Of a stretch of DNA of 64,000 nt, positions 1-64,000 are shown one piece after another. This DNA comes from Terriglobia bacterium (GTDB lineage Bacteria; Acidobacteriota; Terriglobia; Terriglobales; Acidobacteriaceae). The stretch covers positions 124,001-188,000 of the forward strand of contig JAIQGK010000002.1 in assembly GCA_020072645.1 (NCBI GenBank). The letters run 5' to 3'. The translations under genes were made by a program, and so were the position numbers. The first letter of the stretch is position 1; every line of letters begins with the position of its first letter. The notes under the pieces are model-generated. The model did not search any database and had not been told where the DNA came from. It saw only the letters and a program-made list of their open reading frames with translations.

Positions 1-2913
1 CGAATCGAACTTCTCCACGATCTGCACGCCGTGGTTAGCGAAGTCATAAGAACGCAGCGCGATTGTCTTGCGGAGAATATTATTGATCTGTAACGGCTGG
101 CGTTGCGGCGGGCGCTGGCGGGCAAAGCTCAGCAGATTCTGCACAATCTCTTTAGTGCGTTGCGCTTCTTCCAGAATCACTTGCAGGTCTTTGCGCGCGC
201 TGCCGGGAACATCAGGATTTTCCATGAGCAGATCAGAGAATCCCATGATGGCCGTAAGAGGATTGTTGACCTCATGCGCAACGCCGGAAACAAGCTGGCC
301 GACGGCCGCCATTTTTTCCGTGTGCATCAGCTTGGCCTGAATCATGGAAGTGTCAGTGATATCGGTCATCAAGACGACAACGCTGCTGACTTCGCCGCGG
401 TCATCGCGCATTGGACTCAGGTTTACGGAAAACTTGCCTTGCGTGCCGTTGCCGCGCGTGATCATCAGTTCCAGATTGTCTGATTGCAAACCGTGCAGGC
501 TGGCGTCAAAGGCTTCAGCAAAAGCCTTCTTGTGAGAATGCGAGATGATGCGGTCCAGGCGGTGCCCGACCAACTCATTTTGGTCAAAGCCACCGCCTTC
601 ATACACGCGCTGGTTGGCGTAGCTGATTAAACCGGCGGTATCAGCCACCATGATCATGGTTTGTGTGTTGTTCAGGATCTTGCTGGTAAAGTCGCGCTCG
701 CGCTGCAATTGCGCCTGGAAGTTTTTCACTTCAGTGATATCAAGGAAGACGCCGCGGTACTGCATGATCTTGCCCTGGCCGTCTTTTACAACGAAAGCAT
801 TTTCCAGCGCATGAATCATGCTGCCGTCACGGCGGGTTAGCGTTACTTCAAAGTTGCGAATCGCGCCTCTGTGGTGCAATTGGCGGGTGATTTCTTCGCG
901 CTGCTCGGCTGAGACATATACCTGGCTCTGAAGATCGAGCTTCAGCACTTCTTCACGCGTCTGGTAGCCAAGCATGCGGACCAGAGCGTCATTTACCTCG
1001 ATAAAATGGCCTTCCGGCGAGGCAAAGAAAACGCCTTCCTGAACGTTATCAAACAACTCACGATAGCGCTGCTCAGCTTCGCGGCGGTCGGTAATGTCCT
1101 TGAGCACATGAACAGTCTGGAGGCCTTCATCAAGCGCGCCATGGATGCGCGAACTTGAGACAAGGTATGTACGTTCCAGCACAGGATGCAGGTATTCGTC
1201 AGACTCGTTTTCCGCGCGGCAGAAAGGACAGGGCTGCGGCGAATCGGAAGCAATCGAGACCAGGGCGCGCATGCTCAGGCCAATCAACTCAGCAGGGCGC
1301 ACGCCGATGAACTCGGATAAAGATCGATTCACGCGCAGGACTTCAAAATGTTCGTCGTGCACCACAATGAAGTCTGAGATCGAATCAAAAATTTCCGCCC
1401 ATTGGCGGCTGGACTGCGTGATCCTGGTGAACAGTCTGGAATTTTCCAGCGCCACCGACGCGTGAACGATGAGCGCCTGAAGCAGGTTAAGATCGCCGGG
1501 CATGAGTTCACGGCTGATATCGGCCAGAGCCAGAATGCCGAGAAGATCGCTTTCAGTTCCTTCCAACCGAACAAGAGTCAGATTCTGCCAGCCGCACGCC
1601 GCTATCAGATCCGGGCCAAGCGCCTGAACGCCGCTGCCGGTAATCTTCACGTCAGGATGGCGCTCCGCATATTCAGAAAACGCCGCGTTTAACTTGCGTT
1701 GCAGTTCGCGCTCTGGCCGAGGCCCGCAAAAGCCGACGCTCTCCACCTTATTACCCTGGGCCAAAGAGAGGATGGCTGATCGCGCCCCAATCATGCCGGC
1801 GACGCGCTCGGTGAAGTTCTTCACAAAATCCGGCAGTCGCAGCGCGGAACCAAGATCCAAGGCCATTTCCATCAAGTCTTCAGTGCGCTTGCGGTGCTGG
1901 TCTGAAAGCTGAAGATTGTGGGTCGCTTCCAGCGTCACCGTGATTTCAGCGCCTAAAACACGGGCGCGGCGAACGTCGTCAGCCGAAAAGCGAGTCTTGT
2001 CTTTTTTGTCGAGAAATCCCAGCACGCCGAGCTGGCGTCCGTCGCTGGTGAGCAATGGAATCCCGAGGTAGTGTTTCAGGTCAGACTCCCAGCGCCGCAG
2101 CTGCGCTTTCTCAATGGACGAAAGCTGGTTAATGTCTTCACTGAGGTGCGGGTTTCTGGAATCCAGCGCGCGCTTGGCGAGCGCAGAAATATCGATGTCA
2201 ACGCGGCTTGCCGAGCCCTTACTGGCGGCCCAGCGTAGGCGGCACTCGCCTTGATCCACCAGAGCGACAAAAGCGCGTGCGACGCCCAGAAAGTCGGCGG
2301 CGCGAACAACAAAAGCCGGGAAAAAACTTTCCAGCCGTGAGCTTCCCAGGTCGGCGGAGATTTCCAGCAGTTGATCGAGCTTCTGTTTTTGCCCGGCATA
2401 CATGTCGGCCAGCTCGGAATTATCCAGGGCCATGCGGCCAATGTCGCCCATTACGCCGAACGCGGAGATTTCGGCGGGGGTGAAAGCGTTCTTACGAACC
2501 ATTAGCAAAACGGCAACAGTGCCCGTCGTGAGGATAGGCTGCGCCAGCCCGTGATAAACAGCTTCCGTTTGCGTGAATCGATAAGAGAACTTGAAACTGA
2601 GCTGTTGATTTTGGTCGATCGCATGGCTGGCGTAAGAACGGGCGTGCTCCATCAGAGCTTTTGCACTTGCCGGATCGCCTGCCCCGGGGCAAACCGCCGC
2701 AGAATGGAAGGTTTCACCCTCTCTCACCATGATTCCTGAGACAACGGCGTGAAAAATGTCTGCGGCTGATTCCGTAATGCGCTGTCGAAGAGCCGGCAAA
2801 CCACCCATAAAAGAAGAAAGCTTCGCACAGGCCTCAAGCACTCTCTCCATGGGTGCAGGTGCTTTAACTGGGGCTTTGGATTTGACTAGGCTCGCTTTTA
2901 TCGTCGGTCTCAT
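1..2913 (-). CDS. GAF/PAS sensor histidine kinase, C-terminus cut off by window edge
   Basis: One open minus-strand frame runs from ATG at 2913 to base 1 without a stop, giving at least 971 codons. The first ~500 residues look like GAF-type regions joined by helical linkers. Three PAS-like regions follow, at roughly 505-605, 612-730 and 740-865; the first carries a CPFC insertion near residue 561. The HisKA dimerisation helix has the H-box VAHEVNNPLTA with the phospho-acceptor at about His880. The ATPase domain lies mostly outside the window. No membrane segment is evident, so it is probably a soluble cytoplasmic sensor. It is divergent from the chemosensory operon. The family is clear; the ligand and partner regulator are unknown. 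Confidence 0.85.
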   Translation of the reverse strand, partial: MRPTIKASLVKSKAPVKAPAPMERVLEACAKLSSFMGGLPALRQRITESAADIFHAVVSGIMVREGETFHSAAVCPGAGDPASAKALMEHARSYASHAIDQNQQLSFKFSYRFTQTEAVYHGLAQPILTTGTVAVLLMVRKNAFTPAEISAFGVMGDIGRMALDNSELADMYAGQKQKLDQLLEISADLGSSRLESFFPAFVVRAADFLGVARAFVALVDQGECRLRWAASKGSASRVDIDISALAKRALDSRNPHLSEDINQLSSIEKAQLRRWESDLKHYLGIPLLTSDGRQLGVLGFLDKKDKTRFSADDVRRARVLGAEITVTLEATHNLQLSDQHRKRTEDLMEMALDLGSALRLPDFVKNFTERVAGMIGARSAILSLAQGNKVESVGFCGPRPERELQRKLNAAFSEYAERHPDVKITGSGVQALGPDLIAACGWQNLTLVRLEGTESDLLGILALADISRELMPGDLNLLQALIVHASVALENSRLFTRITQSSRQWAEIFDSISDFIVVHDEHFEVLRVNRSLSEFIGVRPAELIGLSMRALVSIASDSPQPCPFCRAENESDEYLHPVLERTYLVSSSRIHGALDEGLQTVHVLKDITDRREAEQRYRELFDNVQEGVFFASPEGHFIEVNDALVRMLGYQTREEVLKLDLQSQVYVSAEQREEITRQLHHRGAIRNFEVTLTRRDGSMIHALENAFVVKDGQGKIMQYRGVFLDITEVKNFQAQLQRERDFTSKILNNTQTMIMVADTAGLISYANQRVYEGGGFDQNELVGHRLDRIISHSHKKAFAEAFDASLHGLQSDNLELMITRGNGTQGKFSVNLSPMRDDRGEVSSVVVLMTDITDTSMIQAKLMHTEKMAAVGQLVSGVAHEVNNPLTAIMGFSDLLMENPDVPGSARKDLQVILEEAQRTKEIVQNLLSFARQRPPQRQPLQINNILRKTIALRSYDFANHGVQIVEKFDS

Positions 2914-3396
2914 TCGTCTCAAGGGTTTTATGACGGGGAAGCCTGAAGGTACTCTGGAATCTCATTTTGAGTCAATAAGTAATTGACCTGCCGGAATCAC
3001 CGCAACAACGTGAGCCAATGACCGGAAAGACCGTCTCACAGTGAGATCGAGGATGATTGCATCACGCCAAATGAGACGCTAAATCATAGAGATTGCTTGG
3101 GTTCAGTCCCTGCCCTGCCTAAACCAGCAGCCTGCCGCAACCGCGCGGCCCCGTAAATCATTGATTCTGCTCAGCCCTAAAAACTCCCAGGTACCGAAAG
3201 GGCTAGTCCCATGCTTAGGTGGCCATGACATTGCTTTTATTTATCCGCTCATTCCCTGTAAGGGCAGTTGTGTTCCCGGAGCGGGAGTTTTCCAAAGGCG
3301 GTTTTGGACTGGGCAGAGGTCGGGAACAAGAAGCAGATATTGCGAAATGAAAAAGAATGAGAGCCGTGAAGCGAAGCGGCCGTAGAGGTTCGGAAC
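2914..3396. promoter_or_regulatory. Divergent intergenic region upstream of chemosensory operon
   Basis: These 480 bp separate the divergent kinase and MCP genes and should hold both promoters. I see no convincing protein gene. A short stretch near 3190-3225 has a CCGAAAGG tetraloop-like hairpin, and near 3268-3290 there is a TTCCCG/CGGGA inverted repeat, so a structured leader is possible. I could not match it to a known riboswitch consensus. Confidence 0.35.
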
Positions 3397-5442
3397 ATGA
3401 ATATTAACAAGACAATTGGCGGCAAGCTCTATATGGGCTTTGGCCTGATCATGGCAATCGTGGTCGTTGCGTTCTTTGTGAACTGGCTGGCAGTGCGGCA
3501 CGAGCAAACGACGAGGACGCTATACAAACAGTCGATCACGATGGTGGAAAGCCTTTCCAAACTGGACAAGGCAAGGAATGAGAACCGTCTTTTTCTGCGA
3601 AACTTCCTCCTCAACGGAGACCGCCGCGAAGCGGATGCCCTTGCCCGCGGCCAGAATGAAGTGGAAAACCTGATCAATGAGATCAAGGAGAGCGGCACAG
3701 CTTTGGGAGACACCACTCGAGCGAAACAATTGCTGGACCAATTGGCCGACGCTGAACGTGAATGGGGCAGGGTCTTTGCCGCACCGCTGATGGAAAAACG
3801 CCGCCAGGTGGATACGGGCAGCGCGACGGTGGCGGAGCTGCAGATCGCCTACCTTCAGGCAACACCCACACCAGAACAGAAACAAAGAGAAGAACAGCCC
3901 CTAGTGCAGCTTGCCGGCATGATGAAAAACGCCAACACGGACGCCGAATCGTCGGACAGTCAGGCGGCAACGCTGATCACTTTCGTGACCCTGGGTGGTC
4001 TCATGATCGTGATCCTGCTCTCCGCCTCAATCTCATGGCGCGTAGCGAAATCGATTACATCACCTCTTTCACAATTAATCAGTGTGGCCGGGCAGATTGG
4101 CAACACCGGCGATCTGGAGCAGAAGGTGGAAATCAGGGGCGAAGATGAAGTCGCCCAGTTGGCCCGCACCTTTAACAACATGGTGCTCTATCTGCGCGAG
4201 ATGGCAGGCATTTCCGAGGCGATTGCCGGCGGTGATTTATCGGTAGAAATCAATCCGCGTTCATCGCGCGATACGCTGGGCAAGGCTTTCCGCGAAATGA
4301 CGCTCGGCCTGCGCAACCTGGTAAAGAACGTCCGCGACAGCGCGGCGCAGGTAGCCAGCGGCTCCAATCAGGTGGCCTCGGCGTCTGATGAATCAGCCAA
4401 GATCAGCGTGCAGGCGGCCTCAGCCATTGATGAAGTCACCAGCACCATGCATGAAATGAGCATCAATGTGCAGAACATGGTAAAGAGCACGCAGATGCAA
4501 GCTTCCAACGTGAGCGAAACTTCCGCTTCCATCGATGAGATGGTGGCCTCAATCCAGCGCGTGGCAGATACGGCCAAAGTGCTGCTGGATATCTCGCAGC
4601 GTTCGCGTGACGAAGTGCATAACGGAATCAATACGATGGAAAAAGCAACGGACGGCTTGAGCCGGATCAATGCTTCCATCGGTTCGTCAGCAGAAATTAT
4701 CTCTGCGCTGGGCCAGCGCGCGGACGATATTGGAAAGATCATTGAAGTCATTGACGACCTGGCTGAGCAGACCAACCTGCTGGCTTTGAACGCTGCCATT
4801 GAAGCTGCGCGAGCCGGTGAACACGGCCTGGGCTTTGCCGTTGTAGCCGACGAAGTGCGCAAGCTGGCAGAAAAATCCGCACAGTCCACGCGAGAGATTT
4901 CTGAATTGATCCAGAGCATTCAGAAGGAAGCGCGCAAGGCGGTGGACAACATGGAAAAGAGCACCACCATTGTGAATGAAGGCCTTTCACTTGGCGGCGA
5001 CCTGAGCGGCGCGCTGAAGAAGATTTCCAGCGTTGTCTCCGAAGTCTACAAGTTCGCGCAGGAGATTGGCGCGGCGACCAATGAGCAATCGCACGGTTCA
5101 TCGCAGATTGCCAAGGCCACCACGCGGCTGAATGAAATCACTCATGAAATCAACTCTTCAGTGGAAGAACAGGCCTCGGGGGCGCAAGCCGTAGTCCGCG
5201 CCATGGAAAAAATGCGCGAGCTGGTACAGCGGTCTTCTTCCGGATCAACGGAGCTGGCGGCTTCAGCGGAGCAGATGTCAAAGATGTCACGCTCCATGCT
5301 GGAGGCGATGGACCGCTTTGTCCTGGAAAACATGGTGGCACGCGATGCGCGGGCTGGGCAGCGCCGGAACGAAGAGCAATCGGGCCGCGGCACGCCAACA
5401 CCACAATATGCAACCGCGACCGCGGGCGGAAGCTACAACTAA
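3397..5442 (+). CDS. mcp: Methyl-accepting chemotaxis protein
   Basis: A 681-residue transmembrane chemoreceptor. TM1 is at about residues 11-31, followed by a helical ~160-residue periplasmic sensor of four-helix-bundle type, TM2 at about 190-212, a HAMP domain to about 265 and a second HAMP-like stretch. The long coiled-coil signalling domain has the conserved hairpin tip (DDLAEQTNLLALNAAIEAAR) at about 447-475, which binds CheA and CheW. It is first in an operon with cheW, cheR, cheA and cheB, so it is presumably their dedicated input. The tail after residue 655 is Gly/Thr/Gln-rich and lacks an obvious CheR-tethering pentapeptide. The ligand cannot be told from sequence. Confidence 0.95.
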   Translation: MNINKTIGGKLYMGFGLIMAIVVVAFFVNWLAVRHEQTTRTLYKQSITMVESLSKLDKARNENRLFLRNFLLNGDRREADALARGQNEVENLINEIKESGTALGDTTRAKQLLDQLADAEREWGRVFAAPLMEKRRQVDTGSATVAELQIAYLQATPTPEQKQREEQPLVQLAGMMKNANTDAESSDSQAATLITFVTLGGLMIVILLSASISWRVAKSITSPLSQLISVAGQIGNTGDLEQKVEIRGEDEVAQLARTFNNMVLYLREMAGISEAIAGGDLSVEINPRSSRDTLGKAFREMTLGLRNLVKNVRDSAAQVASGSNQVASASDESAKISVQAASAIDEVTSTMHEMSINVQNMVKSTQMQASNVSETSASIDEMVASIQRVADTAKVLLDISQRSRDEVHNGINTMEKATDGLSRINASIGSSAEIISALGQRADDIGKIIEVIDDLAEQTNLLALNAAIEAARAGEHGLGFAVVADEVRKLAEKSAQSTREISELIQSIQKEARKAVDNMEKSTTIVNEGLSLGGDLSGALKKISSVVSEVYKFAQEIGAATNEQSHGSSQIAKATTRLNEITHEINSSVEEQASGAQAVVRAMEKMRELVQRSSSGSTELAASAEQMSKMSRSMLEAMDRFVLENMVARDARAGQRRNEEQSGRGTPTPQYATATAGGSYN

Positions 5443-5458
5443 GCCGAAGGAGACCCGG

Positions 5459-5944
5459 ATGTCCAAAGAAATGCACATTGTCGGCTTTCGCGTAGGGCGC
5501 GAAGTTTTTGGCGTCCCAATCGCGCTGGTGCATGAGATTGTGCGCGTGCCGGAGATCACTTCTGTGCCGGATTCACCCGGCTGCGTCCAGGGCGTGATCA
5601 ACCTACGCGGCAAAATTGTCTCCGTGGTGGACCTGCGTCGCCGCTTTGGAGAGAAAGATATTAAGCCCACCAAGAAAAACCGCATCCTGGTGACGGAGGT
5701 ACACGGGAAGCTGGTGGGGCTGATCGTGGACAGCGCTTCAGAAGTTTTGAAAATACCAGAGAGCGATGTTGAACTGCCGCCCGTTTTTGATCAGGGCGAA
5801 CTCAACTATGTGACCGGCGTAGGCAAGCTGAACGGCCGGCTGATCATTTTGATTGACCTGAACAGGATCCTGCAAAAGGGCGAACTGCGGCGGGTGGCGG
5901 AAGTGAACGAACCACGAGCGGCAGCCGCCTTCGCTGGATTGTAA
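5459..5944 (+). CDS. cheW: Chemotaxis coupling protein CheW
   Basis: A 161-residue SH3-like adaptor that links the receptor to the CheA kinase. The start at 5459 is chosen because AAGGAG lies about 8 bases upstream and the protein then begins MSKEMHIVGFRVG, the normal CheW N-terminus; an upstream in-frame ATG would overlap mcp by over 100 bp. Typical family segments are VFGVPIALVHEIVRVPEIT near the N-terminus and GVINLRGKIVSVVDLRRRFG in the middle. It lies 16 bp after mcp, so it is probably cotranscribed. Confidence 0.95.
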   Translation: MSKEMHIVGFRVGREVFGVPIALVHEIVRVPEITSVPDSPGCVQGVINLRGKIVSVVDLRRRFGEKDIKPTKKNRILVTEVHGKLVGLIVDSASEVLKIPESDVELPPVFDQGELNYVTGVGKLNGRLIILIDLNRILQKGELRRVAEVNEPRAAAAFAGL

Positions 5945-5973
5945 TCGGCACCTAGGACGAAAAACGGGAAACC

Positions 5974-6879
5974 ATGGCCACTCCGAGTATTCAAATCCAA
6001 ATCAGTGAACCGGAATACAAGCTGCTGCAGACGCTGGTATATCAGGAATGCGGCATGTACTTTGATGAAAGGCGGGCCCATTTTTTGCAGGACCGCCTGC
6101 AACGCAGACTGAAGATCTGCGGGCTGGACACGTTTTACGCTTACTATCGCCTGCTCACCAGCTATCAGGGCAAAGCGGAAATGAGCGCGCTGGTGGAAAA
6201 CCTCACGGTGAATGAAACCAGCTTCTTTCGCAACAAACCGCAACTTGAATTGTTCCAAAAAAATGTCCTGGAAGAACTCTTGAAACGGAAGCAGGAACGG
6301 CGCGACTGGAGCCTGCGCCTGTGGTGCGCGGGATGTTCCACGGGACAAGAGCCATACACGCTGGCGATGCAGGTGTGCGACGCGCTGGCCTACTACTATC
6401 TGCGCAATCCGCTGCCATTTGAAATGCCCAGCCCCAAGCCACTGATTCCCCCACCGTGGAAGGTGGAGATACTGGCTTCCGACATTAACTACACGGTATT
6501 GCGCACCGCGCAAGAAGGTGTTTATTCAGAAAGCCAAATGGAATCCGTGGACTACGCGTACCGTCTGCGCTATTTCGACAAGCTGGGCGACCGATACGCA
6601 GTAAAGCGAGGATTGAAAGACCTGGTCCATTTTGACTTCCACAATTTGAAAACGGAATTCCTCCCCCAGCGCAATGACGTAATCTTCTGCCGCAACGTGA
6701 TGATCTACTTTGATGAAGCGGAGCAGAAGCGCCTGGTGGAAAAGCTGTATCGCTGTTTGAACGCTGAAGGCTATCTTTTTATCGGGCATGCGGAAAGCCT
6801 TTTTGGATTGTCAGACAAATACAAGATGATCCACCAGAACAACGGCACGGCGTACCAGCGCATTGAGGTGGCAGGGTGA
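5974..6879 (+). CDS. cheR: Chemoreceptor glutamate methyltransferase CheR
   Basis: A 301-residue SAM-dependent methyltransferase that methylates receptor glutamates for adaptation. An N-terminal all-helical domain (about 10-85) contains the family signature NLTVNETSFFR. The Rossmann domain has the SAM-binding LRLWCAGCSTGQEPYTLAM and the later IFCRNVMIYF motif. Length is normal for CheR without TPR extensions. Its stop overlaps the start of cheA in GTGA, which indicates translational coupling. Confidence 0.96.
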   Translation: MATPSIQIQISEPEYKLLQTLVYQECGMYFDERRAHFLQDRLQRRLKICGLDTFYAYYRLLTSYQGKAEMSALVENLTVNETSFFRNKPQLELFQKNVLEELLKRKQERRDWSLRLWCAGCSTGQEPYTLAMQVCDALAYYYLRNPLPFEMPSPKPLIPPPWKVEILASDINYTVLRTAQEGVYSESQMESVDYAYRLRYFDKLGDRYAVKRGLKDLVHFDFHNLKTEFLPQRNDVIFCRNVMIYFDEAEQKRLVEKLYRCLNAEGYLFIGHAESLFGLSDKYKMIHQNNGTAYQRIEVAG

Positions 6880-9002
6880 ACTTCTTCTCTGACGATCACG
6901 CGGCCGAGCTTCGCGAACTGTTCTTTGAGAGCGCAACAGAACTGTTGCAGACACTCAACGAAGAGGGGCTGGAGCTGGAGAAGCGTCCGGAAGATCAAGA
7001 AGTGTTGCGCCAGGTTCGACGCACAGTCCATACCCTGAAGGGAGACTCAGCGGCCTGTGGCTACACCGAGCTGAGCGAGTTGGCGCATGCGCTGGAAGAT
7101 GTTTTGCGTCCGGATATTGCCGCTGTGAGCAAGTCAGCTTTAGCGGAAGTGGTCCTGATTGCCGCCGATACGTTCAGTTCCATGCTCTCCGCGTATCGAG
7201 GCAGCCTGCAACCGCCGGCAGGAGAAGAGCTGAAAGAACAGATCGTTTCGCTTACCAGAAAGCCGGCCAATACAGTGCGTTACAAGCTGCAGGCTCGCTT
7301 CGTCTGGAGTGAATACGAGCAGATGGTGGTGGCGGATGCGCTGGGTCGCGGAGAAACGGTTTATAACGTGGCGTTCTCCATTGAACCGCAATGCCCGATG
7401 CGCGGCGCCGCAATGCAGTTGATCCGCAACGTGTTACAGGACTGTGGAAAGCTGCTGGCCGTGGCGCCCGATCAGAGCACGCTCAGTAACGATCTGGACG
7501 TGGTGGAAGCGGCCATTGCCAGCGACAACTCCGAGGAGTGGATCGCAAAAAAGTGCCGCATTCCGTCTGTAGTTGCGGAAGTCCTGGTCCAAAAAGCCGG
7601 ACAGACGCAGGAGCCTGCGGATGACGTGCTGGATATTGTGAGGCACGTAACCGCTCCGCAGGAAGATGAAACCGAGACCAGCATTCGGGCTGAAGAAACG
7701 CCGGCGATGACGGCTGCTGCCCGTGAAGTTGCAACACAAAGAGCTGAGAGCGCCAATTCGCAAATAGCAAATGACACGCAGCCCGCAAGTTTCGCCAGCA
7801 TGTCTGAAACGCTTCTCCGCGTGGACGCCGAGAAGATTGATTCCGTGCTCAATCTGGTGGGCGAACTGATCATCGCCAAGAGCATGCTGCACCAGGCAAT
7901 CAACGAATTTGAGAAGCGTCATCCCAAAGATCCATTGAATATGCGGTTCTCTGACGCCATGGCATTCCAGGCACGGATCATGAATGACCTGCAGAAATCT
8001 GTAATGAAGATCCGCATGGTGCCGGTGGAACATCTATTCCGCAGGTTTCCCCGCGTGGTGCGAGATGTAGCGAAGTCCTGCGGCAAGGAAGTAAATCTGG
8101 TGGTGACGGGCCAGGACACCGATCTGGACAAGAGCATTCTAGACATGCTGGCGGAGCCGTTGGCGCACCTGGTACGCAATGCCGTGGACCACGGGATTGA
8201 GTCTCCGGCAGAGCGCATCAACGATGGAAAACCGGCGCAAGGCACGGTAACGCTTGACGCTTATCACCAGGGCAATGAGATTGTGATTGAGGTGACCGAC
8301 GACGGCCGGGGCATCGACCGCGAGAAGCTGATAGCAAAAGCAGTGGAGCGCGGAGTGATCAAACAGGGCGACGCAGCGGTGCTGGGCGAAATAGAGATCA
8401 ATAACCTGATTTTCCATCCAGGCTTAAGCACCGCGCAGGAAGTTACGTCTATTTCCGGCCGTGGCGTAGGCATGGACGTGGTGAAGACGGTGCTGGAAAA
8501 ACTAAAAGGCACTGTGAGCATTCGCACAACCGCCGGCAAAGGAACAACGTTCTTCCTGAAGGTGCCGCTGACACTGGCAATCATCAAGGCTTTGCTCTTC
8601 CGCGTGGGCGACCGGTTATACGCGGTACCGCTGGCTTCAGTTGTGGAGATTACGCGGACGACGCAAGGAGCACTGCATCGTGTGGACCAGCACGAGGTAA
8701 TGCAATTGCGCAATGAGGTGCTTGCGCTGCTGCATCTGCACCGTCTGGAAAAAGAGCCGGCGGAAACGGGAAAGATGTTTGTGGTAGTGATTTCCACGGG
8801 CGAACGCAAGTTCGGCCTGGTGGTGGACCATTTGGTAGGCGAAGAAGAATTGGTCATCAAGGCCATGGACGATCATTTGGTGGCCACGGACCTGGTCAGC
8901 GGCGCTTCCATCCTGGGCGATGGAACGGTGGTTCTGATCCTGAATCTCTCAAGTGTAGTTGCAAAGCTCGGCAAGTTACAGATGGTGGGGGCCACAGCAT
9001 GA
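6876..9002 (+). CDS. cheA: Chemotaxis histidine kinase CheA
   Basis: A 708-residue kinase with a GTG start overlapping cheR by 4 bp. The P1 Hpt domain carries the phospho-site VHTLKGDSAACG, with His52. After a variable linker come dimerisation and ATPase domains with the N-box LVRNAVDHGIESP, the G1 box VTDDGRGID and the G2 region ISGRGVGMDVV. The C-terminal CheW-like domain (from about residue 570) docks CheW and the receptor. A P2-like region at 130-190 may bind the response regulators. All catalytic boxes are present. It should phosphorylate both the CheB and CheY-like proteins encoded next. Confidence 0.96.
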   Translation: MNFFSDDHAAELRELFFESATELLQTLNEEGLELEKRPEDQEVLRQVRRTVHTLKGDSAACGYTELSELAHALEDVLRPDIAAVSKSALAEVVLIAADTFSSMLSAYRGSLQPPAGEELKEQIVSLTRKPANTVRYKLQARFVWSEYEQMVVADALGRGETVYNVAFSIEPQCPMRGAAMQLIRNVLQDCGKLLAVAPDQSTLSNDLDVVEAAIASDNSEEWIAKKCRIPSVVAEVLVQKAGQTQEPADDVLDIVRHVTAPQEDETETSIRAEETPAMTAAAREVATQRAESANSQIANDTQPASFASMSETLLRVDAEKIDSVLNLVGELIIAKSMLHQAINEFEKRHPKDPLNMRFSDAMAFQARIMNDLQKSVMKIRMVPVEHLFRRFPRVVRDVAKSCGKEVNLVVTGQDTDLDKSILDMLAEPLAHLVRNAVDHGIESPAERINDGKPAQGTVTLDAYHQGNEIVIEVTDDGRGIDREKLIAKAVERGVIKQGDAAVLGEIEINNLIFHPGLSTAQEVTSISGRGVGMDVVKTVLEKLKGTVSIRTTAGKGTTFFLKVPLTLAIIKALLFRVGDRLYAVPLASVVEITRTTQGALHRVDQHEVMQLRNEVLALLHLHRLEKEPAETGKMFVVVISTGERKFGLVVDHLVGEEELVIKAMDDHLVATDLVSGASILGDGTVVLILNLSSVVAKLGKLQMVGATA

Positions 9003-10081
9003 GTAGCAAATTGCGAGTCCTGGTGGTGGATGATTCCGCACTGATGCGAAAGTTGATTCCACAGATCCTTGCTCGGGACAGCGAAATTGAAGTTGTAGGA
9101 ACGGCGATGGACGGCGCTTTTGGTCTCAAGAAGATTGAAGACCTTCGTCCTGACGTGGTGACGCTGGACCTGGAAATGCCGCGTATGGACGGACTGGAGA
9201 CATTGCGCGAGATCACGCGGAGGTTCCGCGTGCCGGTGATCGTGGTGAGCGCGTTGACCACGGAGGGCGCAAGCGCGACATTCAAAGCGCTGGCGCTGGG
9301 AGCGTTTGATTTTGTGGCCAAGCCGCGCGACGCTGCTTCCGCTCATATGGATGAGATTGCCGTGGACCTGATCAGCAAGATCAAGGTCGCGGCCAAGACC
9401 AAAGTGCGCAACACGCCGGCGCCACTCACATTCGATCGTCCGCGAATGGACAAAAAACCAATAAGAGGACGGCGTGAGCCTACCAAGCTCGTGGCGATTG
9501 GCATTTCTACCGGCGGGCCAAACGCGCTGCAATATTTGTTGCAGCAATTGCCCGGCGATTTTCCCGGGACCATTGTTGTTGTGCAACACATGCCGGAAGG
9601 ATTTACGGAGATGTTTGCGCGGCGGCTGGATGAGTCCTGCGCCATCGACGTAAAAGAAGCGCAATCCGGCGACCTGCTGATTGCAGGGCGCGCGCTGATT
9701 TGCCCAGGAGATCGCCACATTAAAGTCCGGCGGATGCCGCTGGGCAACACCGTGGTGCTGTCCGATGAAGCGCGCACCAACGGTCACAGGCCGTCAGTGG
9801 ACATTTTGTTTCGATCAGTAGCCGCGGAGTTTGGCAGCCGCGCCGTGGGAGTTCTGATGACCGGCATGGGCGACGATGGCGCCGAAGGCCTGGGTTTGAT
9901 GAAAGATGCGGGCGCGCTGACGATTGCGCAGAGTGAGGATTCCTGCACGGTCTTCGGCATGCCCAAAGCGGCTGTGGAACGCGGACATGCGATGCGCATT
10001 GTCCCGCTGGATATGTTGGCCAATACGCTGGCCATGCAGTGCAACCCGGAAAAGATTGCTCGAGCAGTAGTAAAAGTTTGA
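8999..10081 (+). CDS. cheB: Receptor methylesterase CheB
   Basis: A 360-residue response regulator–methylesterase that starts in ATGA overlap with cheA. The receiver domain has DDS at 11-13 and the phospho-site Asp57 (TLDLEMPRMDG). After a linker, the esterase domain has the Ser motif GISTGGPNAL, the His motif VVQHMPEGF and the Asp motif TGMGDDGAEGL, so the triad appears complete. It opposes CheR, completing an adaptation module. Confidence 0.96.
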   Translation: MSSKLRVLVVDDSALMRKLIPQILARDSEIEVVGTAMDGAFGLKKIEDLRPDVVTLDLEMPRMDGLETLREITRRFRVPVIVVSALTTEGASATFKALALGAFDFVAKPRDAASAHMDEIAVDLISKIKVAAKTKVRNTPAPLTFDRPRMDKKPIRGRREPTKLVAIGISTGGPNALQYLLQQLPGDFPGTIVVVQHMPEGFTEMFARRLDESCAIDVKEAQSGDLLIAGRALICPGDRHIKVRRMPLGNTVVLSDEARTNGHRPSVDILFRSVAAEFGSRAVGVLMTGMGDDGAEGLGLMKDAGALTIAQSEDSCTVFGMPKAAVERGHAMRIVPLDMLANTLAMQCNPEKIARAVVKV

Positions 10082-10104
10082 TTGGATTCGCGAGGAGAAC
10101 AAGT

Positions 10105-10542
10105 ATGGAAACATTTCCAATTCTGATTCGTAAAGACGGCAGGCCGATCCGCTATCTGGTGGTGGACGATTCCGTCTTCGCGCGCAAGAACGTAGCGAAG
10201 ATGGTTGAGGCTTTCGGCGGAGAAATTGTCGGCGAGGCCGGCGATGGCTGCACCGCCATTACCGAATATGACCGAACCACGCCTGACATGGTGTTGATGG
10301 ATATTACCATGCCACAGATGGAAGGCATTGAGGCTGCGGAACGCATCGTGCGTTCGCATCCGAATGCCCGCATCGTGATGGTATCTTCCGTCGGCTACCA
10401 GGAAAACATTGTTGCCGCGCTGCAAAAGGGCGCGCGCCACTTTGTCCAGAAGCCGGTGAAGTCGGAAATACTTTACGAAGTCATCAAGTACGTAATGGGC
10501 GATGACGCTGCGGTGGCAACACCAACTGCCCAGGAAAGCTGA
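10105..10542 (+). CDS. CheY-like single-domain response regulator
   Basis: A 145-residue receiver-only protein. The start at 10105 is picked because GAGGAG sits 8 bases upstream; an earlier in-frame ATG gives an unlikely basic extension inside cheB. The acidic pair is Asp21-Asp22, the phospho-acceptor Asp66 (LMDITMPQMEG), and the Lys in VQKPVKSEI is also present. A 16-residue N-terminal extension precedes the domain. It is probably the output regulator for this chemosensory array. The 24-bp gap from cheB supports one operon. Confidence 0.9.
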   Translation: METFPILIRKDGRPIRYLVVDDSVFARKNVAKMVEAFGGEIVGEAGDGCTAITEYDRTTPDMVLMDITMPQMEGIEAAERIVRSHPNARIVMVSSVGYQENIVAALQKGARHFVQKPVKSEILYEVIKYVMGDDAAVATPTAQES

Positions 10543-10548
10543 GACCCG

Positions 10549-11031
10549 ATGAAGATCGAACTGATTCAGCCGTTCATCAACGCGGCCGATGCCGTGCTGG
10601 CGGAGACGCTGCAATGCGCGGCCCGCATGGGCGACGTGACCATGGACGAAGAAGCCTATCGCCGCAAAGGCGTCGCTTCCATGGTTACCATCAAGGGCGA
10701 CATTGAAGGCCGTATCATCTTTGATATCGATACGCCAACCGCGGCCAAGGTAGCGAGCTATCTCACGGGATCACCTGTACCCGAAAGCGATGAAGTGGCG
10801 CGGGAAACAGTGTGCGAACTGGCCAATATGGTGATTGGCAGCGCCATTACCGCGCTCAATGACCAGGGATTCAAGTTCAAAATTTATCCGCCGGTGATCC
10901 ATGCCGATGAACTGGGCGAAAAAAGCAGTGAAGATCAGGAATCACTGGTGATGTGTTTTGACACAGGCAGCGGAAACATTTTTATGAATATCGCCATGCG
11001 TTATAACCGCAAGCGTCGAACTGACAACTAG
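10549..11031 (+). CDS. cheX: CheX-like CheY-P phosphatase
   Basis: A 160-residue protein resembling the CheX/CheC phosphatases that remove phosphate from CheY-P. The family's active-site helix with an E-x2-N pattern is seen as ETVCELANMVIGSA. The N-terminus (MKIELIQPFINAADAVLAET) is typical of CheX. It follows the CheY-like gene by 6 bp and is the last gene before a strong terminator, so the operon supplies its own signal termination. Confidence 0.85.
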   Translation: MKIELIQPFINAADAVLAETLQCAARMGDVTMDEEAYRRKGVASMVTIKGDIEGRIIFDIDTPTAAKVASYLTGSPVPESDEVARETVCELANMVIGSAITALNDQGFKFKIYPPVIHADELGEKSSEDQESLVMCFDTGSGNIFMNIAMRYNRKRRTDN

Positions 11032-11061
11032 AGCTAACTTCTTCTCATAGCGATTCCAAAC

Positions 11062-11089
11062 GGGCGGCCGCAAAGCCGCCCATTTTTTT
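11062..11089 (+). terminator. Rho-independent terminator of the chemosensory operon
   Basis: GGGCGGC (11062-11068) pairs with GCCGCCC (11075-11081) around a 6-base loop, followed by A and seven T residues. It lies 30 bp after cheX and before the convergent propeller gene. Confidence 0.9.
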
Positions 11090-11109
11090 GCACTGTTTAA
11101 TTCCGCAGA

Positions 11110-12654
11110 CTATGGGAAAGTACGCACCAGAAACGGCGTTTGCAGCGGACAAGGCAGCGGAACGTCATCGTTAAAATTAGGATCGATTGTGGGAACACAC
11201 GATGGGTCCTGCTGTGGAACGTGAAACGTAGGCAGCGGACGGTTTACGATTCCACCGTTTACCGGAGTCGCCAGAACTACATTTGTAGCCGTCTTGATAA
11301 TGGAGATCGAAGGCGTGGGAAAAGTTCTATCGGGTAGGACCGGGCCATCCAGGCACAATGGATCTGTACAATTCGGCCTGTGCACGTCATCGCGAACGGT
11401 GGTAATGTCATTGGCGCTCACTACATAAACGCGCGACGCGTCAGACGAAGCGTCCACTGAAATTGCGCCTGTGCCAACTGCGATTGTTCCCGTTTCACGC
11501 AGACCAACCGCATCAATCACGCTGACCAGATTGCCGGGGCAACTGCTGGCAGTTGTAGGAAGCGTGAGGTGATTCACTCCTGCCGGACAATTTCCCAGCG
11601 CCGCATAAACTTTGCTGCCGTCACTCAGCGCGGTGATAGAAGTCGGGAGCCCCGACAACGGTGAAATATCCGCAATCTTAGCTGGCAAGACCTGCGGATT
11701 TGAGCCCAGGTCAAACCCATTGCCTTTGATGACGGTAACACTCGGCTCGCCCGTGTTGTTCACGTAGACGCGCTTGAGTTTGGAATCGTAAAAAGCAAAG
11801 TTCGGCGATGGAGACGCCGTTGTGCCTACCTTGATGGCATTTCCACCAATGCATGAAGGACCGGGAGCACAAGGAAGAATGATGTCCAGCGAAGTATCAA
11901 TCACGCTCACAGTTCCATCGCCCTGATTCACTACAAACACAAACAGCCCGTCTGTGCTCATCACCGCCCAGATAGGCGAATTTCCGACCGGGATCGGATC
12001 GCCGATCACCGTGTCGTCAATGGTGGAAATTTCCGTGACGTTGTTGCTTCCCTGGTTTACGACAAAAATCTTGTTGTTGGCAGCGTTGCCAGCGATCATT
12101 ACCGGATTCGAGACCGGATGCGTGGGAGTTGACGGCAGTTTGATCGTATCAACGACAGCCAGGATGCCGCCGGCTATCACGTCAACGCTATTGCTGAGGT
12201 TATTCACGACATAAAAATTACCGGTGCTGCTGGTGGCGCCGGCCACTGGATTCAGACTGGTGGCGGGCAACGTCACTGTTGAAACCGCGGTGTTGGGAAG
12301 GAGCGCAATATAAGTGGAAACCGAAGGCGGAATTGGAATCGTAGCGGTCGGGTCCCCTTTATTAATGATGAAAACGCGATTTGAAGTTTTTCCCAGAAAA
12401 ATTGGATTCAGCCCCAGTGGCACGATCCCTACGCTTGAGTCGCCGGAAACGTCAATGTGCATATCACTGCCAGGGCCGCCGGCCGGAAGCGGGTTGGTTG
12501 AGAGTGTGATCGCATGCGCAAGCGTTCCGGGGTCGCCAGAAGGCGATGGAACAGGGACGATAAATTGCCGTAAGGTGTCATTGCAGCCTACGGCCACCAA
12601 TATAAGAATGCCCAGGCTGGCCAGCAGCCACATTGCCTTGAAACTTGCCTTCAT
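11110..12654 (-). CDS. YVTN-type beta-propeller lipoprotein
   Basis: A 514-residue exported protein. The N-terminus has a lipobox (LVAVGC, Cys at about 24), so it is probably outer-membrane or periplasmic. The body has repeated strand-turn units such as NKIFVVNQGSNNVTEIST, FVFVVNQGDGTVSVIDTS and KVYAALGNC, typical of the 40-residue YVTN/lactonase-like propeller repeats common in Acidobacteria. GGAG lies just upstream of the ATG. No catalytic motif is visible; binding or surface functions are possible. It is transcribed toward the chemosensory operon. Confidence 0.8.
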   Translation of the reverse strand: MKASFKAMWLLASLGILILVAVGCNDTLRQFIVPVPSPSGDPGTLAHAITLSTNPLPAGGPGSDMHIDVSGDSSVGIVPLGLNPIFLGKTSNRVFIINKGDPTATIPIPPSVSTYIALLPNTAVSTVTLPATSLNPVAGATSSTGNFYVVNNLSNSVDVIAGGILAVVDTIKLPSTPTHPVSNPVMIAGNAANNKIFVVNQGSNNVTEISTIDDTVIGDPIPVGNSPIWAVMSTDGLFVFVVNQGDGTVSVIDTSLDIILPCAPGPSCIGGNAIKVGTTASPSPNFAFYDSKLKRVYVNNTGEPSVTVIKGNGFDLGSNPQVLPAKIADISPLSGLPTSITALSDGSKVYAALGNCPAGVNHLTLPTTASSCPGNLVSVIDAVGLRETGTIAVGTGAISVDASSDASRVYVVSANDITTVRDDVHRPNCTDPLCLDGPVLPDRTFPTPSISIIKTATNVVLATPVNGGIVNRPLPTFHVPQQDPSCVPTIDPNFNDDVPLPCPLQTPFLVRTFP

Positions 12655-12878
12655 TCAAACTCCACCGGTGCTACCGGTTTGAACGCCCAAACTCTGAATT
12701 ATTGCGAAGGATTTTATTGTAACCCATTTGTTTATGTCGCTTTGCTCCAAACCGCTTGGGAGCGTGGCACTGGCTGACAATTCTTTGCGCTTGATGCAGG
12801 CCGCTCGGCGCGCAAGTCGGCCTCGCGGACCAGATCAACCGATCACCGGATCACGTGCGATCACCCGATCTTGAGGTT

Positions 12879-13760
12879 TCACGCCGCTCGTTTCGGCGGC
12901 TTCTTCTTTCCCACAACCGATTTCTGCTTCCCTTTCACTTCAACCTCTGACTCTCTCTGGGCAGCCTCCACGCGTTGCGGACCTTTCTTCTTTCCTTCCA
13001 TCTGCGCCAGACTTTGCTTCAGCGCGGCCATCAGGTCAGTCGGCGCGGCGGCAGGGCGCGGCTTATCAATCGCCACCACCTCTTTGCCTTCCATGTGGGC
13101 TTTGATCAGCTTTTTCAGGTTCTCTTCAAACGTGTCGTAATACTTTTCCGGGTCCCACTTCGCGGCCAGGGCTTCAATCAACTGGTGCGCCACTTTCACT
13201 TCGCCTTCTTTCAGCGTGGCATGCTGGGTGCCAAAGTCAGGCGCTTCACGCACTTCCTCTTTGTAATACATAGTGTGCAGCATCAGCCCTTTTTCATACG
13301 GGCGCAAAAACGCCGTGTATTCGCGATTGTGCATGGCCAGCTTGGCCACACCCACGTAGCCGGTATCTTTCATGGCTTTTACCAGCAACGCGTAAGGCTT
13401 TTTGGCGGCTTCGTCCGGGGCCAGATAGTAGGATGACTCAAAGTACACAGGGTCAATCTCTTCCTGCTTCACAAACTCCAGGATCTCCATGGCTTTGGCG
13501 GTTTTGGGCTCGATCTTCTTGATCTCTTCCGGCTCGATAACCACATATTCGCCCTTGCGGAATTCATAGCCCTTCACAACCTCATTCCGCTCAATGACCT
13601 TTTCATCCACCGGGCAGTAGAGCTGCTGCTTTACCCGGGCGTTGTCGTCCCGATGCAGCATGTGGAAAGAAACTCGCGTGCCGCGTGCGCCGGAAAACAG
13701 CCTTACCGGCATGGAAATGAGTCCAAAAGTAAGATACCCGGTCCAGACAGATGCAGCCAT
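12879..13760 (-). CDS. ku: DNA end-binding protein Ku
   Basis: A 293-residue prokaryotic Ku that forms a ring on DNA double-strand ends and recruits ligase D for non-homologous end joining. The N-terminal MAASVWTGYLTFGLISMPVR and the central ESSYYLAPDEAAKKPYALL segments are diagnostic. The C-terminal ~50 residues are Lys-rich, as in many bacterial Ku tails. No ligD is present in the window, so the partner is elsewhere. The start lies directly behind an unusual triple direct repeat. Confidence 0.97.
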   Translation of the reverse strand: MAASVWTGYLTFGLISMPVRLFSGARGTRVSFHMLHRDDNARVKQQLYCPVDEKVIERNEVVKGYEFRKGEYVVIEPEEIKKIEPKTAKAMEILEFVKQEEIDPVYFESSYYLAPDEAAKKPYALLVKAMKDTGYVGVAKLAMHNREYTAFLRPYEKGLMLHTMYYKEEVREAPDFGTQHATLKEGEVKVAHQLIEALAAKWDPEKYYDTFEENLKKLIKAHMEGKEVVAIDKPRPAAAPTDLMAALKQSLAQMEGKKKGPQRVEAAQRESEVEVKGKQKSVVGKKKPPKRAA

Positions 13761-13806
13761 GATTCACCCTTAAGTTAGATTCACCCTTTAGTTAAGATTC
13801 ACCCTT
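13761..13806 (-). repeat. Three tandem GATTCACCCTT units in front of ku
   Basis: The 11-mer GATTCACCCTT occurs at 13761, 13778 and 13796, with AT-rich 6-7 bp spacers. On the coding strand each unit reads AAGGGTGAATC, and the copy next to the ATG acts as a plausible ribosome-binding site. It could be tandem Shine-Dalgarno copies or binding sites for a regulator of ku. Confidence 0.7.
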
Positions 13807-13866
13807 GCGTACGTTCATGGTTTAAGGAAAGGTTTAGGCCACCCTGTTTGTGGCAAGCCCTTTCTC

Positions 13867-14721
13867 TTGTACGATGCGCTAAGGGGCTTGTATGCCGCCA
13901 GCCCCGCTCGTCCGCCGGGGAGGAACGCACTGCCAAAATCCCGCTCATTCAGGATCTCTGACCTCCTAGCGCTGGGCTTTGCCGCCGCGATTCTTGCTGT
14001 CTTTGCATCCCTGCATCACTCTGAATTCCCTCCCGGCGGCCGCCGATTCCTCACCGCGCTGGCCATCACCGCCGGATTCGCCGTGCTTGCTTGGTTTGCC
14101 GACGGCGTGAATTTCAGCGGATCGCTCGCCGGCTCTGCCGTCGCTTTCATCATGGCGGTCCGCGATCTGCGCATGTTTCTGGCGTTGCTCATCGTCTTTG
14201 CTGTCACCCTGGTTGCCACTCGTGTGGGTTATGCGCGCAAGCAGCAACTCCGCACCGCTGAGCCCCCTGGTGGACGTACCGCCTCACAAGCCATGGCCAA
14301 TCTTGGCATCGCCGCGCTGGTAGTTGCCGTGGCCGGTAAAGCTTGGCCGGTGCTCGCGCTGGCCGCTCTGGCTGAAGCCGCCGGTGATACCTCATCGAGC
14401 GAAATCGGCATGGCCTTTCCCGGCAAAACCTTCATGATCACCACCTTCAAGCCGGTTCCCGCAGGGACTGACGGCGGCATGAGCCTGTTTGGGACCATCG
14501 CCGCTTTGCTCGGTGCGGCGAGTGTTGCCATCGCGGCGGTCGCTACAGGTCTTGTTCCTGTAAGCCAGCTTGCCACCATCGTTCTTGCCGGTTTTTTCGG
14601 CACCGTCATCGATAGCTTGCTGGGCGCGATCTTTGAGCGCCACGGCTGGCTCGATAACGATCTGGTCAACCTGCTCAGCACCGCCGCAGCAGTGGGTATG
14701 GCCTGGTGTTTGGGTTCCTGA
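13867..14721 (+). CDS. DUF92/TIGR00297-family integral membrane protein
   Basis: About 284 residues with some six hydrophobic segments. The family hallmark TTFKPVPAGTDGGMSLFGT is at about 195-215, together with the GDTSSSEIG and GAIFERHGWLDND motifs. Plant and cyanobacterial relatives include VTE6, a phytyl-phosphate kinase; the role in Acidobacteria is unknown. There is no ATG in frame near the start, so TTG at 13867 or TTG at 13888 must be used. The nearby ATGs at 13874 and 13892 are out of frame. Confidence 0.8.
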   Translation: MYDALRGLYAASPARPPGRNALPKSRSFRISDLLALGFAAAILAVFASLHHSEFPPGGRRFLTALAITAGFAVLAWFADGVNFSGSLAGSAVAFIMAVRDLRMFLALLIVFAVTLVATRVGYARKQQLRTAEPPGGRTASQAMANLGIAALVVAVAGKAWPVLALAALAEAAGDTSSSEIGMAFPGKTFMITTFKPVPAGTDGGMSLFGTIAALLGAASVAIAAVATGLVPVSQLATIVLAGFFGTVIDSLLGAIFERHGWLDNDLVNLLSTAAAVGMAWCLGS

Positions 14722-14780
14722 CCGACCCTGCGCATCCATTAATCAATCGAAAGTAGCACTTTACTGTCCCCTGCCACACT

Positions 14781-15008
14781 GTGGGTGCCCCATCCTTTGC
14801 GTCCTGCGAGAAACGCATGTCCAATCCGAACTGACTGTGGACGCAAAGGGTGGGTTAACAGAAAAGCCTACCTTCATCGCTTTATCAGGTGTGTTTCGCT
14901 GTGGATCAGCGGCCAGCGTTTGATCGGACGCCAGTTGACTGTCTTCACATCTGCGTATTCGGTTTCCAGGATGAAGCCGGGATCAATGACGAAGTGGAGC
15001 GCGGTCTT
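14781..15008. repeat. Diverged duplicate (copy A) of the region at 16032-16254
   Basis: About 225 bp here align with 16032-16254 at roughly 80% by eye. Both copies begin GTGGGT(G)CCCCATCCTTTGC and contain a long inverted repeat (CATCCTTTGCGTCC against GGACGCAAAGGGTG). Both then run into the 3' end of a minus-strand reading frame. Nearby, at about 15070-15085, is a CCTGAGCGAAGTCGAA motif of repeat type. Confidence 0.75.
14874..15008 (-). pseudogene. C-terminal fragment of a paralogue of the 16120-16683 gene
   Basis: The minus strand reads KTALHFVIDPGFILETEYAD and continues through WRPIKRWPLIHSETHLIKR to a stop at 14874. It is nearly identical to the last 44 residues of the neighbouring hypothetical protein. 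Upstream of 15008 the similarity stops and there is no start. The frame and stop are conserved, so the duplication is recent or was under selection for a time. Confidence 0.7.
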
Positions 15009-15198
15009 ATCTCACGTAAGCAAATTTAGCCGGCCAGGGATTACCCGATCTCCTTTGCGTTCCGCAGCCTGCCCTGAGCGAAGTCGAATGGGTGTCCTTT
15101 GTGGTTAAGTTTATGACTAACGGCTGAAAGTAGTAATATTCTTGGCGTGCCTTGCGTCTTAGTGTCAAAAGACACCCTCAGGTCACGACGAGGAAAAA

Positions 15199-15801
15199 AT
15201 GAAAGGTCAGAAACATGCCGTCGCTCTTGCAGCAGTTGGGCTCATCCTGCTGGGCTCGTTTGCCGGTTGCGGTGGCTCTTCCGGCCCTTCGTTCGTGGGG
15301 AAGCTGACTCCGGATTCGGTCCACGCGGGAAGCCCGACGTTCACCCTGACCGTGACCGGTGACGGTTTTGGTTCCGGTTCCGTGGTGGAAATGAACGCCA
15401 ATCCGTTGCCCACCAAGTTCGTCGCCTCCACCACATTGACGGCCTCGGTGGATGCTTCTTTCGCGGAAGTGCCGCAAATTCTCCAGGTGAGCGTGGTCAA
15501 TCCTTCAAGTTCGAATAGCTCGCCATTCACGGTGTCCACAATCGTCATCAGTTCCCTCTCGCCCAGCAGCGCGAAAGCGGGCGGCCCTGCCTTTACGCTC
15601 ACGGTGGTCGGTTCGTTTTTCACTTCATCCTCCGTTGTGGAATTCAATGGTTCAGCGCTTCCAACCACCTTTGTTGACCCAAATACGGTCACTGCTGCGG
15701 TGCCGGCATCAGCGATTGCGTCTGCGGGCACCGTCCCGGTTGACGTGGCAAATGGACCCCTCTTCAGGACCGACCCCGTGGGCTTCACGATAACTCCATA
15801 A
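15199..15801 (+). CDS. IPT/TIG-repeat lipoprotein
   Basis: A 200-residue exported protein. The signal peptide ends in the lipobox SFAGC (Cys24). Two immunoglobulin-like IPT/TIG repeats follow at about 35-110 and 115-198, each with the pattern 'SP.S..AG.P.FTLTV.G..F...S.V..N'. Both end in V-D/N-V–F-T-type strands. RBS GAGG is 6 bases upstream. It is probably an extracytoplasmic adhesion or scaffold protein; no enzymatic domain is present. Confidence 0.75.
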   Translation: MKGQKHAVALAAVGLILLGSFAGCGGSSGPSFVGKLTPDSVHAGSPTFTLTVTGDGFGSGSVVEMNANPLPTKFVASTTLTASVDASFAEVPQILQVSVVNPSSSNSSPFTVSTIVISSLSPSSAKAGGPAFTLTVVGSFFTSSSVVEFNGSALPTTFVDPNTVTAAVPASAIASAGTVPVDVANGPLFRTDPVGFTITP

Positions 15802-16119
15802 TTCCGGCGTCATTAATCTGACCTACCCTTTGCTTCCGGTGGGAGGATTCGTAATTTGTTACGATCAGGCGGGAGACAAAGGATGGGGCACGCACTACTT
15901 TCCTGGGGACGCAATTAGTCAATAAAAACGGCGCGAGTCCCGTTTAGAACCCGCGCCGGCACGTCTATCGTGATTTAGCTTTTACTGCAAATTCCCAGAA
16001 GTCCGGACCGTCTGGGTACCAATTGCTTCGCGTGGGTCCCCATCCTTTGCGTCCTTCTAGGGTCGCATACTCAACCCGGACTGACTGCGGACGCAAAGGG
16101 TGGGGTAAACTTTCAGCCT
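15802..16119. other. Non-coding stretch with hairpin repeat
   Basis: No gene is visible. It includes the first part of repeat copy B (from 16032), with its inverted repeat CATCCTTTGCGTCC/GGACGCAAAGGGTGGGG. A half-copy motif CAAAGGATGGGGC lies near 15877. The hairpin sits just downstream of the minus-strand hypothetical gene and may terminate it. Confidence 0.5.
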
Positions 16120-16683
16120 TCATCGCTTTATCCGGTGCGTTTCACTGTGAATCAGCGGCCAGCTTTTGATAGGACGCCAGTTCTCTGTCTTCCAGTCGGC
16201 ATATTCGGTTTCCAGGGTGAATCCGGGATCGATTACAAAATGCAGCGCGGTCTTGTCCTGAAAACGGACGTCAATTGCATGGTTCTCGCCGGAGGTGAAA
16301 ACCTCGACAAAATCCACAGGCTTGCCTTTGACCTCTTCAAAGCGATAGAACGTGCGCCCGCTGTAACGGCGCACCGTGGTCTTTCCGCGTTTGGTTTCGG
16401 TGAAGCGCAGCGCAGGCGGCAACCTCTCTCGCTTCTTCGGTTTTTTGGGATCGCCGTGTTTTGAGTTGCGAAGCCTGCGCGTTGAAGTTTGAGGTTTGGT
16501 TTTGGCGGATTTAATTCGAGCAGGTTTGGTTGAGGCGTGAGCGCGGCGGCGGGAGCCTTGCGCCCGGGACGGGGAGTGTTTATGTTCAATAGCAGCCAAG
16601 GTTTGCCTGCCTCTAGCAGGTGAACGGCGGTTAGGGCGCGTTCGGTGCTTGTAACACCGGGCGCTGCCCGTTAGGTTAAGCAA
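16120..16683 (-). CDS. Hypothetical basic protein with conserved C-terminal domain
   Basis: Up to 187 residues. The first ~90 are Arg/Lys/Pro-rich and look disordered. The C-terminal ~95 residues (TTVRRYSGRTFYRFEEVKGK to HSETHRIKR) form a compact strand-rich domain with two conserved Trp-containing turns. I do not recognise the family. No internal Met exists; a TTG at about residue 29 (AAIEHKHS) is an alternative start. A partial second copy of the end lies at 14874-15008. Confidence 0.55.
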   Translation of the reverse strand: MLNLTGSARCYKHRTRPNRRSPARGRQTLAAIEHKHSPSRAQGSRRRAHASTKPARIKSAKTKPQTSTRRLRNSKHGDPKKPKKRERLPPALRFTETKRGKTTVRRYSGRTFYRFEEVKGKPVDFVEVFTSGENHAIDVRFQDKTALHFVIDPGFTLETEYADWKTENWRPIKSWPLIHSETHRIKR

Positions 16684-17172
16684 CTAGTGTGGTGTCTCTG
16701 AAATGACTCGACAACGCATGCAATAAACAAATCATTGTGTACCGCAGCCGCTCTCGGCTGCGCGCAATAATCTTTTGGGCAAGCAAGTATCGGCCAGCAT
16801 TTGTTGAAAACCTTCTTGTATTTCCTTTGCGGGGTTTAGATGGCGCAAGCGCTTTTAGCCTGCGTCTTTCGTTTTGGCTGACCGCTGCGGAAAAAGTCTC
16901 CTCCCCTCGAAACAAGTGTTAGCAATTCAAATGGCTTGGGCTTTAGCCCCTGAAAATCCAGGCTGAAAATACTTTTTTCGGCAGCCTGCTAAAAAGTACT
17001 AACAGCTCCTCACACATATAGCTCATTCGGCAGAAGCGCGTAAAGAGACTTTTTATTCGTTTTTTCAGCCCACTTTTCGTGCGGACCGCCTAACAAAATT
17101 AAGTCCCGGATTTTGGTGTTCTGCTTCGGCGCAATCGCCCATAGCTGCAACTTCTTTCCCGCTAAAACAAAA
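16684..17172. repeat. Gene-free stretch with REP-like hairpins
   Basis: No convincing gene. CGCAGCCG (16743-16750) pairs perfectly with CGGCTGCG (16755-16762) around CTCT. GGGCT/AGCCC (16938-16949) forms a second small hairpin, followed by CAGGCTGAAAA and GCAGCCTGCTA sequences resembling dispersed acidobacterial repeats. The family assignment is from memory and needs a genome-wide count. Confidence 0.5.
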
Positions 17173-17199
17173 CTGCCCGCATGCATTGCATACGGGCAG
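17173..17199 (-). terminator. Rho-independent terminator of the LPQTA-protein gene
   Basis: CTGCCCG (17173-17179) pairs with CGGGCAG (17193-17199). On the minus strand the stem is followed by TTTTGTTTTAGC. It lies 23 bp past the stop of the 17223-18461 gene. Confidence 0.85.
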
Positions 17200-17222
17200 C
17201 CGGTTAAGTAGATGAGCGTTGG

Positions 17223-18461
17223 TTATTTCTTTTTGCGGCCAAAGAAGCCGGCAGCGATGGAGCCGAATCCCAGCAGGCCTAGCAACGGCAGCGGAGAAGC
17301 GGTCTGGGGCAGTTTCTGGCCTGCATCAGCGTTAGCGTTTGCATTCTGATCAGACGCCGAAGCGTTGTCAGCCGCGGTGGAGTTTTTGTCGGAGTTTTTA
17401 TCAGTAGAAGTAGCACTCTGGTCAGCGGCAGCGGCGCTGCTGGCAGGAGCTGCGTTCTGGTCTGTTCCGGTGGTGCTGCTGGCCGGAGGATTCTGGGCTG
17501 TGGTGGAGCTGGCAGCGGCGTTCTGGTCAGCGGTGGTGCTGCTGGGTGAAGTCGTGCTGCTGGTTGAAGGAGTCTGAGCTGCAGTCGTGCTGGAAGCAGC
17601 GGCGCTCTGGTCGGTCGTGCTGGGAGCGGCGGTGCTGGAAGCAGTGGAGTTCTGGTCCGTGGTGCTGGTGGTGCTGGACGTTGTCGAGCTGCTTGGAGCG
17701 CTGGTGCTGGCAGCCGCGCTCTGGTCGCTCGAGCTCGGCGTTGTTGCTGGCGGATTTACCGGAGCGCTGGCGCTCTCGCCCTGTGCGGGCGCCTGGGTTG
17801 TGTTGGTAGTTGCTGCGGGCGCGTTCGCGTTGTTCGTGTCCGTGGTCGGAGCCTGAGCGCTGCCTGGTGCGGCTGGCGTGCTGTTGCTGGCCGACGTGGA
17901 AGGTGAAGCTGCGCTCTGATCAGTTGAGCTTGTGGCAGCTGGTGATGACGCGCTGGACATGGTTGAAGCCGGAGCTGCTGCGCTTGAAGCCGATTGATCG
18001 GCGGCGGAAGTGCCCGCGGTTGCGCCGGATGCGGCAGCCTGGTTATTGGTGCAGGAATCGGAAATCATGTTGACTGAGCTGACCTGCAATGAACCATCAC
18101 TGGCGCGCGTTCCCTGGATCTGGACCTGGTGTCCATCGTGCGGCTTCAGCATGGAGCTGTCGCCCTGCAGGTTGACGCTCTGGCCGTTGTCGGCCGCAAG
18201 CACCCAGTTCCCGCCGGACTGTTTCAGGCAGCCGCGCATGGAATTGGATTGATCACTGGTGCTGGTCGTGGTCGAATTTGTAGTGGTCGCGCTTGAATTC
18301 GTTTGATCAGCCGTTGAAGGCGTTGAAGTGGAAGGCGAGGTGGATGGACTGGTTGTCGAGGGCTGCTGGCTGGACTGGTCGGTTGTGGAGCCAGAGCTGC
18401 CTGTCTGCGCAAATGCCATCCCTGTGGTCAGCATCAGCGCCAAAATAAATTTCTTGTTCAT
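17223..18461 (-). CDS. Low-complexity secreted protein with LPQTA-type C-terminal anchor
   Basis: A 412-residue protein with a Sec signal (MNKKFILALMLTTGMAFAQ). A short Ser/Thr-rich spacer precedes a small strand-rich domain at about 75-140 (GCLKQSGGNWVLAADNGQ onward), similar in pattern to OB-like domains of acidobacterial secreted proteins. About 220 residues of Ser/Ala/Thr repeats with DQS/DQN motifs follow. The C-terminus is LPQTASPLPLLGLLGFG, a short hydrophobic stretch and GRKKK, the layout of a sortase-type sorting signal. It is probably surface-exposed; the anchoring enzyme is not in the window. Confidence 0.75.
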   Translation of the reverse strand: MNKKFILALMLTTGMAFAQTGSSGSTTDQSSQQPSTTSPSTSPSTSTPSTADQTNSSATTTNSTTTSTSDQSNSMRGCLKQSGGNWVLAADNGQSVNLQGDSSMLKPHDGHQVQIQGTRASDGSLQVSSVNMISDSCTNNQAAASGATAGTSAADQSASSAAAPASTMSSASSPAATSSTDQSAASPSTSASNSTPAAPGSAQAPTTDTNNANAPAATTNTTQAPAQGESASAPVNPPATTPSSSDQSAAASTSAPSSSTTSSTTSTTDQNSTASSTAAPSTTDQSAAASSTTAAQTPSTSSTTSPSSTTADQNAAASSTTAQNPPASSTTGTDQNAAPASSAAAADQSATSTDKNSDKNSTAADNASASDQNANANADAGQKLPQTASPLPLLGLLGFGSIAAGFFGRKKK

Positions 18462-18590
18462 GTCGTTGCTCCTTCGTTATCTGCGCCCGTCTGGGCTTGA
18501 TGCGAGTTTGTTCCCGCCAACGTCCACTGAGGTAAGGACGCCGATACTGGTTAGAGACTGGTAAACTCTCTCGGGTTGACTGAGAAATAA

Positions 18591-19148
<558 letters not shown>

Positions 19149-19178
19149 CCGGAAATCTTGGCAGCAGTCAAAAAACGT

Positions 19179-21680
19179 ATGTCCGCCAACCTACTCACCT
19201 CTCTGCCTCAAGACCTGCGTTATGGACTTCGAGTGCTGGCCAAGTCGCCTGCCTTTTCACTGATTGCGATTCTCACCCTGGCGATTGGCATTGGAGCGAA
19301 CACGGCAATCTTCTCCGTGGTCAACGGCGTGCTGCTCAATCCTCTGCCCTTTTATCAACCTGAGCAGTTGGTCTCCATGTTTCAGAAGATTACGAACTTT
19401 GATAATGGCTCCATCTCTTATCCAAACTTCAAAGACTGGCAGAAGATGAACACCACCTTCGTGGGCATGGCCGCTTACCGCTCTACCGGGTTTAATCTTT
19501 CCGGCAACGGCGAGCCGGAACGTCTGCATGGAGAAATGATTTCCGCCGGTTTTTTTGAAATTCTTGGCGTGAACCCGATCATGGGCCGGACATTTACCGC
19601 TGACGAAAACCAGCTTGGCGCGAACCCCACCGTGATGATCACTGAAGGCTTGTGGCAGCGCAAGTTTGGCGGACGCAAAGATATCATCGGCCAGCGGATG
19701 ATTCTGGACGATGTGGGCCGAACCATCGTCGGCGTGGTGCCATCCAGTTTTCATCTCCACATACAGAACTTCCAGCGCGGCGGCCCGCTGAATGACGTTT
19801 ATGTCCCAGTGGGCGAATATAACGAGCCAAAGTTTTATAACGATCGCGCCGCTGGGTGGGGCCTTGACGCTATTGGCCGGCTCAAGCCGGGCGTGACTCT
19901 GCAGCAGGCGCGTGAAGATATGGAGCGAGTTTCGCGCGATCTGACCGCTGCTTATCCGGACGTCAACTCCGGCAAGAAAGCCAATATTCTTTCACTGAAA
20001 GACGGAATGGTCGGCAATATGCGCCCGATCCTTTTTGTCCTGCTGGGCGCGGTCGCATTTGTTCTTCTTATTTCCTGCGTGAACGTCGCCAACCTTTTAC
20101 TGGCGCGGTCCACGGCGCGACAAAACGAGTTTGCCATCCGCATGGCCTTGGGCGCGGGACAGCACAGAGTGATTCACCAGCTATTGACTGAAAGCTTGCT
20201 GCTGTCCTTGATCGGGGGCGCGCTGGGGCTGGTTGTGGCCAAATTTGGCATGACGGCGGCACTTGCCGCTGTCCCGCGCACACTGCCGCGCGCGGAGGAT
20301 ATTGGCCTTGATCTTCGCGTTCTGCTGTTTACGTTTGCTCTGTCCATTCTCGCAGGCCTCATTTTTGGATTAATGCCGGCATGGAAAGCGTCGCAAGGCA
20401 GCGTGAGCAGACAACTGATTGAAAGCGGACGCGCTCTGGCAGGTGCACGCGGTGGCGCTCAAAGTGTTTTCGTCGTTGGAGAATTGGCGATGGCGTTGGT
20501 GCTGCTGATCGGCGCGGGCCTGATGATTCGGACGTTAGTCAGCCTGTGGCGATCCGATCCTGGCTTCAATCCCAAAAACGTACTGACTCTGGAGCTTTCC
20601 GGCCCTGCTTCCTTCAAAGGCGGCTCCGCCGACGCAATACGGTCCGCTTACCGCCAGATTCATGACAAGCTGGCGACAACTCCGGGCATTGAAGCCGTGT
20701 CTTTGAGTGGAGGCGCACATCCCATGGGGAGCGATGACGAAAATTTCTTCTGGGTTGTAGGCAGGCCAAAACCAGCGCATCCAGGCGATTATCCCATGAC
20801 CATTGAGTATGACGTGGAACCGGACTATCTGAAGGTGATGCAGATTCCGCTCAAGCGCGGACGCTTTTTCACTGCCGCAGACAACGAGCATGCAGCCCCG
20901 GTTGCTGTCATCGATGAAAGCATGGCGGAAAAATATTTTCCTGGACAGGACCCCATTGGACAATACATTGATCTCAACACCAATCCTTCCGCGCTGGATA
21001 AATTACCGAATCCGCAAATTATCGGCATAGTGGGTCACGTGAATCAGTGGGGGCTCGATAGCGATGGGCCCGATGCGCTACGCGCCCAGATGTATCTGCC
21101 GCTGGCCCAAATTCCAGATAGAGAAATGCAGCGCGCCGGCCTGGCATCGGACACGTTCGTACGCCTGCACTCGGCTGGAGCCTCCAATGTGGCCGCGCTG
21201 CGCAGCCGCATCCTTGAGTACAACGCAGGAATGGTTGTTCATAATCCTGAAGACATGGAAAAAACCGTTGCCGATTCCATCTCCAACAAGCGCTTCACCA
21301 TGACGCTGCTTGGCGTCTTCGCGCTTCTGGCGCTGCTGCTCGCCAGCATCGGCATTTATGGCGTTCTTTCTTATATGGTGGGGCAGCGCACCAAGGAAAT
21401 CGGCGTGCGCCTGGCCCTGGGAGCCCAGAAGTTTGACGTGCTGCGTATGGTCCTGAAAGATGGCGCGCGCATGACGCTGGCCGGAATCCTCATTGGACTG
21501 GCCGGTGCTCTGGCTCTCACACGCCTGATGGGGACCATGCTGTACGGCGTTCGACCTACCGATCCTCTTACCTTTGTCTCGGTCGCCGCCGTGCTCGCCG
21601 CCATCGCCATGCTGGCCTGCTACATTCCGGCACGGCGCGCCATGAAGGTGGACCCAATGGATGCCCTGCGGCATCAGTAA
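19179..21680 (+). CDS. ADOP-family MacB-like ABC permease
   Basis: An 833-residue permease of the acidobacterial duplicated orphan permease type. It has an N-terminal TM helix followed by a MacB-like periplasmic domain, FtsX-type three-helix blocks around 280-410 and 700-830, and a second periplasmic domain between. The motifs LPQDLRYGLRVLAKSPAFS at the start and RTKEIGVRLALGAQ near the end are characteristic. No ATPase gene is adjacent, as expected for 'orphan' members. ATG 19179 is chosen over TTG 19158 because it fits the family N-terminus. The substrate is unknown. Confidence 0.9.
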   Translation: MSANLLTSLPQDLRYGLRVLAKSPAFSLIAILTLAIGIGANTAIFSVVNGVLLNPLPFYQPEQLVSMFQKITNFDNGSISYPNFKDWQKMNTTFVGMAAYRSTGFNLSGNGEPERLHGEMISAGFFEILGVNPIMGRTFTADENQLGANPTVMITEGLWQRKFGGRKDIIGQRMILDDVGRTIVGVVPSSFHLHIQNFQRGGPLNDVYVPVGEYNEPKFYNDRAAGWGLDAIGRLKPGVTLQQAREDMERVSRDLTAAYPDVNSGKKANILSLKDGMVGNMRPILFVLLGAVAFVLLISCVNVANLLLARSTARQNEFAIRMALGAGQHRVIHQLLTESLLLSLIGGALGLVVAKFGMTAALAAVPRTLPRAEDIGLDLRVLLFTFALSILAGLIFGLMPAWKASQGSVSRQLIESGRALAGARGGAQSVFVVGELAMALVLLIGAGLMIRTLVSLWRSDPGFNPKNVLTLELSGPASFKGGSADAIRSAYRQIHDKLATTPGIEAVSLSGGAHPMGSDDENFFWVVGRPKPAHPGDYPMTIEYDVEPDYLKVMQIPLKRGRFFTAADNEHAAPVAVIDESMAEKYFPGQDPIGQYIDLNTNPSALDKLPNPQIIGIVGHVNQWGLDSDGPDALRAQMYLPLAQIPDREMQRAGLASDTFVRLHSAGASNVAALRSRILEYNAGMVVHNPEDMEKTVADSISNKRFTMTLLGVFALLALLLASIGIYGVLSYMVGQRTKEIGVRLALGAQKFDVLRMVLKDGARMTLAGILIGLAGALALTRLMGTMLYGVRPTDPLTFVSVAAVLAAIAMLACYIPARRAMKVDPMDALRHQ

Positions 21681-21849
21681 TCGCGTCCCGTGAGCTGCGC
21701 CAGGTGAGTAAAAGCGGCAGATCTAAAGCCCTGGGGCGACGAGGCAAATCACAGTGTGTACGTAGCAGCAACCGAACCCGCGAACCAGCGCGCTCCTTGA
21801 TGGGCCTCACCTGATAAAATGATCAGCAGACCACGAATTTTCACGACGC

Positions 21850-21945
<96 letters not shown>

Positions 21946-22022
21946 ATTATTTTCTTGTATTTAGATGCCTTCCTGTCTATCATCCTGTCTGTAGCTGAAA
22001 GATAGACAGGAGCCTACCAGCC

Positions 22023-23294
22023 GTGCCGAAACCGCAAAACCACAAAGGGTATTCTTGCCGGGTCAACATCCTCAAGTATGTCAAAGTGGCCGATAAATGG
22101 CGCTTCGCACCTGCGCAGACGCAGAACAATAAGCTGAAGCAAGATTGGGTGCTGGTGGATGGCTGCCCGGAGCGGCATGCCGAAGGCACCTATTACATTG
22201 AGTGGTACGAGAATGGCGCTCGGCGTCGGCAGAGTGTCAAGGATTCGAGCGAAGTGCTGGAGCAGGCGCGGCGCAAGGCCATTGAGCTTGATGCCGGCAA
22301 GGCCGGAATCGAGCTGGCCGAAAGCGAAGAAGGCCACGGTCTCCGCATTTGGGATGCCGTGAAAGCATATCTCAAAGAGATCGAGCCGCCACAACGCGAG
22401 CCCAGGACCTACGGCGCATACAAGCACTGCCTGGAGCTGTTTGCCCAAAACTGCCGGAAGACCTATCTGCACGATGTTACGCGGGAAGATATTCTCGGAT
22501 TTATCCGCAAGATTTATGACCTCGGCTGCGGCCCACGTACTGCGAACAATCGCGCTGTGATCGTCTGCCAGTTGCTGAAGCTGAACGGCATCACTGGATT
22601 ACTGCACAAACGCGACTGGCCGAAATATGTCGATCCGATACGGCCGATTTATGAACCGGAAGACCTGACGGCATTCTTTAGCGCCTGCCAGCCAGCGGAG
22701 AAAACCTTGTTCCTGTTCTATCTCCTGACGGGGATGCGCGACAAGGAAGTTCGATATTCGACCTGGCGGGATGTAGATTTTCGCAGTCACGCGGTGCGGG
22801 TTACCGCCAAGACGCAATGGGCATTTAAGCCGAAAAACAAGGAAGAGCGCGAGGTCCCGATTCCAGCCTCGCTGGTTGCTGAGTTGAAGGCCCACAAAGA
22901 GCGCCAGAAAGGAGACAATCCGAATAACCTGATCTTCCCGACAATGAAAGGCGAGCCGGACAAAAAGCACGAATGGAAGCTGAAGCGGATTGCGTATAAG
23001 GCCGGTCTGAACTGCGGTCGATGCACCTCCCGCCATGGGAACAAATGCGCAGACGGCGAGTTTTGTTCCAATTGGTTCCTGCACAAATTCCGACATACAT
23101 TTGCGACCCGGAATTTGCAGGACCATGTCTGCGACATTCGCACCCTGCAATTATGGCTTGGACACAACGACCTTGCTTCAACGATGGTATATCTGAAAGC
23201 GGTGCGGAATAAGGATGTGGCGGCGCGGGTCAACGGCAGTGAACTGGCTGCGTTTGCAACCGCAAACTCAACGCCGATTCATGCAGCCCAGTAG
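22023..23294 (+). CDS. int: Tyrosine integrase of the genomic island
   Basis: A 423-residue phage-type integrase with GTG start behind AGGAGCC. The core-binding domain is at about 115-200 and the catalytic domain at about 215-410, with Arg in LTGMRDKEV, HKFRHTFATR, LGHNDLASTMVY and the nucleophile Tyr in the last motif. Before the HxxR box there is a Cys-rich insertion (CGRCTSRHGNKCADGEFC) that could bind metal. Its place beside tRNA-Ser marks it as the island's integrase. A 98-bp piece of it is duplicated at 33248-33345. Confidence 0.95.
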   Translation: MPKPQNHKGYSCRVNILKYVKVADKWRFAPAQTQNNKLKQDWVLVDGCPERHAEGTYYIEWYENGARRRQSVKDSSEVLEQARRKAIELDAGKAGIELAESEEGHGLRIWDAVKAYLKEIEPPQREPRTYGAYKHCLELFAQNCRKTYLHDVTREDILGFIRKIYDLGCGPRTANNRAVIVCQLLKLNGITGLLHKRDWPKYVDPIRPIYEPEDLTAFFSACQPAEKTLFLFYLLTGMRDKEVRYSTWRDVDFRSHAVRVTAKTQWAFKPKNKEEREVPIPASLVAELKAHKERQKGDNPNNLIFPTMKGEPDKKHEWKLKRIAYKAGLNCGRCTSRHGNKCADGEFCSNWFLHKFRHTFATRNLQDHVCDIRTLQLWLGHNDLASTMVYLKAVRNKDVAARVNGSELAAFATANSTPIHAAQ

Positions 23295-23346
23295 GGGAAT
23301 TGGACCAAAATTCTCTTGGACGCCTTAGCCCCGTCTGATCTTGACG

Positions 23347-24168
23347 CTACCAAAAAATGGTAGGCACGCCTTCACTCTCAAGACGCTGAAGCTCTGCACC
23401 TACGAAAGAAAGCCGGAAGCAGCCCGATTCCATGCGCCAGTGCTGATCGAATGCTCCAACGAACAAGTCATGAGGAAACGCAATTTTCGCATATGGATTT
23501 TCAAGCACAATGGTTCGGATGGTACCTTCGTATGAATTGCCTACGATACCTTCAGATTCGACCTGGGCAAGCAAGTCAAATTGGTCAGACGGCTGAATTT
23601 CTTCACCTCGTTGTCTCTTGGCATCAAGTCTCCGCCAAACTTCAAGTCGCACGTGGTTTAATTGGTACGGTGCGAGGATCACAATCGCACTAAGTCTGGT
23701 ATTGCAATCAGGTCTCAACTCTGCTCGTCCCGAGAAGTGAAAGGTGCTCGGCTGTGCTCCAAGTGGTGGTCGGTTCATGTAAACCTTCTCTCCGAAAGCT
23801 GCCGCGAGGACAATCTCCGGGATCGCACTTCGATAAATGCTTGTATTCCACAGGACTAACGCACAGCAGTCGTTTCTGTAGTACTTGAATTTTTCGGACG
23901 CCGCCTGAATCTTTTCTTTGATGGGTGGACAAGGATTGTATCCGCCCACAGGTTTTATTTTTGGATCGGCGAATTCCTTAACTTCAAATACGCATGTCAG
24001 CTCCTGCGTAATCCTGTAATCGGGTTGCTTCCGACTGGATTCTGGAATACGACTCCAGTTCAGATTCTGCGATTCAAGATACTGCTCAAATACGAGTTCC
24101 GATTGCGTTTTGACGCTTGCTTTGGAGTTTTTGGACGGTATTGCGGACGCTTCGTCAACAGACGCCAC
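23347..24168 (-). CDS. PD-(D/E)XK-fold putative nuclease
   Basis: About 273 residues. The motif QPDYRITQELTCVFEVKEF (about residues 50-70) gives the classic PD-x(n)-E-x-K active site, with an upstream Glu in SELVFEQYLE. The rest is not recognised. GTG at 24168 is preferred because GAGGAG precedes it by 7 bases; the TTG at 24183 would place that RBS inside the gene. It may be a restriction-like or mobile-element endonuclease. No methyltransferase is adjacent. Confidence 0.6.
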   Translation of the reverse strand: MASVDEASAIPSKNSKASVKTQSELVFEQYLESQNLNWSRIPESSRKQPDYRITQELTCVFEVKEFADPKIKPVGGYNPCPPIKEKIQAASEKFKYYRNDCCALVLWNTSIYRSAIPEIVLAAAFGEKVYMNRPPLGAQPSTFHFSGRAELRPDCNTRLSAIVILAPYQLNHVRLEVWRRLDAKRQRGEEIQPSDQFDLLAQVESEGIVGNSYEGTIRTIVLENPYAKIAFPHDLFVGAFDQHWRMESGCFRLSFVGAELQRLESEGVPTIFW

Positions 24169-24365
24169 GTAGACTCTCCTCAATGTGCATATTCAAATTA
24201 TATCGATGGCAGGTTTTAAGCGAAGCGAGATTTCTACTGGCCGCTCGGTTGTGGCTAAAGAAGGAGAATGAGCGTTTGGGTTTTGAAGACCTGCACATTC
24301 TCGCTCTCCAAGGCATTATCATTTCTGAGTAAGTAAATACGCTGCCTTTTGGGGAGGAGAGTCCC

Positions 24366-25850
24366 TTGGAGAGTACCGCATCAGCACTTTGTCGTCGCTT
24401 TGAGCAGCTTTTTGACTCGACGGATCCCGCTGATCGCGGCCGTCGGTTTGAAAAGCTCCTTCGTCATCGCTTAAGGCTGGAGGGCTTTCAGGTCGAACTC
24501 AATCCCAAAATTGCCGCACCCCGCCAAACCGATCTCTTTGCACGCGTGGGCTTAACGGACTACATCATCGAAGCAAAATGGCAAACAGACAAGATTGGCA
24601 TCGCCGACATCGATAACATCCGCATCCGGCTCCAACGCACGCCCACGGATGTGGTCGCGTGCATTTTCAGCATGTCCGACTACTCAGAACAGGCTGTTGA
24701 TCAGATTGTGCAGGATCGCACGCGTGAAATCCTCCTTTTTAATGCCGCAGAAATCAATGCGATTTTTCAGCAGCGAGTCCACGTTGCGGAGCTGCTCAAC
24801 AAAAAACGCGATGCGCTGCGAATTAATGCATGCGTGCTCTTCACAGATGCACCCAGTGCGGTCACCATTGCTGACCCTACATGGCCGATTTCCAAGCAGC
24901 AACTTTTTATCGACGGCCAACAGGTACCCTGGTTCCACTGCCGTACGAGAGACAACGATGTGGGCTTTCTCCTTACGGACGTCGAAATCAATCTGAGCGG
25001 TCATTGCGTGCGTCTCGCGTTACGCTTGGATATTGCAAGACCAGAAGAACTCGCCGGCATATTTTCCGCCGTCACCCGACACGTTGGCCTTTCCGATGAA
25101 GGAACTTTTGCGATTCACCAAAGCGGACATGCGTGGTACGGATTTGGCATTGCACATTTTCTAAATGCGATCCAAGCCTGGGAAGAACGTTATGCTGCGC
25201 TAGAAATGACGAACTATCACCATTCAGAAGAGCTAGCATATTTTGACTCGTGTAATGGGAGGTTATTGGCTCTCACAGCGCGTCAACGTGTTGGAGACTC
25301 GGTTTTCTTGCACAGTGCAGAGCTAGAGCTCCACCTGCCGGGCATTCCAGTCAATGGGACGGGACTGCAGCAACTCTGTGCTGCGACCCAAAATCCAAAC
25401 GCCCACTTAGAGCCAGTACTTGGGTTCGAACCTGATAGGGTTCGTCGCGAGTACCGCCAGACTCCCGTGACGGCCGTGGCCCAAATCGTTGCCATCCACC
25501 TCGATGGAGAGCAAATGGTCACAGGGATCGTGATTAACAATCCATTTTTTGGCACTGACCCTTTGGCACCTCCTGAGGGCAAGCAGAAGTATTCGCCTTT
25601 GCCGTACCTCGCTGATACGGAACTCCTTGTCTGTGATCTGGCCCACTGGCATGAACCGGGCGAAATCGTACAAAACTATTTTTTTCGTGAGCTGAGCGGA
25701 ATTTGGACCGGACACATGCCAGTGTTCGAGATCATGTGCGAATGGGATGAAATTGCATCAGGTACCAAACCACGTCCAAATTCCGCAGAAGCATTTGAGC
25801 GGGCATGCGATCGAATTCTGAAAGAATACGCCGAGGACGAAGACTCCTAA
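24366..25850 (+). CDS. Mrr-like restriction endonuclease-fold protein
   Basis: A 494-residue protein with TTG start after GGGGAGGAG. Residues ~20-115 resemble the Mrr/REase fold: GRRFEKLLRHRLRLEGF, then QTDLF (Asp) and YIIEAKW (E-x-K). The C-terminal ~370 residues are not recognised and may be a sensor or target-binding region. With the adjacent PD-(D/E)XK gene this suggests a defence or competition locus near the integrase. A type IV restriction enzyme without a methylase is one possibility. Confidence 0.6.
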   Translation: MESTASALCRRFEQLFDSTDPADRGRRFEKLLRHRLRLEGFQVELNPKIAAPRQTDLFARVGLTDYIIEAKWQTDKIGIADIDNIRIRLQRTPTDVVACIFSMSDYSEQAVDQIVQDRTREILLFNAAEINAIFQQRVHVAELLNKKRDALRINACVLFTDAPSAVTIADPTWPISKQQLFIDGQQVPWFHCRTRDNDVGFLLTDVEINLSGHCVRLALRLDIARPEELAGIFSAVTRHVGLSDEGTFAIHQSGHAWYGFGIAHFLNAIQAWEERYAALEMTNYHHSEELAYFDSCNGRLLALTARQRVGDSVFLHSAELELHLPGIPVNGTGLQQLCAATQNPNAHLEPVLGFEPDRVRREYRQTPVTAVAQIVAIHLDGEQMVTGIVINNPFFGTDPLAPPEGKQKYSPLPYLADTELLVCDLAHWHEPGEIVQNYFFRELSGIWTGHMPVFEIMCEWDEIASGTKPRPNSAEAFERACDRILKEYAEDEDS

Positions 25851-25960
25851 CCAGATTTCTGTTTTTAGGCGGATCAATGCCGAGACGCTGCCCAGAAAAA
25901 CGACACGCCGGCCTGAGGATTAGGCCCGGATAGGCGTGATGGCCCAATGCTACTGAGCAG

Positions 25961-26000
25961 AGCTAAAAATGGAGGGGCGTAGCCGGCTGAGGCTGCGCCC
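25961..26000 (-). terminator. Terminator after ssb
   Basis: GGGGCG and CGCCCC (about 25973-26000), with inner AGCC/GGCT pairs, form a long stem. Read on the minus strand it is followed by TCCATTTTTAGC. It lies just past the ssb stop. Confidence 0.75.
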
Positions 26001-26009
26001 CGTAGGATT

Positions 26010-26387
26010 TTACTTTTTGCGGTCCAGGTACTTGATTCCGGTCGCAACGACTTCGGTCTTAAACTGCGGGGCGTCATCGCTCCCAGTCTGGCTGTGATGC
26101 AGGTAGCCATAGACCTTGATGAATCTGCCTTTCGTGCATTTCTCAACTACTTCCTTCGCCAGTTCCCGGAAAGCGACGACAGAGTGCCATTCGACGTATT
26201 CTTTTTCGCCAAACTTGCTTTTGGTGGCCATGCGGAATGAGGCCGCATTGTCATTGGCGCCGAAGAAAGCCGCATCTGCGCCCAGATTGCCGGTCAGGAT
26301 CACCAGATTGTTGCTGAAGGACTTCCGCTGCTGATTGTTTGCGCTCTTGGTGGATGTGTTGCGAGTTGAATTCTTGCTCGTTCTCAT
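26010..26387 (-). CDS. ssb: Single-stranded DNA-binding protein (island copy)
   Basis: A 125-residue OB-fold protein. The core runs from about residue 27 (NNLVILTGNLGADAAFF) through EKEYVEWHSVVAFRELA to GRFIKVYGYLHHSQ. It lacks the acidic C-terminal DDDIPF tail of housekeeping SSB and ends KYLDRKK, which is typical of plasmid or phage SSBs. It has a 26-residue Ser/Asn-rich N-terminus. It probably protects the element's ssDNA during transfer or replication. Confidence 0.9.
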   Translation of the reverse strand: MRTSKNSTRNTSTKSANNQQRKSFSNNLVILTGNLGADAAFFGANDNAASFRMATKSKFGEKEYVEWHSVVAFRELAKEVVEKCTKGRFIKVYGYLHHSQTGSDDAPQFKTEVVATGIKYLDRKK

Positions 26388-27007
26388 GATGATTTCTCCG
26401 TCCCTCTTTCGAGGATTGATTTTTTTCTTTCATCTTGGCGCTAGCAGAAAAAAACAACCGCAGAACGCAGGGCAGAGGCCAAGACCGCGAGCGCGACGGA
26501 CGCAGGGAGAAAGCAAACTGACTGACAACATGGGGTATCGTTGGCGGGAGGGATGCATTCCCCGGAGGTCTGGGAGCCTGATCAGCAGGCGGAAAGCGTG
26601 AGTGGTACTGGCGGGAGAATTGAGAACGGCGAATCAACGGAAACATATCGGAGAGCGGAGCACAGCAGAAGTACGCGGGAGGCCAGTCTTGGTGAGCATG
26701 AACTGGGAAGGCGCAGATGTACGCGGGATTCGAAAGCGCCAAGTGATTGCTGCCGGATTGCAGGCCAGGGAGTTATTTGGCGAAAAGAATCGCTTGGCAT
26801 CGAGTCGCTTCAGAGGAAACGGCAGCAGAATCGAAAGAAATGCTTCCAAGGCGGCAAGTGCCGGTTTCTATGGCGAATCACAGGAGACGGAAATGATAGA
26901 GGCATGGAGCAGGCAAATTTATTGGAGACCACGAGCAAACAGAACCCTGGAGCAGCCTGAGGAATGGCGCAGAGACACGGATTATGGATCAGCGATTATG
27001 CAGAGTT
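26388..27007. other. 620-bp purine-biased gene-free leader of ssb
   Basis: Overlapping reading frames exist but none looks like a protein. The plus strand is A/G-rich. Just before the ssb start there is a small CCTC-TTTC-GAGG hairpin (26403-26414). Similar long purine-rich leaders with a hairpin before the start precede the ORFs at 41012 and 43264 on the same strand, so this may be shared cis-regulation. Confidence 0.4.
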
Positions 27008-27403
27008 TCAATCAGCGCGAGAGTCCCGCGCGGTCTTGTTGAGGGAGTATTGATCGATGCTGATCTCCGATCCATCCCAGTCAACCTCAATCGCACAATT
27101 CACAGGTTCATCTTCTCCAATGAATTCAAGAGCTGCTTGAAACAGAGCACGTTGTAGGTTGGGAGGAACATTCCTGAGGATGATAACAAGGCCGGGATGG
27201 ATTTCCTCGTTAGCATACATCGTCACGAAGTCTAGGGCGTTGTTCGTAACGAATATTGATTCGTCGTCTCGGATACGCCCCATAAGTTTATGATCTGGCG
27301 TTCCCTGAAGACCCAGGTGTACAACATGATGTGCCTCAAAACCAGCATCGTTTGCAACGGTCACCAGACTCGTGTGTAAGCATTCGTCTATCAAAAATTT
27401 CAT
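27008..27403 (-). CDS. DUF5615 PIN-like putative toxin
   Basis: A 131-residue protein starting MKFLIDECLH, the signature of the DUF5615/PIN-like family (Asp-Glu in the first strand). A second acidic site follows in TPDHKLMGRIRDDESIFVTN and DFVTM. Such proteins are predicted metal-dependent RNases. It starts 6 bp after the DUF433-domain gene, the usual partner, giving a type II toxin-antitoxin arrangement. The role is inferred from family pairing. Confidence 0.75.
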   Translation of the reverse strand: MKFLIDECLHTSLVTVANDAGFEAHHVVHLGLQGTPDHKLMGRIRDDESIFVTNNALDFVTMYANEEIHPGLVIILRNVPPNLQRALFQAALEFIGEDEPVNCAIEVDWDGSEISIDQYSLNKTARDSRAD

Positions 27404-27409
27404 GCTGCT

Positions 27410-28015
27410 TCACGCAGCTTTCAAACGCTTGCGAAGGCGCTTTGTAGGCTTTGATTTTTTCCAAGGTGTTCGAGGTCTTCCACGCAAGGGGTGAGCTTTG
27501 GCATAGATTGGAGCCAGTCTAACGTTCTCTTCTGTCAGGCTCGGATATCCTTCCAAAATCTCGGCAATAGGAGTCCCACTATTCACCATTTCCGCAATTG
27601 AATGGACAGGCACACGAGTACCCTTAAAAACGGGCGTTCCCGTCAAGATTTCTTTGTCTGACCAAACCATATGCTCCACTTTTCTCAGTTCGAGTAATCC
27701 CATCGCAAGCCTCTTCCGAGCAGCCGGGATATCCACCCAACACACGCCCCCAAAACGCACCTGTGGTTCCCGTGGAGAGCGTGTGACAGCTCTGAAAATA
27801 TCCTTTCTGGCTTGAATCGAAAGTTGGTGCAAACCTTCAGCTTCCAACCGAAGACACAACAGTGCAACGTCTGCTAAATAGCGTTTTGCGATTCCCTTAA
27901 CACGTACTCGACGCACGGGCACCATGTTCAAGTCAATCGCCTTCTGTACTGACTTGAGCGATAAACCAGTCACTGCTGCCGCACGGGTTGGCGTAAATAA
28001 ATTCAGCGTCTCCAT
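27410..28015 (-). CDS. DUF433-domain putative antitoxin
   Basis: A 201-residue protein. The N-terminal ~60 residues resemble a MerR/HTH-like DNA-binding segment (FTPTRAAAVTGLSLKSVQKA). The C-terminal DUF433 domain contains the diagnostic GTPVFKGTRVPVHSIAEMV and GYPSLTEENVRLAP. The end is Lys/Arg-rich. It lies directly upstream of the PIN-like gene. An inverted repeat in its promoter (28026-28038) may be its own operator. Confidence 0.75.
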   Translation of the reverse strand: METLNLFTPTRAAAVTGLSLKSVQKAIDLNMVPVRRVRVKGIAKRYLADVALLCLRLEAEGLHQLSIQARKDIFRAVTRSPREPQVRFGGVCWVDIPAARKRLAMGLLELRKVEHMVWSDKEILTGTPVFKGTRVPVHSIAEMVNSGTPIAEILEGYPSLTEENVRLAPIYAKAHPLRGRPRTPWKKSKPTKRLRKRLKAA

Positions 28016-28025
28016 AAAACTAATT

Positions 28026-28038
28026 CTACCCTAGGTAG
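28026..28038. promoter_or_regulatory. Possible operator of the DUF433/DUF5615 pair
   Basis: CTACC-CTA-GGTAG is a perfect 5-bp inverted repeat with a 3-bp centre, 11 bp upstream of the antitoxin ATG. This position is typical for autorepression by antitoxins. Confidence 0.45.
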
Positions 28039-28205
28039 GGATGATTTTCAATAGAGAGCTGTTGCTTTAAGTTTTGGTTTTTTATCGCCTAGAACACTGC
28101 GATATTTGCCTTCCCCGCCGGTAAATCCCACCTTCGCGCCAGGTAAGCCTGAGTCCGATTGCGCCATGTGTTACCCTTTCAGTCCGATTGTGGTCAACAC
28201 AACGA

Positions 28206-29684
28206 ATGCCCGATCACTCTTCAAGTGCGCCGTCCGGCCGACTCCTTCGCGCCGCACAATATCTACGAATGAGCACGGAACACCAGCAGTACTCGATTGA
28301 GAATCAATCCGCCGCGATTGCGCTCTACGCGGCGGCACATAACATCGGCATCGTGCGCTCTTTCAGTGATGAGGGGAAGAGCGGGACGACTATTAAAGGG
28401 CGTAAGGGATTGCAGGAATTGCTCCGGGTGGTTCAGGCTGGAGCCTCCGACTTCGATGTGATTCTCGTTTATGACATCAGCCGATGGGGCCGGTTCCCCG
28501 ATGCGGATGAAGCTGCACATTACGAATACATCTGCAAACGAGCTGGAATTGAAATCCGCTATTGCGCCGAACAATTCGAGAATGACAACAGCACGACGTC
28601 CAATCTTCTTAAGGCGCTCAAGCGCACGATGGCCGGAGAATTCAGCCGCGAGTTATCGGCCAAGGTGTTCGCGGGACAGTGCCGACTGGCTTCCACGGGT
28701 GTATGGCTCGGCGGACTTCCTCCTTTTGGCATGGTGAGACAGCTTGTTGACAGAAATGGCAAACCAAAGCGAATACTCAAATCGGGCGAGCGTAAGAGCA
28801 TTCAGACAGATCGTGTAGTGTTGAAGCCCGGTCGGAAGAAAGAAGTTGATTTAGTCCGGTTGATCTTTAATCTGTTTACTGAAAAAGGAATGTGCCAAGG
28901 GGCCATTCAAAAGTACCTCAATCAACGTGGGCTTTGGCGCCGGGGCCGCCCCTGGGGCTGGTGCGCTTTGCGGTGCTTGCTGCGCAACCCCGTATATAAG
29001 GGATCGTCAGCTTTTGGTAAGTTCGACTGCAAGAAGGGGCAAAAACGGACGCTGACACCATCCGATAAGTGGATCGTTCATGACGGTGCTTTCCCCGCGA
29101 TAATCTCTGCTAAGCAATTTGCGCGAGCTCAGGAGCTGATTGCTGCGCGGAAACGACGACTCGAAAATGCGGACATGCTGGAATCATTGAAGCGTCTGTG
29201 GAAACGAAAAGGCACCCTGAATTCGACACTAGTAAACCGCACCAAGGGTGTTCCAACAACCTGGACGTTTACGAGGCACTTTGGCTCTCTCAGCCATGCC
29301 TACGATTTGATTGGGTATTCACACCGGGACGTCACATATGCAAGAGTCAGGCCCATCGCCAATACTGCACGGGACAACCTATGTGAAGAGATTTCTTACC
29401 GTGTACGCGCAGTTGGTGGGACGGCAGAACGCACCCGCGCACCGGGAGTTCTATCGATAAACGGAATGCTCACTGCACAAGTGAAGGTCACAGTGGGGCT
29501 AACGTGGCGAGAGGGGCATCCTGCCTGGTGGCTCCCAATTACAATGCTTCCCGATGTTGATGTCCTGATTCTCGCCCGCGTGGAACCCAGAGAGTACTCA
29601 ATCCTGGACGGAAGTATGTCTTTTACGCAAGGGCGATTTCTCCCTCATTTTACCATTGCATTCCTTTCGCCAGTGACGCTATAA
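28206..29684 (+). pseudogene. Large serine recombinase, 3' end disrupted by transposon
   Basis: The native frame begins at ATG 28206 (TTG 28188 is also possible) and runs to 29608. The resolvase domain has the catalytic Ser in YLRMSTEHQQYS and YDISRWGRF, followed by the recombinase domain and a Zn-ribbon-less middle (about 190-330). Native coding ends at SILD; the last ~25 residues up to the stop at 29684 come from the inserted transposon's left end. The missing tail (YYVVPRLAKVNGKFLVRA) lies in frame at 32547 once the 2,930-bp insert and one target copy are removed. The truncated protein may still be made; activity is doubtful. Confidence 0.85.
29609..29630 (+). repeat. Left terminal inverted repeat of the transposon
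   Basis: Starts CGGAAGTATG and ends TTTACGCAA. It matches the reverse complement of 32517-32538 except at positions 8, 11 and 13. The target copy ATCCTGGA is immediately outside at 29601-29608. Confidence 0.92.
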
Positions 29685-29761
29685 GCAGAATCGGGCGTGC
29701 TCAGTGCTTTCGACACCGAACACGCCCCTGACCAAAATCCACCTTCCTTGAAAGGCGAATC

Positions 29762-29962
29762 ATGGCTATTGCCGATTTTACCAGCCAAGAACGTAGCAGC
29801 ATCCACCGGATGCTCACCCTTCTAAACAGTTCTCTCCAGTCCGTTGTTCTCAAGCTGGAGCAATTATCCAAAAACGAAGTCTTTACTCCGCAATATCTGG
29901 AGGGACTGAGAAAACGATCACGCGAGATTGAAGCGGAATTGAAGTCCATCTTCAAATTCTGA
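29762..29962 (+). CDS. Small helical protein, transposon passenger
   Basis: 66 residues beginning MAIADFTSQERSSIHRMLTL, predicted as two amphipathic helices. The family is not recognised. GAAAGG lies 6 bases upstream of the ATG. A terminator follows at 29985. It sits at the left end of the IS1595 element, in the opposite direction to the transposase. Confidence 0.6.
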   Translation: MAIADFTSQERSSIHRMLTLLNSSLQSVVLKLEQLSKNEVFTPQYLEGLRKRSREIEAELKSIFKF

Positions 29963-29984
29963 ACTAGAAAATTAACCCTTACCG

Positions 29985-30010
29985 ACCCGCCAGAGATGGC
30001 GGGTTTATTA
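29985..30010 (+). terminator. Intrinsic terminator after the 66-aa gene
   Basis: ACCCGCCA (29985-29992) pairs perfectly with TGGCGGGT (29997-30004) around GAGA, followed by TTATTATT. Confidence 0.85.
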
Positions 30011-30048
30011 TTGCTGCTAATCTGTTTTAGAAGAAAGTGAGCAAAATA

Positions 30049-30270
30049 ATGCAAATCAAGACAGGACAAATGGTGTTTCTTATTGGACACAGAGGAGCTG
30101 CCTCGAAAGACATCAACAGCGTTGTGCTGCAATTATCTGTCGCACTTACGCCAGAAGACGTTACTGCAAGCAAATCCGATTCTTTTATGCTGGCGATTCC
30201 TGCCGATTATGCAGAAAAAATAATTTCCAGCATTCGGTCTTCACTTGAAAACCTTCGTCAGTCCAAATGA
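30049..30270 (+). CDS. Small hypothetical protein, transposon passenger
   Basis: About 73 residues from ATG 30049 (GTG 30037 would add four). An AAAGTGAG stretch lies upstream. The sequence has alternating strands (MVFLIGHRG, VVLQLSVAL, DSFMLAIPA) then a C-terminal helix; it is not recognised. It follows the terminator of the 66-aa gene, so it may have its own promoter. Confidence 0.5.
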   Translation: MQIKTGQMVFLIGHRGAASKDINSVVLQLSVALTPEDVTASKSDSFMLAIPADYAEKIISSIRSSLENLRQSK

Positions 30271-30359
30271 AATCAATTTCGCGTAGCGATGAATGAATTA
30301 TTTCCATGCTTCATATTATAGATGGCATGGCAATAGGCTTTGCCTATGCGAGTAATTTT

Positions 30360-30521
30360 CTAATCTTTCGGCCAGCCTTCAGGCGGTTTCTTTTTGGTGA
30401 GAGATTTTTTGATATTTTCTTTCCAGTCGCCTTTGATCTTCAACACGTCTGGTTTAGGGCCAGACTTTTCTTTTGGCTTGCTGTCCATTGCTACCGATTT
30501 CGATTTTTTATTTTTATTCAT
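30360..30521 (-). CDS. Lys-rich small protein with KKPPEGWPK tail
   Basis: 53 residues from ATG 30521, or 42 from the in-frame ATG 30488. The core reads PDVLKIKGDWKENIKKSL and then TKKKPPEGWPKD before the stop. I recall similar short proteins (LKI.GDW...KKAL.KKKP..GWPK) in several bacteria, of unknown function. Its pattern conservation makes it a real gene despite its size. It lies in the transposon, downstream of the transposase operon and in the same direction. Confidence 0.65.
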   Translation of the reverse strand: MNKNKKSKSVAMDSKPKEKSGPKPDVLKIKGDWKENIKKSLTKKKPPEGWPKD

Positions 30522-30544
30522 TAGTTATGGCCCAAGATTCCGCT

Positions 30545-30937
30545 TTACACGATATTAAAAAATAAATCCTCTAACAGCATTTGCCGAACCCGCCAGAAAT
30601 CATGCTCGATTCCCTTAATCTTTAACCTGCATTTCCCCTCTTCATTGAGTGTCAGAGTTGCTTTTAGTTCTTCCTCTAAATTTCTCACAATGATAACTTT
30701 CCCACTAAGTTCTATCCAGACAGATTCATTAATGGATACTGGTGGAACTTTTCCAGGCAATATGCCTTCGAGGGTAACGATCAAACGATTTTTGTTTTCC
30801 TCTGAAAACGAAAGTTTGTAATCTCCCGATTTAATTAGCACAGTTCTCGCTTTAATGTCGTCCTTGATTTCCGCTTTTAACCGTTCAAAGGAATTAGCGG
30901 GAGAACACTGAGAACGTTCGGTAACCCAATCTGTCAT
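30545..30937 (-). CDS. Hypothetical protein coupled to the transposase
   Basis: 130 residues, not recognised. Hydrophilic, strand-rich in the middle (YKLSFSEENKNRLIVTLEG, VWIELSGKVIIV) with helical ends. Its start overlaps the transposase stop by 4 bp (ATGA), so it is translated from the same mRNA. IS1595-family elements of some subgroups carry passenger genes, which fits. Confidence 0.65.
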   Translation of the reverse strand: MTDWVTERSQCSPANSFERLKAEIKDDIKARTVLIKSGDYKLSFSEENKNRLIVTLEGILPGKVPPVSINESVWIELSGKVIIVRNLEEELKATLTLNEEGKCRLKIKGIEHDFWRVRQMLLEDLFFNIV

Positions 30938-31899
30938 TGGATACCGCCTTTGGGATTGCGATACATCAAACGCTTTCCCTCTGCTGATTGTATCGCTAAC
31001 ACGGTGCGCTCTCCGTCATTCATCTTCCGATTGTTCCACAGAAAATCATACTGCCAGAGATAGCGATGCAAATACTCGCGGCTTACATTGTGGTAAATGC
31101 CGATGATTCCCCGCTTCACTAGAGCATGGCTGCTTTCTGCTGTATTCGTGTGAGCGATTCCACGGGCATACTCTTTGGTTGCATGGCAAACGGTGCTGTG
31201 ACCCGCATACTCTGGCCCGATGCGCCTGTAAGCTGAAAACTCATCTGTCAAAAGATGTGCGCTCCGGTCGATTTCCTCGCGGATTGCGTTTTCGATTGTT
31301 TCAGTGGTCACGTCCGCAACTATGCGACGGCGAAGCTGGCCATCTCGTTCCACGGCACAGAACACCGGAGTCTTACTGGTGCCCCGTCCGCGCTTGCTGG
31401 TGCCCTTGTAGCGCGGCTTACGAGGGCCAATGTAAGTTTCGTCACATTCAACAAGGCCAGTCAATTTGGGGCTGTCTCCGTCTGGTGCCATGGCAAACCG
31501 AATACGATTCATTAGGAACAATGCTGACTTGTAGCTAATCTGGCATTGCCGTTTGATTTCCAGAGCAGATACGCCTTTCTTGGACGTTGACGCTCTCCAG
31601 AACGCATAGCACCAGTGGCGCAATTCAATCCTTGATTCCTCGTACACTGTGCCGATGCGGACGGTGTACTGCTGCTTGCAATCGCGACAACGCCAGAGAT
31701 ACCGTGTGCTTCGTTCGCCTGTTTTCGCGTCAATCATTTTGTATACATTCACGCTTCCACAGTGAACGCAGGCAGGACCATTGCCCCAGCGTTGCTTTTC
31801 CAGAAATTCAACAGCGGCCAATTCGTTACTGCAAGCCAGTGGAATTTCCGCCACCGTATAAGAGCCTGAAAGTTGATGTCTGCGCTCTGACTTCTTCAT
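30934..31899 (-). CDS. IS1595-family (ISXO2-like) transposase
   Basis: 321 residues from ATG 31899. The N-terminal zinc ribbon has CVHCG...CRDCKQQY. The DDE core has ECDETYIG (first Asp), LLTDEFSAYRRIG (second Asp) and the His-Asn-Glu box around HTNTAESSHALVKRG, followed by YLHRYLWQYDFLWNNRK. A perfect sigma-70-like promoter lies so close that transcription would begin at about the ATG, so a leaderless mRNA is likely. The longer frame from 31935 would overlap the promoter and is rejected. Confidence 0.92.
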   Translation of the reverse strand: MKKSERRHQLSGSYTVAEIPLACSNELAAVEFLEKQRWGNGPACVHCGSVNVYKMIDAKTGERSTRYLWRCRDCKQQYTVRIGTVYEESRIELRHWCYAFWRASTSKKGVSALEIKRQCQISYKSALFLMNRIRFAMAPDGDSPKLTGLVECDETYIGPRKPRYKGTSKRGRGTSKTPVFCAVERDGQLRRRIVADVTTETIENAIREEIDRSAHLLTDEFSAYRRIGPEYAGHSTVCHATKEYARGIAHTNTAESSHALVKRGIIGIYHNVSREYLHRYLWQYDFLWNNRKMNDGERTVLAIQSAEGKRLMYRNPKGGIQ

Positions 31900-31906
31900 A
31901 GTTAAC

Positions 31907-31935
31907 AATATAATACTTGGCGCAAGTTGTGTCAA
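31907..31935 (-). promoter_or_regulatory. Consensus sigma-70-like promoter of the transposase
   Basis: On the minus strand TTGACA (31935-31930) and TATATT (31912-31907) are separated by exactly 17 bp. The -10 box ends 7 bases before the transposase ATG, which predicts a leaderless transcript. Confidence 0.75.
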
Positions 31936-32039
31936 GTAAAAAATTAGTTAGATGAAAAAATATGTTCTTTGGTCACTCAGTAAAAGGCTTTGAGAAATGA
32001 GAGGAATGATAACCACGATGGTGGTAAACTATTTTCGTA

Positions 32040-32208
32040 CGAGATTGGAAATTTCCATGCTACTAGGGATAGCCCTTGACCATCACGCTTGCCGTGATTG
32101 AGGGCGATAACACAAAGGCCCAATTCGCTTGAGTCTTGGCGGACGGCGAATCAGGCCATGGTGAGCAACTGTATTGCTTTGGGCTGGTCTTAATCGGCCA
32201 GCCTCTTT
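32040..32208 (+). ncRNA. Putative structured non-coding RNA upstream of tRNA-like gene
   Basis: No protein frame fits. Nested pairings are visible: GCCCT/AGGGC enclosing ATCACG-CTTGC-CGTGAT (about 32069-32105), GGCC–ATTCGC with GCGAAT–GGCC (about 32118-32156), and a palindrome TGGAAATTTCCA (about 32046-32057). A terminator-like GGCTGG/CCAGCC hairpin (32182-32203) is followed by TCTTT. It does not match RNase P, SRP, 6S or tmRNA motifs I know. It ends 4 nt before the tRNA. The function is unknown. Confidence 0.5.
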
Positions 32209-32211
32209 AAT

Positions 32212-32304
32212 GCGGTAGTGGCGAAATCAGCAGACGCGCCTGATTTGGAATCAGGTGGGGTTCCCTTAGAAGGCTCCGTGCGGGTGCAAATCCCGTCTAC
32301 CGCA
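32212..32304 (+). tRNA. Leucine-type class II tRNA with UGG (Pro) anticodon
   Basis: Acceptor GCGGTAG/CTACCGC with discriminator A, D-stem GCG/CGC with a TGGCG...GCAGACGCG body as in bacterial tRNA-Leu, anticodon stem CCTGA/TCAGG with loop TTTGGAA, and a long variable arm. The anticodon at 32246-32248 is TGG, which reads proline CCA. Oddities are a T-loop TGCAAAT with G at position 55, AG instead of GG in the D-loop, and no encoded CCA (TCA). It may be a working mistranslating tRNA, a tRNA mimic or a decayed copy. Confidence 0.75.
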
Positions 32305-32516
32305 TCAAACTTTTTAAGTTGCACATTTCAAAGAACTTTCAGGTTTAAGTCTCAACTCAAGTTTCACTCAATTCTTACTCACGCCATAATTAATTTGATA
32401 ACTTTCTGTTGGGTTTGTCAACAACTAAACCAGTTGTATAAACAACTGAATCACGTTTAACCCCGTCATTTCCCGCGATCTCCCGCCACATACCGCCATC
32501 ACGTAAAATCAGTGGG

Positions 32517-32538
32517 TTGCGTAAACGCCACACTTCCG
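32517..32538 (-). repeat. Right terminal inverted repeat of the transposon
   Basis: Read on the minus strand it starts CGGAAGTGTGG and ends TTTACGCAA. The outer target copy ATCCTGGA is at 32539-32546. Confidence 0.92.
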
Positions 32539-32546
32539 ATCCTGGA

Positions 32547-32847
32547 TTACTATGTCGTGCCGCGCTTGGCAAAAGTTAACGGTAAATTCCTAGTCAGGGC
32601 AAGCAAGAACGTGGCCTTTTTAGACATTCATCGCGTTAAAAATCTCAGCGGCTTGATAACCTCACTGCGCTGCCGCTGCATTTCGGAGGTCTATGAGCAG
32701 ACTCTACCTGGGCGCAAAAAGACGCAGCATCAATTTCGTCGCACACCACTCGCACTTACACCAAATTCTCGCACTGCCTCAACAGGTGGCGTGGACGGCA
32801 GATCATCTGGCAAGGTTCAGAAGTATCTTCGGGCGTCTGTTTCGTGA
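32547..32847 (+). pseudogene. Severed C-terminal part of the serine recombinase
   Basis: Joined to 29608, the frame continues ILD-YYVVPRLAKVNGKFLVRA and ...LDIHRVKNLSGLI. This is the tail I associate with large serine recombinases of the DYYLLP type. Past about 32690 the frame becomes Arg/Ser-rich and overlaps a better gene, so the native end may have been nearer 32700. A diverged copy of the same tail is at 57209-57390. Confidence 0.75.
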
Positions 32848-32944
32848 CGAGAACTTCGTCACCCTTCTGCGGGCAGAGTCGTTGGCGATGATCCCGGAGC
32901 ATCTAGCGAGTCTATTCGACGCTGATGGGGGTGAGCGGAAATGA
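32693..32944 (+). CDS. Small hypothetical protein
   Basis: 83 residues starting MSRLYLGAKRRSINFVAHHS. GGAGG lies 5 bases before the ATG. Two helices are likely. Its stop overlaps the start of the next gene (ATGA), so the two are coupled. I do not recognise it. It follows the recombinase in its original operon. Confidence 0.6.
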   Translation: MSRLYLGAKRRSINFVAHHSHLHQILALPQQVAWTADHLARFRSIFGRLFRDENFVTLLRAESLAMIPEHLASLFDADGGERK

Positions 32945-33192
32945 AGGCACAACCACGAGACGGGGCAGTGAGCCAGCGTGCATGGAAGCGGACGCGGCAT
33001 GCGAAAGTGGCGCACATTCTGCGCACAGTTCCTAAGGCATTCTCGGCTGATCTACTTACTTTGACCATTTGCCGAGGTTATGCAGAATCGCTGTTGAAGA
33101 ATCTTCGAGTGGAGCGATACCTTACTAGGTATCATCTGCCCGAGCTGCGCGATCTTGAAATCCTGCTGGAGGATTTGCAACGAAAGGAATAG
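32941..33192 (+). CDS. Small basic hypothetical protein
   Basis: 83 residues, coupled to the preceding gene by a 4-bp overlap. The N-terminus is basic (SQRAWKRTRHAKVAHILRTV); the C-terminus is a helical Leu/Glu-rich stretch ending LEILLEDLQRKE. Not recognised; perhaps a recombinase accessory factor, by position only. Confidence 0.55.
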   Translation: MKAQPRDGAVSQRAWKRTRHAKVAHILRTVPKAFSADLLTLTICRGYAESLLKNLRVERYLTRYHLPELRDLEILLEDLQRKE

Positions 33193-33247
33193 ATGCAACG
33201 TGATGGCCGTGATCCTCTTCACAACTTCCGCGCCATCCCGCTCGCGT

Positions 33248-33345
33248 GCTGGCCGAAAGCGAAGAAGGCCAAGGTCTCCGCCTCTGGGATGCCGTGAAAG
33301 CCTATCTCAAAGAAATCGAGCCGCCACAACGCGAGCCCATGACCT
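33248..33345 (+). pseudogene. 98-bp duplicated fragment of the island integrase
   Basis: These bases match 22313-22410 of the integrase (LAESEEGHGLRIWDAVKAYL region) at about 90% by eye. Neither upstream nor downstream integrase sequence follows. It shows a past recombination with a related integrase or a decayed second element. Confidence 0.8.
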
Positions 33346-33463
33346 AATCGAGCAGGTAAAGATCCAGCCGTTGCCTCGACTGAAAAAGAGCCGTCAGCGC
33401 AGAACTCCAGCAAGTTTGTTGTAGAATCGTGGCGATTCTGAATATAAGGAGACTCACCCGCCC

Positions 33464-33679
33464 TTGGACACACAATCAATCATCGCGGAATTGGAAACCG
33501 AACGAGACCGTCTTAACCGTGCGATTGCAGCGCTTCAAAACAGCGACGGCAAACGTGGTAGGACAGCATCAGGTAAGCCCTATGGCCGGAGACGGCACCT
33601 GTCGGCAGCAGCACGTAGGAAGATCGGCCTGGCCATGAAGAAACGTTGGGCGGAGAGAAAGAAGAAAGCAGCAGCATGA
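33464..33679 (+). CDS. Small basic protein with RRRHLSAAARRKI motif
   Basis: 71 residues with TTG start; AAGGAG lies 11 bases upstream. A Glu/Arg coiled segment (IIAELETERDRLNRAIAAL) is followed by a basic GKPYGRRRHLSAAARRKIG and MKKRWAERKKK tail. Similar small proteins are common in Acidobacteria; a DNA- or RNA-binding role is suggested by composition only. Confidence 0.65.
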   Translation: MDTQSIIAELETERDRLNRAIAALQNSDGKRGRTASGKPYGRRRHLSAAARRKIGLAMKKRWAERKKKAAA

Positions 33680-33904
33680 TCGAGAAGGCAAGGTCCTCAA
33701 TGCAGGATTCGTTCAGGGGTGGAATAATCACCATAAGTTCGTCATGGCCCACGCCCATGTTTCGTTGCTTTCTCAATCTGGTTCGTCTCAGCGTCGAGAT
33801 GCACATCATAGCCCGTGCTGGTTACCGGTTTGGAATTTTTAACCGCAAGTCAGGCTTCCTGACGATCCAGGGAAACGCCCATCTGTAAGCGATGGAATAC
33901 CGCG
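33680..33904. other. Short gene-free stretch ending in a hairpin
   Basis: No gene seen. GGAATaCCGCG (33894-33904) pairs with CGCGGcATTCC (33910-33920); this hairpin overlaps the stop of the HipA-like fragment and could terminate it. Confidence 0.45.
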
Positions 33905-34378
33905 TCAAGCGCGGCATTCCAGGGATTCGGCGGGAAGGGCCGGAACTGCAACCTGCGCCGTATGCTTCCAGTTCGGAAACGGATTGCGTTCATGCTGGCG
34001 GAACCGAGCAATGAGATCACGGATCATGGAGCGGCGCTTATGCAGGGTTTCAATCAGGCGCGAAAGACCAGCGTGGTCTCCCTGATACCACTCACGCGGC
34101 ATCTGCGAAGCACATTGCCAGAGATCACCCAGGTCTGACTGCTCGGCGAGTGAAAGAGCTGGCTCAAAGTCCGTCCAACCGGTGACGTGATGATAGACGC
34201 AATTGCGAGAATACACACCCCGGAGATCCCTATCGGGGAAATTCCACTCGCCGGCATTGAAACAATATCCCTGGTCAATGAAGATGGCGCGGTAGCGGCG
34301 GGACTGTGATGGACGGGCGAAGACAGCTTGTCGTGCATCGGCGTTGCAAGTCCATTTGTCGAGAACGAGGCACCTCGG
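33905..34378 (-). pseudogene. HipA-like kinase, 3' fragment
   Basis: The minus-strand frame enters from the RIT element boundary and reads RCLVLDKWTCNADARQAVFA, then FIDQGYCFNAGEWNFPD and GVYSRNCVYHHVTGW to a stop at 33905 (157 codons). The DKWTCNADxRQA and FIDQGYCFNAGEW boxes are those of the HipA-like kinase family (HipA_2). The first stop upstream lies in the element end. The 5' part of such a gene lies at 40860-41012. Confidence 0.8.
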
Positions 34379-34400
34379 TTATGGTAAGGACGCCGTTATG
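34379..34400 (+). repeat. Left inverted repeat of the RIT element
   Basis: Perfect reverse complement of 38190-38211; begins TTATGGTAAGG directly after the HipA-like coding sequence. Confidence 0.92.
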
Positions 34401-34475
34401 AGAAGGAAGAGCGGTTGAACCCCCTTTATTGCTGGAATTCAGCCGCTCCAACCTTTCGATAATGGCACTCAGAAT

Positions 34476-35477
34476 CTACAGCGAATCAAGCCATGCCATC
34501 AGGTCAGTGTCACGTTTCCAACGAGGCGCATGTGCTGGCCGAGATGAGCCAGCTATTCTTTCGAGTGCTTTACGTTTGGTTTCGACAGTGGCCCGTGCGT
34601 AGTGATTGGTCGTATCCAGGTGAGCATGACCAAGCCAGCTACGGATCACCGTGACATCAACGCCGGCAGCAACCAGATGTACGGCAGCCGTGTGCCGGAA
34701 AGTATGTGGCGAAACCCGTTTAGCCATCAGAGACGAAACTTTCTTTCGTGCGCGTTGCATGTACTGTTTCAACTTGAAGCGCACGCCCGCGGCTCCCAGA
34801 GGTTCACCGTAACGGTTTACGAAAATCCTCTGATCGGATTGCCGTGGGATACGTTGCAGTAGAGCGCGAAGCAAAGCCGTCGTTTCCGGCCATAAGGGGC
34901 AAACGCGTTCTTTGCGGCCTTTTCCTATCAGCCGGACCTGCGCCGGTGATTCCAGACGCAGCGAACTTGGACAGAGATCCAGGGCCTCTTGAATGCGAGC
35001 CCCCGTGTTGTAGAGGAACGCGAGCAAGGCGTGGTCGCGCTGGCCTTCAAGCGTGGATCGATCCGGCTGGGCCAGGATTGCGGCCACTTCATGCTCTTCC
35101 AGATAACAGAGTTCCCGCTGACAGGAGCGTTTTGCTGGAATGCGAAGCACTTCCGCACATTGGCCTGCGGCTAAAGGTTCGCGGTCGATTAGGAAAGCAA
35201 AAAACCCACGAAGAGCGGCGAGCCTACAGTTTCGTGTCCCGATGGACACCTTACGCTGTTCCTCGCAGTCTTTTAAGAACGCCAGCACGTCAGTTGCAGT
35301 GAGATCTTGTAACCGAAGCCTGGCCACCGGTCGGCGTCTGCTTGCGGCCACATATCGAAGGAACAAACGCCAGGTATCGCGGTACGAGATCACGGTGTGA
35401 CGCGAGGCATTGCGTTGCTCCACCAGCCAACCATGAAAAAAGGCGTGCAACAAGCTGTGCAGAGATGGCAGCTTCAC
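34476..35477 (-). CDS. RIT tyrosine recombinase, third gene
   Basis: 333 residues. SAM-like N-terminal core-binding domain at about 10-110. The catalytic domain has NTGARIQEAL (Arg), HTFRHTAAVH, LGHAHLDTTNHYARA (His and nucleophile Tyr). It overlaps the preceding gene by 4 bp, so the three are translationally coupled. It is the shortest of the trio. Confidence 0.92.
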   Translation of the reverse strand: MKLPSLHSLLHAFFHGWLVEQRNASRHTVISYRDTWRLFLRYVAASRRRPVARLRLQDLTATDVLAFLKDCEEQRKVSIGTRNCRLAALRGFFAFLIDREPLAAGQCAEVLRIPAKRSCQRELCYLEEHEVAAILAQPDRSTLEGQRDHALLAFLYNTGARIQEALDLCPSSLRLESPAQVRLIGKGRKERVCPLWPETTALLRALLQRIPRQSDQRIFVNRYGEPLGAAGVRFKLKQYMQRARKKVSSLMAKRVSPHTFRHTAAVHLVAAGVDVTVIRSWLGHAHLDTTNHYARATVETKRKALERIAGSSRPAHAPRWKRDTDLMAWLDSL

Positions 35478-36853
35478 CGCTCACCTCCTACGACCTTGCC
35501 CAGCGCGACCGCACCCAACTGGCGATACTTCTCTCCTGCGTGCTGGAGCAACTCTTGGGTAATGGTGAGATACACAAGCGTCGAGTTGATGTCCCGGTGT
35601 CCCATGTACGTGGCTAAATAAGGTAAATATGGCTGAGGATTGATGCCTTGTCGATACCAGGCCAACATACGATGAACGACAAAGGCATGGCGCAGGTCGT
35701 GAATGCGTGGTCCAGCCTTACCCTGCTTGGGTTTGATACCAGAGTGACGAAGAACGCAAACCAGCATCTTCTCTGTCATGACGTAGGAGTACCGACTGGC
35801 TCCCCTGTTGTGCCAATGCCAGAACAATCCGTCCGATGGAGTAATCGGTGCTCCGGCTTTCCGGCGAGCCTCGATGTAAGAGCGCAGTACCCTGGCCGCG
35901 CTTTGAGAAAGTGGCAAACGCCTTGTCTTAAAAAACTTGGTTTCACAAACCTCGATGGTCCCCGTTTCTAAGTCAACATGACCCAGATTCAAACGCACGA
36001 TTTCGCCCAAGCGGAGGCCAGCACAATAGGCCAGCACGAGCATGGTGTAAATCGTGAGGGGTCGTAATGGGCATCGTGGTGAAGGAAAGGTACGGGCCGC
36101 CTCCAGGATGCGATGGAGCTCCGATTCGCTGAGGATGTATGGCCGCCGGTAGCGTTGCTTGGCCCTGCGCTCGATCCATCGATCCCAGGAAATGACTTTA
36201 CTGTTCGGGTCGATTCGCAAAAGCGCTTTGGAAAGTACTCTGCCGATTTTTAGGCAGTGGAACGCATGCTCTGGATTGGGGTTTGCCTTCGTCCATTCGC
36301 GGATCATCACGGACAAGGGCTGTGCAGCAAGATCATTCCGGCTTTGAAGAAATCGGTCCAACCGCAGCATGTCTCTCTCCTGCACGTCGTAGCGATACCC
36401 CATCGCCCTCATCAGGGCCAGGTGCTCACGCATGAGGCAACCGAGAAAGCTCCCGAATCGTGGTGCTGGCCGCAAGGCCTCAAGAGATGCTGCGGGATCA
36501 GGACTCAACAGTGCCCGCACTACGGGTGTTGTCGCCCGCTGACCATACTTTTTTCTCAATGTGGCCAGCGGATTTTCCGGCGGCCCACCGTTCTGTACGG
36601 CCCAGTCGAGATAACGATCGACCAGACGAGCGCGATGAGCGACCAGGTGAAAAGGCCATACACTGAATCTGGCCTTGAGCCATTCCCGTAGCACCTTCTC
36701 CGTGAGCCGAGTATTTTTCACTCTCTTGGTCACGAAACGATAGAACTCGTTGAGAATGGTGCGATAGACGTGAGGGGAAAGGGGATGGCGTAGGTTCAAC
36801 TGTTGTACGTAGTCGCGAGGTGTGGCTGCACGCCAGGGCCAGGTTTCTTTCAT
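35474..36853 (-). CDS. RIT tyrosine recombinase, second gene
   Basis: 459 residues. The C-terminal catalytic domain has YCAGLRLGEIVRL, HDLRHAFVVHRM and YMGHRDINSTLVYLTI, so the catalytic residues are present. The long N-terminal half (about 230 residues) is as expected for the middle RIT protein. Overlaps both neighbours by 4 bp. Confidence 0.92.
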   Translation of the reverse strand: MKETWPWRAATPRDYVQQLNLRHPLSPHVYRTILNEFYRFVTKRVKNTRLTEKVLREWLKARFSVWPFHLVAHRARLVDRYLDWAVQNGGPPENPLATLRKKYGQRATTPVVRALLSPDPAASLEALRPAPRFGSFLGCLMREHLALMRAMGYRYDVQERDMLRLDRFLQSRNDLAAQPLSVMIREWTKANPNPEHAFHCLKIGRVLSKALLRIDPNSKVISWDRWIERRAKQRYRRPYILSESELHRILEAARTFPSPRCPLRPLTIYTMLVLAYCAGLRLGEIVRLNLGHVDLETGTIEVCETKFFKTRRLPLSQSAARVLRSYIEARRKAGAPITPSDGLFWHWHNRGASRYSYVMTEKMLVCVLRHSGIKPKQGKAGPRIHDLRHAFVVHRMLAWYRQGINPQPYLPYLATYMGHRDINSTLVYLTITQELLQHAGEKYRQLGAVALGKVVGGER

Positions 36854-38088
36854 GCCCTCACCTCCGTCGGAATCTCCAAGGCGATTGCGCGCAAATCGTC
36901 CACGGCCAGCTTCAGGTAAATCATCGTTGAGGTAACGGAGCGATGGCCCAACACATCGCCTATCTCTTTCAATGGAACTCTCGCACGGAGCATGCTGACC
37001 GCTCGTGTGTGGCGAAAAGCATGGGGCCCACGCCTCCCCGAAGTGACAACGCCAGCAGTGTCCAGCCGTTTGCGAACAATGTTGTAGAGGCCAGCCCCTG
37101 TTGGAAACGGTCGATAAGGAGCACGGGTTCGAATGAAGATCTGCCGAAAGGAAGTCTTCGGTCGGGCTTTCTGCAGATACTTGAGAATCGCGTTTCCCAC
37201 CTCGGGCATTAGCGGGAGGTATGAAGTAGCTCCTGTCTTAGCGTGATGTAGGCGAATGACCTCCTTGCGCCAATCGATATCATCCAGGCGGAGAGCCACG
37301 ATCTCGCCGGCGCGCATACCGTACTGAGAAAGCAGCATCAGAATCGCGTGGTCTCGGATGCCTTTTGCTGTAGCATCTTGCCGCGCAGCAGCAAGGATCC
37401 TTTTCGTATCCTCAAATCGCAGTGCTGATGGAATACTTGCAAAAGCGTACATTGAAGGTCCGATGACTGCCGTGGAGAGATCACGATTTGTTTGGCTGAT
37501 CGAGTGCAGCCAGCGGAGAAAAATCCGTAGCCAGTCCGTCGCTGCTTTGATGGATGACCGACGCCACCCATGCGCTCTTTCCTTCAGGTATCTGTCCACA
37601 TGGTTCACTTTGAGGGCAGCTAAACCTAAGCGGTTGGTGCGCAACCAGGTGAGAAAACGGCACGCCTCCTTGCGCCGGTCAGAGATAGTCGCAGGAGCTA
37701 ATCCACGAACGTCAATCATCCAACGGACATATTGTTCGCAGAGCTGATGCTGAAACTTCTCGATCCGGCTAAGCAGTTTTGGATTTGGTGGCCATTGACC
37801 GTGAGCGAACTTCAGGAATTTACCAATCGGGTTGGTATAACCGGCTCGCCAGTTAAAGGGCAAACGCCTATACCGGTGCCGCAATCTTCGCAGCACGAGT
37901 TGCAAATATCTATCGACATGCGTGGGCCGCACGGAATCCAGTTCGATGTGCCGCTTCTGAAGAAAGGCCAGGAACTCGCTGACACGCGGGACGTAGTACT
38001 TCATCGTTCCGCTGGCAAACCGTTCGTTTGTTAGGTGAGCGTTGAATTGCGCGAGCCACTCGCCGTGACTCAAGTTTCGAAGTGACAT
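36850..38088 (-). CDS. RIT tyrosine recombinase, first gene
   Basis: About 412 residues from ATG 38088, chosen because AGGAGG lies 6 bases upstream (the GTG at 38094 overlaps the RBS spacing). Catalytic boxes are YGMRAGEIVAL, HAFRHTRAVSM and LGHRSVTSTMIYLKL. It leads the operon; a TGACATGT motif occurs twice around its start and could be a binding site. Confidence 0.92.
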   Translation of the reverse strand: MSLRNLSHGEWLAQFNAHLTNERFASGTMKYYVPRVSEFLAFLQKRHIELDSVRPTHVDRYLQLVLRRLRHRYRRLPFNWRAGYTNPIGKFLKFAHGQWPPNPKLLSRIEKFQHQLCEQYVRWMIDVRGLAPATISDRRKEACRFLTWLRTNRLGLAALKVNHVDRYLKERAHGWRRSSIKAATDWLRIFLRWLHSISQTNRDLSTAVIGPSMYAFASIPSALRFEDTKRILAAARQDATAKGIRDHAILMLLSQYGMRAGEIVALRLDDIDWRKEVIRLHHAKTGATSYLPLMPEVGNAILKYLQKARPKTSFRQIFIRTRAPYRPFPTGAGLYNIVRKRLDTAGVVTSGRRGPHAFRHTRAVSMLRARVPLKEIGDVLGHRSVTSTMIYLKLAVDDLRAIALEIPTEVRA

Positions 38089-38189
38089 GTGCACCTCCTG
38101 GGTGACATGTCAGCTTCGCACGGCCCAAATTATGCGAAGGAGATTGGAGCCCCATGCCCGCATTTCTAGCCTGCCGGGGTTTTCCTTTC

Positions 38190-38211
38190 CATAACGGCGT
38201 CCTTACCATAA
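38190..38211 (-). repeat. Right inverted repeat of the RIT element
   Basis: Perfect reverse complement of 34379-34400. Confidence 0.92.
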
Positions 38212-38220
38212 TGCAGAGTA

Positions 38221-38299
38221 TTTTTAGCTTGGCGGCACGGCCCATGGCGAGGCCGTGAACAGAAGAGAAACTCAGCGGGCCGTGCCGGTGAGCTAAAAA
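38221..38299. repeat. 79-bp near-palindromic hairpin unit
   Basis: TTTTTAGCT–TGG–CGGCACGGCCC (38221-38243) is the reverse complement of 38277-38299 except for the 3-base centre (20 of 23 pairs). The loop is 33 nt. It lies between the RIT end and the IS91-type element and could be a small non-autonomous element or a two-way terminator. The stretch 38300-38560 shows no clear gene and may hold decayed HipA-like middle sequence. Confidence 0.75.
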
Positions 38300-38565
38300 T
38301 GTATTGGGCTAAACCGATGAAGGATGCACGCGCTATGGGTTTTGAAGGATGGTTGGATGTGGCCACCGGGAGAAAAATTGGTATTGAGGACCGAAAAACA
38401 AGTTGGCGGCATGTGAATGTCTGGTTCGGCACGCCCACTGGGACGATGACTGCTTGGTGCCGTCCTGATCAGAACCCATGACAGTTGCCGTGAAGCAACA
38501 CTGCTCCTTCGCCTCGAAGGTTTCGAGTTGATGGACGGTTCGAGTTGAAATCGTAAACGGATGGA

Positions 38566-39771
38566 TCATGATGTGTCCTGGACGATTGGCGATCCACGAA
38601 CCTTTGGCAATTCCGCGACTCTGATCATCTGGCCTCGATGGCAAACCGGACATTCCCGCAGGGAGTGTCCGGTGAGACGTTCGTATCGATCACGATAGTC
38701 TTCGGTTACTGTGGGTTCGGAAGAATCCTGACGGGGAGGAACCATATTGAGAAGCCGGCGGCCATGCGCCAATTTCTCTTTGCGGTACCGGTTGCCAAGG
38801 AGCCCGTAGTAGCGGATGCGATGGAAGCCAACAGGTAGAACATGAAGCAGAAACCGCCGGATGAATTCCTCCGCTGCCAGGGTCATGGTTTTCTGCTGGT
38901 TGTCGCAGCGATAGTCACGCCACCTGAATGTCACGTGACCATCGTCGATATCCATGAGCCTATGATTGGAGATGGCGACACGGTGAGTGTAACGGCCGAC
39001 GTAGTCGACCACTTGTTGAGGGCCACCGAACGGCGGCTTGGCGTAAACAACCCATTCCGTTTTCCGCGCCTCACCGAGGTAACGAGCAAAGACTTGTGGA
39101 TCTCGTAATTCTTCCAGTGAAGCAAAGAACTGCAGCTTGCGGCGGTCGAACGCTTCCTGCAGGTACTTCAAGAACAGTCGGCGGAACAAACGGGACAGTA
39201 CTCTTACCGGCAGGAAGAAACCGGGCCGGCAAGGAATCCAGCGGGTACCGTCGGGCGAGATGCCACCACCTGGGATAACACAGTGGAGATGGGGATGATG
39301 GAGCAGATTCTGTCCCCATGTGTGGAGCACGGCGAAGAAGCCGATCTCGGCGCCCAAGTGTTTCGGATCGGCGGCGATGATCGTCAAGGTTTCCGCAGTG
39401 GTTCGGAACAGGATGCTGTACACCAAATCCTTATTCTGATAAGCGATTGCGGCGATGTCTTCGGGAAGAGTGAAGACAACGTGAAAGTACGCGCAGTCCA
39501 GAACTTCGGCTTTTCGTTTTTCGACCCACTGGGCGCGGGCGAGCGATTGGCATTTCGGGCAGTGCCGATTGCGGCAGCTGTTGTAGCTGGGGCGTTCGTG
39601 ATGACATGAGTCACATCGTTCGAGATGGCCGCCGAGAGTTGCAGTTCGACACACCTCGACTGCGGTCATGACACGCCGCTGTGCAGTGGAGAGCGACGCA
39701 CCATGCTGCCAACGATAGGATTCACCATAGCGGCGAAAGACATCCGCCACTTCCAGTTTGGGGCGATCCAT
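38566..39771 (-). CDS. IS91-family rolling-circle transposase
   Basis: 401 residues. The N-terminal zinc-binding region has CDSCHHERPSYNSCRNRHCPKC. The HUH motif is HPHLHCVIPGGG, and the Tyr pair region is VVDYVGRYTHRVAISN. The C-terminus has CPVCHRGQM. This transposes by a rolling-circle, single-strand mechanism. Length is normal and no damage is visible. Confidence 0.95.
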   Translation of the reverse strand: MDRPKLEVADVFRRYGESYRWQHGASLSTAQRRVMTAVEVCRTATLGGHLERCDSCHHERPSYNSCRNRHCPKCQSLARAQWVEKRKAEVLDCAYFHVVFTLPEDIAAIAYQNKDLVYSILFRTTAETLTIIAADPKHLGAEIGFFAVLHTWGQNLLHHPHLHCVIPGGGISPDGTRWIPCRPGFFLPVRVLSRLFRRLFLKYLQEAFDRRKLQFFASLEELRDPQVFARYLGEARKTEWVVYAKPPFGGPQQVVDYVGRYTHRVAISNHRLMDIDDGHVTFRWRDYRCDNQQKTMTLAAEEFIRRFLLHVLPVGFHRIRYYGLLGNRYRKEKLAHGRRLLNMVPPRQDSSEPTVTEDYRDRYERLTGHSLRECPVCHRGQMIRVAELPKVRGSPIVQDTS

Positions 39772-39783
39772 CCGGGCTAGCGA

Positions 39784-40665
39784 TTAGAAATGCCGCGGCG
39801 GGGCGGGCTTGACCTCCATGGAAACAGGACGAGGTAGCAGATCGAGCGGGCTCGATGTCGAGCACACTTTGCTGGTCGCGATTTTGAGATATTTTGCGGT
39901 CGTAGACAGACTGCGATGCCCGAGTAGCAGTTGAATGGTGCGGATGTCAGTACCTTGTTCTAACAGGTGCACGGCGAAGGCGTGCCGCAGCGAGTGCGGG
40001 GTGATCGGTTTGGAAATCTTACAAATGCCGTGGGCCTGTTCGCATGCTTGTCCAACGGCGGACCGGGTGATGTGCTGACCGGGCATGTCACCTGGGAAGA
40101 GCCAGTGCCGTGGCCGTTCCACTCGCCACCAATCGCGCAACACCTCCAGGAGTTTTGGCGACAGCATCACGTACCGATCCTTCTTGCCCTTGCCTTGTTC
40201 GACACGCAGAACCATGCGCCTGCTGTCGATTGCGGGAGGCTGGAGAGCAACAGCCTCAGAGATGCGTAAGCCGGCTCCGTAACATGTCGTCAAGATGGCA
40301 CGATGCTTTCTGCTTGCGACGGCGTCGAGGAACTGAATGACCTCTTCGGGGCTGAGAACGTTGGGGAGCGTCTGGGGTTTTTTCGGGGCCGGGATGATGT
40401 CCTGCAAGGACCATGTCTTCTTCAGGGTGACCTTATAGAGGAAACGTAGTGCCGCGACAGCGATAGTGATTGAACCTGGTGCCAGATTCCTTTCCGTCGT
40501 CAAGTACACCTGATACGTACGAATCTGGTCGGGTCCCAAAAGTTCTGGCGACTTGCCAAAGTGGCGTGCAAATAGTGAGACCTGTTGAATGTAGGAATCC
40601 TGGGTGTTGACAGCCAAATTGCGAATCTGCATGTCCTCGATCATGCGTTGCCGAAGAGATGTCAT
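39784..40665 (-). CDS. Tyrosine recombinase of the IS91-type element
   Basis: About 293 residues from ATG 40665, chosen because AAAAGGAGC precedes it by 7 bases. N-terminal SAM-like domain MIEDMQIRNLAVNTQDSYI; catalytic boxes CYGAGLRISEAV, HSLRHAFAVHLLE and LLGHRSLSTTAKYLKI. XerD/integron-integrase-like. Such genes accompany a subset of IS91 elements; the role there is not established. Confidence 0.92.
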   Translation of the reverse strand: MTSLRQRMIEDMQIRNLAVNTQDSYIQQVSLFARHFGKSPELLGPDQIRTYQVYLTTERNLAPGSITIAVAALRFLYKVTLKKTWSLQDIIPAPKKPQTLPNVLSPEEVIQFLDAVASRKHRAILTTCYGAGLRISEAVALQPPAIDSRRMVLRVEQGKGKKDRYVMLSPKLLEVLRDWWRVERPRHWLFPGDMPGQHITRSAVGQACEQAHGICKISKPITPHSLRHAFAVHLLEQGTDIRTIQLLLGHRSLSTTAKYLKIATSKVCSTSSPLDLLPRPVSMEVKPAPPRHF

Positions 40666-40859
40666 CGAAAAGCTCCTTTTGCGAAACAAGATTGCCGCCA
40701 TGAGCAGCCATCTCATCTTTTCGCAAAGGAACTCACGCGAGAAGACACCAAAGAAGACAAAACTCAGGATCGACAGGCAAGCCCCTGTCCCCCAAAATCT
40801 GGAGACCGCACAAGTCGCCTGGCACCACCCATACCGCGCAGCGGTTTAGTCCAATCCAA

Positions 40860-41012
40860 CTAATGTGGAGCTCCACATAAATTCTGAAATTTTACAATCC
40901 AATATCCGCCATCGGACGCCTGCATCAGGTGGGCCTGAGATCCTCCGCGCATCCGGCGAATGTGTTGCTGAGCGTAGAGTGTGCGATTGGTTTTGATTGC
41001 GCTGCCTAACAT
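40860..41012 (-). pseudogene. HipA-like kinase, 5' fragment
   Basis: From ATG 41012 (AGGAG 8 bases upstream) the frame reads MLGSAIKTNRTLYAQQHIRR, then MRGGSQAHLMQASDGGYWIV and KFQN, the conserved start of HipA_2-type kinases. It then changes abruptly to LCGAPH and stops where the palindrome at 40863-40878 begins. The 3' part is at 33905-34378, so the gene was broken by the IS91-type and RIT elements. Confidence 0.8.
40863..40878. repeat. 16-bp perfect palindrome at the IS91-type element end
   Basis: ATGTGGAGCTCCACAT is its own reverse complement and sits exactly where the HipA-like frame is broken. It could be a recombination site for the element's tyrosine recombinase. Confidence 0.7.
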
Positions 41013-41040
41013 CTTTTATTCTCCTGTTCCGCCTAATGGC

Positions 41041-41082
41041 TGTTTTGTTCTTCACCAGGGCCGCGGAAGCGGGAACAAAACA
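41041..41082 (-). promoter_or_regulatory. Hairpin in the leader of the HipA-like 5' fragment
   Basis: TGTTTTGTTC (41041-41050) pairs perfectly with GAACAAAACA (41073-41082) around 22 nt. It lies about 30 bp upstream of the ATG at 41012, in a C/T-rich leader on the coding strand (41085-41280). Confidence 0.6.
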
Positions 41083-41430
41083 GACACGAAGCGGACAGGA
41101 GTGAACGGAGTCCGAAGAAGGGTGGCAGGGCACGCCGGAAAGCGCGGTGCGTGACCAAACGGTTTTGGGGTATGTTTTGGCGCGATACCGGCGCTGCTGG
41201 CGCGACCGTCCGAGCCTCGGCAGTTTGAGGCGTCCACCCAAGCGGACGAAGTGGCAAGAGGCAGGGCAAACAATCAACTAAAACTCATGGCAGCACGGCG
41301 CGATTCAAGCTTGAAGGGTTGTGAGGTAGGTCCCAGATTAGCGGCACGTTGCGTCGGTGGACAGTTGAGATGATCCGGGCCTTATGCAACAAGGTCAGAA
41401 TGCCTTTATTTGGTTAAGATTTGTAGGAGC

Positions 41431-41469
41431 AAAAAAATTGCAGCTTGCGGCGCAAGCTGCAATTTTTTT
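41431..41469. terminator. Strong bidirectional intrinsic terminator
   Basis: AAAAAAATTGCAGCTTGC (41431-41448) pairs perfectly with 41452-41469 around GGC, with A- and T-runs on either side. It lies 48 bp past the stop of the minus-strand gene at 41517 and would stop transcription from both sides. No gene lies between 41085 and 41516. Confidence 0.92.
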
Positions 41470-41516
41470 GCAAAATAAAAAGGGGGTACGCTCTGACACG
41501 CACCCCAGAGAATGAT

Positions 41517-42344
41517 TTACTCGCTTGCAAACAAACAGCCATCACGGTTGAAACTATCGCGCAAGATTCGTCGAGTGTCCTTCAAAAGGTTTTTCACTTT
41601 GACTTTGTTTACACCCATGGCTTCAGCGATGCCGGCCAGATCGAGAATGGATCGCCTTCTCCGAATGTGCTTGTGGTGTGCTTTGTCGCCCCCTTGCTGG
41701 TAGTGATTCGTGTGCCTCAAGGCCTTTTCTGGCCCCAGAGCAGCAATGGTTTTGAGCACGCGGGCCTGTTCCTCCATGAGGTGCGGGAAGGTGGTTACCT
41801 GCTCCAGCAGATCGCGGGTAATGAGTTCCCGTTCAGCGGGATTTCGGTAACGGCCTCGAATGCGGTCAAACTTGGTAACATCTTCGACACCTTGGATATA
41901 CCAATGCTCGTCACGCACACGAAACGGATTCATTGCGCCATGAACGATGGTCATCATGAGATAACGCCGGAACGCATTCGGAACGAAAGCCTGGATCGTG
42001 CGGTGAACTTCAAACATGTTCAAGAGATTTGAAACTGCTCCGTTGTACATGGCCTCAAGTTGCCAGTCCGTCGGGTGCGTAAATACCCGCTCTGCCTTGC
42101 GTTCCGCCATTCCTTGGGCCATGGGTAAGGCGCAGGCAAGAAAGATATTCAATGCTTGCGGGTCGTCGTGGTTGAGGTATGCGACTTCAGCAATCGTAAT
42201 CCGCTGGTCGCGGTCGCGAAGGGCAAAGAGATGATTGCACATAGCTTCCATTTCATCCCCGCTAAGCGCGGGAATTTTCTTTGTGGTCAGCATCTCATCA
42301 ACGGTTGCCAGTACAGGCGGCAGGAATGGTAACGCGGCGCTCAT
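41517..42344 (-). CDS. Hypothetical element-associated protein
   Basis: 275 residues, mostly helical, not recognised. The C-terminal ~50 residues (IRRRRSILDLAGIAEAMGV then NKVKVKNLLKDTRRILRDSF) resemble a helix-turn-helix. The start overlaps the ArdC-like stop (TAATG), so they form one operon. A plus-strand frame of 195 codons here is an antisense shadow. Confidence 0.55.
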   Translation of the reverse strand: MSAALPFLPPVLATVDEMLTTKKIPALSGDEMEAMCNHLFALRDRDQRITIAEVAYLNHDDPQALNIFLACALPMAQGMAERKAERVFTHPTDWQLEAMYNGAVSNLLNMFEVHRTIQAFVPNAFRRYLMMTIVHGAMNPFRVRDEHWYIQGVEDVTKFDRIRGRYRNPAERELITRDLLEQVTTFPHLMEEQARVLKTIAALGPEKALRHTNHYQQGGDKAHHKHIRRRRSILDLAGIAEAMGVNKVKVKNLLKDTRRILRDSFNRDGCLFASE

Positions 42345-43264
42345 TAGTTCACCCCCTGCGCAGCATCGGCGGGCGCTGCAATCTCAGGGCTGATGGCTCC
42401 AAGAATGGCGGCGGCTGTACGATGGACAACGGCAAGGCTCTCAGCCAACAATCGGGAATCCCCGTAGAAGAGTTGGCAGTCGGAAAAATCGGTCTTGCTT
42501 TCGAGTCCAAGAGCCTCGCAAACCACGAAAGCGGCGGCGGTGGCTTCCTGCTGATGCAGGGCGCGGGTTACGAACGTCCGGCGCCTGATCGTGTAAAGCA
42601 GCTGGCTGGCTACTTCCCGCAACAAAACCGGGAGCCCTTCAGCCGGGGGCATATCGGGCAACAGGCGAATTTTCCCCCGGTAAGAGCTGCCCTTACTTGG
42701 TCTGATCCAATCCGCATATTCAATGGTCATGCCTTGCGCATGAGCAAAGGCGCTGAGTTTTTCCAGTTTCTCAGCCACATCAACGGGCTGGCGAGAATCC
42801 GGCAGTGGTTCTCCTCCGGTCTGCGAAACGTCGAAAACGTACACTCCACGAAAACCCAAAAGCTGAGTTTCGGACTGTTGCGTTGTTTCCTTTGGCGGTG
42901 TGGCGGCGGTTTTCTTCGCTCTCACAGCTTTCTTGCTGTTCTCCTCGGCCTGGCTCCCGTTCTGGATGGCGGGTTTGACTCCAAGCATCGGGGCAAAGAT
43001 ACGGATTCCCTTTTCACCGGGGCGGACGCTCCTGCCTAGATCATTCCAGCTACGCATTCCCTCAAGGTGTGTTGCCGTGGGTCGCTGTGCCGCGATTAGC
43101 AGGACGTTGCGGGCGCTGTAGGTGGGAAACTTCGCCATCGTTTGCAGATAGGTGAAAAGAGCCTCGCTGCGCCCTGACTGGATCGCCTCAGCCAAGCTGT
43201 TAACGCTGGCTTGGGCAAGTTGCCAACTGGTTGTAATTTGATTGTTCTGGATTGTGTTAAGCAT
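42344..43264 (-). CDS. ArdC-like antirestriction protein with degenerate peptidase site
   Basis: 306 residues. The N-terminal ~115 match the ArdC ssDNA-binding domain (YSARNVLLIAAQRPTAT, MRSWNDLGRSVRPGEKGIRI). A Lys/Thr-rich linker follows, then a C-terminal domain resembling the usual metallopeptidase domain, but where HExxH should be I read REVASQLLY, so the zinc site seems lost. ArdC proteins protect incoming element DNA. The gene leads a two-gene operon. Confidence 0.75.
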   Translation of the reverse strand: MLNTIQNNQITTSWQLAQASVNSLAEAIQSGRSEALFTYLQTMAKFPTYSARNVLLIAAQRPTATHLEGMRSWNDLGRSVRPGEKGIRIFAPMLGVKPAIQNGSQAEENSKKAVRAKKTAATPPKETTQQSETQLLGFRGVYVFDVSQTGGEPLPDSRQPVDVAEKLEKLSAFAHAQGMTIEYADWIRPSKGSSYRGKIRLLPDMPPAEGLPVLLREVASQLLYTIRRRTFVTRALHQQEATAAAFVVCEALGLESKTDFSDCQLFYGDSRLLAESLAVVHRTAAAILGAISPEIAAPADAAQGVN

Positions 43265-44152
43265 TTTTTAGTTCTCCTCTTTTGTTTTTTTTGGTTCTCC
43301 GCCTTTTAGGCGAGAGGAGCACATTCGTTTCATAGAGGGCGAGGGTGAGCGGAGGGAGGCGCTGTCAATCTCCGAAGCGCAGCGCAGCCGGAACGGGCGC
43401 GGAAGCGAGTACGGCGCGGTTCTGGTTTGTGCGCCGCACGGAGCTGCACAAGCGGGATTGACAGAAGGAGCCGAACGTAGCTCCAGACTTCGCCATGAAA
43501 CGGATGTGGAGTGCCAGAAGATCAGCTCCGCTGTTACCTAGAATTGGGGTTTTGAGCGAGCCGGTTTTTTACTGGCCGGATCGCGGATGCACGCAGCTAG
43601 TAAGTGGATGAGGTGTTTGGGCAGGGACCCGGAAGGCACTAAGTTGGCAGACGGATGCTGAGAATAAGGAAGGATTGAAGTAGCGGCCTTTGAGAATTAA
43701 TGGGCGAGAGAGACGAAATGCTTTGTTTGTAAGCCGCATTTGAAGACGGATGTGTGGTGAAGAACGTCTCATTTTCTTGGGTTTCCAAACATAGTGACCC
43801 TGAGGATCCAATGGAGCTTTTCACTTCAACCTTTGCTAGCCCATGTTCGAAGTCATCGGTGTGTCAAACTGCGAGTGAATGACCACCATTCCGTTCTCAT
43901 CTAGAAATGCGTTCTTACCGCAAGGTTGATCGGAGAAAACCGCGCGAGATTGGTCGCCCTACCGGACGATTTTTAGAACGTTTGACTCGTTTGGCTTAAT
44001 GGCTAAGGTCCGGTGAATATCCATCTAATTGCAACTTCAAGGCAGAGGGAAACCCGGCTCGATTTCTCAATTCAGATCAAGCCGAATATCGCGTCCGCAC
44101 TACACATTTGTCCGCGTTATACTTCACCGGTATATCAAAATGGGACTTCCGT
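43265..44152. other. 890-bp region without a supported gene
   Basis: The first 240 bp form the purine-biased leader of the ArdC-like gene, with hairpin CGCCT-TTT-AGGCG (43300-43312). The short frames at 43569-43824 show no protein-like composition. A CCGG..CCGG hairpin with a T-run lies near 43560-43580. The promoter of the large Hsp70 fusion should lie in 43950-44150. Confidence 0.45.
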
Positions 44153-47100
44153 ATGGGCTTATCGTCAATGTGGGGCATACTCTCGCGCAACCGTAAGGCC
44201 GCCCTTGCACGAGCGCGTCACAAACTGGACAAGGCAGTGCGTTCGAATAGCGTTTCCCTTTCGGTCGGCGGGAAGGCTTGGACGTGCTACGAGAAGGCGC
44301 TGGTGGTCGCCATGAAATGCGGGAGCGATGCAGTTACGAGCCTGGTACTCGACTTTGACCTGAAATTCCCATCCGGTGTAGCTCCTGTGGACTCGCCCTT
44401 GCGCGAAGGGCTGACGATTCTTATGGCAAGCGAGCCTGTTCCGGACCAGATACTTGAGGCTGCTCACCGCTTAGCTCTTCGCCACGGCGATACAGCTCAG
44501 ATTAGACGAATAGAACATCTTACTTGCCTCAATCTTGCCAGACGTGGCGAGAGTGACCGTTTGATCTCAAAGCTACTTGGCCGCGTCAAGTGCGGCCTGT
44601 TGGGAAAACAGGAGATCGAAGAGGTGACCTCCGTCTACCTAAGCGCCCACCGCTTCAACGTTGCATCCCCGTGGACCGGCTTCTTCGAACGACTTCCCCA
44701 CGATCAACTCCCGCGTATTCACGAAGTTCATGCACTGCTAGGCCGGTTTTTTGACGCAGCCGAGATTGCGGAGCTGTACGGAGATTCCCGCGCCGCATTA
44801 TGCTATCTCCTGCAGTGTCCGGGAACGGAAGCAGCGTGCCGGGCGGTCAGCCTGAGCGAGGGGCGGGTCCATGACCCTGAATTGGCAGCGAAAGCGTACC
44901 ATCACGCCGGCGAAGCCTTCTACCAGGATGGAAACTACGCAACGGCGGCTGAGCACTTCCATAAAGCGAATGATCCACTGTGGCTGAGTGACTGTTATCT
45001 ATTGATGGGCCGGATCCCTGATGCGGTCAAATGGCGCCCGGAAATCTCTCCGGCATGGTTGGCGAGAGTCCGAGAGAATGCCGACCAGATGCTCCGCGAT
45101 TTTACCCAGCAAGGAGTGTTGTTAGAGGCGATTCGGCTCGTTCGCGGGACGGCCGAGTCATTGCGGACCAAAAAGCATGAGGAGTACATCCGCAGCGAAG
45201 CAGCGCGATTGGATGAGATTCTGAATAGCCTGGTTCGCACTGCACGCGCATCTTTGGCAGAGGAATCGCGAGGCGCGCCGCCGGGAGCAGATGTGTTTCG
45301 TCGCTGGAGCGCGATAGAAGAGGCGGCGGGCAATTTTCTGGAAGCAGGGATTCAAGCCGAGTCTGCACAAGACTATTTGAGTGCCACGTTGATGTTCGAA
45401 AAAGCAGGGGCGTTCGGACAAGCTCTACGCGCCTTCGACCGCTCCTCTCGAAGTGATCATCTTGAACGCCGGGCAGAGCTCCTTGAGCGGGGCGGTGATT
45501 TGCTCATGGCTGGCCTGATTTACGAACGCCTGGGGCAAGTGGAAAAAGCCATAGCCCTGTTTGAGCAGACAGGTGAATTCGCACGGGCGGCTAATTTGCT
45601 GCGGAGCCAACTGAGCGACGAAAGGGCTGCGCTTGACGACCGTTATTTGAAGCTGGCCGCCAACGCGGGCCGTGCTGAAGAGGTTGCACAGCTATGCTGG
45701 GACTGTGCCGGCAAGTCCTCCCTGCCGGGAGAACGCGTGCGCTTTCTCCGGCGGATTAAGTTCATAGTCGAACAGGGTTATGTTGGCGCGGCCTGGGCCG
45801 AGCGCGTGGAAGGCGAGATAGCTCAGATTGATGCAGCCGGACGATCCTTGTTTGCAAGTCGCGCCGTGGAGTGGGCAGATAAAGCTGCCAGAGATGTTCT
45901 AGGGGCATACGTGCAAGCGCTTGGGGTCGATCTTGGGACCAGCAACAGCGTAGTCGCTCTTTACCAGAAACAGCTCGGTCAACCAGAGATTGTGGAACTA
46001 GATGGGAAGCAGTTGATCCCGTCCACTTTCGCAATAGATGAGGCCGGACGGGAAATAGTCGGCGTTTCCGCGGCAGGCTGGTTGGGGAAATCACCGTTAG
46101 CTCTCGTAACAGAAGCGAAGCGGGAGATGGGAAGTGGGAGATCCTATAAAGCTGACCAGCGCATGTACCGGCCAGAGGAGATTTCGGCGCGAATTCTTCA
46201 ATACGCACAGCAACGGGCCAGCGAGTACCTGCGCCGAAAAATCGCCGAACGCATGGCCGCACTGGCGAAGAGCGAGTTTCGCAAAGAAGTGCCGGAGGAG
46301 TGGATCTCGGATTACCTGCGAGAGCACCCGCCGGCAACCGTGTTTGTTCAGGCGGTAATCACAGTCCCGGCGCATTTTAACGAAGCTCAAAAACAGGCGA
46401 CTCGGGCTGCTACGGAAGTTGCCGGCATTAAGTTGCTCCGGCTGATTCATGAACCAACAGCAGCCTGTTTGGCGCAACCACCCTGGAAATCGCAGGGCGA
46501 AGGAGTGCTGGTGATTGACTTGGGAGCAGGCACCTTCGATCTCTCTTTGGTACAGGCAGCGGAAGGCATTTATGAAGTTCAGCAAATTGTGGGGAATTCC
46601 CGCCTCGGAAGTTCTGATTTGGACAAAATTTTGTTCGAACACTTTCACAATGGGATCAAAGACTCCTGCGGCCACGAATTGGATAGATTGGGACAGAGGC
46701 GTCTACTTTCAGCCTGTGAAGAATTGAAAATTGAGCTGTCGCTTCGGAAGTCGTGGACGATTGACCTGCCAGGCTTGGTCAATAATCAGCCATTTCACAT
46801 GGAATTAGCGCGAGAGGATCTGCTACGGTTAGCGAGGCCGTGGCTTGATGGCATAACTGCCACCTGTCGAAAGCTGAAAGCTAAACCGGCGCGACTGTTG
46901 CTCGTGGGCGGAGGCACTCTGATGCCGGCGGTGCGGGACTGCGTTCAGAGCGTGTATCACCTCGATCCCAGCCCGGGAGTAGATCCTCTTACCGCAGTAG
47001 CCCGCGGCGCTGCCATTCAGGCAGCAATTCTCGTGGGCGCAGTACGCGACATAGTTCTGCTGGATGTCACGCCATTCAGCCTCGGCATCAAGGCGCATGT

Positions 47101-48763
47101 GGGGACGGACAAATTTGAGTTCAGCAAGCTAATCCCCAAACATACAACAATTCCAACACGACGTTCGCAAACATATACGACCGTCATGGACAACCAGACA
47201 GTCGTCACCATCGATGTTTATCAAGGCGAGTCTTTTGATCCGAGTCAGAATTTCAAAATCGGCGAGTTCCGGCTCGAAGGACTGATCCCAGCAAAAGCCG
47301 GTGTACCCCAGATCCATGTGACTTTTGACATCGATGCAAACTGTCTCCTTACGATAACGGCGCGCGACCATGCCACTGGACGAGAATGCGGTATCAGCAT
47401 CGCGGACTCGCACCTCTTTACTCCTGCGCAGATGGGCACGATGAAGGAGCGGCTTGAGAAGAATACGCGGGCAGAAGCGGCGACGCGATTACTGGCGCGC
47501 ATTATATCTTCCATGACGGAAATGCTGGAGAACCCCGATATTGCTGCATTGTCCAAACTTCAGACCCATATACAGGACAAAGTCGCGGAATTGGAGCTGC
47601 ATTTTTCCCGATATGCTCCCACGCGCTCAGATAATGAGGTCATACTCGATCTTTATCAACGACGCCATGGCTTGTCCGTCGAACTGCAATTACTCTTGGA
47701 TAGGTGGTCATCATTGCAGCAGAGCTCAAGATCCTGGATCGCAGAGGCGTCCCATCCGCAGGTGGAGGGAGAGGCAAGCATTGAAGCCGCAAGACAGTCG
47801 CTTGAGGCTGGGGAAGCATTGTTACAGCGCCTGCAAACAAGCGTACAGACCGGCGCTGAGATAGCACAACAATTGCGCCACTGGATTGCTGTTTTAACTG
47901 ATCTTCCGCTGAGCCCGGCCGGCGAACCTGAAGATATCATCGAGCATCTTCTTCAACGTTCGCGCTATGACGAGGCCCTGGAGGTCCTGCAACGGCTAGG
48001 CCGCCCCGTTAACTTGCGCCTAGCAGAATTGGGTCTTGAGATTTTCGCCAGGCGGCATGACCGAGATGGCTACGGTACTCTACTTAACGATAATGCCAGA
48101 CTGCTCGGAGTAGAGAAACCGGATTTCTCCCGGTTGAATCAGTCGGTGCGCATCTATTCCGGTTCGGTGGTGCTGGTGCAATGCGAGACTGCGTCTGGGC
48201 GGAGCAGCGGAACCGGCTTTGCCATCAGCGGGCGCGAGATCGCGACCAATCGCCATGTGATATTGGCATCCGATGGCCGCTTGGCAGCTCCTGAGAAGAT
48301 TTCCGTCACAACTAGCAGCGGCCAATGCCGCATCGCTGTCGTTCGAGTGCCGCGGGGCACGCATGATGACGTGGCAATCCTGCAGCTTTCGGAAGCGGAA
48401 CCCGATTTGCGGCCCTTGCGGCTGGGATTTTCCGATCTTGTCGAATTAGGCGAGCGCATTCTCACCATCGGCTTTCCTGCACCCCGAGATTCCAATCATA
48501 AAGAGAACCTCTACTGCAACAGCGGCCTTGTTAACCGGATCATCAAGAGTGAATTATGCAGTGAGCGCGTCATCGAAGTGAGCATCGAGCTTCACGGCGG
48601 CATCAGTGGCGCTCCGATCTTGAATGAATTTGGGGAGGTGATTGGATTACTCACTTTCTCCCTGCAATGGGAAAGGGTGGCAGAGAGTGGCCATAGGGCG
48701 ACGGAGCGCTCCCACTATGCAATACCAGTGGAAATTCTTCGACGTCTTTGGAAGTCAACGTGA
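44153..48763 (+). CDS. TPR-like / Hsp70 / trypsin-like protease fusion
   Basis: 1,536 residues from ATG 44153 (TTG 44108 would add 15). Residues ~1-585 are helical repeats of TPR/SEL type (AAKAYHHAGEAFYQDGNYATA, AGLIYERLGQVEKAIALFEQ). About 590-1115 form a full Hsp70: GVDLGTSNSVVALYQK, IHEPTAACLA, VLVIDLGAGTFDLSLV, LLVGGGTLMPAV and a DnaK-type substrate-binding domain (DVTPFSLGI, then NFKIGEFRLEGL). After a helical linker, ~1335-1536 form a trypsin-like domain with His in ATNRHVIL, Asp in HDDVAILQL and Ser in GGISGAPIL. No membrane segment. Inferred role: chaperone-sensed proteolysis in defence or stress. Alone in its operon. Confidence 0.9.
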   Translation: MGLSSMWGILSRNRKAALARARHKLDKAVRSNSVSLSVGGKAWTCYEKALVVAMKCGSDAVTSLVLDFDLKFPSGVAPVDSPLREGLTILMASEPVPDQILEAAHRLALRHGDTAQIRRIEHLTCLNLARRGESDRLISKLLGRVKCGLLGKQEIEEVTSVYLSAHRFNVASPWTGFFERLPHDQLPRIHEVHALLGRFFDAAEIAELYGDSRAALCYLLQCPGTEAACRAVSLSEGRVHDPELAAKAYHHAGEAFYQDGNYATAAEHFHKANDPLWLSDCYLLMGRIPDAVKWRPEISPAWLARVRENADQMLRDFTQQGVLLEAIRLVRGTAESLRTKKHEEYIRSEAARLDEILNSLVRTARASLAEESRGAPPGADVFRRWSAIEEAAGNFLEAGIQAESAQDYLSATLMFEKAGAFGQALRAFDRSSRSDHLERRAELLERGGDLLMAGLIYERLGQVEKAIALFEQTGEFARAANLLRSQLSDERAALDDRYLKLAANAGRAEEVAQLCWDCAGKSSLPGERVRFLRRIKFIVEQGYVGAAWAERVEGEIAQIDAAGRSLFASRAVEWADKAARDVLGAYVQALGVDLGTSNSVVALYQKQLGQPEIVELDGKQLIPSTFAIDEAGREIVGVSAAGWLGKSPLALVTEAKREMGSGRSYKADQRMYRPEEISARILQYAQQRASEYLRRKIAERMAALAKSEFRKEVPEEWISDYLREHPPATVFVQAVITVPAHFNEAQKQATRAATEVAGIKLLRLIHEPTAACLAQPPWKSQGEGVLVIDLGAGTFDLSLVQAAEGIYEVQQIVGNSRLGSSDLDKILFEHFHNGIKDSCGHELDRLGQRRLLSACEELKIELSLRKSWTIDLPGLVNNQPFHMELAREDLLRLARPWLDGITATCRKLKAKPARLLLVGGGTLMPAVRDCVQSVYHLDPSPGVDPLTAVARGAAIQAAILVGAVRDIVLLDVTPFSLGIKAHVGTDKFEFSKLIPKHTTIPTRRSQTYTTVMDNQTVVTIDVYQGESFDPSQNFKIGEFRLEGLIPAKAGVPQIHVTFDIDANCLLTITARDHATGRECGISIADSHLFTPAQMGTMKERLEKNTRAEAATRLLARIISSMTEMLENPDIAALSKLQTHIQDKVAELELHFSRYAPTRSDNEVILDLYQRRHGLSVELQLLLDRWSSLQQSSRSWIAEASHPQVEGEASIEAARQSLEAGEALLQRLQTSVQTGAEIAQQLRHWIAVLTDLPLSPAGEPEDIIEHLLQRSRYDEALEVLQRLGRPVNLRLAELGLEIFARRHDRDGYGTLLNDNARLLGVEKPDFSRLNQSVRIYSGSVVLVQCETASGRSSGTGFAISGREIATNRHVILASDGRLAAPEKISVTTSSGQCRIAVVRVPRGTHDDVAILQLSEAEPDLRPLRLGFSDLVELGERILTIGFPAPRDSNHKENLYCNSGLVNRIIKSELCSERVIEVSIELHGGISGAPILNEFGEVIGLLTFSLQWERVAESGHRATERSHYAIPVEILRRLWKST

Positions 48764-49055
48764 ATCTTTTCCCAGCGATCATATCGAGATTCTGGTCCAC
48801 TGAAAGTTGATCCAGGCTTACAAAAACCAGGATTCTCTGGCCCAAGGTGTTCATTCGGTATACAAGTTCAAAAGTGCAGAATGGGTATGCTTGCAAGCCC
48901 TTGAAATCATGAACCAGCTTGAATTTCGTCGGGGAGAGAAGGCTTGAACCCGACCACCTGGTCCCGTCTATAACAACGACGGCGGTGTCAAGGGCGAAAA
49001 ATGGCTTCGACGCCTTTGGGTGGAAAGGAGCGCCATTTCGCTCTCGCTGGAACAT
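48651..49055 (-). CDS. Possible hypothetical gene or fragment antisense to the fusion's 3' end
   Basis: From ATG 49055 the frame reads FFALDTAVVVIDGTRWSGSS, SPTKFKLVHDFKGLQAYPFC and LGQRILVFVSLDQLSVDQN, which looks like real protein. The last ~35 codons lie antisense to the protease domain and do not. It may be the decayed end of a gene cut by a rearrangement. Not recognised. The remaining gap 49056-49257 shows nothing. Confidence 0.3.
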   Translation of the reverse strand: MFQRERNGAPFHPKASKPFFALDTAVVVIDGTRWSGSSLLSPTKFKLVHDFKGLQAYPFCTFELVYRMNTLGQRILVFVSLDQLSVDQNLDMIAGKRFTLTSKDVEEFPLVLHSGSAPSPYGHSLPPFPIAGRK

Positions 49056-49257
49056 AGACTCTTCACAATGACCAAGACCCGCGGTTTGCATTAATCCCTG
49101 CGGTGGCAGCGTGCCCCCACCATCCATCTATTCGGTCTGTTCTTCCGACCATGATTATTTATTCAAACTCCCAGGCTTTTCTGGGAGACAGAGCGCCCAT
49201 TCAAACCAACGGCCTATCGTTCGGCCACAGGACCAGTCGGGCTACCCCGCATGCGAG

Positions 49258-51369
49258 TTACTCGGATAGCCACTCTATTGCGTAAACTTCCGCAGCGGTG
49301 AACTGGTGAAGCATTACAGGAGAGTTATCCGGCGTTATGCCGATCCAATAATCGAGTTGCCCGAGTCCCTTTTTCAGAGGGGTGAGATCAGCCATGGTCT
49401 GGCGCTGTTTGTCGCGAACCCGAAGTTGAATAATAAGTGTGTGTGTGCTCTGCAACGTGTCCACATACACGTACTGAGAATCGTTTGACCAATTCACGTT
49501 ATCACCAGTAATAGAATCCGCAATGCTGGTCCAGTGCTTTGCTTTGATATCGAACAACATCAGCTCACGGGTTTGGGGTTTGAGTGCAGCAATGAACTCC
49601 CCTGATGGAGACCACCGTGCTGTACGAAAGCCGTTTGTATCCGGTAAGATTTCTTCCATTCCGGTCGTCAAATCAATGCGCCGAACCCAACATGAATGTG
49701 TTTCTTCACAGGAGATATTGCCATATATAAGCGCTTTGCCATCGGGTGACCACGTTGGCGCTCCTTGCCCATCTGTTCCGCTAGCAGCTTCCTTGAGCGG
49801 TCCTCCATCACGATCCACAAGAAAAATTCTCCATGGTTTGCCGGACTCTTTACCCATGAAAGCAATTTGTCGTCCATCTGGGGACCAAGCGGAAAATTCG
49901 GTTTCCATGGGAGGCTTGCTCAATCGAATAGCATCGCTGCCATCGATTCGACTGCGCCACAGGGATTGATCCGCGGGTAACACGTAGGTCATCCATTGAC
50001 CATTGCGTGAAAAAGACAGGCAATCGGCTGAAAGCCCCAAGAGAAATGCCTGGAAAGTTTTCGACCGTGAATCATATTTGAGAAGTTCGCCACGGTTCGG
50101 GTCGGCACTCAGCATAAAAAACTCATGATTATTTTTTCCTGTTGCAATATCTCCAATTTCCGACATTCGGATGGGAAGTCTGGATTCCGAGATTCCCGAT
50201 CCATTTCGCTTGGCTATAAATATCTCTGATTGGCCATTCACCTCGCGTTTGTTATAAATAAGATTCTTTCCGCCCGGTGTCCAAGCCCAAGTTCCGCAAC
50301 ACTCTTTTCCAAGCGGCAGTTTTCTAGGAGTTATGGCGGCGGAGTCACTCTTGGTAATATCCAATTCCCATGGTGTTTCACTCCGAGCTGCATAATCCAT
50401 GAGCACGGTCCACAGTTTCTTTCCATCTGGAGACCACAATAAGCTGCGAGGAATGAATGAGAATGTATTAATGACGCGGGCATGGCCGCCATCAGAGTCG
50501 CAAATGGAGATTGATGCCCCATTGATGCAAGCGATTTGATGGTTATCGGGAGACCAACGGGCAGAATCACAAAGCATGTCGCCGACTTGATGTGGCGTCC
50601 CTCCTCGCACCGGTAGAATCCAAAGCGGTTTGCCACCTTTCTCTACCGTTCCGCTGAATGACGTAATCAAGAGACTCTGGCCATCATTAGAGATATCCTG
50701 AATTTCGACATTTGCAAAAGGAGTCTCTAATGTGTAAGTCGGCCCTCCGGCCGTTGAAGAGGCTACTGCGACTTCCCGATTTGCTTCAAACTCGTTGAAA
50801 TACAGGGTTGAACCGTCAGTGACCAAATTGCTCTTAAGACGCCCATCTTCAGTAATCTTATGAAACCGACCAATATGAACAGCTGCAGGTGTATGCATGA
50901 TCGTTGCTCGAAAACCAACCACCGTCAAGACGCCGAGCACACTGGCAGCAATGACAATCAGCTTTCCTCTGCCGCGCAAAACACCGCAAGCTGTGACCCA
51001 TAAATTTTTGGTTTCCGTCTTGCCTGGCAAAGGGTTTTCTACGCTGTGTTCTGGTGGTTCCTTGCGAATCGTTGGTGCCAGAGTTGTGAGAGGGATTATG
51101 ACGGATGACTGACTTTCTTCCGAATTGTTTGGCACCCCATTTAGTTGCGACGGGAGCTCCGCTTCGGTAGTTAAATAATTGTCTTGAAGAAGCCAAGCGT
51201 CTAGTTCATGCTTAAAAGCAAAAACCGCCTGCTTTTGCCCGCCTGGGACGCGGTGCACAGGAAGACCACGCTTTTCCCAACGGCTTACAGTACGTTCAGT
51301 CCGTTTTAAGTAATTCGCAATTTCCTTCCAGGAATCCAACCTGTCATTGGATGAGAGACTTTCTTTCAT
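49258..51369 (-). CDS. HTH–TM–TolB-propeller protein
   Basis: About 703 residues from ATG 51369. The N-terminal ~60 residues form a winged/MerR-like helix-turn-helix (DSWKEIANYLKRTERTVSRW, GLPVHRVPGG). A TM helix at about 155-177 (KLIVIAASVLGVLTVVGF) follows a Pro-rich linker. The ~500-residue periplasmic part has PD40/WD40-like repeats with the SARWSPDNHQIA, LLWSPDGKKLW, SAWSPDGRQIAFMG and TWSPDGKALIYG signatures. This one-component transmembrane layout is common in Acidobacteria; targets are unknown. The longer frame to 51444 has no RBS. Confidence 0.85.
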   Translation of the reverse strand: MKESLSSNDRLDSWKEIANYLKRTERTVSRWEKRGLPVHRVPGGQKQAVFAFKHELDAWLLQDNYLTTEAELPSQLNGVPNNSEESQSSVIIPLTTLAPTIRKEPPEHSVENPLPGKTETKNLWVTACGVLRGRGKLIVIAASVLGVLTVVGFRATIMHTPAAVHIGRFHKITEDGRLKSNLVTDGSTLYFNEFEANREVAVASSTAGGPTYTLETPFANVEIQDISNDGQSLLITSFSGTVEKGGKPLWILPVRGGTPHQVGDMLCDSARWSPDNHQIACINGASISICDSDGGHARVINTFSFIPRSLLWSPDGKKLWTVLMDYAARSETPWELDITKSDSAAITPRKLPLGKECCGTWAWTPGGKNLIYNKREVNGQSEIFIAKRNGSGISESRLPIRMSEIGDIATGKNNHEFFMLSADPNRGELLKYDSRSKTFQAFLLGLSADCLSFSRNGQWMTYVLPADQSLWRSRIDGSDAIRLSKPPMETEFSAWSPDGRQIAFMGKESGKPWRIFLVDRDGGPLKEAASGTDGQGAPTWSPDGKALIYGNISCEETHSCWVRRIDLTTGMEEILPDTNGFRTARWSPSGEFIAALKPQTRELMLFDIKAKHWTSIADSITGDNVNWSNDSQYVYVDTLQSTHTLIIQLRVRDKQRQTMADLTPLKKGLGQLDYWIGITPDNSPVMLHQFTAAEVYAIEWLSE

Positions 51370-51808
51370 CTTACTCGAACCCGCCTGAATATCTATTTTA
51401 TCTGTTCTGAGCAGCAACATTAAGGAGAATAAGAGCGCGCTCATAAACCGTTTTCATCATATTCTGGTTCATTCGCACATTGTGATCCCATAATGGAACA
51501 CCTGCCCCCAGCGCATGTATGTAGCTTTTATCTTCTTGAAACAGATCTATTGGTTAGATTTACGTGCGCCTAGCTAACACGGTGAAAAGTAAGGCCGATG
51601 TCCTCTTTTGACTTGTATTGTCCTGTGCTGTCTGTTTGCCTCTAAGCCATTCGAGCCTACAACATTTGTGAACCGGCAAGCACTCGCCGCTTCAAAACAT
51701 CCTGCAACGAACGCGATCAAGTGAATGGCTAAGTGTCTCAGCGTGCAGATAAAGGCGCAGCTCATCGCTTGCAGCACGATGCCGGATCAATCCGAAAATG
51801 GAGGCGAT
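51370..51808. promoter_or_regulatory. Divergent intergenic region
   Basis: About 440 bp between the divergent HTH-propeller gene and the secreted propeller gene. It should hold both promoters; no clear boxes, hairpins or small genes were found. Confidence 0.4.
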
Positions 51809-52831
51809 ATGAGAACTCGATATGAAATGTTTTGTCGAGCGTTAGTCTTATCTGTTCTGTCTCTCTTGATGTTGGGCACGAGACAGCTTTCTGTGGCCCA
51901 AACTGCTCCACACCCGTCTTACGTCGAGAATGGAACGCTCTATTCTGCGACGGCAACCAACGACTTTTCTCAAAAAGCCGCGGAAAATGTCTCGCGCATT
52001 CTGGATCAAAAGCCGCAAAAGAATAGCGTGCTTTATCTTACCAATTCAGACGAAGGCTCCACCGATGCCGGCACGGGGCATGATCTCTTCTTGCTCAATA
52101 GCGATAACCAAGTTGCCCATCTGATTGCGCAAAATGTTGTATCGGCAGTATTGTCCCCCGATGCAGCAAAGGTAGCGTTTTGGAATGAAGAACACAAAGT
52201 ACACATTGTTACTTCTGACAACATGCCCTTGCTGGAAATCGAGGGTCACGCGGCAGCCCCGATTTTCTCGCATGATGGCAATCTGGTGGCATATCAAAAA
52301 TTGGCTGATTACAGTCCGGACGGGGACCCTCACAGCCTATTTGAGTCTGCCAAAGGAATTGCAATTCACGATCTGCGAACAGGCGAGGATCGGCTTGTAA
52401 CGACAGGGGGCATGGATGACTTTGAGCCGATTGGATTTTCCTTGGATAAGACCAAACTCTACTTCAATTCCAGTCGTCCTTCAGAAAAATCGCCTCAAGC
52501 GCATGTTGCGTCATTGTGGGTCGTTGACCTTAGAAACGGCAAAACAACTCGACTGACAAACATACAGCAGGCTGACGGACACTCCTCCGAGGAGTTAACA
52601 CCCATAGTCAGCCAAAGTGCGATCTGGAGCTCTGATCACAAGACTGTTATTTCATCGAACAACTCCAAAGAGGGTGTTTGGATCTTCAACTTTTCCGAAG
52701 ATGGCGGATTGACATCTGCGGCTCAAATGGGCGATGGCGACTCTCCACAATGGGTGGTTCCCGACAAGAGTGTGGTGTTTCACACTCTGACAGACGGCAA
52801 GAGCGCCTGGCGGCAGATCAACTTGCGGTAA
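51809..52831 (+). CDS. Secreted TolB-like propeller protein
   Basis: 340 residues from ATG 51809, with GGAGG 5 bases upstream. The signal peptide ends near LSVAQTA. The body has PD40-like repeats (LSPDAAKVAFWN, FSHDGNLVAYQKL, FSLDKTKLYFNSSRPS, DGDSPQWVVPDKSVVF). Probably periplasmic, binding proteins or glycans. It lies upstream of, and 40 bp from, an M23 peptidase gene, so both may share a transcript. Confidence 0.75.
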   Translation: MRTRYEMFCRALVLSVLSLLMLGTRQLSVAQTAPHPSYVENGTLYSATATNDFSQKAAENVSRILDQKPQKNSVLYLTNSDEGSTDAGTGHDLFLLNSDNQVAHLIAQNVVSAVLSPDAAKVAFWNEEHKVHIVTSDNMPLLEIEGHAAAPIFSHDGNLVAYQKLADYSPDGDPHSLFESAKGIAIHDLRTGEDRLVTTGGMDDFEPIGFSLDKTKLYFNSSRPSEKSPQAHVASLWVVDLRNGKTTRLTNIQQADGHSSEELTPIVSQSAIWSSDHKTVISSNNSKEGVWIFNFSEDGGLTSAAQMGDGDSPQWVVPDKSVVFHTLTDGKSAWRQINLR

Positions 52832-52871
52832 CAAAAACAGTACAAACACAACCTTACTGGAGATTGAGATT

Positions 52872-53453
52872 ATGAAAACTTATTCATCGCTGCTTCTATT
52901 TGTAGCGTTTACGATGGGTGGCGTCAGCGCAAACGCACAGGCGCTTTACCGCCTGCCACTTGCTTCAAATCCCGGCTACAGCGCCTGGTTCGATCATGAC
53001 ACAAGCACCTCCCTATTGCGCTACGATTGCAATACCACTTTTCAATACAACGACCATCATGGCACTGACTTCGCATGCTCGACTGGGACCAACGTTTTTG
53101 CCGGTGCCACAGGCACGATTTATTTCACGACAAATGGCTGCCCTGACGGGTCTTCACCGACCTGTGGTGGAGGATACGGCAACCACATCAGGCTCCAAGC
53201 AACTCGTGACGGGCGTGTAAGCATATATGCACATCTTGAAAGTGGAACATTGACGTCGCTTACAAGTGTGGGGTGCGGGTTTCTAATCGCACAATCTGGT
53301 GCCTCAGGAGATGCGACAGGCCCTCACCTCCATTTTGAACTTTGGCAAAACACCAGCATAGGAACGCGGCTGGATTTCTTCGGTGGCGCATGTAATTCCC
53401 CAAGCTTTTGGGTCAATCAAAATGGAGGATTTCCAACAACAACCTGCCAATAA
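52872..53453 (+). CDS. Exported M23 (LytM-like) peptidase
   Basis: 193 residues with a Sec signal (cleavage about VSANAQ). The zinc site is complete: His62 and Asp66 in HHGTDF, and HLHFE near residue 155. It has Cys pairs likely disulfide-bonded. Members cleave peptidoglycan cross-links or act as secreted endopeptidases. GGAGATTGAG precedes the ATG. It ends at a strong hairpin. A longer M23-like protein is convergent at 53677. Confidence 0.85.
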   Translation: MKTYSSLLLFVAFTMGGVSANAQALYRLPLASNPGYSAWFDHDTSTSLLRYDCNTTFQYNDHHGTDFACSTGTNVFAGATGTIYFTTNGCPDGSSPTCGGGYGNHIRLQATRDGRVSIYAHLESGTLTSLTSVGCGFLIAQSGASGDATGPHLHFELWQNTSIGTRLDFFGGACNSPSFWVNQNGGFPTTTCQ

Positions 53454-53474
53454 ATGTTTGCTCTTCTGAGCCAG

Positions 53475-53507
53475 CCTGCCGATGAGCAAAATTCGCTCAT
53501 CGGCAGG
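53475..53507 (+). terminator. Terminator-like 13-bp stem after the M23 gene
   Basis: CCTGCCGATGAGC (53475-53487) pairs perfectly with 53495-53507 around an 8-nt loop (AAAATTC region), then TGAATTTCATT. The poor T-run makes it either a terminator or an mRNA-stabilising hairpin. Confidence 0.7.
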
Positions 53508-53676
53508 TGAATTTCATTCTCCTAGCAAACTTGTAAAAGGACCTGGCCCAGCACCAGAGGGAACTGCCAAACAACTTCTCCTCGTGTTTTGGGCGGTCAT
53601 CCCCTCTACTGGCTTATGCACGGAACATCTCCAAAGATGGAGCTTGGTAATTCACTGCAGTTGGGAAAATAAAACT

Positions 53677-56600
53677 TTATTCAACAACCAATGTCAAATT
53701 CAGTGATCGAGTCGCATGGCCGTCGTTCGCGGTAACGATTAAAGCATAAGTTCCTGATGGAGTTCCATTATTTGCAGAAATGGAATTTTGCTGCGTTGGA
53801 CCGCCAGCACACGAAATCGTTGCTGCAAGAAGCGCGACTACCATTAACACTGAGATACCGATTCGATGCTTTGGCTTTCCCATAATCAAAATAGCCAATA
53901 CAACTGTACCCAATAATACCGATGCAAGCTGGCCAAGTTTTCCAGTCCTATTGACCGTACGGGCTGTCGCGTGTGGGGAAGTCGGCACCATTACATCGAA
54001 TGAGATAATCCCATCCGCGATGGGCTGAAGCTGAGATGGAGAGGCCACACAAATCTGACCTGGAGGAGCACCTGTACACGTTATCTGGATCGGAGAAGCA
54101 TATCCGCTTATGCTCTGTAGCTCTAAATGGAAAAAACCTGTTTGCCCAGCAGTTATGTGAATTGTAGGACTAGAAGTTGATTGAACTCTTATCTGATAAT
54201 TTGTTGCATTTCCAAGAAGACCAACAACAGCAAAATTATTAAATGGATCATTGCTATGTATTTCAATTCCCCCTGATTGCAAGCCTGTCCTAGCTGGCGT
54301 AAAAGACACATTGAAGCTGCAACTCGAATTAGGATTGATGGTTGGAGGGCAGATCCCCTGGAGAGAAAACCCAGCGCTACTGGTCACAGGCTGTAACTGA
54401 GCAGCTACATTTCCGGTATTGAATACTGAGACCTGTTGTGATTTAGAACTTGTCCCAATAACCGTGGGCTCAAATTGCAACTCTGGGACAGAAACCTGTA
54501 CAGCAGGGCCAACCGCATTCCCCTCAACAGTCAACACATGAGGGCTCGCGGTCGTATTATCAAAAAGTTGAATTTGCCCCGATTGAAATCCCGGATGTCT
54601 GGGGCTGAAAATCACCGTTAACGGAAAACTGGTGCCGGGAGCAATTTGGTTGAAAGGGACTTGAGTCGTAAAAAACTCTCCTGGCATACTAATGCCACCA
54701 AAGAACAAAGCGCTTGTCCCAGAATTAAATAAATTTATTGTTTGAGGTGCTGATTCCTGTCCAAGAGTCAGGTCTTGGAAATTGAACCCCGATGTACTCA
54801 CACTGAAAGCAGGCGTGCCAGATAGAACTGTGGTGAACATATCGGTGACGCTTCTCACATTACCCCGTGCATTAGCAGCACCCGCACGAAAGTAATATGT
54901 GGTATTTGGCTGCAACCCATTTGCAAGGGCCGACAGTATGTGATCAGCGCCATCTCCGATTGCATCCAATAGATAGAGGTTCGTCACTTGGAAGTCTGGT
55001 GTTGTTGAGATCTCGAAATAAGGACTAGTACTGGTAAAATTCGCATTGAAGATGCCATTAAGAATCGCCGATCTGTCGCCCACCCAACTCGCACCTCCCG
55101 TCGCCGGGGTCGGAAAAGGTATTGACGGAGTATTAACAATAAGTGCAGAAGAAGATGAAGTGGTCCCTCCTACTGTCACAACGGTAATAGGTCCAGTCTG
55201 AGCATTTTCGGGAACCTGTACCGTTAAACTGGTGCTTCCCGTACTGTCGGCAATCGCAGCAGGTATCCCGTTAAATAAAACTGATGTGACACCAAGCAGA
55301 TTTGTACCATTCACAGTTATGAATTGCCCTGCACTGGCACTCGTTGGTGAAAATCCTGAAATCACGGGTGGCATACTGCTGTATACCGCCGTTAAAATGT
55401 GATTAGTATCCATTGTTATGTTTGTAAAGGCTTGAGCGGATACAGGCACTGCCGTACTTTTCGCGAATGAAGAAAAATGTATTACACCATCCAAAAGCCA
55501 GTGATCAAATATGTTGTTCCCAAGTTGGGATGGGACAGCAACATTCACGGTAGTATTCTTAATAAAATTTAACTCTGTCCCTTGAAATCGACCAATCAAA
55601 TCGAACGGATTTACTGTAGCTCCAAGACCGTCATCGGGATTGGAAGATCGTACTTTCAAATTGAAGCTGTCGAGCGGAGATCCTGTTACAGTAGAACCGG
55701 GAACATAAGAAAAATACTCATTGTCGTCTACTTCTATCGCGTTGCAGAATAAGTAACCAAGACCAAGAAATGTACCAGCATCTCCAAAAGGGCGGCGGCT
55801 TCCATTGTCGGTGACGATTGAAATTTCATTATTCATCAGGCGCTTTATTAAAGTTCCGTCCGGATGTGCATGGCTATTCGATAAGAGTGATCGTGGTACT
55901 GATATTACGCCCCCCATGAAATAGCTGGCCATCTCTTCGTGTGAGATAGTAATGACATTTTTAAAATCAAACTGATCATGAGCTAAGGCTACGGTCTGGT
56001 TATATGGGTTTCGCAAAACATCCGGAGATGCTATTCCATCTCTATGAATCGCAGCGCGGTGTTCATCAGGACCGCGAATGAGATAGACAACTGCATTGCC
56101 TCTTTCCTGCACAAATGTACCAACGGGGTGCGATGGGAATGAGCCATTTACAGTAAATTGCTCAGAGCTGCCGTCACGACAGAGACGCTCAGTTATACCA
56201 ACTGTCTTGGAGATCAGTCCCCGTACTTGATTTTTGCCTTCATATACAACAAAGTGCAGATGATAATTTGGATCAGGGTTGACGCATGTTTTTCCTAAAT
56301 ATCCAATCAAATTTTGGCTCGTAACATGCATTCCAGGAAAAGCGACAACAGTATCTAAATGAAGATAGCCACTCCACCATTGGGGGTTAACGCTATTAGG
56401 GTGAGCGACTAATACAGCGTGACAGCTGGCTGCAGTTCCCGATCCTCCCCACTCCACTACATCTCCATCTGCAGCTGCAAATACCTGGGCAAGAGCATCA
56501 TCATCTCTGCTACTGCTATTGGGGTTATATTTATTAATATCCCATGCATTGGTATCATCTGCCGCTCCGTAACCGCCTCCCACGATATGGGCTCCCGTGC

Positions 56601-56754
56601 CTGGGTGCTGAAGGAATTCCCACGTGCTATCTCTGACGTCTGAATGTGTAAATCTTAGCGGCCCTTCCAATGGAGATACGACCTGGACAGGAGCTTGCGC
56701 AATACTTAATGAAGAGAAAGCAATTATTCCTGCAATGATGCGGATTATCTTCAT
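53677..56754 (-). CDS. Large secreted multidomain protein with M23-like N-terminus
   Basis: 1,025 residues. A signal peptide (MKIIRIIAGIIAFSSLSIAQ) is followed by an M23-like domain at about 55-190 (NAWDIN, YLHLD and YHLHFVV). An IPT/TIG domain (PPVISGFSPTSASAGQFITV) lies at about 460-545, a fibronectin-like domain to about 650, and two ASH/choice-of-anchor repeats (FNFQDLTLGQESAPQTINLF, LQFEPTVIGTSSKSQQVSVF) to about 855. The end has two hydrophobic helices (LASVLLGTVVLAILIMG, VLMVVALLAATISCAG). Likely surface-bound; enzyme activity is uncertain because the first zinc ligand is not clear. Confidence 0.75.
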   Translation of the reverse strand: MKIIRIIAGIIAFSSLSIAQAPVQVVSPLEGPLRFTHSDVRDSTWEFLQHPGTGAHIVGGGYGAADDTNAWDINKYNPNSSSRDDDALAQVFAAADGDVVEWGGSGTAASCHAVLVAHPNSVNPQWWSGYLHLDTVVAFPGMHVTSQNLIGYLGKTCVNPDPNYHLHFVVYEGKNQVRGLISKTVGITERLCRDGSSEQFTVNGSFPSHPVGTFVQERGNAVVYLIRGPDEHRAAIHRDGIASPDVLRNPYNQTVALAHDQFDFKNVITISHEEMASYFMGGVISVPRSLLSNSHAHPDGTLIKRLMNNEISIVTDNGSRRPFGDAGTFLGLGYLFCNAIEVDDNEYFSYVPGSTVTGSPLDSFNLKVRSSNPDDGLGATVNPFDLIGRFQGTELNFIKNTTVNVAVPSQLGNNIFDHWLLDGVIHFSSFAKSTAVPVSAQAFTNITMDTNHILTAVYSSMPPVISGFSPTSASAGQFITVNGTNLLGVTSVLFNGIPAAIADSTGSTSLTVQVPENAQTGPITVVTVGGTTSSSSALIVNTPSIPFPTPATGGASWVGDRSAILNGIFNANFTSTSPYFEISTTPDFQVTNLYLLDAIGDGADHILSALANGLQPNTTYYFRAGAANARGNVRSVTDMFTTVLSGTPAFSVSTSGFNFQDLTLGQESAPQTINLFNSGTSALFFGGISMPGEFFTTQVPFNQIAPGTSFPLTVIFSPRHPGFQSGQIQLFDNTTASPHVLTVEGNAVGPAVQVSVPELQFEPTVIGTSSKSQQVSVFNTGNVAAQLQPVTSSAGFSLQGICPPTINPNSSCSFNVSFTPARTGLQSGGIEIHSNDPFNNFAVVGLLGNATNYQIRVQSTSSPTIHITAGQTGFFHLELQSISGYASPIQITCTGAPPGQICVASPSQLQPIADGIISFDVMVPTSPHATARTVNRTGKLGQLASVLLGTVVLAILIMGKPKHRIGISVLMVVALLAATISCAGGPTQQNSISANNGTPSGTYALIVTANDGHATRSLNLTLVVE

Positions 56755-57150
56755 ACCCCCTCCGGGCTGGGAGCATACCTCGACTAATCTTGTGATCTCA
56801 TATTTTGAAAAACTGCCTGCTCAAATGAGCTTTGCCTAAGAAACACAATGTAAGAGGTATTTTTTCGCGGAAAGTATACCAAATACTGGTACTGAAAACC
56901 ACTCATTGGCCCCTCTGGTAGTGGTACAGTTTGTGAATCCGGTTCATCGCTGCGCGATGAACGTCTGCCTAAAGGCCCGCGATTCGTGAGCGAATCGCTA
57001 GACGCTGAATACTGCTAGTGGGTCAGTTTTTCAAACTGACCCACTACAGCCCCTCTGGTGAGGACTTCACAACCTCGTTGCAGACGGTTCGTGGAAAGCT
57101 GTTGAGCTGTTTGGCTTCTGGAGGCTTTCTGTGTCGTAAACTTACCGATG
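56755..57150. repeat. Three consecutive perfect hairpins
   Basis: GTTCATCGC/GCGATGAAC (56942-56962), GCGATTCG/CGAATCGC (56979-56998) and TAGTGGGTCAGTTT with its complement (57016-57046, loop TTC) follow each other within 105 bp. There is no gene. They lie beside a recombinase remnant and could be recombination sites, REP-type repeats or terminators. Confidence 0.75.
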
Positions 57151-57390
57151 AAGAGCAGTTTCATGGAACTGCTCGACACATCGACAGTGACTACTATTGG
57201 TCAAAATGCAACAGAGGCGGTCGGTGCTCGATTGTTTCGTGATTCCTCGCCTTGCTGCTCTAAAAGGCATTTTTCTGTTAAGGGAACTCGACAACCCGCC
57301 ATTCATCGAGCTTTATCGAATGCAAAATCTGCGTCGTGTTTTGATCATAATGGGTCGGTTATTGGTATACGGGCAAAGGAGTCCATGAGC
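57150..57390 (+). pseudogene. Decayed C-terminal fragment of a large serine recombinase
   Basis: The frame from 57197 reads MQQRRSVLDCFVIPRLAALK and IELYRMQNLRRVLIIMG. This matches, in order, the serine-recombinase tail at 29590-29608 plus 32547-32690 (EPREYSILD-YYVVPRLAKV, LDIHRVKNLSGLI). Upstream sequence keeps only frameshifted traces. It is a relic of a second recombinase-carrying element. 57391-57582 shows no gene. Confidence 0.65.
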
Positions 57391-57582
57391 AGCTCCTGGC
57401 TGAGGCGCCGGATTTGCCGTTATTGGTTAACCCAAATGTTTTTTTCGCCCGTGAATGATACTCCGAGTGCAACAGGGCAGTAAGCGCCGAACAGTTATTA
57501 ACGTTTAGGCTGCTATCCTTTAATAAGGTCGGACGGTATTAAAGGATCCCTGAATTGCCCCGGGCGGACCCTGAGGGGGGTG

Positions 57583-58083
57583 CTATTTGGTTGGCTTTTT
57601 GGATGCTTTGCCGATGGTACGGAGAGCGAGAATCGCCGGGTAATTGCTCGGGGATTTCCCCAATGCTTTCATGTGCTTGGTGACCAACTCGTGCTCCTCG
57701 TCGGAGAAATAGTAGCGGACATGCTTGGTCTTGGTAGGCGCATGTAACCTTTGAATGCGAAGCTCGGGTTCGAGGACTTCGCGGATAAAGTCGCTGATGG
57801 ATTCCTTTTTATGAAGGCGGGTCAACTGCTCAAGCTTTTCGTGTTCCGTGGGCGTCAATTCAATTTCAAGGGTAAGCTTTTGTGGCTTCTCCTTTGACTT
57901 GCTGGCTTCCTGCAAGAGCAGGTCGGCAAAGAATTGACTGATGCTGATGTGATTGTCACGGCAGTACTGCGAAATCTTCTTATGTTCCTCCTCGGTCAAG
58001 TTCGTGTAGAGGAACCGTTCGCGGATGCCTTTGCCTTGACTTCGTTTTACCGTGGCTACTGGCCGTTTGGGTGTTTTTAACAC
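57583..58083 (-). CDS. Basic protein with three RHH-like repeats
   Basis: 166 residues. Three similar units are visible: RFLYTNLTEEEHKKISQYCR, EIELTPTEHEKLEQLTRLHK and RYYFSDEEHELVTKHMKALG. Each has a strand, a T/S-x-x-E-H cap and helices, as in ribbon-helix-helix DNA-binding proteins of the MobC/plasmid type. Both ends are Lys-rich. The exact family is unknown. A relaxosome or transcription-repressor role is inferred. Confidence 0.6.
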   Translation of the reverse strand: MLKTPKRPVATVKRSQGKGIRERFLYTNLTEEEHKKISQYCRDNHISISQFFADLLLQEASKSKEKPQKLTLEIELTPTEHEKLEQLTRLHKKESISDFIREVLEPELRIQRLHAPTKTKHVRYYFSDEEHELVTKHMKALGKSPSNYPAILALRTIGKASKKPTK

Positions 58084-58160
58084 GGGGGTAAGTATTAAGG
58101 ATTTTTAAAGTTGATCTGACACCGAATCATAAGATACGTGTACAGACCAAATCAATGACA

Positions 58161-60581
58161 TTATTGCCGCAGAATCTGTTGGATATTGAACCGAAATAGG
58201 GGCATAAGCGGAACGATGCTGGCGATGATTGCCAGGAGAATTACGAGAGTGGCGCTAAGTATATAAATCGTAGGATCTAATGCCGTAACGCCGTAGAGCA
58301 TCGAGGATAGAACTCGGCTCAGGCTGATCACGATGACTGATCCGATGAGGACGCCGCCTATAGTGGCGAAGAGACCAAGTCGGCTGACGAGAAAGGCTGT
58401 CCGAATAGGCGTTGCTCCGAGTGCCATGCGGATGGCGATTTCGCGGCGTCTTTGTGTGACTGCATTTGCCACAACCCCATAGATGCCAAAGACAGCTGAG
58501 AGAATTCCGATACCGGCGAAGGCGGTTAGAAGCGCTAAGCTTGCATGGCGTCCACTGAGATAATTTCTGCTCAAGTAGGCGTCCAGAGTCTCGAAGCTCT
58601 CCACTGGAAGGTCTCTGTCAACATCTTGGAGTGCTTTTAAGGCGGCACTCTTGGCCGCATCACTTGAGAGAGTGGTATTGACAACAAAGGAAAGGGCCGG
58701 CGATGGATCCTGATACTGGGGAACGTAGACCTGCATCCATCTGACCTGGCGCTCTGGTCCAAAGTGTTTGATTTCTTTCACCACCCCAATTACCTCTCGC
58801 CAGGGGCCCGGTTCGCCCGTGAAGAGTGCCATGCGGAGATGTTTTCCGAGAGGGGTTTGGCCGGGCCAGAGTTTGGCCGCTAGAACATCGTCCATAACTA
58901 CGACTGGCGAAGTGCCCTGGCGATCGGCATTTGTAAAATCGCGTCCTTCAAGAACAGGAAGCCGCATCACCTGAAAAAAACCTGGCAAGATGGATTCTTC
59001 TTCCACGAGCAGTGGTTTACCAAAGAGTGGGGATTGCGAATCTGGGTCCATGCTATTGACCAAGGCTTGGCTCGTTAGGGGCAGACTCGAAATTCCACTC
59101 ACTAATTGCATTGCGGGTAGGCTGCCGAGTTTCTCAACTGCTGTTTTATAGAGACTCAATTGTTTCTCAGGTTCTTTGTAGCGGTTGAGAGGGGGCGTGA
59201 TTTGAAAGGAAAAAACATTGTGCGGGTTGAACCCCAGATCAACTTTTTGCACTTCGTAAAGACTTTTGATAAGCAATCCAGCAACTAACGCCAATCCGGA
59301 GGCGAAGGCAACCTCGCTTAAGATCAGGATGCCGCGTGGGAGAGACCGACGCCTGTTCGAGGAACCAGGCTCGCCTCTGAGTTCGTTGCCGATTTTGAGC
59401 CGGAAAGCATAGAGAGCCGGAACAAGAGTGCTGGCCAAGGTGGCGCACAACGTCATTGCTAGCGTGAGGGCGATAACTCTGAGATCGATGTTGGTCTCGT
59501 GAAATCTTTGAGCGGCATTCGGGAAACGGTCGAGAAAGTACACCAGTCCCAATTTGGCGAAAAGTAAACCGAGTCCTGCTCCAACAATTGCGAACATCAG
59601 GGCTTGCAGGAGCAGTTGCCGCAACAGGATTGACCGTGGAGAACCTAAGGCCAATCGAACGCTTAATTCTTGGGCACGTTCGAGGGCAGCAGCCAGGAAT
59701 ATTGTCATGACGTTCAGGACAGCCAGCAGGAAAATGAGACTGGAAGCAAGAATGAGAAGGAGCAGGGGCTTGCCACTACCAGAGATGAGGTTTTCAGTCA
59801 TACTCTCAACTCTGATACCCATGTCTTTAGTTGTCGCAGGATATTGAGAGGCCAGCCGGCTTGCGATCGTGTCCATTTCTGCTTGGGCTTGCGCAATGCT
59901 TACATGGGGTTTCATGCGCCCAAGCGGAAAAAACCAGCGGGTGTCTCGCTCCATGATGTGGGGCTGGTTGAGCAAGGGGCCATTGGTTACATAGACATCG
60001 GAGTACGTGAGGACATTGATGGGAGTGGGCTGCAGGATGCCGATAATTGTGTATTGGCGGTCGTCCAATAGCAGGTCTTTTCCCAGGATGGACGGATCGC
60101 CACCGAACTGGTGCTGCCAAAATGCGTAAGTCAGGATCACAACGCGGTTGGCGCCGGGTTCATCATCGGCGTTGGTGAAATTCCGGCCAGAGGCGGTTTG
60201 AATTCCCCAGACATCAAATCCTGATGCGGAAATTCCGACAACCTTAATATGTTGGGGAGGCCCTTGCCCGCTTAAGGTCGCGGAAAAGAAATACATCGCA
60301 GCCATGCTTTCAAACAAGTGGCTCTGCGCTTTCCAATCCAGGAAATCGGCATAAGAAGTCCCGAGCTGTCCGCCTGTTCGATTCACTCGGGAATGAAGCC
60401 ATACGACGCGGTCTGGCTCATGTATTGGGAGGGGGCGCAGAATGATGGCGTTGACCGCGCTGAATATTGCGCTATTTAGACCGATGCCGAGCCCCAAGGC
60501 TGCGAGTACTAGAATGGTCATTCCCGCCCGCTTGCGGATGAGCCGCAACGTGAACTGGAGGTCTTGAATCAAGGAATGCAT
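58161..60581 (-). CDS. ADOP-family MacB-like ABC permease
   Basis: 806 residues with the same duplicated layout as the permease at 19179: N-terminal MHSLIQDLQFTLRLIRKRAG with TM1, a periplasmic domain, FtsX-like TM blocks at about 275-400 and 680-800, and the late motif RRREIAIRMALGATP. The two share little sequence beyond the family core. No ATPase is nearby. The substrate is unknown. Confidence 0.9.
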   Translation of the reverse strand: MHSLIQDLQFTLRLIRKRAGMTILVLAALGLGIGLNSAIFSAVNAIILRPLPIHEPDRVVWLHSRVNRTGGQLGTSYADFLDWKAQSHLFESMAAMYFFSATLSGQGPPQHIKVVGISASGFDVWGIQTASGRNFTNADDEPGANRVVILTYAFWQHQFGGDPSILGKDLLLDDRQYTIIGILQPTPINVLTYSDVYVTNGPLLNQPHIMERDTRWFFPLGRMKPHVSIAQAQAEMDTIASRLASQYPATTKDMGIRVESMTENLISGSGKPLLLLILASSLIFLLAVLNVMTIFLAAALERAQELSVRLALGSPRSILLRQLLLQALMFAIVGAGLGLLFAKLGLVYFLDRFPNAAQRFHETNIDLRVIALTLAMTLCATLASTLVPALYAFRLKIGNELRGEPGSSNRRRSLPRGILILSEVAFASGLALVAGLLIKSLYEVQKVDLGFNPHNVFSFQITPPLNRYKEPEKQLSLYKTAVEKLGSLPAMQLVSGISSLPLTSQALVNSMDPDSQSPLFGKPLLVEEESILPGFFQVMRLPVLEGRDFTNADRQGTSPVVVMDDVLAAKLWPGQTPLGKHLRMALFTGEPGPWREVIGVVKEIKHFGPERQVRWMQVYVPQYQDPSPALSFVVNTTLSSDAAKSAALKALQDVDRDLPVESFETLDAYLSRNYLSGRHASLALLTAFAGIGILSAVFGIYGVVANAVTQRRREIAIRMALGATPIRTAFLVSRLGLFATIGGVLIGSVIVISLSRVLSSMLYGVTALDPTIYILSATLVILLAIIASIVPLMPLFRFNIQQILRQ

Positions 60582-61112
60582 TCCGGGAGAGCGCTTTCGA
60601 TGCGCCTGCTAGCGTGAAAACGCGCCAGAGGCAGGTAGGTGCAAACCGAGCATATTACTATGCGGTAAAGACTGAATGTCAAGAAAGAAAAGGAAAGTGT
60701 TTGGGGGGTAAAATGCGCTGAAGTCTTCGGATACATTTTTTGCGTGCAGTGCTAACATTTGCCCTACTTAAAGGAGCTGAGGCCCTCGGTCGCGGCTCGC
60801 GATATGCTCGTCCAGAGACTCAGCGGTAACACAACCGGAAGATCGGGGTAAGGTCGAAGCATTCGATCATGCGCCCAGGTCTGCGGTCCCAATCTCGGCC
60901 AAGAGTTGTCGAGACCGCAGAGGCCCGGGGTTCGCCTTCTCCTGATTCCGGGGTTGGTTTCTTAAGGTTTGGGATCAGGCTTCCAAATGGGCGACCTGGC
61001 CTGAGCCGCGGTTCTTTGTCTGTATGGATATTAGGAAATAGGTTTACAGATGTCAAGAAGCTTCGGTAACTCAAAAAAGGCTTGTCCCAAATCAGGAATT
61101 CTAGGAGATGAG
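60582..61112. other. 530-bp region without a supported gene
   Basis: Short frames here are Arg/Ser/Pro-rich and unconvincing. A partial inverted repeat lies near 60880-60925 (GTCTGCGGTCC..GACCGCAG). It contains the start regions of the divergent permease gene and the small peptide gene. Confidence 0.4.
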
Positions 61113-61280
61113 ATGAAAACGAGAATCCAAATTGTAATGATGTCAACTGTGGTTGCGGCGATGCTCAGCTTTCCAAGCGCCGTATCAATGGGGCAGTTTG
61201 CATTGGTTAAGGCAGGACCAATAGATGCACCACAGGCAGGGCCTGGGCCTGCGTGTCCTGGAGTCTGCTCCGTGCGTTGA
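61113..61280 (+). CDS. Small secreted Cys-containing peptide
   Basis: 55 residues from ATG 61113; AGGAGATG precedes it. The N-terminus is a signal-peptide-like MKTRIQIVMMSTVVAAMLSF followed by PSAVSMGQ. The predicted mature part is ~27 residues ending GPGPACPGVCSVR with a C-x3-C pair. A tight hairpin with a T-rich tail (61297-61320) separates it from the 7-TM gene downstream. A signalling or toxin peptide is possible; the function is unknown. Confidence 0.55.
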   Translation: MKTRIQIVMMSTVVAAMLSFPSAVSMGQFALVKAGPIDAPQAGPGPACPGVCSVR

Positions 61281-61320
61281 ACCATGAGAAAATTCTGTAC
61301 CCTTGGGTACGGGTTTTCTT

Positions 61321-62052
61321 ATGCAAATTGCGACCTTCATTTTTGGCTTCGCAGCCTATTTCTGGCTCCTGATGATCGTCCACCGCCAAGGCGTCAGGAA
61401 GCAGTTGCCGTGGTTTGTCTTTTACCTGTGGTGGGAATGCTTGATAACTTTGGTCCAGTTCGCGTTTTGGCTGTTCAGCCATCGCTTGTATTACAACGCT
61501 TATTGGTGGATAGACGCAGCCGAGATCGCCTTGATCGTCGCAGCTGTGCGCGAGAGTTTTCTGCGCATTTTTCAGGGTTTCACTCGCAAGCCTGGATTCC
61601 GTTGGTCGGTTTGGATTGTGATTGTCGGGGTGGTAGCTTACTCGGCATGGAAGGCCGTGTACGCTCCGCCCCTTCAAGTGAGCCGGCTCTACAACTTTGT
61701 GTTTGGTGCTGAGTTTCTTTTTCGATGGGGCTTTCTTGGGATTACCCTTTTGACGGTAGTGCTAACCTTTCTGATGAGGGAAGGCATTACGCGGGAGGAT
61801 GCCGTTGTAACTGGCTTTGGCATAGCGGCAGGTGCTTTTTTGCTGTACTTCGGCAGTTTTTCCTTGTTTGGCATGAAATACATTTTCTTGATCAAACACA
61901 TTCCCTCTGTGGGATACTTTGTAGCTGTGTTCTGGTGGATTTATGTTTTCTCGCGTCCGCTAAGACAGTTCGGGTTCGAAGAGTTGGGAATGGGGCCTGA
62001 TGAAATTCGGAAGGCGTTGCGGCGTTACCGGGCTTCCGGTGAGCAACTGTAA
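61321..62052 (+). CDS. Seven-TM membrane protein
   Basis: 243 residues from ATG 61321 (TTG 61303 also possible). Seven hydrophobic helices can be drawn: about 3-20, 32-54, 62-82, 95-115, 133-154, 163-186 and 194-214. The cytoplasmic tail is charged (GMGPDEIRKALRRYRASGEQ). Not homologous by eye to named families. Its position after the small peptide and before a membrane-anchored protein suggests one functional set. Confidence 0.6.
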   Translation: MQIATFIFGFAAYFWLLMIVHRQGVRKQLPWFVFYLWWECLITLVQFAFWLFSHRLYYNAYWWIDAAEIALIVAAVRESFLRIFQGFTRKPGFRWSVWIVIVGVVAYSAWKAVYAPPLQVSRLYNFVFGAEFLFRWGFLGITLLTVVLTFLMREGITREDAVVTGFGIAAGAFLLYFGSFSLFGMKYIFLIKHIPSVGYFVAVFWWIYVFSRPLRQFGFEELGMGPDEIRKALRRYRASGEQL

Positions 62053-62067
62053 GAAAGGCAAAAGTCA

Positions 62068-62688
62068 ATGCTAAGTCTGTTTGCGATCCTGCCCGTAATA
62101 CTGGCTATTGTCCTGATTTCCGTATTAGTGCTTATAAAGAAGATTCAATATCCTTCACCCCTCGTCTGGGGCTGTATTATCACGAAAGTGGTGCCCGCGC
62201 GGGCGCATCTCGTCCTGGATTACAACAAGCAGCTTGATGATGAGGAGCCGATTGAAGATCGATTGGGGCGAAAGGCGCGCCGGCAGCAGTTGAAAGTTAA
62301 TTGGGGATACCTCCGTGGTGAAACGAACAATACAACGTTATTTCTTCAGGCTCTCCGCTTCGAGGGGCTGAAGATTAAAGAAAGTAAGCGCGGGCTGAAG
62401 TATGACCCGCAGGAAACGGCTATCGTGGCATTGATTGATGAGGCCACAGGATTAAGGTGGCAGCAGGTTCGTTGGCAAGTGACTCTGTGGTTGCGCAGCG
62501 CGTTGGGATTGAAGATTGATCGGAGCGTGTTCCTGACTCTGCTGGTGCATTACAAGGACGTTGAGGAAGGAATGTTAGCCTTGGCAGAAGTCGAAGGGAA
62601 ATGGCTCAAGGACATGCTGTTGGAAAGGCTGGGGCTTACTGAGTGGCGGTTAATCGAAGGCGGTCAATCCGACCCCGACCTTGCATAA
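62068..62688 (+). CDS. Membrane-anchored hypothetical protein
   Basis: 206 residues with one N-terminal TM helix (MLSLFAILPVILAIVLISVL) and a soluble cytoplasmic domain rich in Leu, Lys and Trp. GAAAGG precedes the ATG, and it begins 15 bp after the 7-TM gene. Not recognised. It may transmit a signal from its 7-TM neighbour. Confidence 0.6.
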   Translation: MLSLFAILPVILAIVLISVLVLIKKIQYPSPLVWGCIITKVVPARAHLVLDYNKQLDDEEPIEDRLGRKARRQQLKVNWGYLRGETNNTTLFLQALRFEGLKIKESKRGLKYDPQETAIVALIDEATGLRWQQVRWQVTLWLRSALGLKIDRSVFLTLLVHYKDVEEGMLALAEVEGKWLKDMLLERLGLTEWRLIEGGQSDPDLA

Positions 62689-62828
62689 ATGATGAAGTCG
62701 CCAAAGCGAAATGTAATTCTTTCGTTCTTTCGTGTGCGAGTTCTTATTCCTGTTTTGAGAGGTTTTTTCCTGACTCTGGCGACCTAACATTCAGCGCCCC
62801 GAATCATTTCATATTTTCAAGGTACTTG

Positions 62829-63086
62829 TCAGCGCGGTGGTGGGGGAGCATTGTAGACGACTACTACCTGCTGCGGTTGCTTGCTGGCAAGAATCAGGGC
62901 AATAATCCAACCGAGAAGCGTAACGCCGAACAGGATGTTAACAATGATAGCCGCGGCCTTATACGGGCTGTTTTTTCTGATGGCAGTGATGGTGGGCAAG
63001 AAGTATATGTATAAGACCAAGAATAAGGCAGCAACCGCGATAATCATTTCGATCGGAGTAAGATTGTGCAAGTTCGTATGATGCAT
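62829..63086 (-). CDS. Superinfection immunity-like membrane protein
   Basis: 85 residues from ATG 63086 (an upstream start at 63140 is less likely). Two TM helices carry the family pattern IYFLPTITAIRKNSPYKAAA and NILFGVTLLGWIIALILA, seen in the Imm/superinfection-immunity family of phages and bacteria. The Pro-rich end is short. It may alter membrane entry of phage DNA, or be a housekeeping homologue. Confidence 0.75.
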   Translation of the reverse strand: MHHTNLHNLTPIEMIIAVAALFLVLYIYFLPTITAIRKNSPYKAAAIIVNILFGVTLLGWIIALILASKQPQQVVVVYNAPPPPR

Positions 63087-63176
63087 ATAGTGCCTCGATT
63101 TTAAGAGTTTATCCGAAGACCGGGAGCAGGACTTTTGCAATGCAACTCGGTCCTCGGAAAAATGAATGAGTTTGAA

Positions 63177-64000
63177 TCACGCTGTTTTTGCTGCTCTGGC
63201 GTGGCTCTCAAATTCTAGACGGATTGTGAAATCATCCGTTAGCACAAGGCAGGCATCGTAGGTTGCGCTTCCATCTTTCTTCTTGAACCCTTTGATAAGT
63301 CCAGTGCGGCCTTTGGTCGCAAGCTGGCGGATGTGCTCATCGGTAAGCTTCTTGCCATTGATCTGTCCCCAAATGGAGAAGTTGCAGCCCTTCTTGAAGC
63401 GAGAGCAACCGGCACCCTTGATGGTCTTGCGTACTATGCCGGTTTTGCATTTCGGACAAGGCCCGTAAACGTTAGGGTTGGGGAGGGCAGCCATTGCTGG
63501 CCGCGTAGCGATGATTTCGGGAAAGATATGCTGGATGAATTGAGTGAGTGCGGCGGCGAAGACATTGGGGGGCATGGTTCCGCCCTGGATGTTGGCCAAC
63601 TGCTGTTCCCAAGAAGCAGTGAGAGCTACGTCTTTGAGGGTGGGATGCACCTGACTGATGAGTGCTTTTCCCTTCTCTGTGGGGAAGAGACACTTCTTTT
63701 TACGCTCGATATAGCCAACCGCAATTAGCTTTTCGATGATAGCGGCGCGGGTCGCCGGGGTTCCCAAGCCGCTTTGTTTCATATAGGCGGCGAGATCTTC
63801 ATCGCCTATCTCCTGGCCGGCATTCTTCATGGCGGTTAAGAGGCCGGCATCGTCATACGGCTTGGGCGGTGTGGTCTTGCCTTCTTTGAGTTGGGATGTT
63901 CGTTTGGCAACATTTTGGCCTTGGCGCAGCGGGGGCAAAGGCTCGATGTCATCGCTGGTCTTTTTCTCTGGCTCGGATTGAATGTTCAACACCGTCCAGC
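63177..64000 (-). CDS. topB: DNA topoisomerase III, C-terminal part (runs off window)
   Basis: At least 274 codons; the frame continues past base 64000 (WTVLNIQSEPEKK). Recognisable type IA segments are YDDAGLLTAMKNAGQEI, KQSGLGTPATRAAIIEKLI and VGYIERKKKCLFPTEKGKAL. The C-terminal zinc domain has CPKCKTGIVRKTIKGAGCSR and FKKGCNFSIWG. TopB relaxes single-stranded regions and is common on integrative elements, so the island may extend to the window edge. Confidence 0.9.
   Translation of the reverse strand, partial: WTVLNIQSEPEKKTSDDIEPLPPLRQGQNVAKRTSQLKEGKTTPPKPYDDAGLLTAMKNAGQEIGDEDLAAYMKQSGLGTPATRAAIIEKLIAVGYIERKKKCLFPTEKGKALISQVHPTLKDVALTASWEQQLANIQGGTMPPNVFAAALTQFIQHIFPEIIATRPAMAALPNPNVYGPCPKCKTGIVRKTIKGAGCSRFKKGCNFSIWGQINGKKLTDEHIRQLATKGRTGLIKGFKKKDGSATYDACLVLTDDFTIRLEFESHARAAKTA

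Follow-up and report, generated by a model that had tools for sequence, protein, structure and literature searches.

An IS1595-family transposon with its own leucine-type tRNA, whose proline anticodon is associated with a proline codon of the transposase

Positions 29609-32538 of the window (the whole 64,000-nucleotide stretch of Terriglobia DNA analysed here) hold a complete IS1595-family element of 2,930 bp, and between its ends lies a conserved tRNA gene with a leucine-type body and a proline anticodon. Among related elements, this anticodon is associated with one particular codon of the transposase. These findings suggest self-editing, in which the element would alter its protein through a misreading of the code that is private to it. 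In the reading that we favour, and to which we would give not quite an even chance, the element's tRNA is charged with leucine and places it at a designated proline codon of the transposase, most likely to act as a brake by which the element limits itself.

A sequence-only reading of this DNA had described an IS1595-type transposon that has precise boundaries and encloses a tRNA, and this description was borne out. The terminal sequences, CGGAAGTATGTCTTTTACGCAA and CGGAAGTGTGGCGTTTACGCAA, are identical at 19/22 positions, an exact 8-bp target-site duplication adjoins them, and there is one transposase. When the flanks are fused with only one ATCCTGGA between them, a single continuous recombinase frame of 573 aa results; it aligns across the junction with 6 uninterrupted homologues (41-52% identity), as expected if the insertion interrupted a recombinase gene; we looked for an empty site of the same locus and found none. 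A second, divergent copy in the same genome has ends matching at 21/22 positions and the duplication TTTGAAAT, and many other related transposases lie between CGGAAGTATGTACTT-type ends with 8/8 duplications, so the possibility raised earlier, that related copies end at other repeats, did not materialise. Ends could not be identified in some of the related loci, of which several lie at contig ends.

The transposase matches Pfam DDE_Tnp_IS1595 (PF12762, E 2e-34), PF12760 (E 1.9e-11) and NCBIfam NF033547 (E 1.3e-53), and thus has the ISXO2-like DDE domain and N-terminal zinc ribbon which, like the 8-bp duplications and inverted ends, it shares with the IS1595 family. Some members of this family carry passenger genes; the present lineage differs in having its own leucine-type tRNA with a proline or alanine anticodon, together with an associated transposase codon. 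No solved structure of an IS1595 relative was found, and most Foldseek matches were to integrase or DDE-transposase folds, at low TM-scores. Close relatives were found neither on plasmids (45 records, all below 60% identity, and at most 41.4% among the 20 of 45 listed) nor in phages (2 records, at most 31.5% identity), and searches around genomes of other phyla were without result.

Table 1. Features of the element and of its insertion site, in window coordinates.
Feature	Position	Strand	Basis or remark
Target-site duplication, left copy ATCCTGGA	29601..29608	.	exact 8 bp and joined frame
Left terminal inverted repeat	29609..29630	+	19/22 against right; repeat type recurs in related elements
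Conserved leader: hairpin, then CCTGACCA..CACCTT..GAAAGGCGAATCATGG	29680..29767	+	precedes first small ORF
66-aa ORF	29762..29962	+	no family match (Pfam, NCBIfam)
73-aa ORF	30049..30270	+	nothing over curated cut-off (Pfam, NCBIfam)
53-aa companion protein, GPKPDxLKIxGxW...KKSLxKKKPxxGWPK	30360..30521	-	comparison of clade elements
130-aa ORF, overlaps transposase stop	30545..30937	-	nothing over curated cut-off (Pfam, NCBIfam)
IS1595-family transposase, 321 aa from ATG	30934..31899	-	ORF list, Pfam, NCBIfam
Second codon for which UGG-tRNA elements favour CCA, alignment column 178	31483..31485	-	codon alignment
Designated CCA codon, Pro20 from ATG, I-P-L-A-C	31840..31842	-	inside predicted N-terminal helix
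Promoter-like TTGACA-17-TATATT, 11/12	31907..31935	-	7 bases ahead of transposase ATG
Structured RNA candidate	32060..32208	+	before tRNA; z -2.93
Leu-type class II tRNA, Pro anticodon UGG at 32246-32248, A73, no encoded CCA	32212..32304	+	ARAGORN, Rfam, alignment
Right terminal inverted repeat	32517..32538	-	end comparison
Target-site duplication, right copy ATCCTGGA	32539..32546	.	exact 8 bp

All four small ORFs listed by the sequence-only reading are present (Table 1). The 53-aa one is, however, not the unusual cargo it had been taken for, but a companion gene, found in 31/39 delimited elements compared. The GP site of the companion protein (13/23 vs 0/7) gives a post hoc signal, as it is the strongest among the six proline columns examined. 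The leader is common to five other IS1595 copies in the same genome, and its consensus fold received no covariation support. Promoter-like sites numbered 2 in the scanned stretch vs 0.9 expected, and the transposase start is probably leaderless. The region that had been called structured does fold somewhat better than shuffled sequences (2/200 equally good), and it stays a candidate RNA because one sequence only was folded. No synthetase match was found among the element's ORFs in Pfam or NCBIfam.

The claim of a class II tRNA as cargo stands as regards a real tRNA inside the ends, and needs correction as regards its identity. ARAGORN calls the gene Pro(UGG), and it scores 52.9 bits with the Rfam tRNA model. 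Its body has the traits of tRNA-Leu, being class II with a 3-bp D stem, an 11-nt D loop, A15-U48 and A73; position 18-55 is A-G, not G-U. With UGG it lacks a leucine anticodon, as do all 40 tRNAs that we assigned to elements, and it is therefore leucine-type rather than an ordinary tRNA-Leu. Neither is it a tRNA-Pro, with a class I body and C1-G72: the host's tRNA-Pro genes (UGG, CGG, GGG) have the C1-G72 pair, whereas the window tRNA is class II with G1-C72. A model built from the element tRNAs gives the host's five tRNA-Leu 71.5-82 bits, vs 41-47 for tRNA-Pro (3), 31.8-41.4 for tRNA-Ser (3), 44.3 for tRNA-Tyr and 22.5 for a fourth tRNA-Ser, inside the window.

The 40 such tRNAs come from related elements of at least five phyla and have 34 UGG, 1 GGG, 1 AGG and 4 UGC anticodons (proline 36/40, alanine 4/40). 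The leucine-type features are kept (A73 38/40, A15-U48 38/40, 11-nt D loop 37/40, G1-C72 31/40), and C1-G72 as in tRNA-Pro occurs in 6/40. Helices of 21 tRNAs are paired in 99.2% of cells, vs 40-46% in slid controls, with 135 compensatory cells, a count reached by 0/500 shuffles. In 30/30 delimited elements with an assigned tRNA, the gene lies between the ends. Its place and direction vary (12, 11, 13 and 2 of 38 in four arrangements), which speaks for a trans-acting product and led us to reject a cis-regulatory arrangement. Some elements have no tRNA or hold a remnant; the tRNA-less rows are scattered over the tree, and a search of nine relatives with filters off gave at best 13.6 bits (E 0.5). 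The word passenger understates this tRNA: elements of the lineage carry it in several phyla, with a proline or alanine anticodon on a leucine-type body, and its anticodon is associated with a codon of the transposase. We dropped from the set the tRNA-Leu(CAG) of L067 (2761-2844, 79.3 bits with R1), since this ordinary tRNA is not located within the element, and also the tRNA-Val of L034, matches at or below 50 bits, L066 (class I, UGG), L013, L219 and L225 (altered anticodon arm) and short tRNA-likes. L068, whose anticodon loop is not 7 nt (ARAGORN open; alternative calls TTG and TGG), was counted as UGG.

The codon association centres on a conserved N-terminal proline of the transposase. It is CCA in 30/31 elements with a UGG tRNA and in 18/18 lineages below 70% identity, vs 39/162 in the other seven columns where 60% or more of the rows have proline (p 6e-15; this and the following are Fisher p values, which ignore kinship); among these seven, two also favour CCA and four are nearly without it. 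In the flanking DNA, 272/1954 proline codons of open frames with 200 or more codons are CCA. Of the relatives in which no tRNA was detected, 6/12 have CCA at the site (p 9e-4), or 6/9 if only delimited ones are taken (p 0.03), and in the element with a GGG tRNA (L059) the site is CCT, with CCA at columns 61 and 210 and CCT at column 291. CCA being near-fixed in UGG elements, present in half of those without a tRNA and replaced by CCT beside GGG, the transposase codon and the tRNA anticodon are associated. Proline itself is found at the site in 48/48 clade members scored, tRNA-less ones included, and the conserved codons adjoining the site vary in the third position. L042 has a UGG anticodon yet CCT at the site, and in L166 (AGG, C33) the proline codons show no partition.

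The codon count omits L069, whose frame is broken, L174, which lacks the N-terminus, L172 and L224, which fall outside the clade (the N-terminal proline is CCA in L224, and L172 has none there), and same-contig duplicates, e.g. L167 of L129, L165 of L128, L046-L052 and L055; L066 was counted with the UGG elements. The tRNA-less set includes L034, L084 and L128 although they are undelimited. L021 and L079 (contig ends) and L070 (tRNA remnant), all with CCA at the site, were left out of it and of the counts, and in L043, L073 and L077 the site is absent.

Elsewhere in the transposase, any avoidance of CCA varies with the columns taken. Columns 58, 61, 188, 210 and 275, which were picked post hoc, have CCA in 3/116 cases vs 8/40 in tRNA-less relatives (p 9e-4), but no avoidance of CCA was seen over all core conserved columns (23/143 vs 7/45, p 1) or over all proline codons outside the site (26.8% vs 27.6%). 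At the C-terminal column 481 CCA occurs in 16/19; the idea that it stands for an ancestral leucine was weakened, as CCA is found there in tRNA-less elements too and many outgroups have serine TCA. Outgroup residues under CCA, when profiled, pointed to no clear amino acid. The GCA site of the UGC lineage (column 141) is known from four elements in two pairs, where some other alanine columns are also GCA.

On these grounds we propose an IS1595 lineage with its own missense tRNA, leucine-type and with anticodon UGG, rarely GGG or AGG, and UGC (alanine) in a sister lineage. We infer that this tRNA is charged by LeuRS and inserts leucine, and that the outcome is a brake of the following direction. 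Acting in trans during translation, the tRNA would have as its main target the designated CCA, several other conserved prolines being almost never CCA. Where the host tRNA-Pro reads this codon, the Pro form would be made, and where the element tRNA wins, the Leu form. The Pro form is probably the working transposase, because tRNA-less relatives keep proline at the site; the Leu form would probably have lowered or altered activity. Such a brake would be dose-dependent, absent on entry into a new cell and growing once the element is established. A low misreading rate would make it weak, unless the Leu form is dominant. In a broader form, which we hold more tentatively still, there would be a private partial reassignment: the element's leucyl-tRNA would read CCA (GCA in the sister lineage), CCA would mark the ambiguous places while most true prolines use other codons, and the two-form transposase would act as a self-limiting or zygotically induced switch.

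It is also conceivable, though unlikely, that the direction is the opposite one, with leucine at the designated codon being needed for an active transposase, so that the tRNA switches the enzyme on. In its favour, the designated proline is part of a predicted helix, the residue at this position is Ile or Met in several outgroup transposases without a tRNA (Ala, Asp, Asn or Ser in others), and the matching site of the UGC lineage, GCA column 141, is L/M/I/V in 30/31 outgroup rows. Against this, leucine is at the site in 0/12 tRNA-less clade members, all of which have proline (six as CCG, CCC or CCT), column 141 is alanine in 29/31 UGG elements, and the N-terminal alignment to outgroups is uncertain. 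Slightly less probable in our view is a proline-charged tRNA serving as a dedicated CCA reader, whose supply would gate transposase translation in the manner of bldA and UUA. Retention of proline at the site in all elements would fit, and so would G35 and G36 of UGG, which we take to be ProRS anticodon determinants; the host, however, already has tRNA-Pro with UGG, CGG and GGG, and the leucine-type body is kept over phylum-level divergence, as in the G1-C72 and A15-U48 counts above.

We give the same small chance to a proteome-wide misreading of CCA for some general benefit, of which the transposase pattern would be a by-product. On this view CCA should be avoided at essential prolines instead of being nearly fixed at one of them, even if mistranslating tRNAs with a reported benefit exist, such as tRNA-ProX (PMC10365949). 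That the tRNA works as a regulatory RNA, its anticodon pairing with the mRNA codon independently of decoding, appears quite improbable: L053 and L069 do have, ahead of the tRNA, 10 nt of complementarity to the anticodon arm, but constraint at the codon is confined to the in-frame triplet while flanking positions vary, and the cloverleaf is kept with its leucine-type features. Finally, tRNA genes are common near mobile elements, and the elements lacking a tRNA or holding a remnant could be read as a sign of a decaying host tRNA hitch-hiking by chance. We consider this hardly credible, as it is already contradicted by the covariation, the retained proline or alanine anticodon, the location inside the ends and the codon association.

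As to known systems, bldA is a chromosomal gene whose tRNA obeys the standard code, and in both respects it would differ from the element tRNA. The likeness lies in a tRNA whose codon works as a switch in chosen genes, as described for bldA and UUA of Streptomyces (PMC12772374). The tRNA-ProX genes of Streptomyces and relatives (tRNA-ProA, -ProN and -ProT), located beside ProRSx, put proline at Ala, Asn and Thr codons; they are dedicated to mistranslation, as the element tRNAs would be, and like these combine a body of one identity with an anticodon of another (PMC10365949). The element tRNAs instead have a leucine-type body, read proline or alanine codons and are transposon-borne, with a designated codon as target. 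The allo-tRNAs known from Acidobacteria and other groups likewise have anticodons non-cognate to the body, and one allo-tRNA pseudogene in Edaphobacter overlaps a transposon-related frame, but they are of Ser or Ala identity with 8/4 or 9/3 acceptor branches (PMC7609411); the element tRNAs are 7/5 and leucine-type, with A73 and intact cloverleaves. A yeast tRNA-Ser with a proline anticodon mistranslates proline codons and is thus also a class II tRNA with this anticodon, but it has Ser identity and is a research construct (PMC6827378). In the literature searched there was no report of a transposon lineage with such a tRNA and an associated transposase codon, but mention is made of irregular allo-tRNAs linked to a transposon-related frame in an acidobacterium (PMC7609411).

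Class II tRNAs named tRNA-Pro or tRNA-Ala by their anticodon, as by ARAGORN here, need a check of the body. We know of no other mobile element whose enzyme is under the control of a miscoding tRNA from the same element, and the present one would, if our reading is true, be the first. It would offer a case from nature, with clear bounds, of codon choice co-evolving with a foreign tRNA within about 3 kb, which would make selective codon reassignment directly testable.

The sequence-only reading of a precisely bounded IS1595-type element was borne out, as its 22-bp ends are identical at 19 positions and ATCCTGGA flanks it on both sides. That reading had also proposed a comparison with empty recombinase genes, and the outcome agrees with it: joined over a single ATCCTGGA, the flanks give an open 573-aa serine recombinase frame, which aligns across the junction with six uninterrupted homologues at 41-52% identity. 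A second copy in the host genome is 3,253 bp long (transposase 82% identical, ends 21/22, TSD TTTGAAAT); five further IS1595 copies there are more distantly related (35-40% identity).

Features of the window element and tRNA-like sequences at related loci (L-numbers, loci around related IS1595 transposases)
Feature	Location	Remark
IS1595 element	window 29609-32538	
Serine recombinase gene split by the element	window 28188-29608 and 32547-32848	joined frame open
Leader	window 29680-29767	ahead of first small ORF
Transposase Pro20 codon	window 31840-31842 (-)	alignment column 32
Class II tRNA	window 32212-32304	anticodon UGG
111-116-nt tRNA-like	L013 3388-3501	host genome, C12:448387-448500
111-116-nt tRNA-like	L219 2437-2552	
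111-116-nt tRNA-like	L225 8731-8841	
Short or D-arm-poor tRNA-like	L061 4204-4275	beside class II tRNA
Short or D-arm-poor tRNA-like	L020 4197-4262	beside class II tRNA
Short or D-arm-poor tRNA-like	L067 ~6470-6545	beside class II tRNA
Short or D-arm-poor tRNA-like	L216 2970-3037	beside class II tRNA
Short or D-arm-poor tRNA-like	L174 4921-4988	beside class II tRNA
Short or D-arm-poor tRNA-like	L056 6352-6423	beside class II tRNA
Short or D-arm-poor tRNA-like	L070 1237-1292	alone, without class II tRNA
tRNA-like called Ser(ACT)	L009 7302-7375	poor anticodon stem; near another host-genome IS1595 copy
Array of six predicted tRNA genes	L147, G000 C35:16700-17300	includes odd 90-nt tRNA-Ile(TAT)

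The window transposase combines a zinc ribbon with a DDE domain, both of IS1595 type, and a promoter-like TTGACA-17-TATATT ends seven bases ahead of its ATG. The 53-aa basic protein, earlier counted as unusual cargo, recurs in 31 of the 39 delimited elements compared (directly downstream of the transposase in several, elsewhere within the element in others) and is thus a core component, so for this protein the cargo claim falls. The 66-, 73- and 130-aa ORFs gave nothing above the curated cut-off in Pfam or NCBIfam. The window element shares its conserved leader with L008, L009, L010, L012 and L013, other IS1595 copies of the host genome. In these six copies a hairpin of variable sequence precedes an invariant CCTGACCA-type block and GAAAGGCGAATCATGG, which could mask the ribosome-binding site and start codon. 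Its consensus fold lacks covariation support, and the window copy, L009, L010, L012 and L013 have no Rfam match at gathering score.

The tRNA of the window element is a class II cloverleaf with a long variable arm and A73; its D arm has a stem of 3 bp and a loop of 11 nt. A covariance model built from 21 element tRNAs scored the five host tRNA-Leu at 71.5-82 bits, versus 41-47 for Pro, 31.8-41.4 for Ser and 44.3 for Tyr; a tRNA-Ser encoded in the window scored 22.5. By simple identity with the variable arm excluded, the nearest host class was Leu for 30/38, Pro for 6/38 and Ser for 2/38; this comparison includes the anticodon and is therefore biased towards Pro. The helices covary strongly, and the 40 class II element tRNAs mostly share A73 (38), A15-U48 (38) and G1-C72 (31); at the tertiary pair 18-55, 31 have G-U, five (the window tRNA included) have A-G and the four UGC tRNAs have G-C. 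A coordinated elbow change, A18 and G55 replacing G18-U55, is seen in the window, L020, L038, L129 and L224, and the elbow of L078 has A19-U56. The anticodons are UGG in 34 (L068, whose anticodon loop is not 7 nt, being counted by judgement), GGG in one, AGG in one and UGC in four; an ordinary tRNA-Leu(CAG) near L067 was excluded as lying outside the element. As the host already has tRNA-Pro with UGG, CGG and GGG, the element tRNA fills no gap.

Other tRNA-like sequences were seen near IS1595 copies (see the table). In the three long ones, which accompany more distant copies, a long hairpin replaces or extends the anticodon arm, as judged by eye, and the seven short ones have good acceptor and T arms. 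Directly ahead of the tRNA in L053 and L069, CTTCCAAGGC is exactly complementary to the anticodon arm GCCTTGGAAG of that tRNA. We take the L147 array to be typical of mobile tRNA arrays.

Such transposases were found in 15/398 genomes of the family (E<=1e-90) and 5/396 of the phylum sample (E<=1e-80); an order-level profile search (E<=1e-85) gave 33/387 genomes, many matches being more distant relatives. Scanning genome contigs yielded 50 loci and two viral-contig scans 7 and 28, with contigs partly shared between both. Elements with a tRNA were found in Acidobacteriota, Gemmatimonadota, Planctomycetota, Pseudomonadota and Myxococcota. An assigned tRNA lies between the ends in 30/30 delimited elements, a set to which L066 contributes a class I tRNA and L225 a tRNA-like whose anticodon arm is altered. 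Within the clade with the N-terminal Pro motif, a tRNA is present in 24/33 delimited elements and absent from nine, among which L071 has weak ends and L035 has a TSD that matches at 7/8 and contains an N. On a 52-row tree, in which some rows labelled tRNA-less are cut by contig ends, the UGG label requires 11 changes, four of them forced by well-supported branches. Relative to the transposase (n=38), the tRNA is upstream on the same strand in 12, upstream opposite in 11, downstream opposite in 13 and downstream on the same strand in two. Among the papers listed by the literature searches, in a library that lacks many subscription papers, no description of a tRNA passenger or a transposon-encoded miscoding tRNA in IS1595 elements was seen; tRNA-ProX (PMC10365949) and allo-tRNAs (PMC7609411) come nearest.

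The codon of transposase Pro20 (I-P-L-A-C), which lies within an N-terminal helix ahead of the zinc ribbon in the predicted structure (mean pLDDT 82.5), is CCA in 30/31 elements with a UGG tRNA, L042 with CCT being the sole exception, whereas CCA makes up 13.9% of Pro codons in long open frames of the flanks. Relatives without a detected tRNA have CCA there in 6/12 cases (p 9e-4), or 6/9 if delimited (p 0.03); codon p values ignore kinship, and a better guide is the count in UGG elements with each lineage below 70% identity represented once, which gives CCA at the site in 18/18. In the GGG element L059 both the site and column 291 read CCT, and columns 61 and 210 read CCA; the AGG element L166 has CCC at the site and CCA nowhere. 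A nucleotide motif is an unlikely explanation, since the third positions of the adjoining conserved codons vary.

Seven further transposase columns have Pro in at least 60% of rows, and CCA accounts for 39/162 of their Pro codons in UGG elements versus 30/31 at the site (p 6e-15), being near-absent at four (58, 1/29; 188, 0/15; 210, 1/31; 275, 1/25), mixed at one (130, 4/24) and favoured at two (178, 16/19; 481, 16/19). In columns 58, 61, 188, 210 and 275, picked after looking, UGG elements have CCA in 3/116 versus 8/40 in tRNA-less relatives (p 9e-4). Across the full set of core conserved columns, UGG and tRNA-less elements do not differ (23/143 vs 7/45, p 1), and over all Pro codons outside the site there is no difference (26.8% vs 27.6%), which counts against a general avoidance of CCA. 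As the avoidance elsewhere depends on the columns chosen, our confidence in the main reading is slightly lowered. Column 178 has CCA in 16/19 UGG elements versus 2/7 tRNA-less ones (p 0.014), and the first Pro of GPKPD in the companion protein is CCA in 13/23 UGG elements versus 0/7 others, L059 among them.

The anticodon is generally held not to be read by bacterial LeuRS, and the element tRNA should therefore carry Leu. For human tRNAs, one paper (PMC11415595) describes LeuRS as tolerating anticodon variants, less than AlaRS and SerRS. A Leu-charged element tRNA would compete with host tRNA-Pro(UGG) at CCA and insert Leu. That CCA is nearly fixed at one conserved Pro implies that decoding by the element tRNA is wanted there, and its near-absence at some other prolines suggests that such decoding does harm at those positions. 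Every one of the 48 scored clade members, tRNA-less ones included, keeps Pro at the site, so Pro is probably a working residue, and the Leu form probably lowers or alters transposase activity. The UGC sister lineage, only four elements in two pairs, may follow the same scheme at GCA of column 141 (4/4), with GCG in 4/4 at columns 34, 150, 165 and 357. Leu insertion at Pro20 would probably act as a brake on transposition, one that would strengthen as copies and their tRNA accumulate and would be absent on arrival in a new cell.
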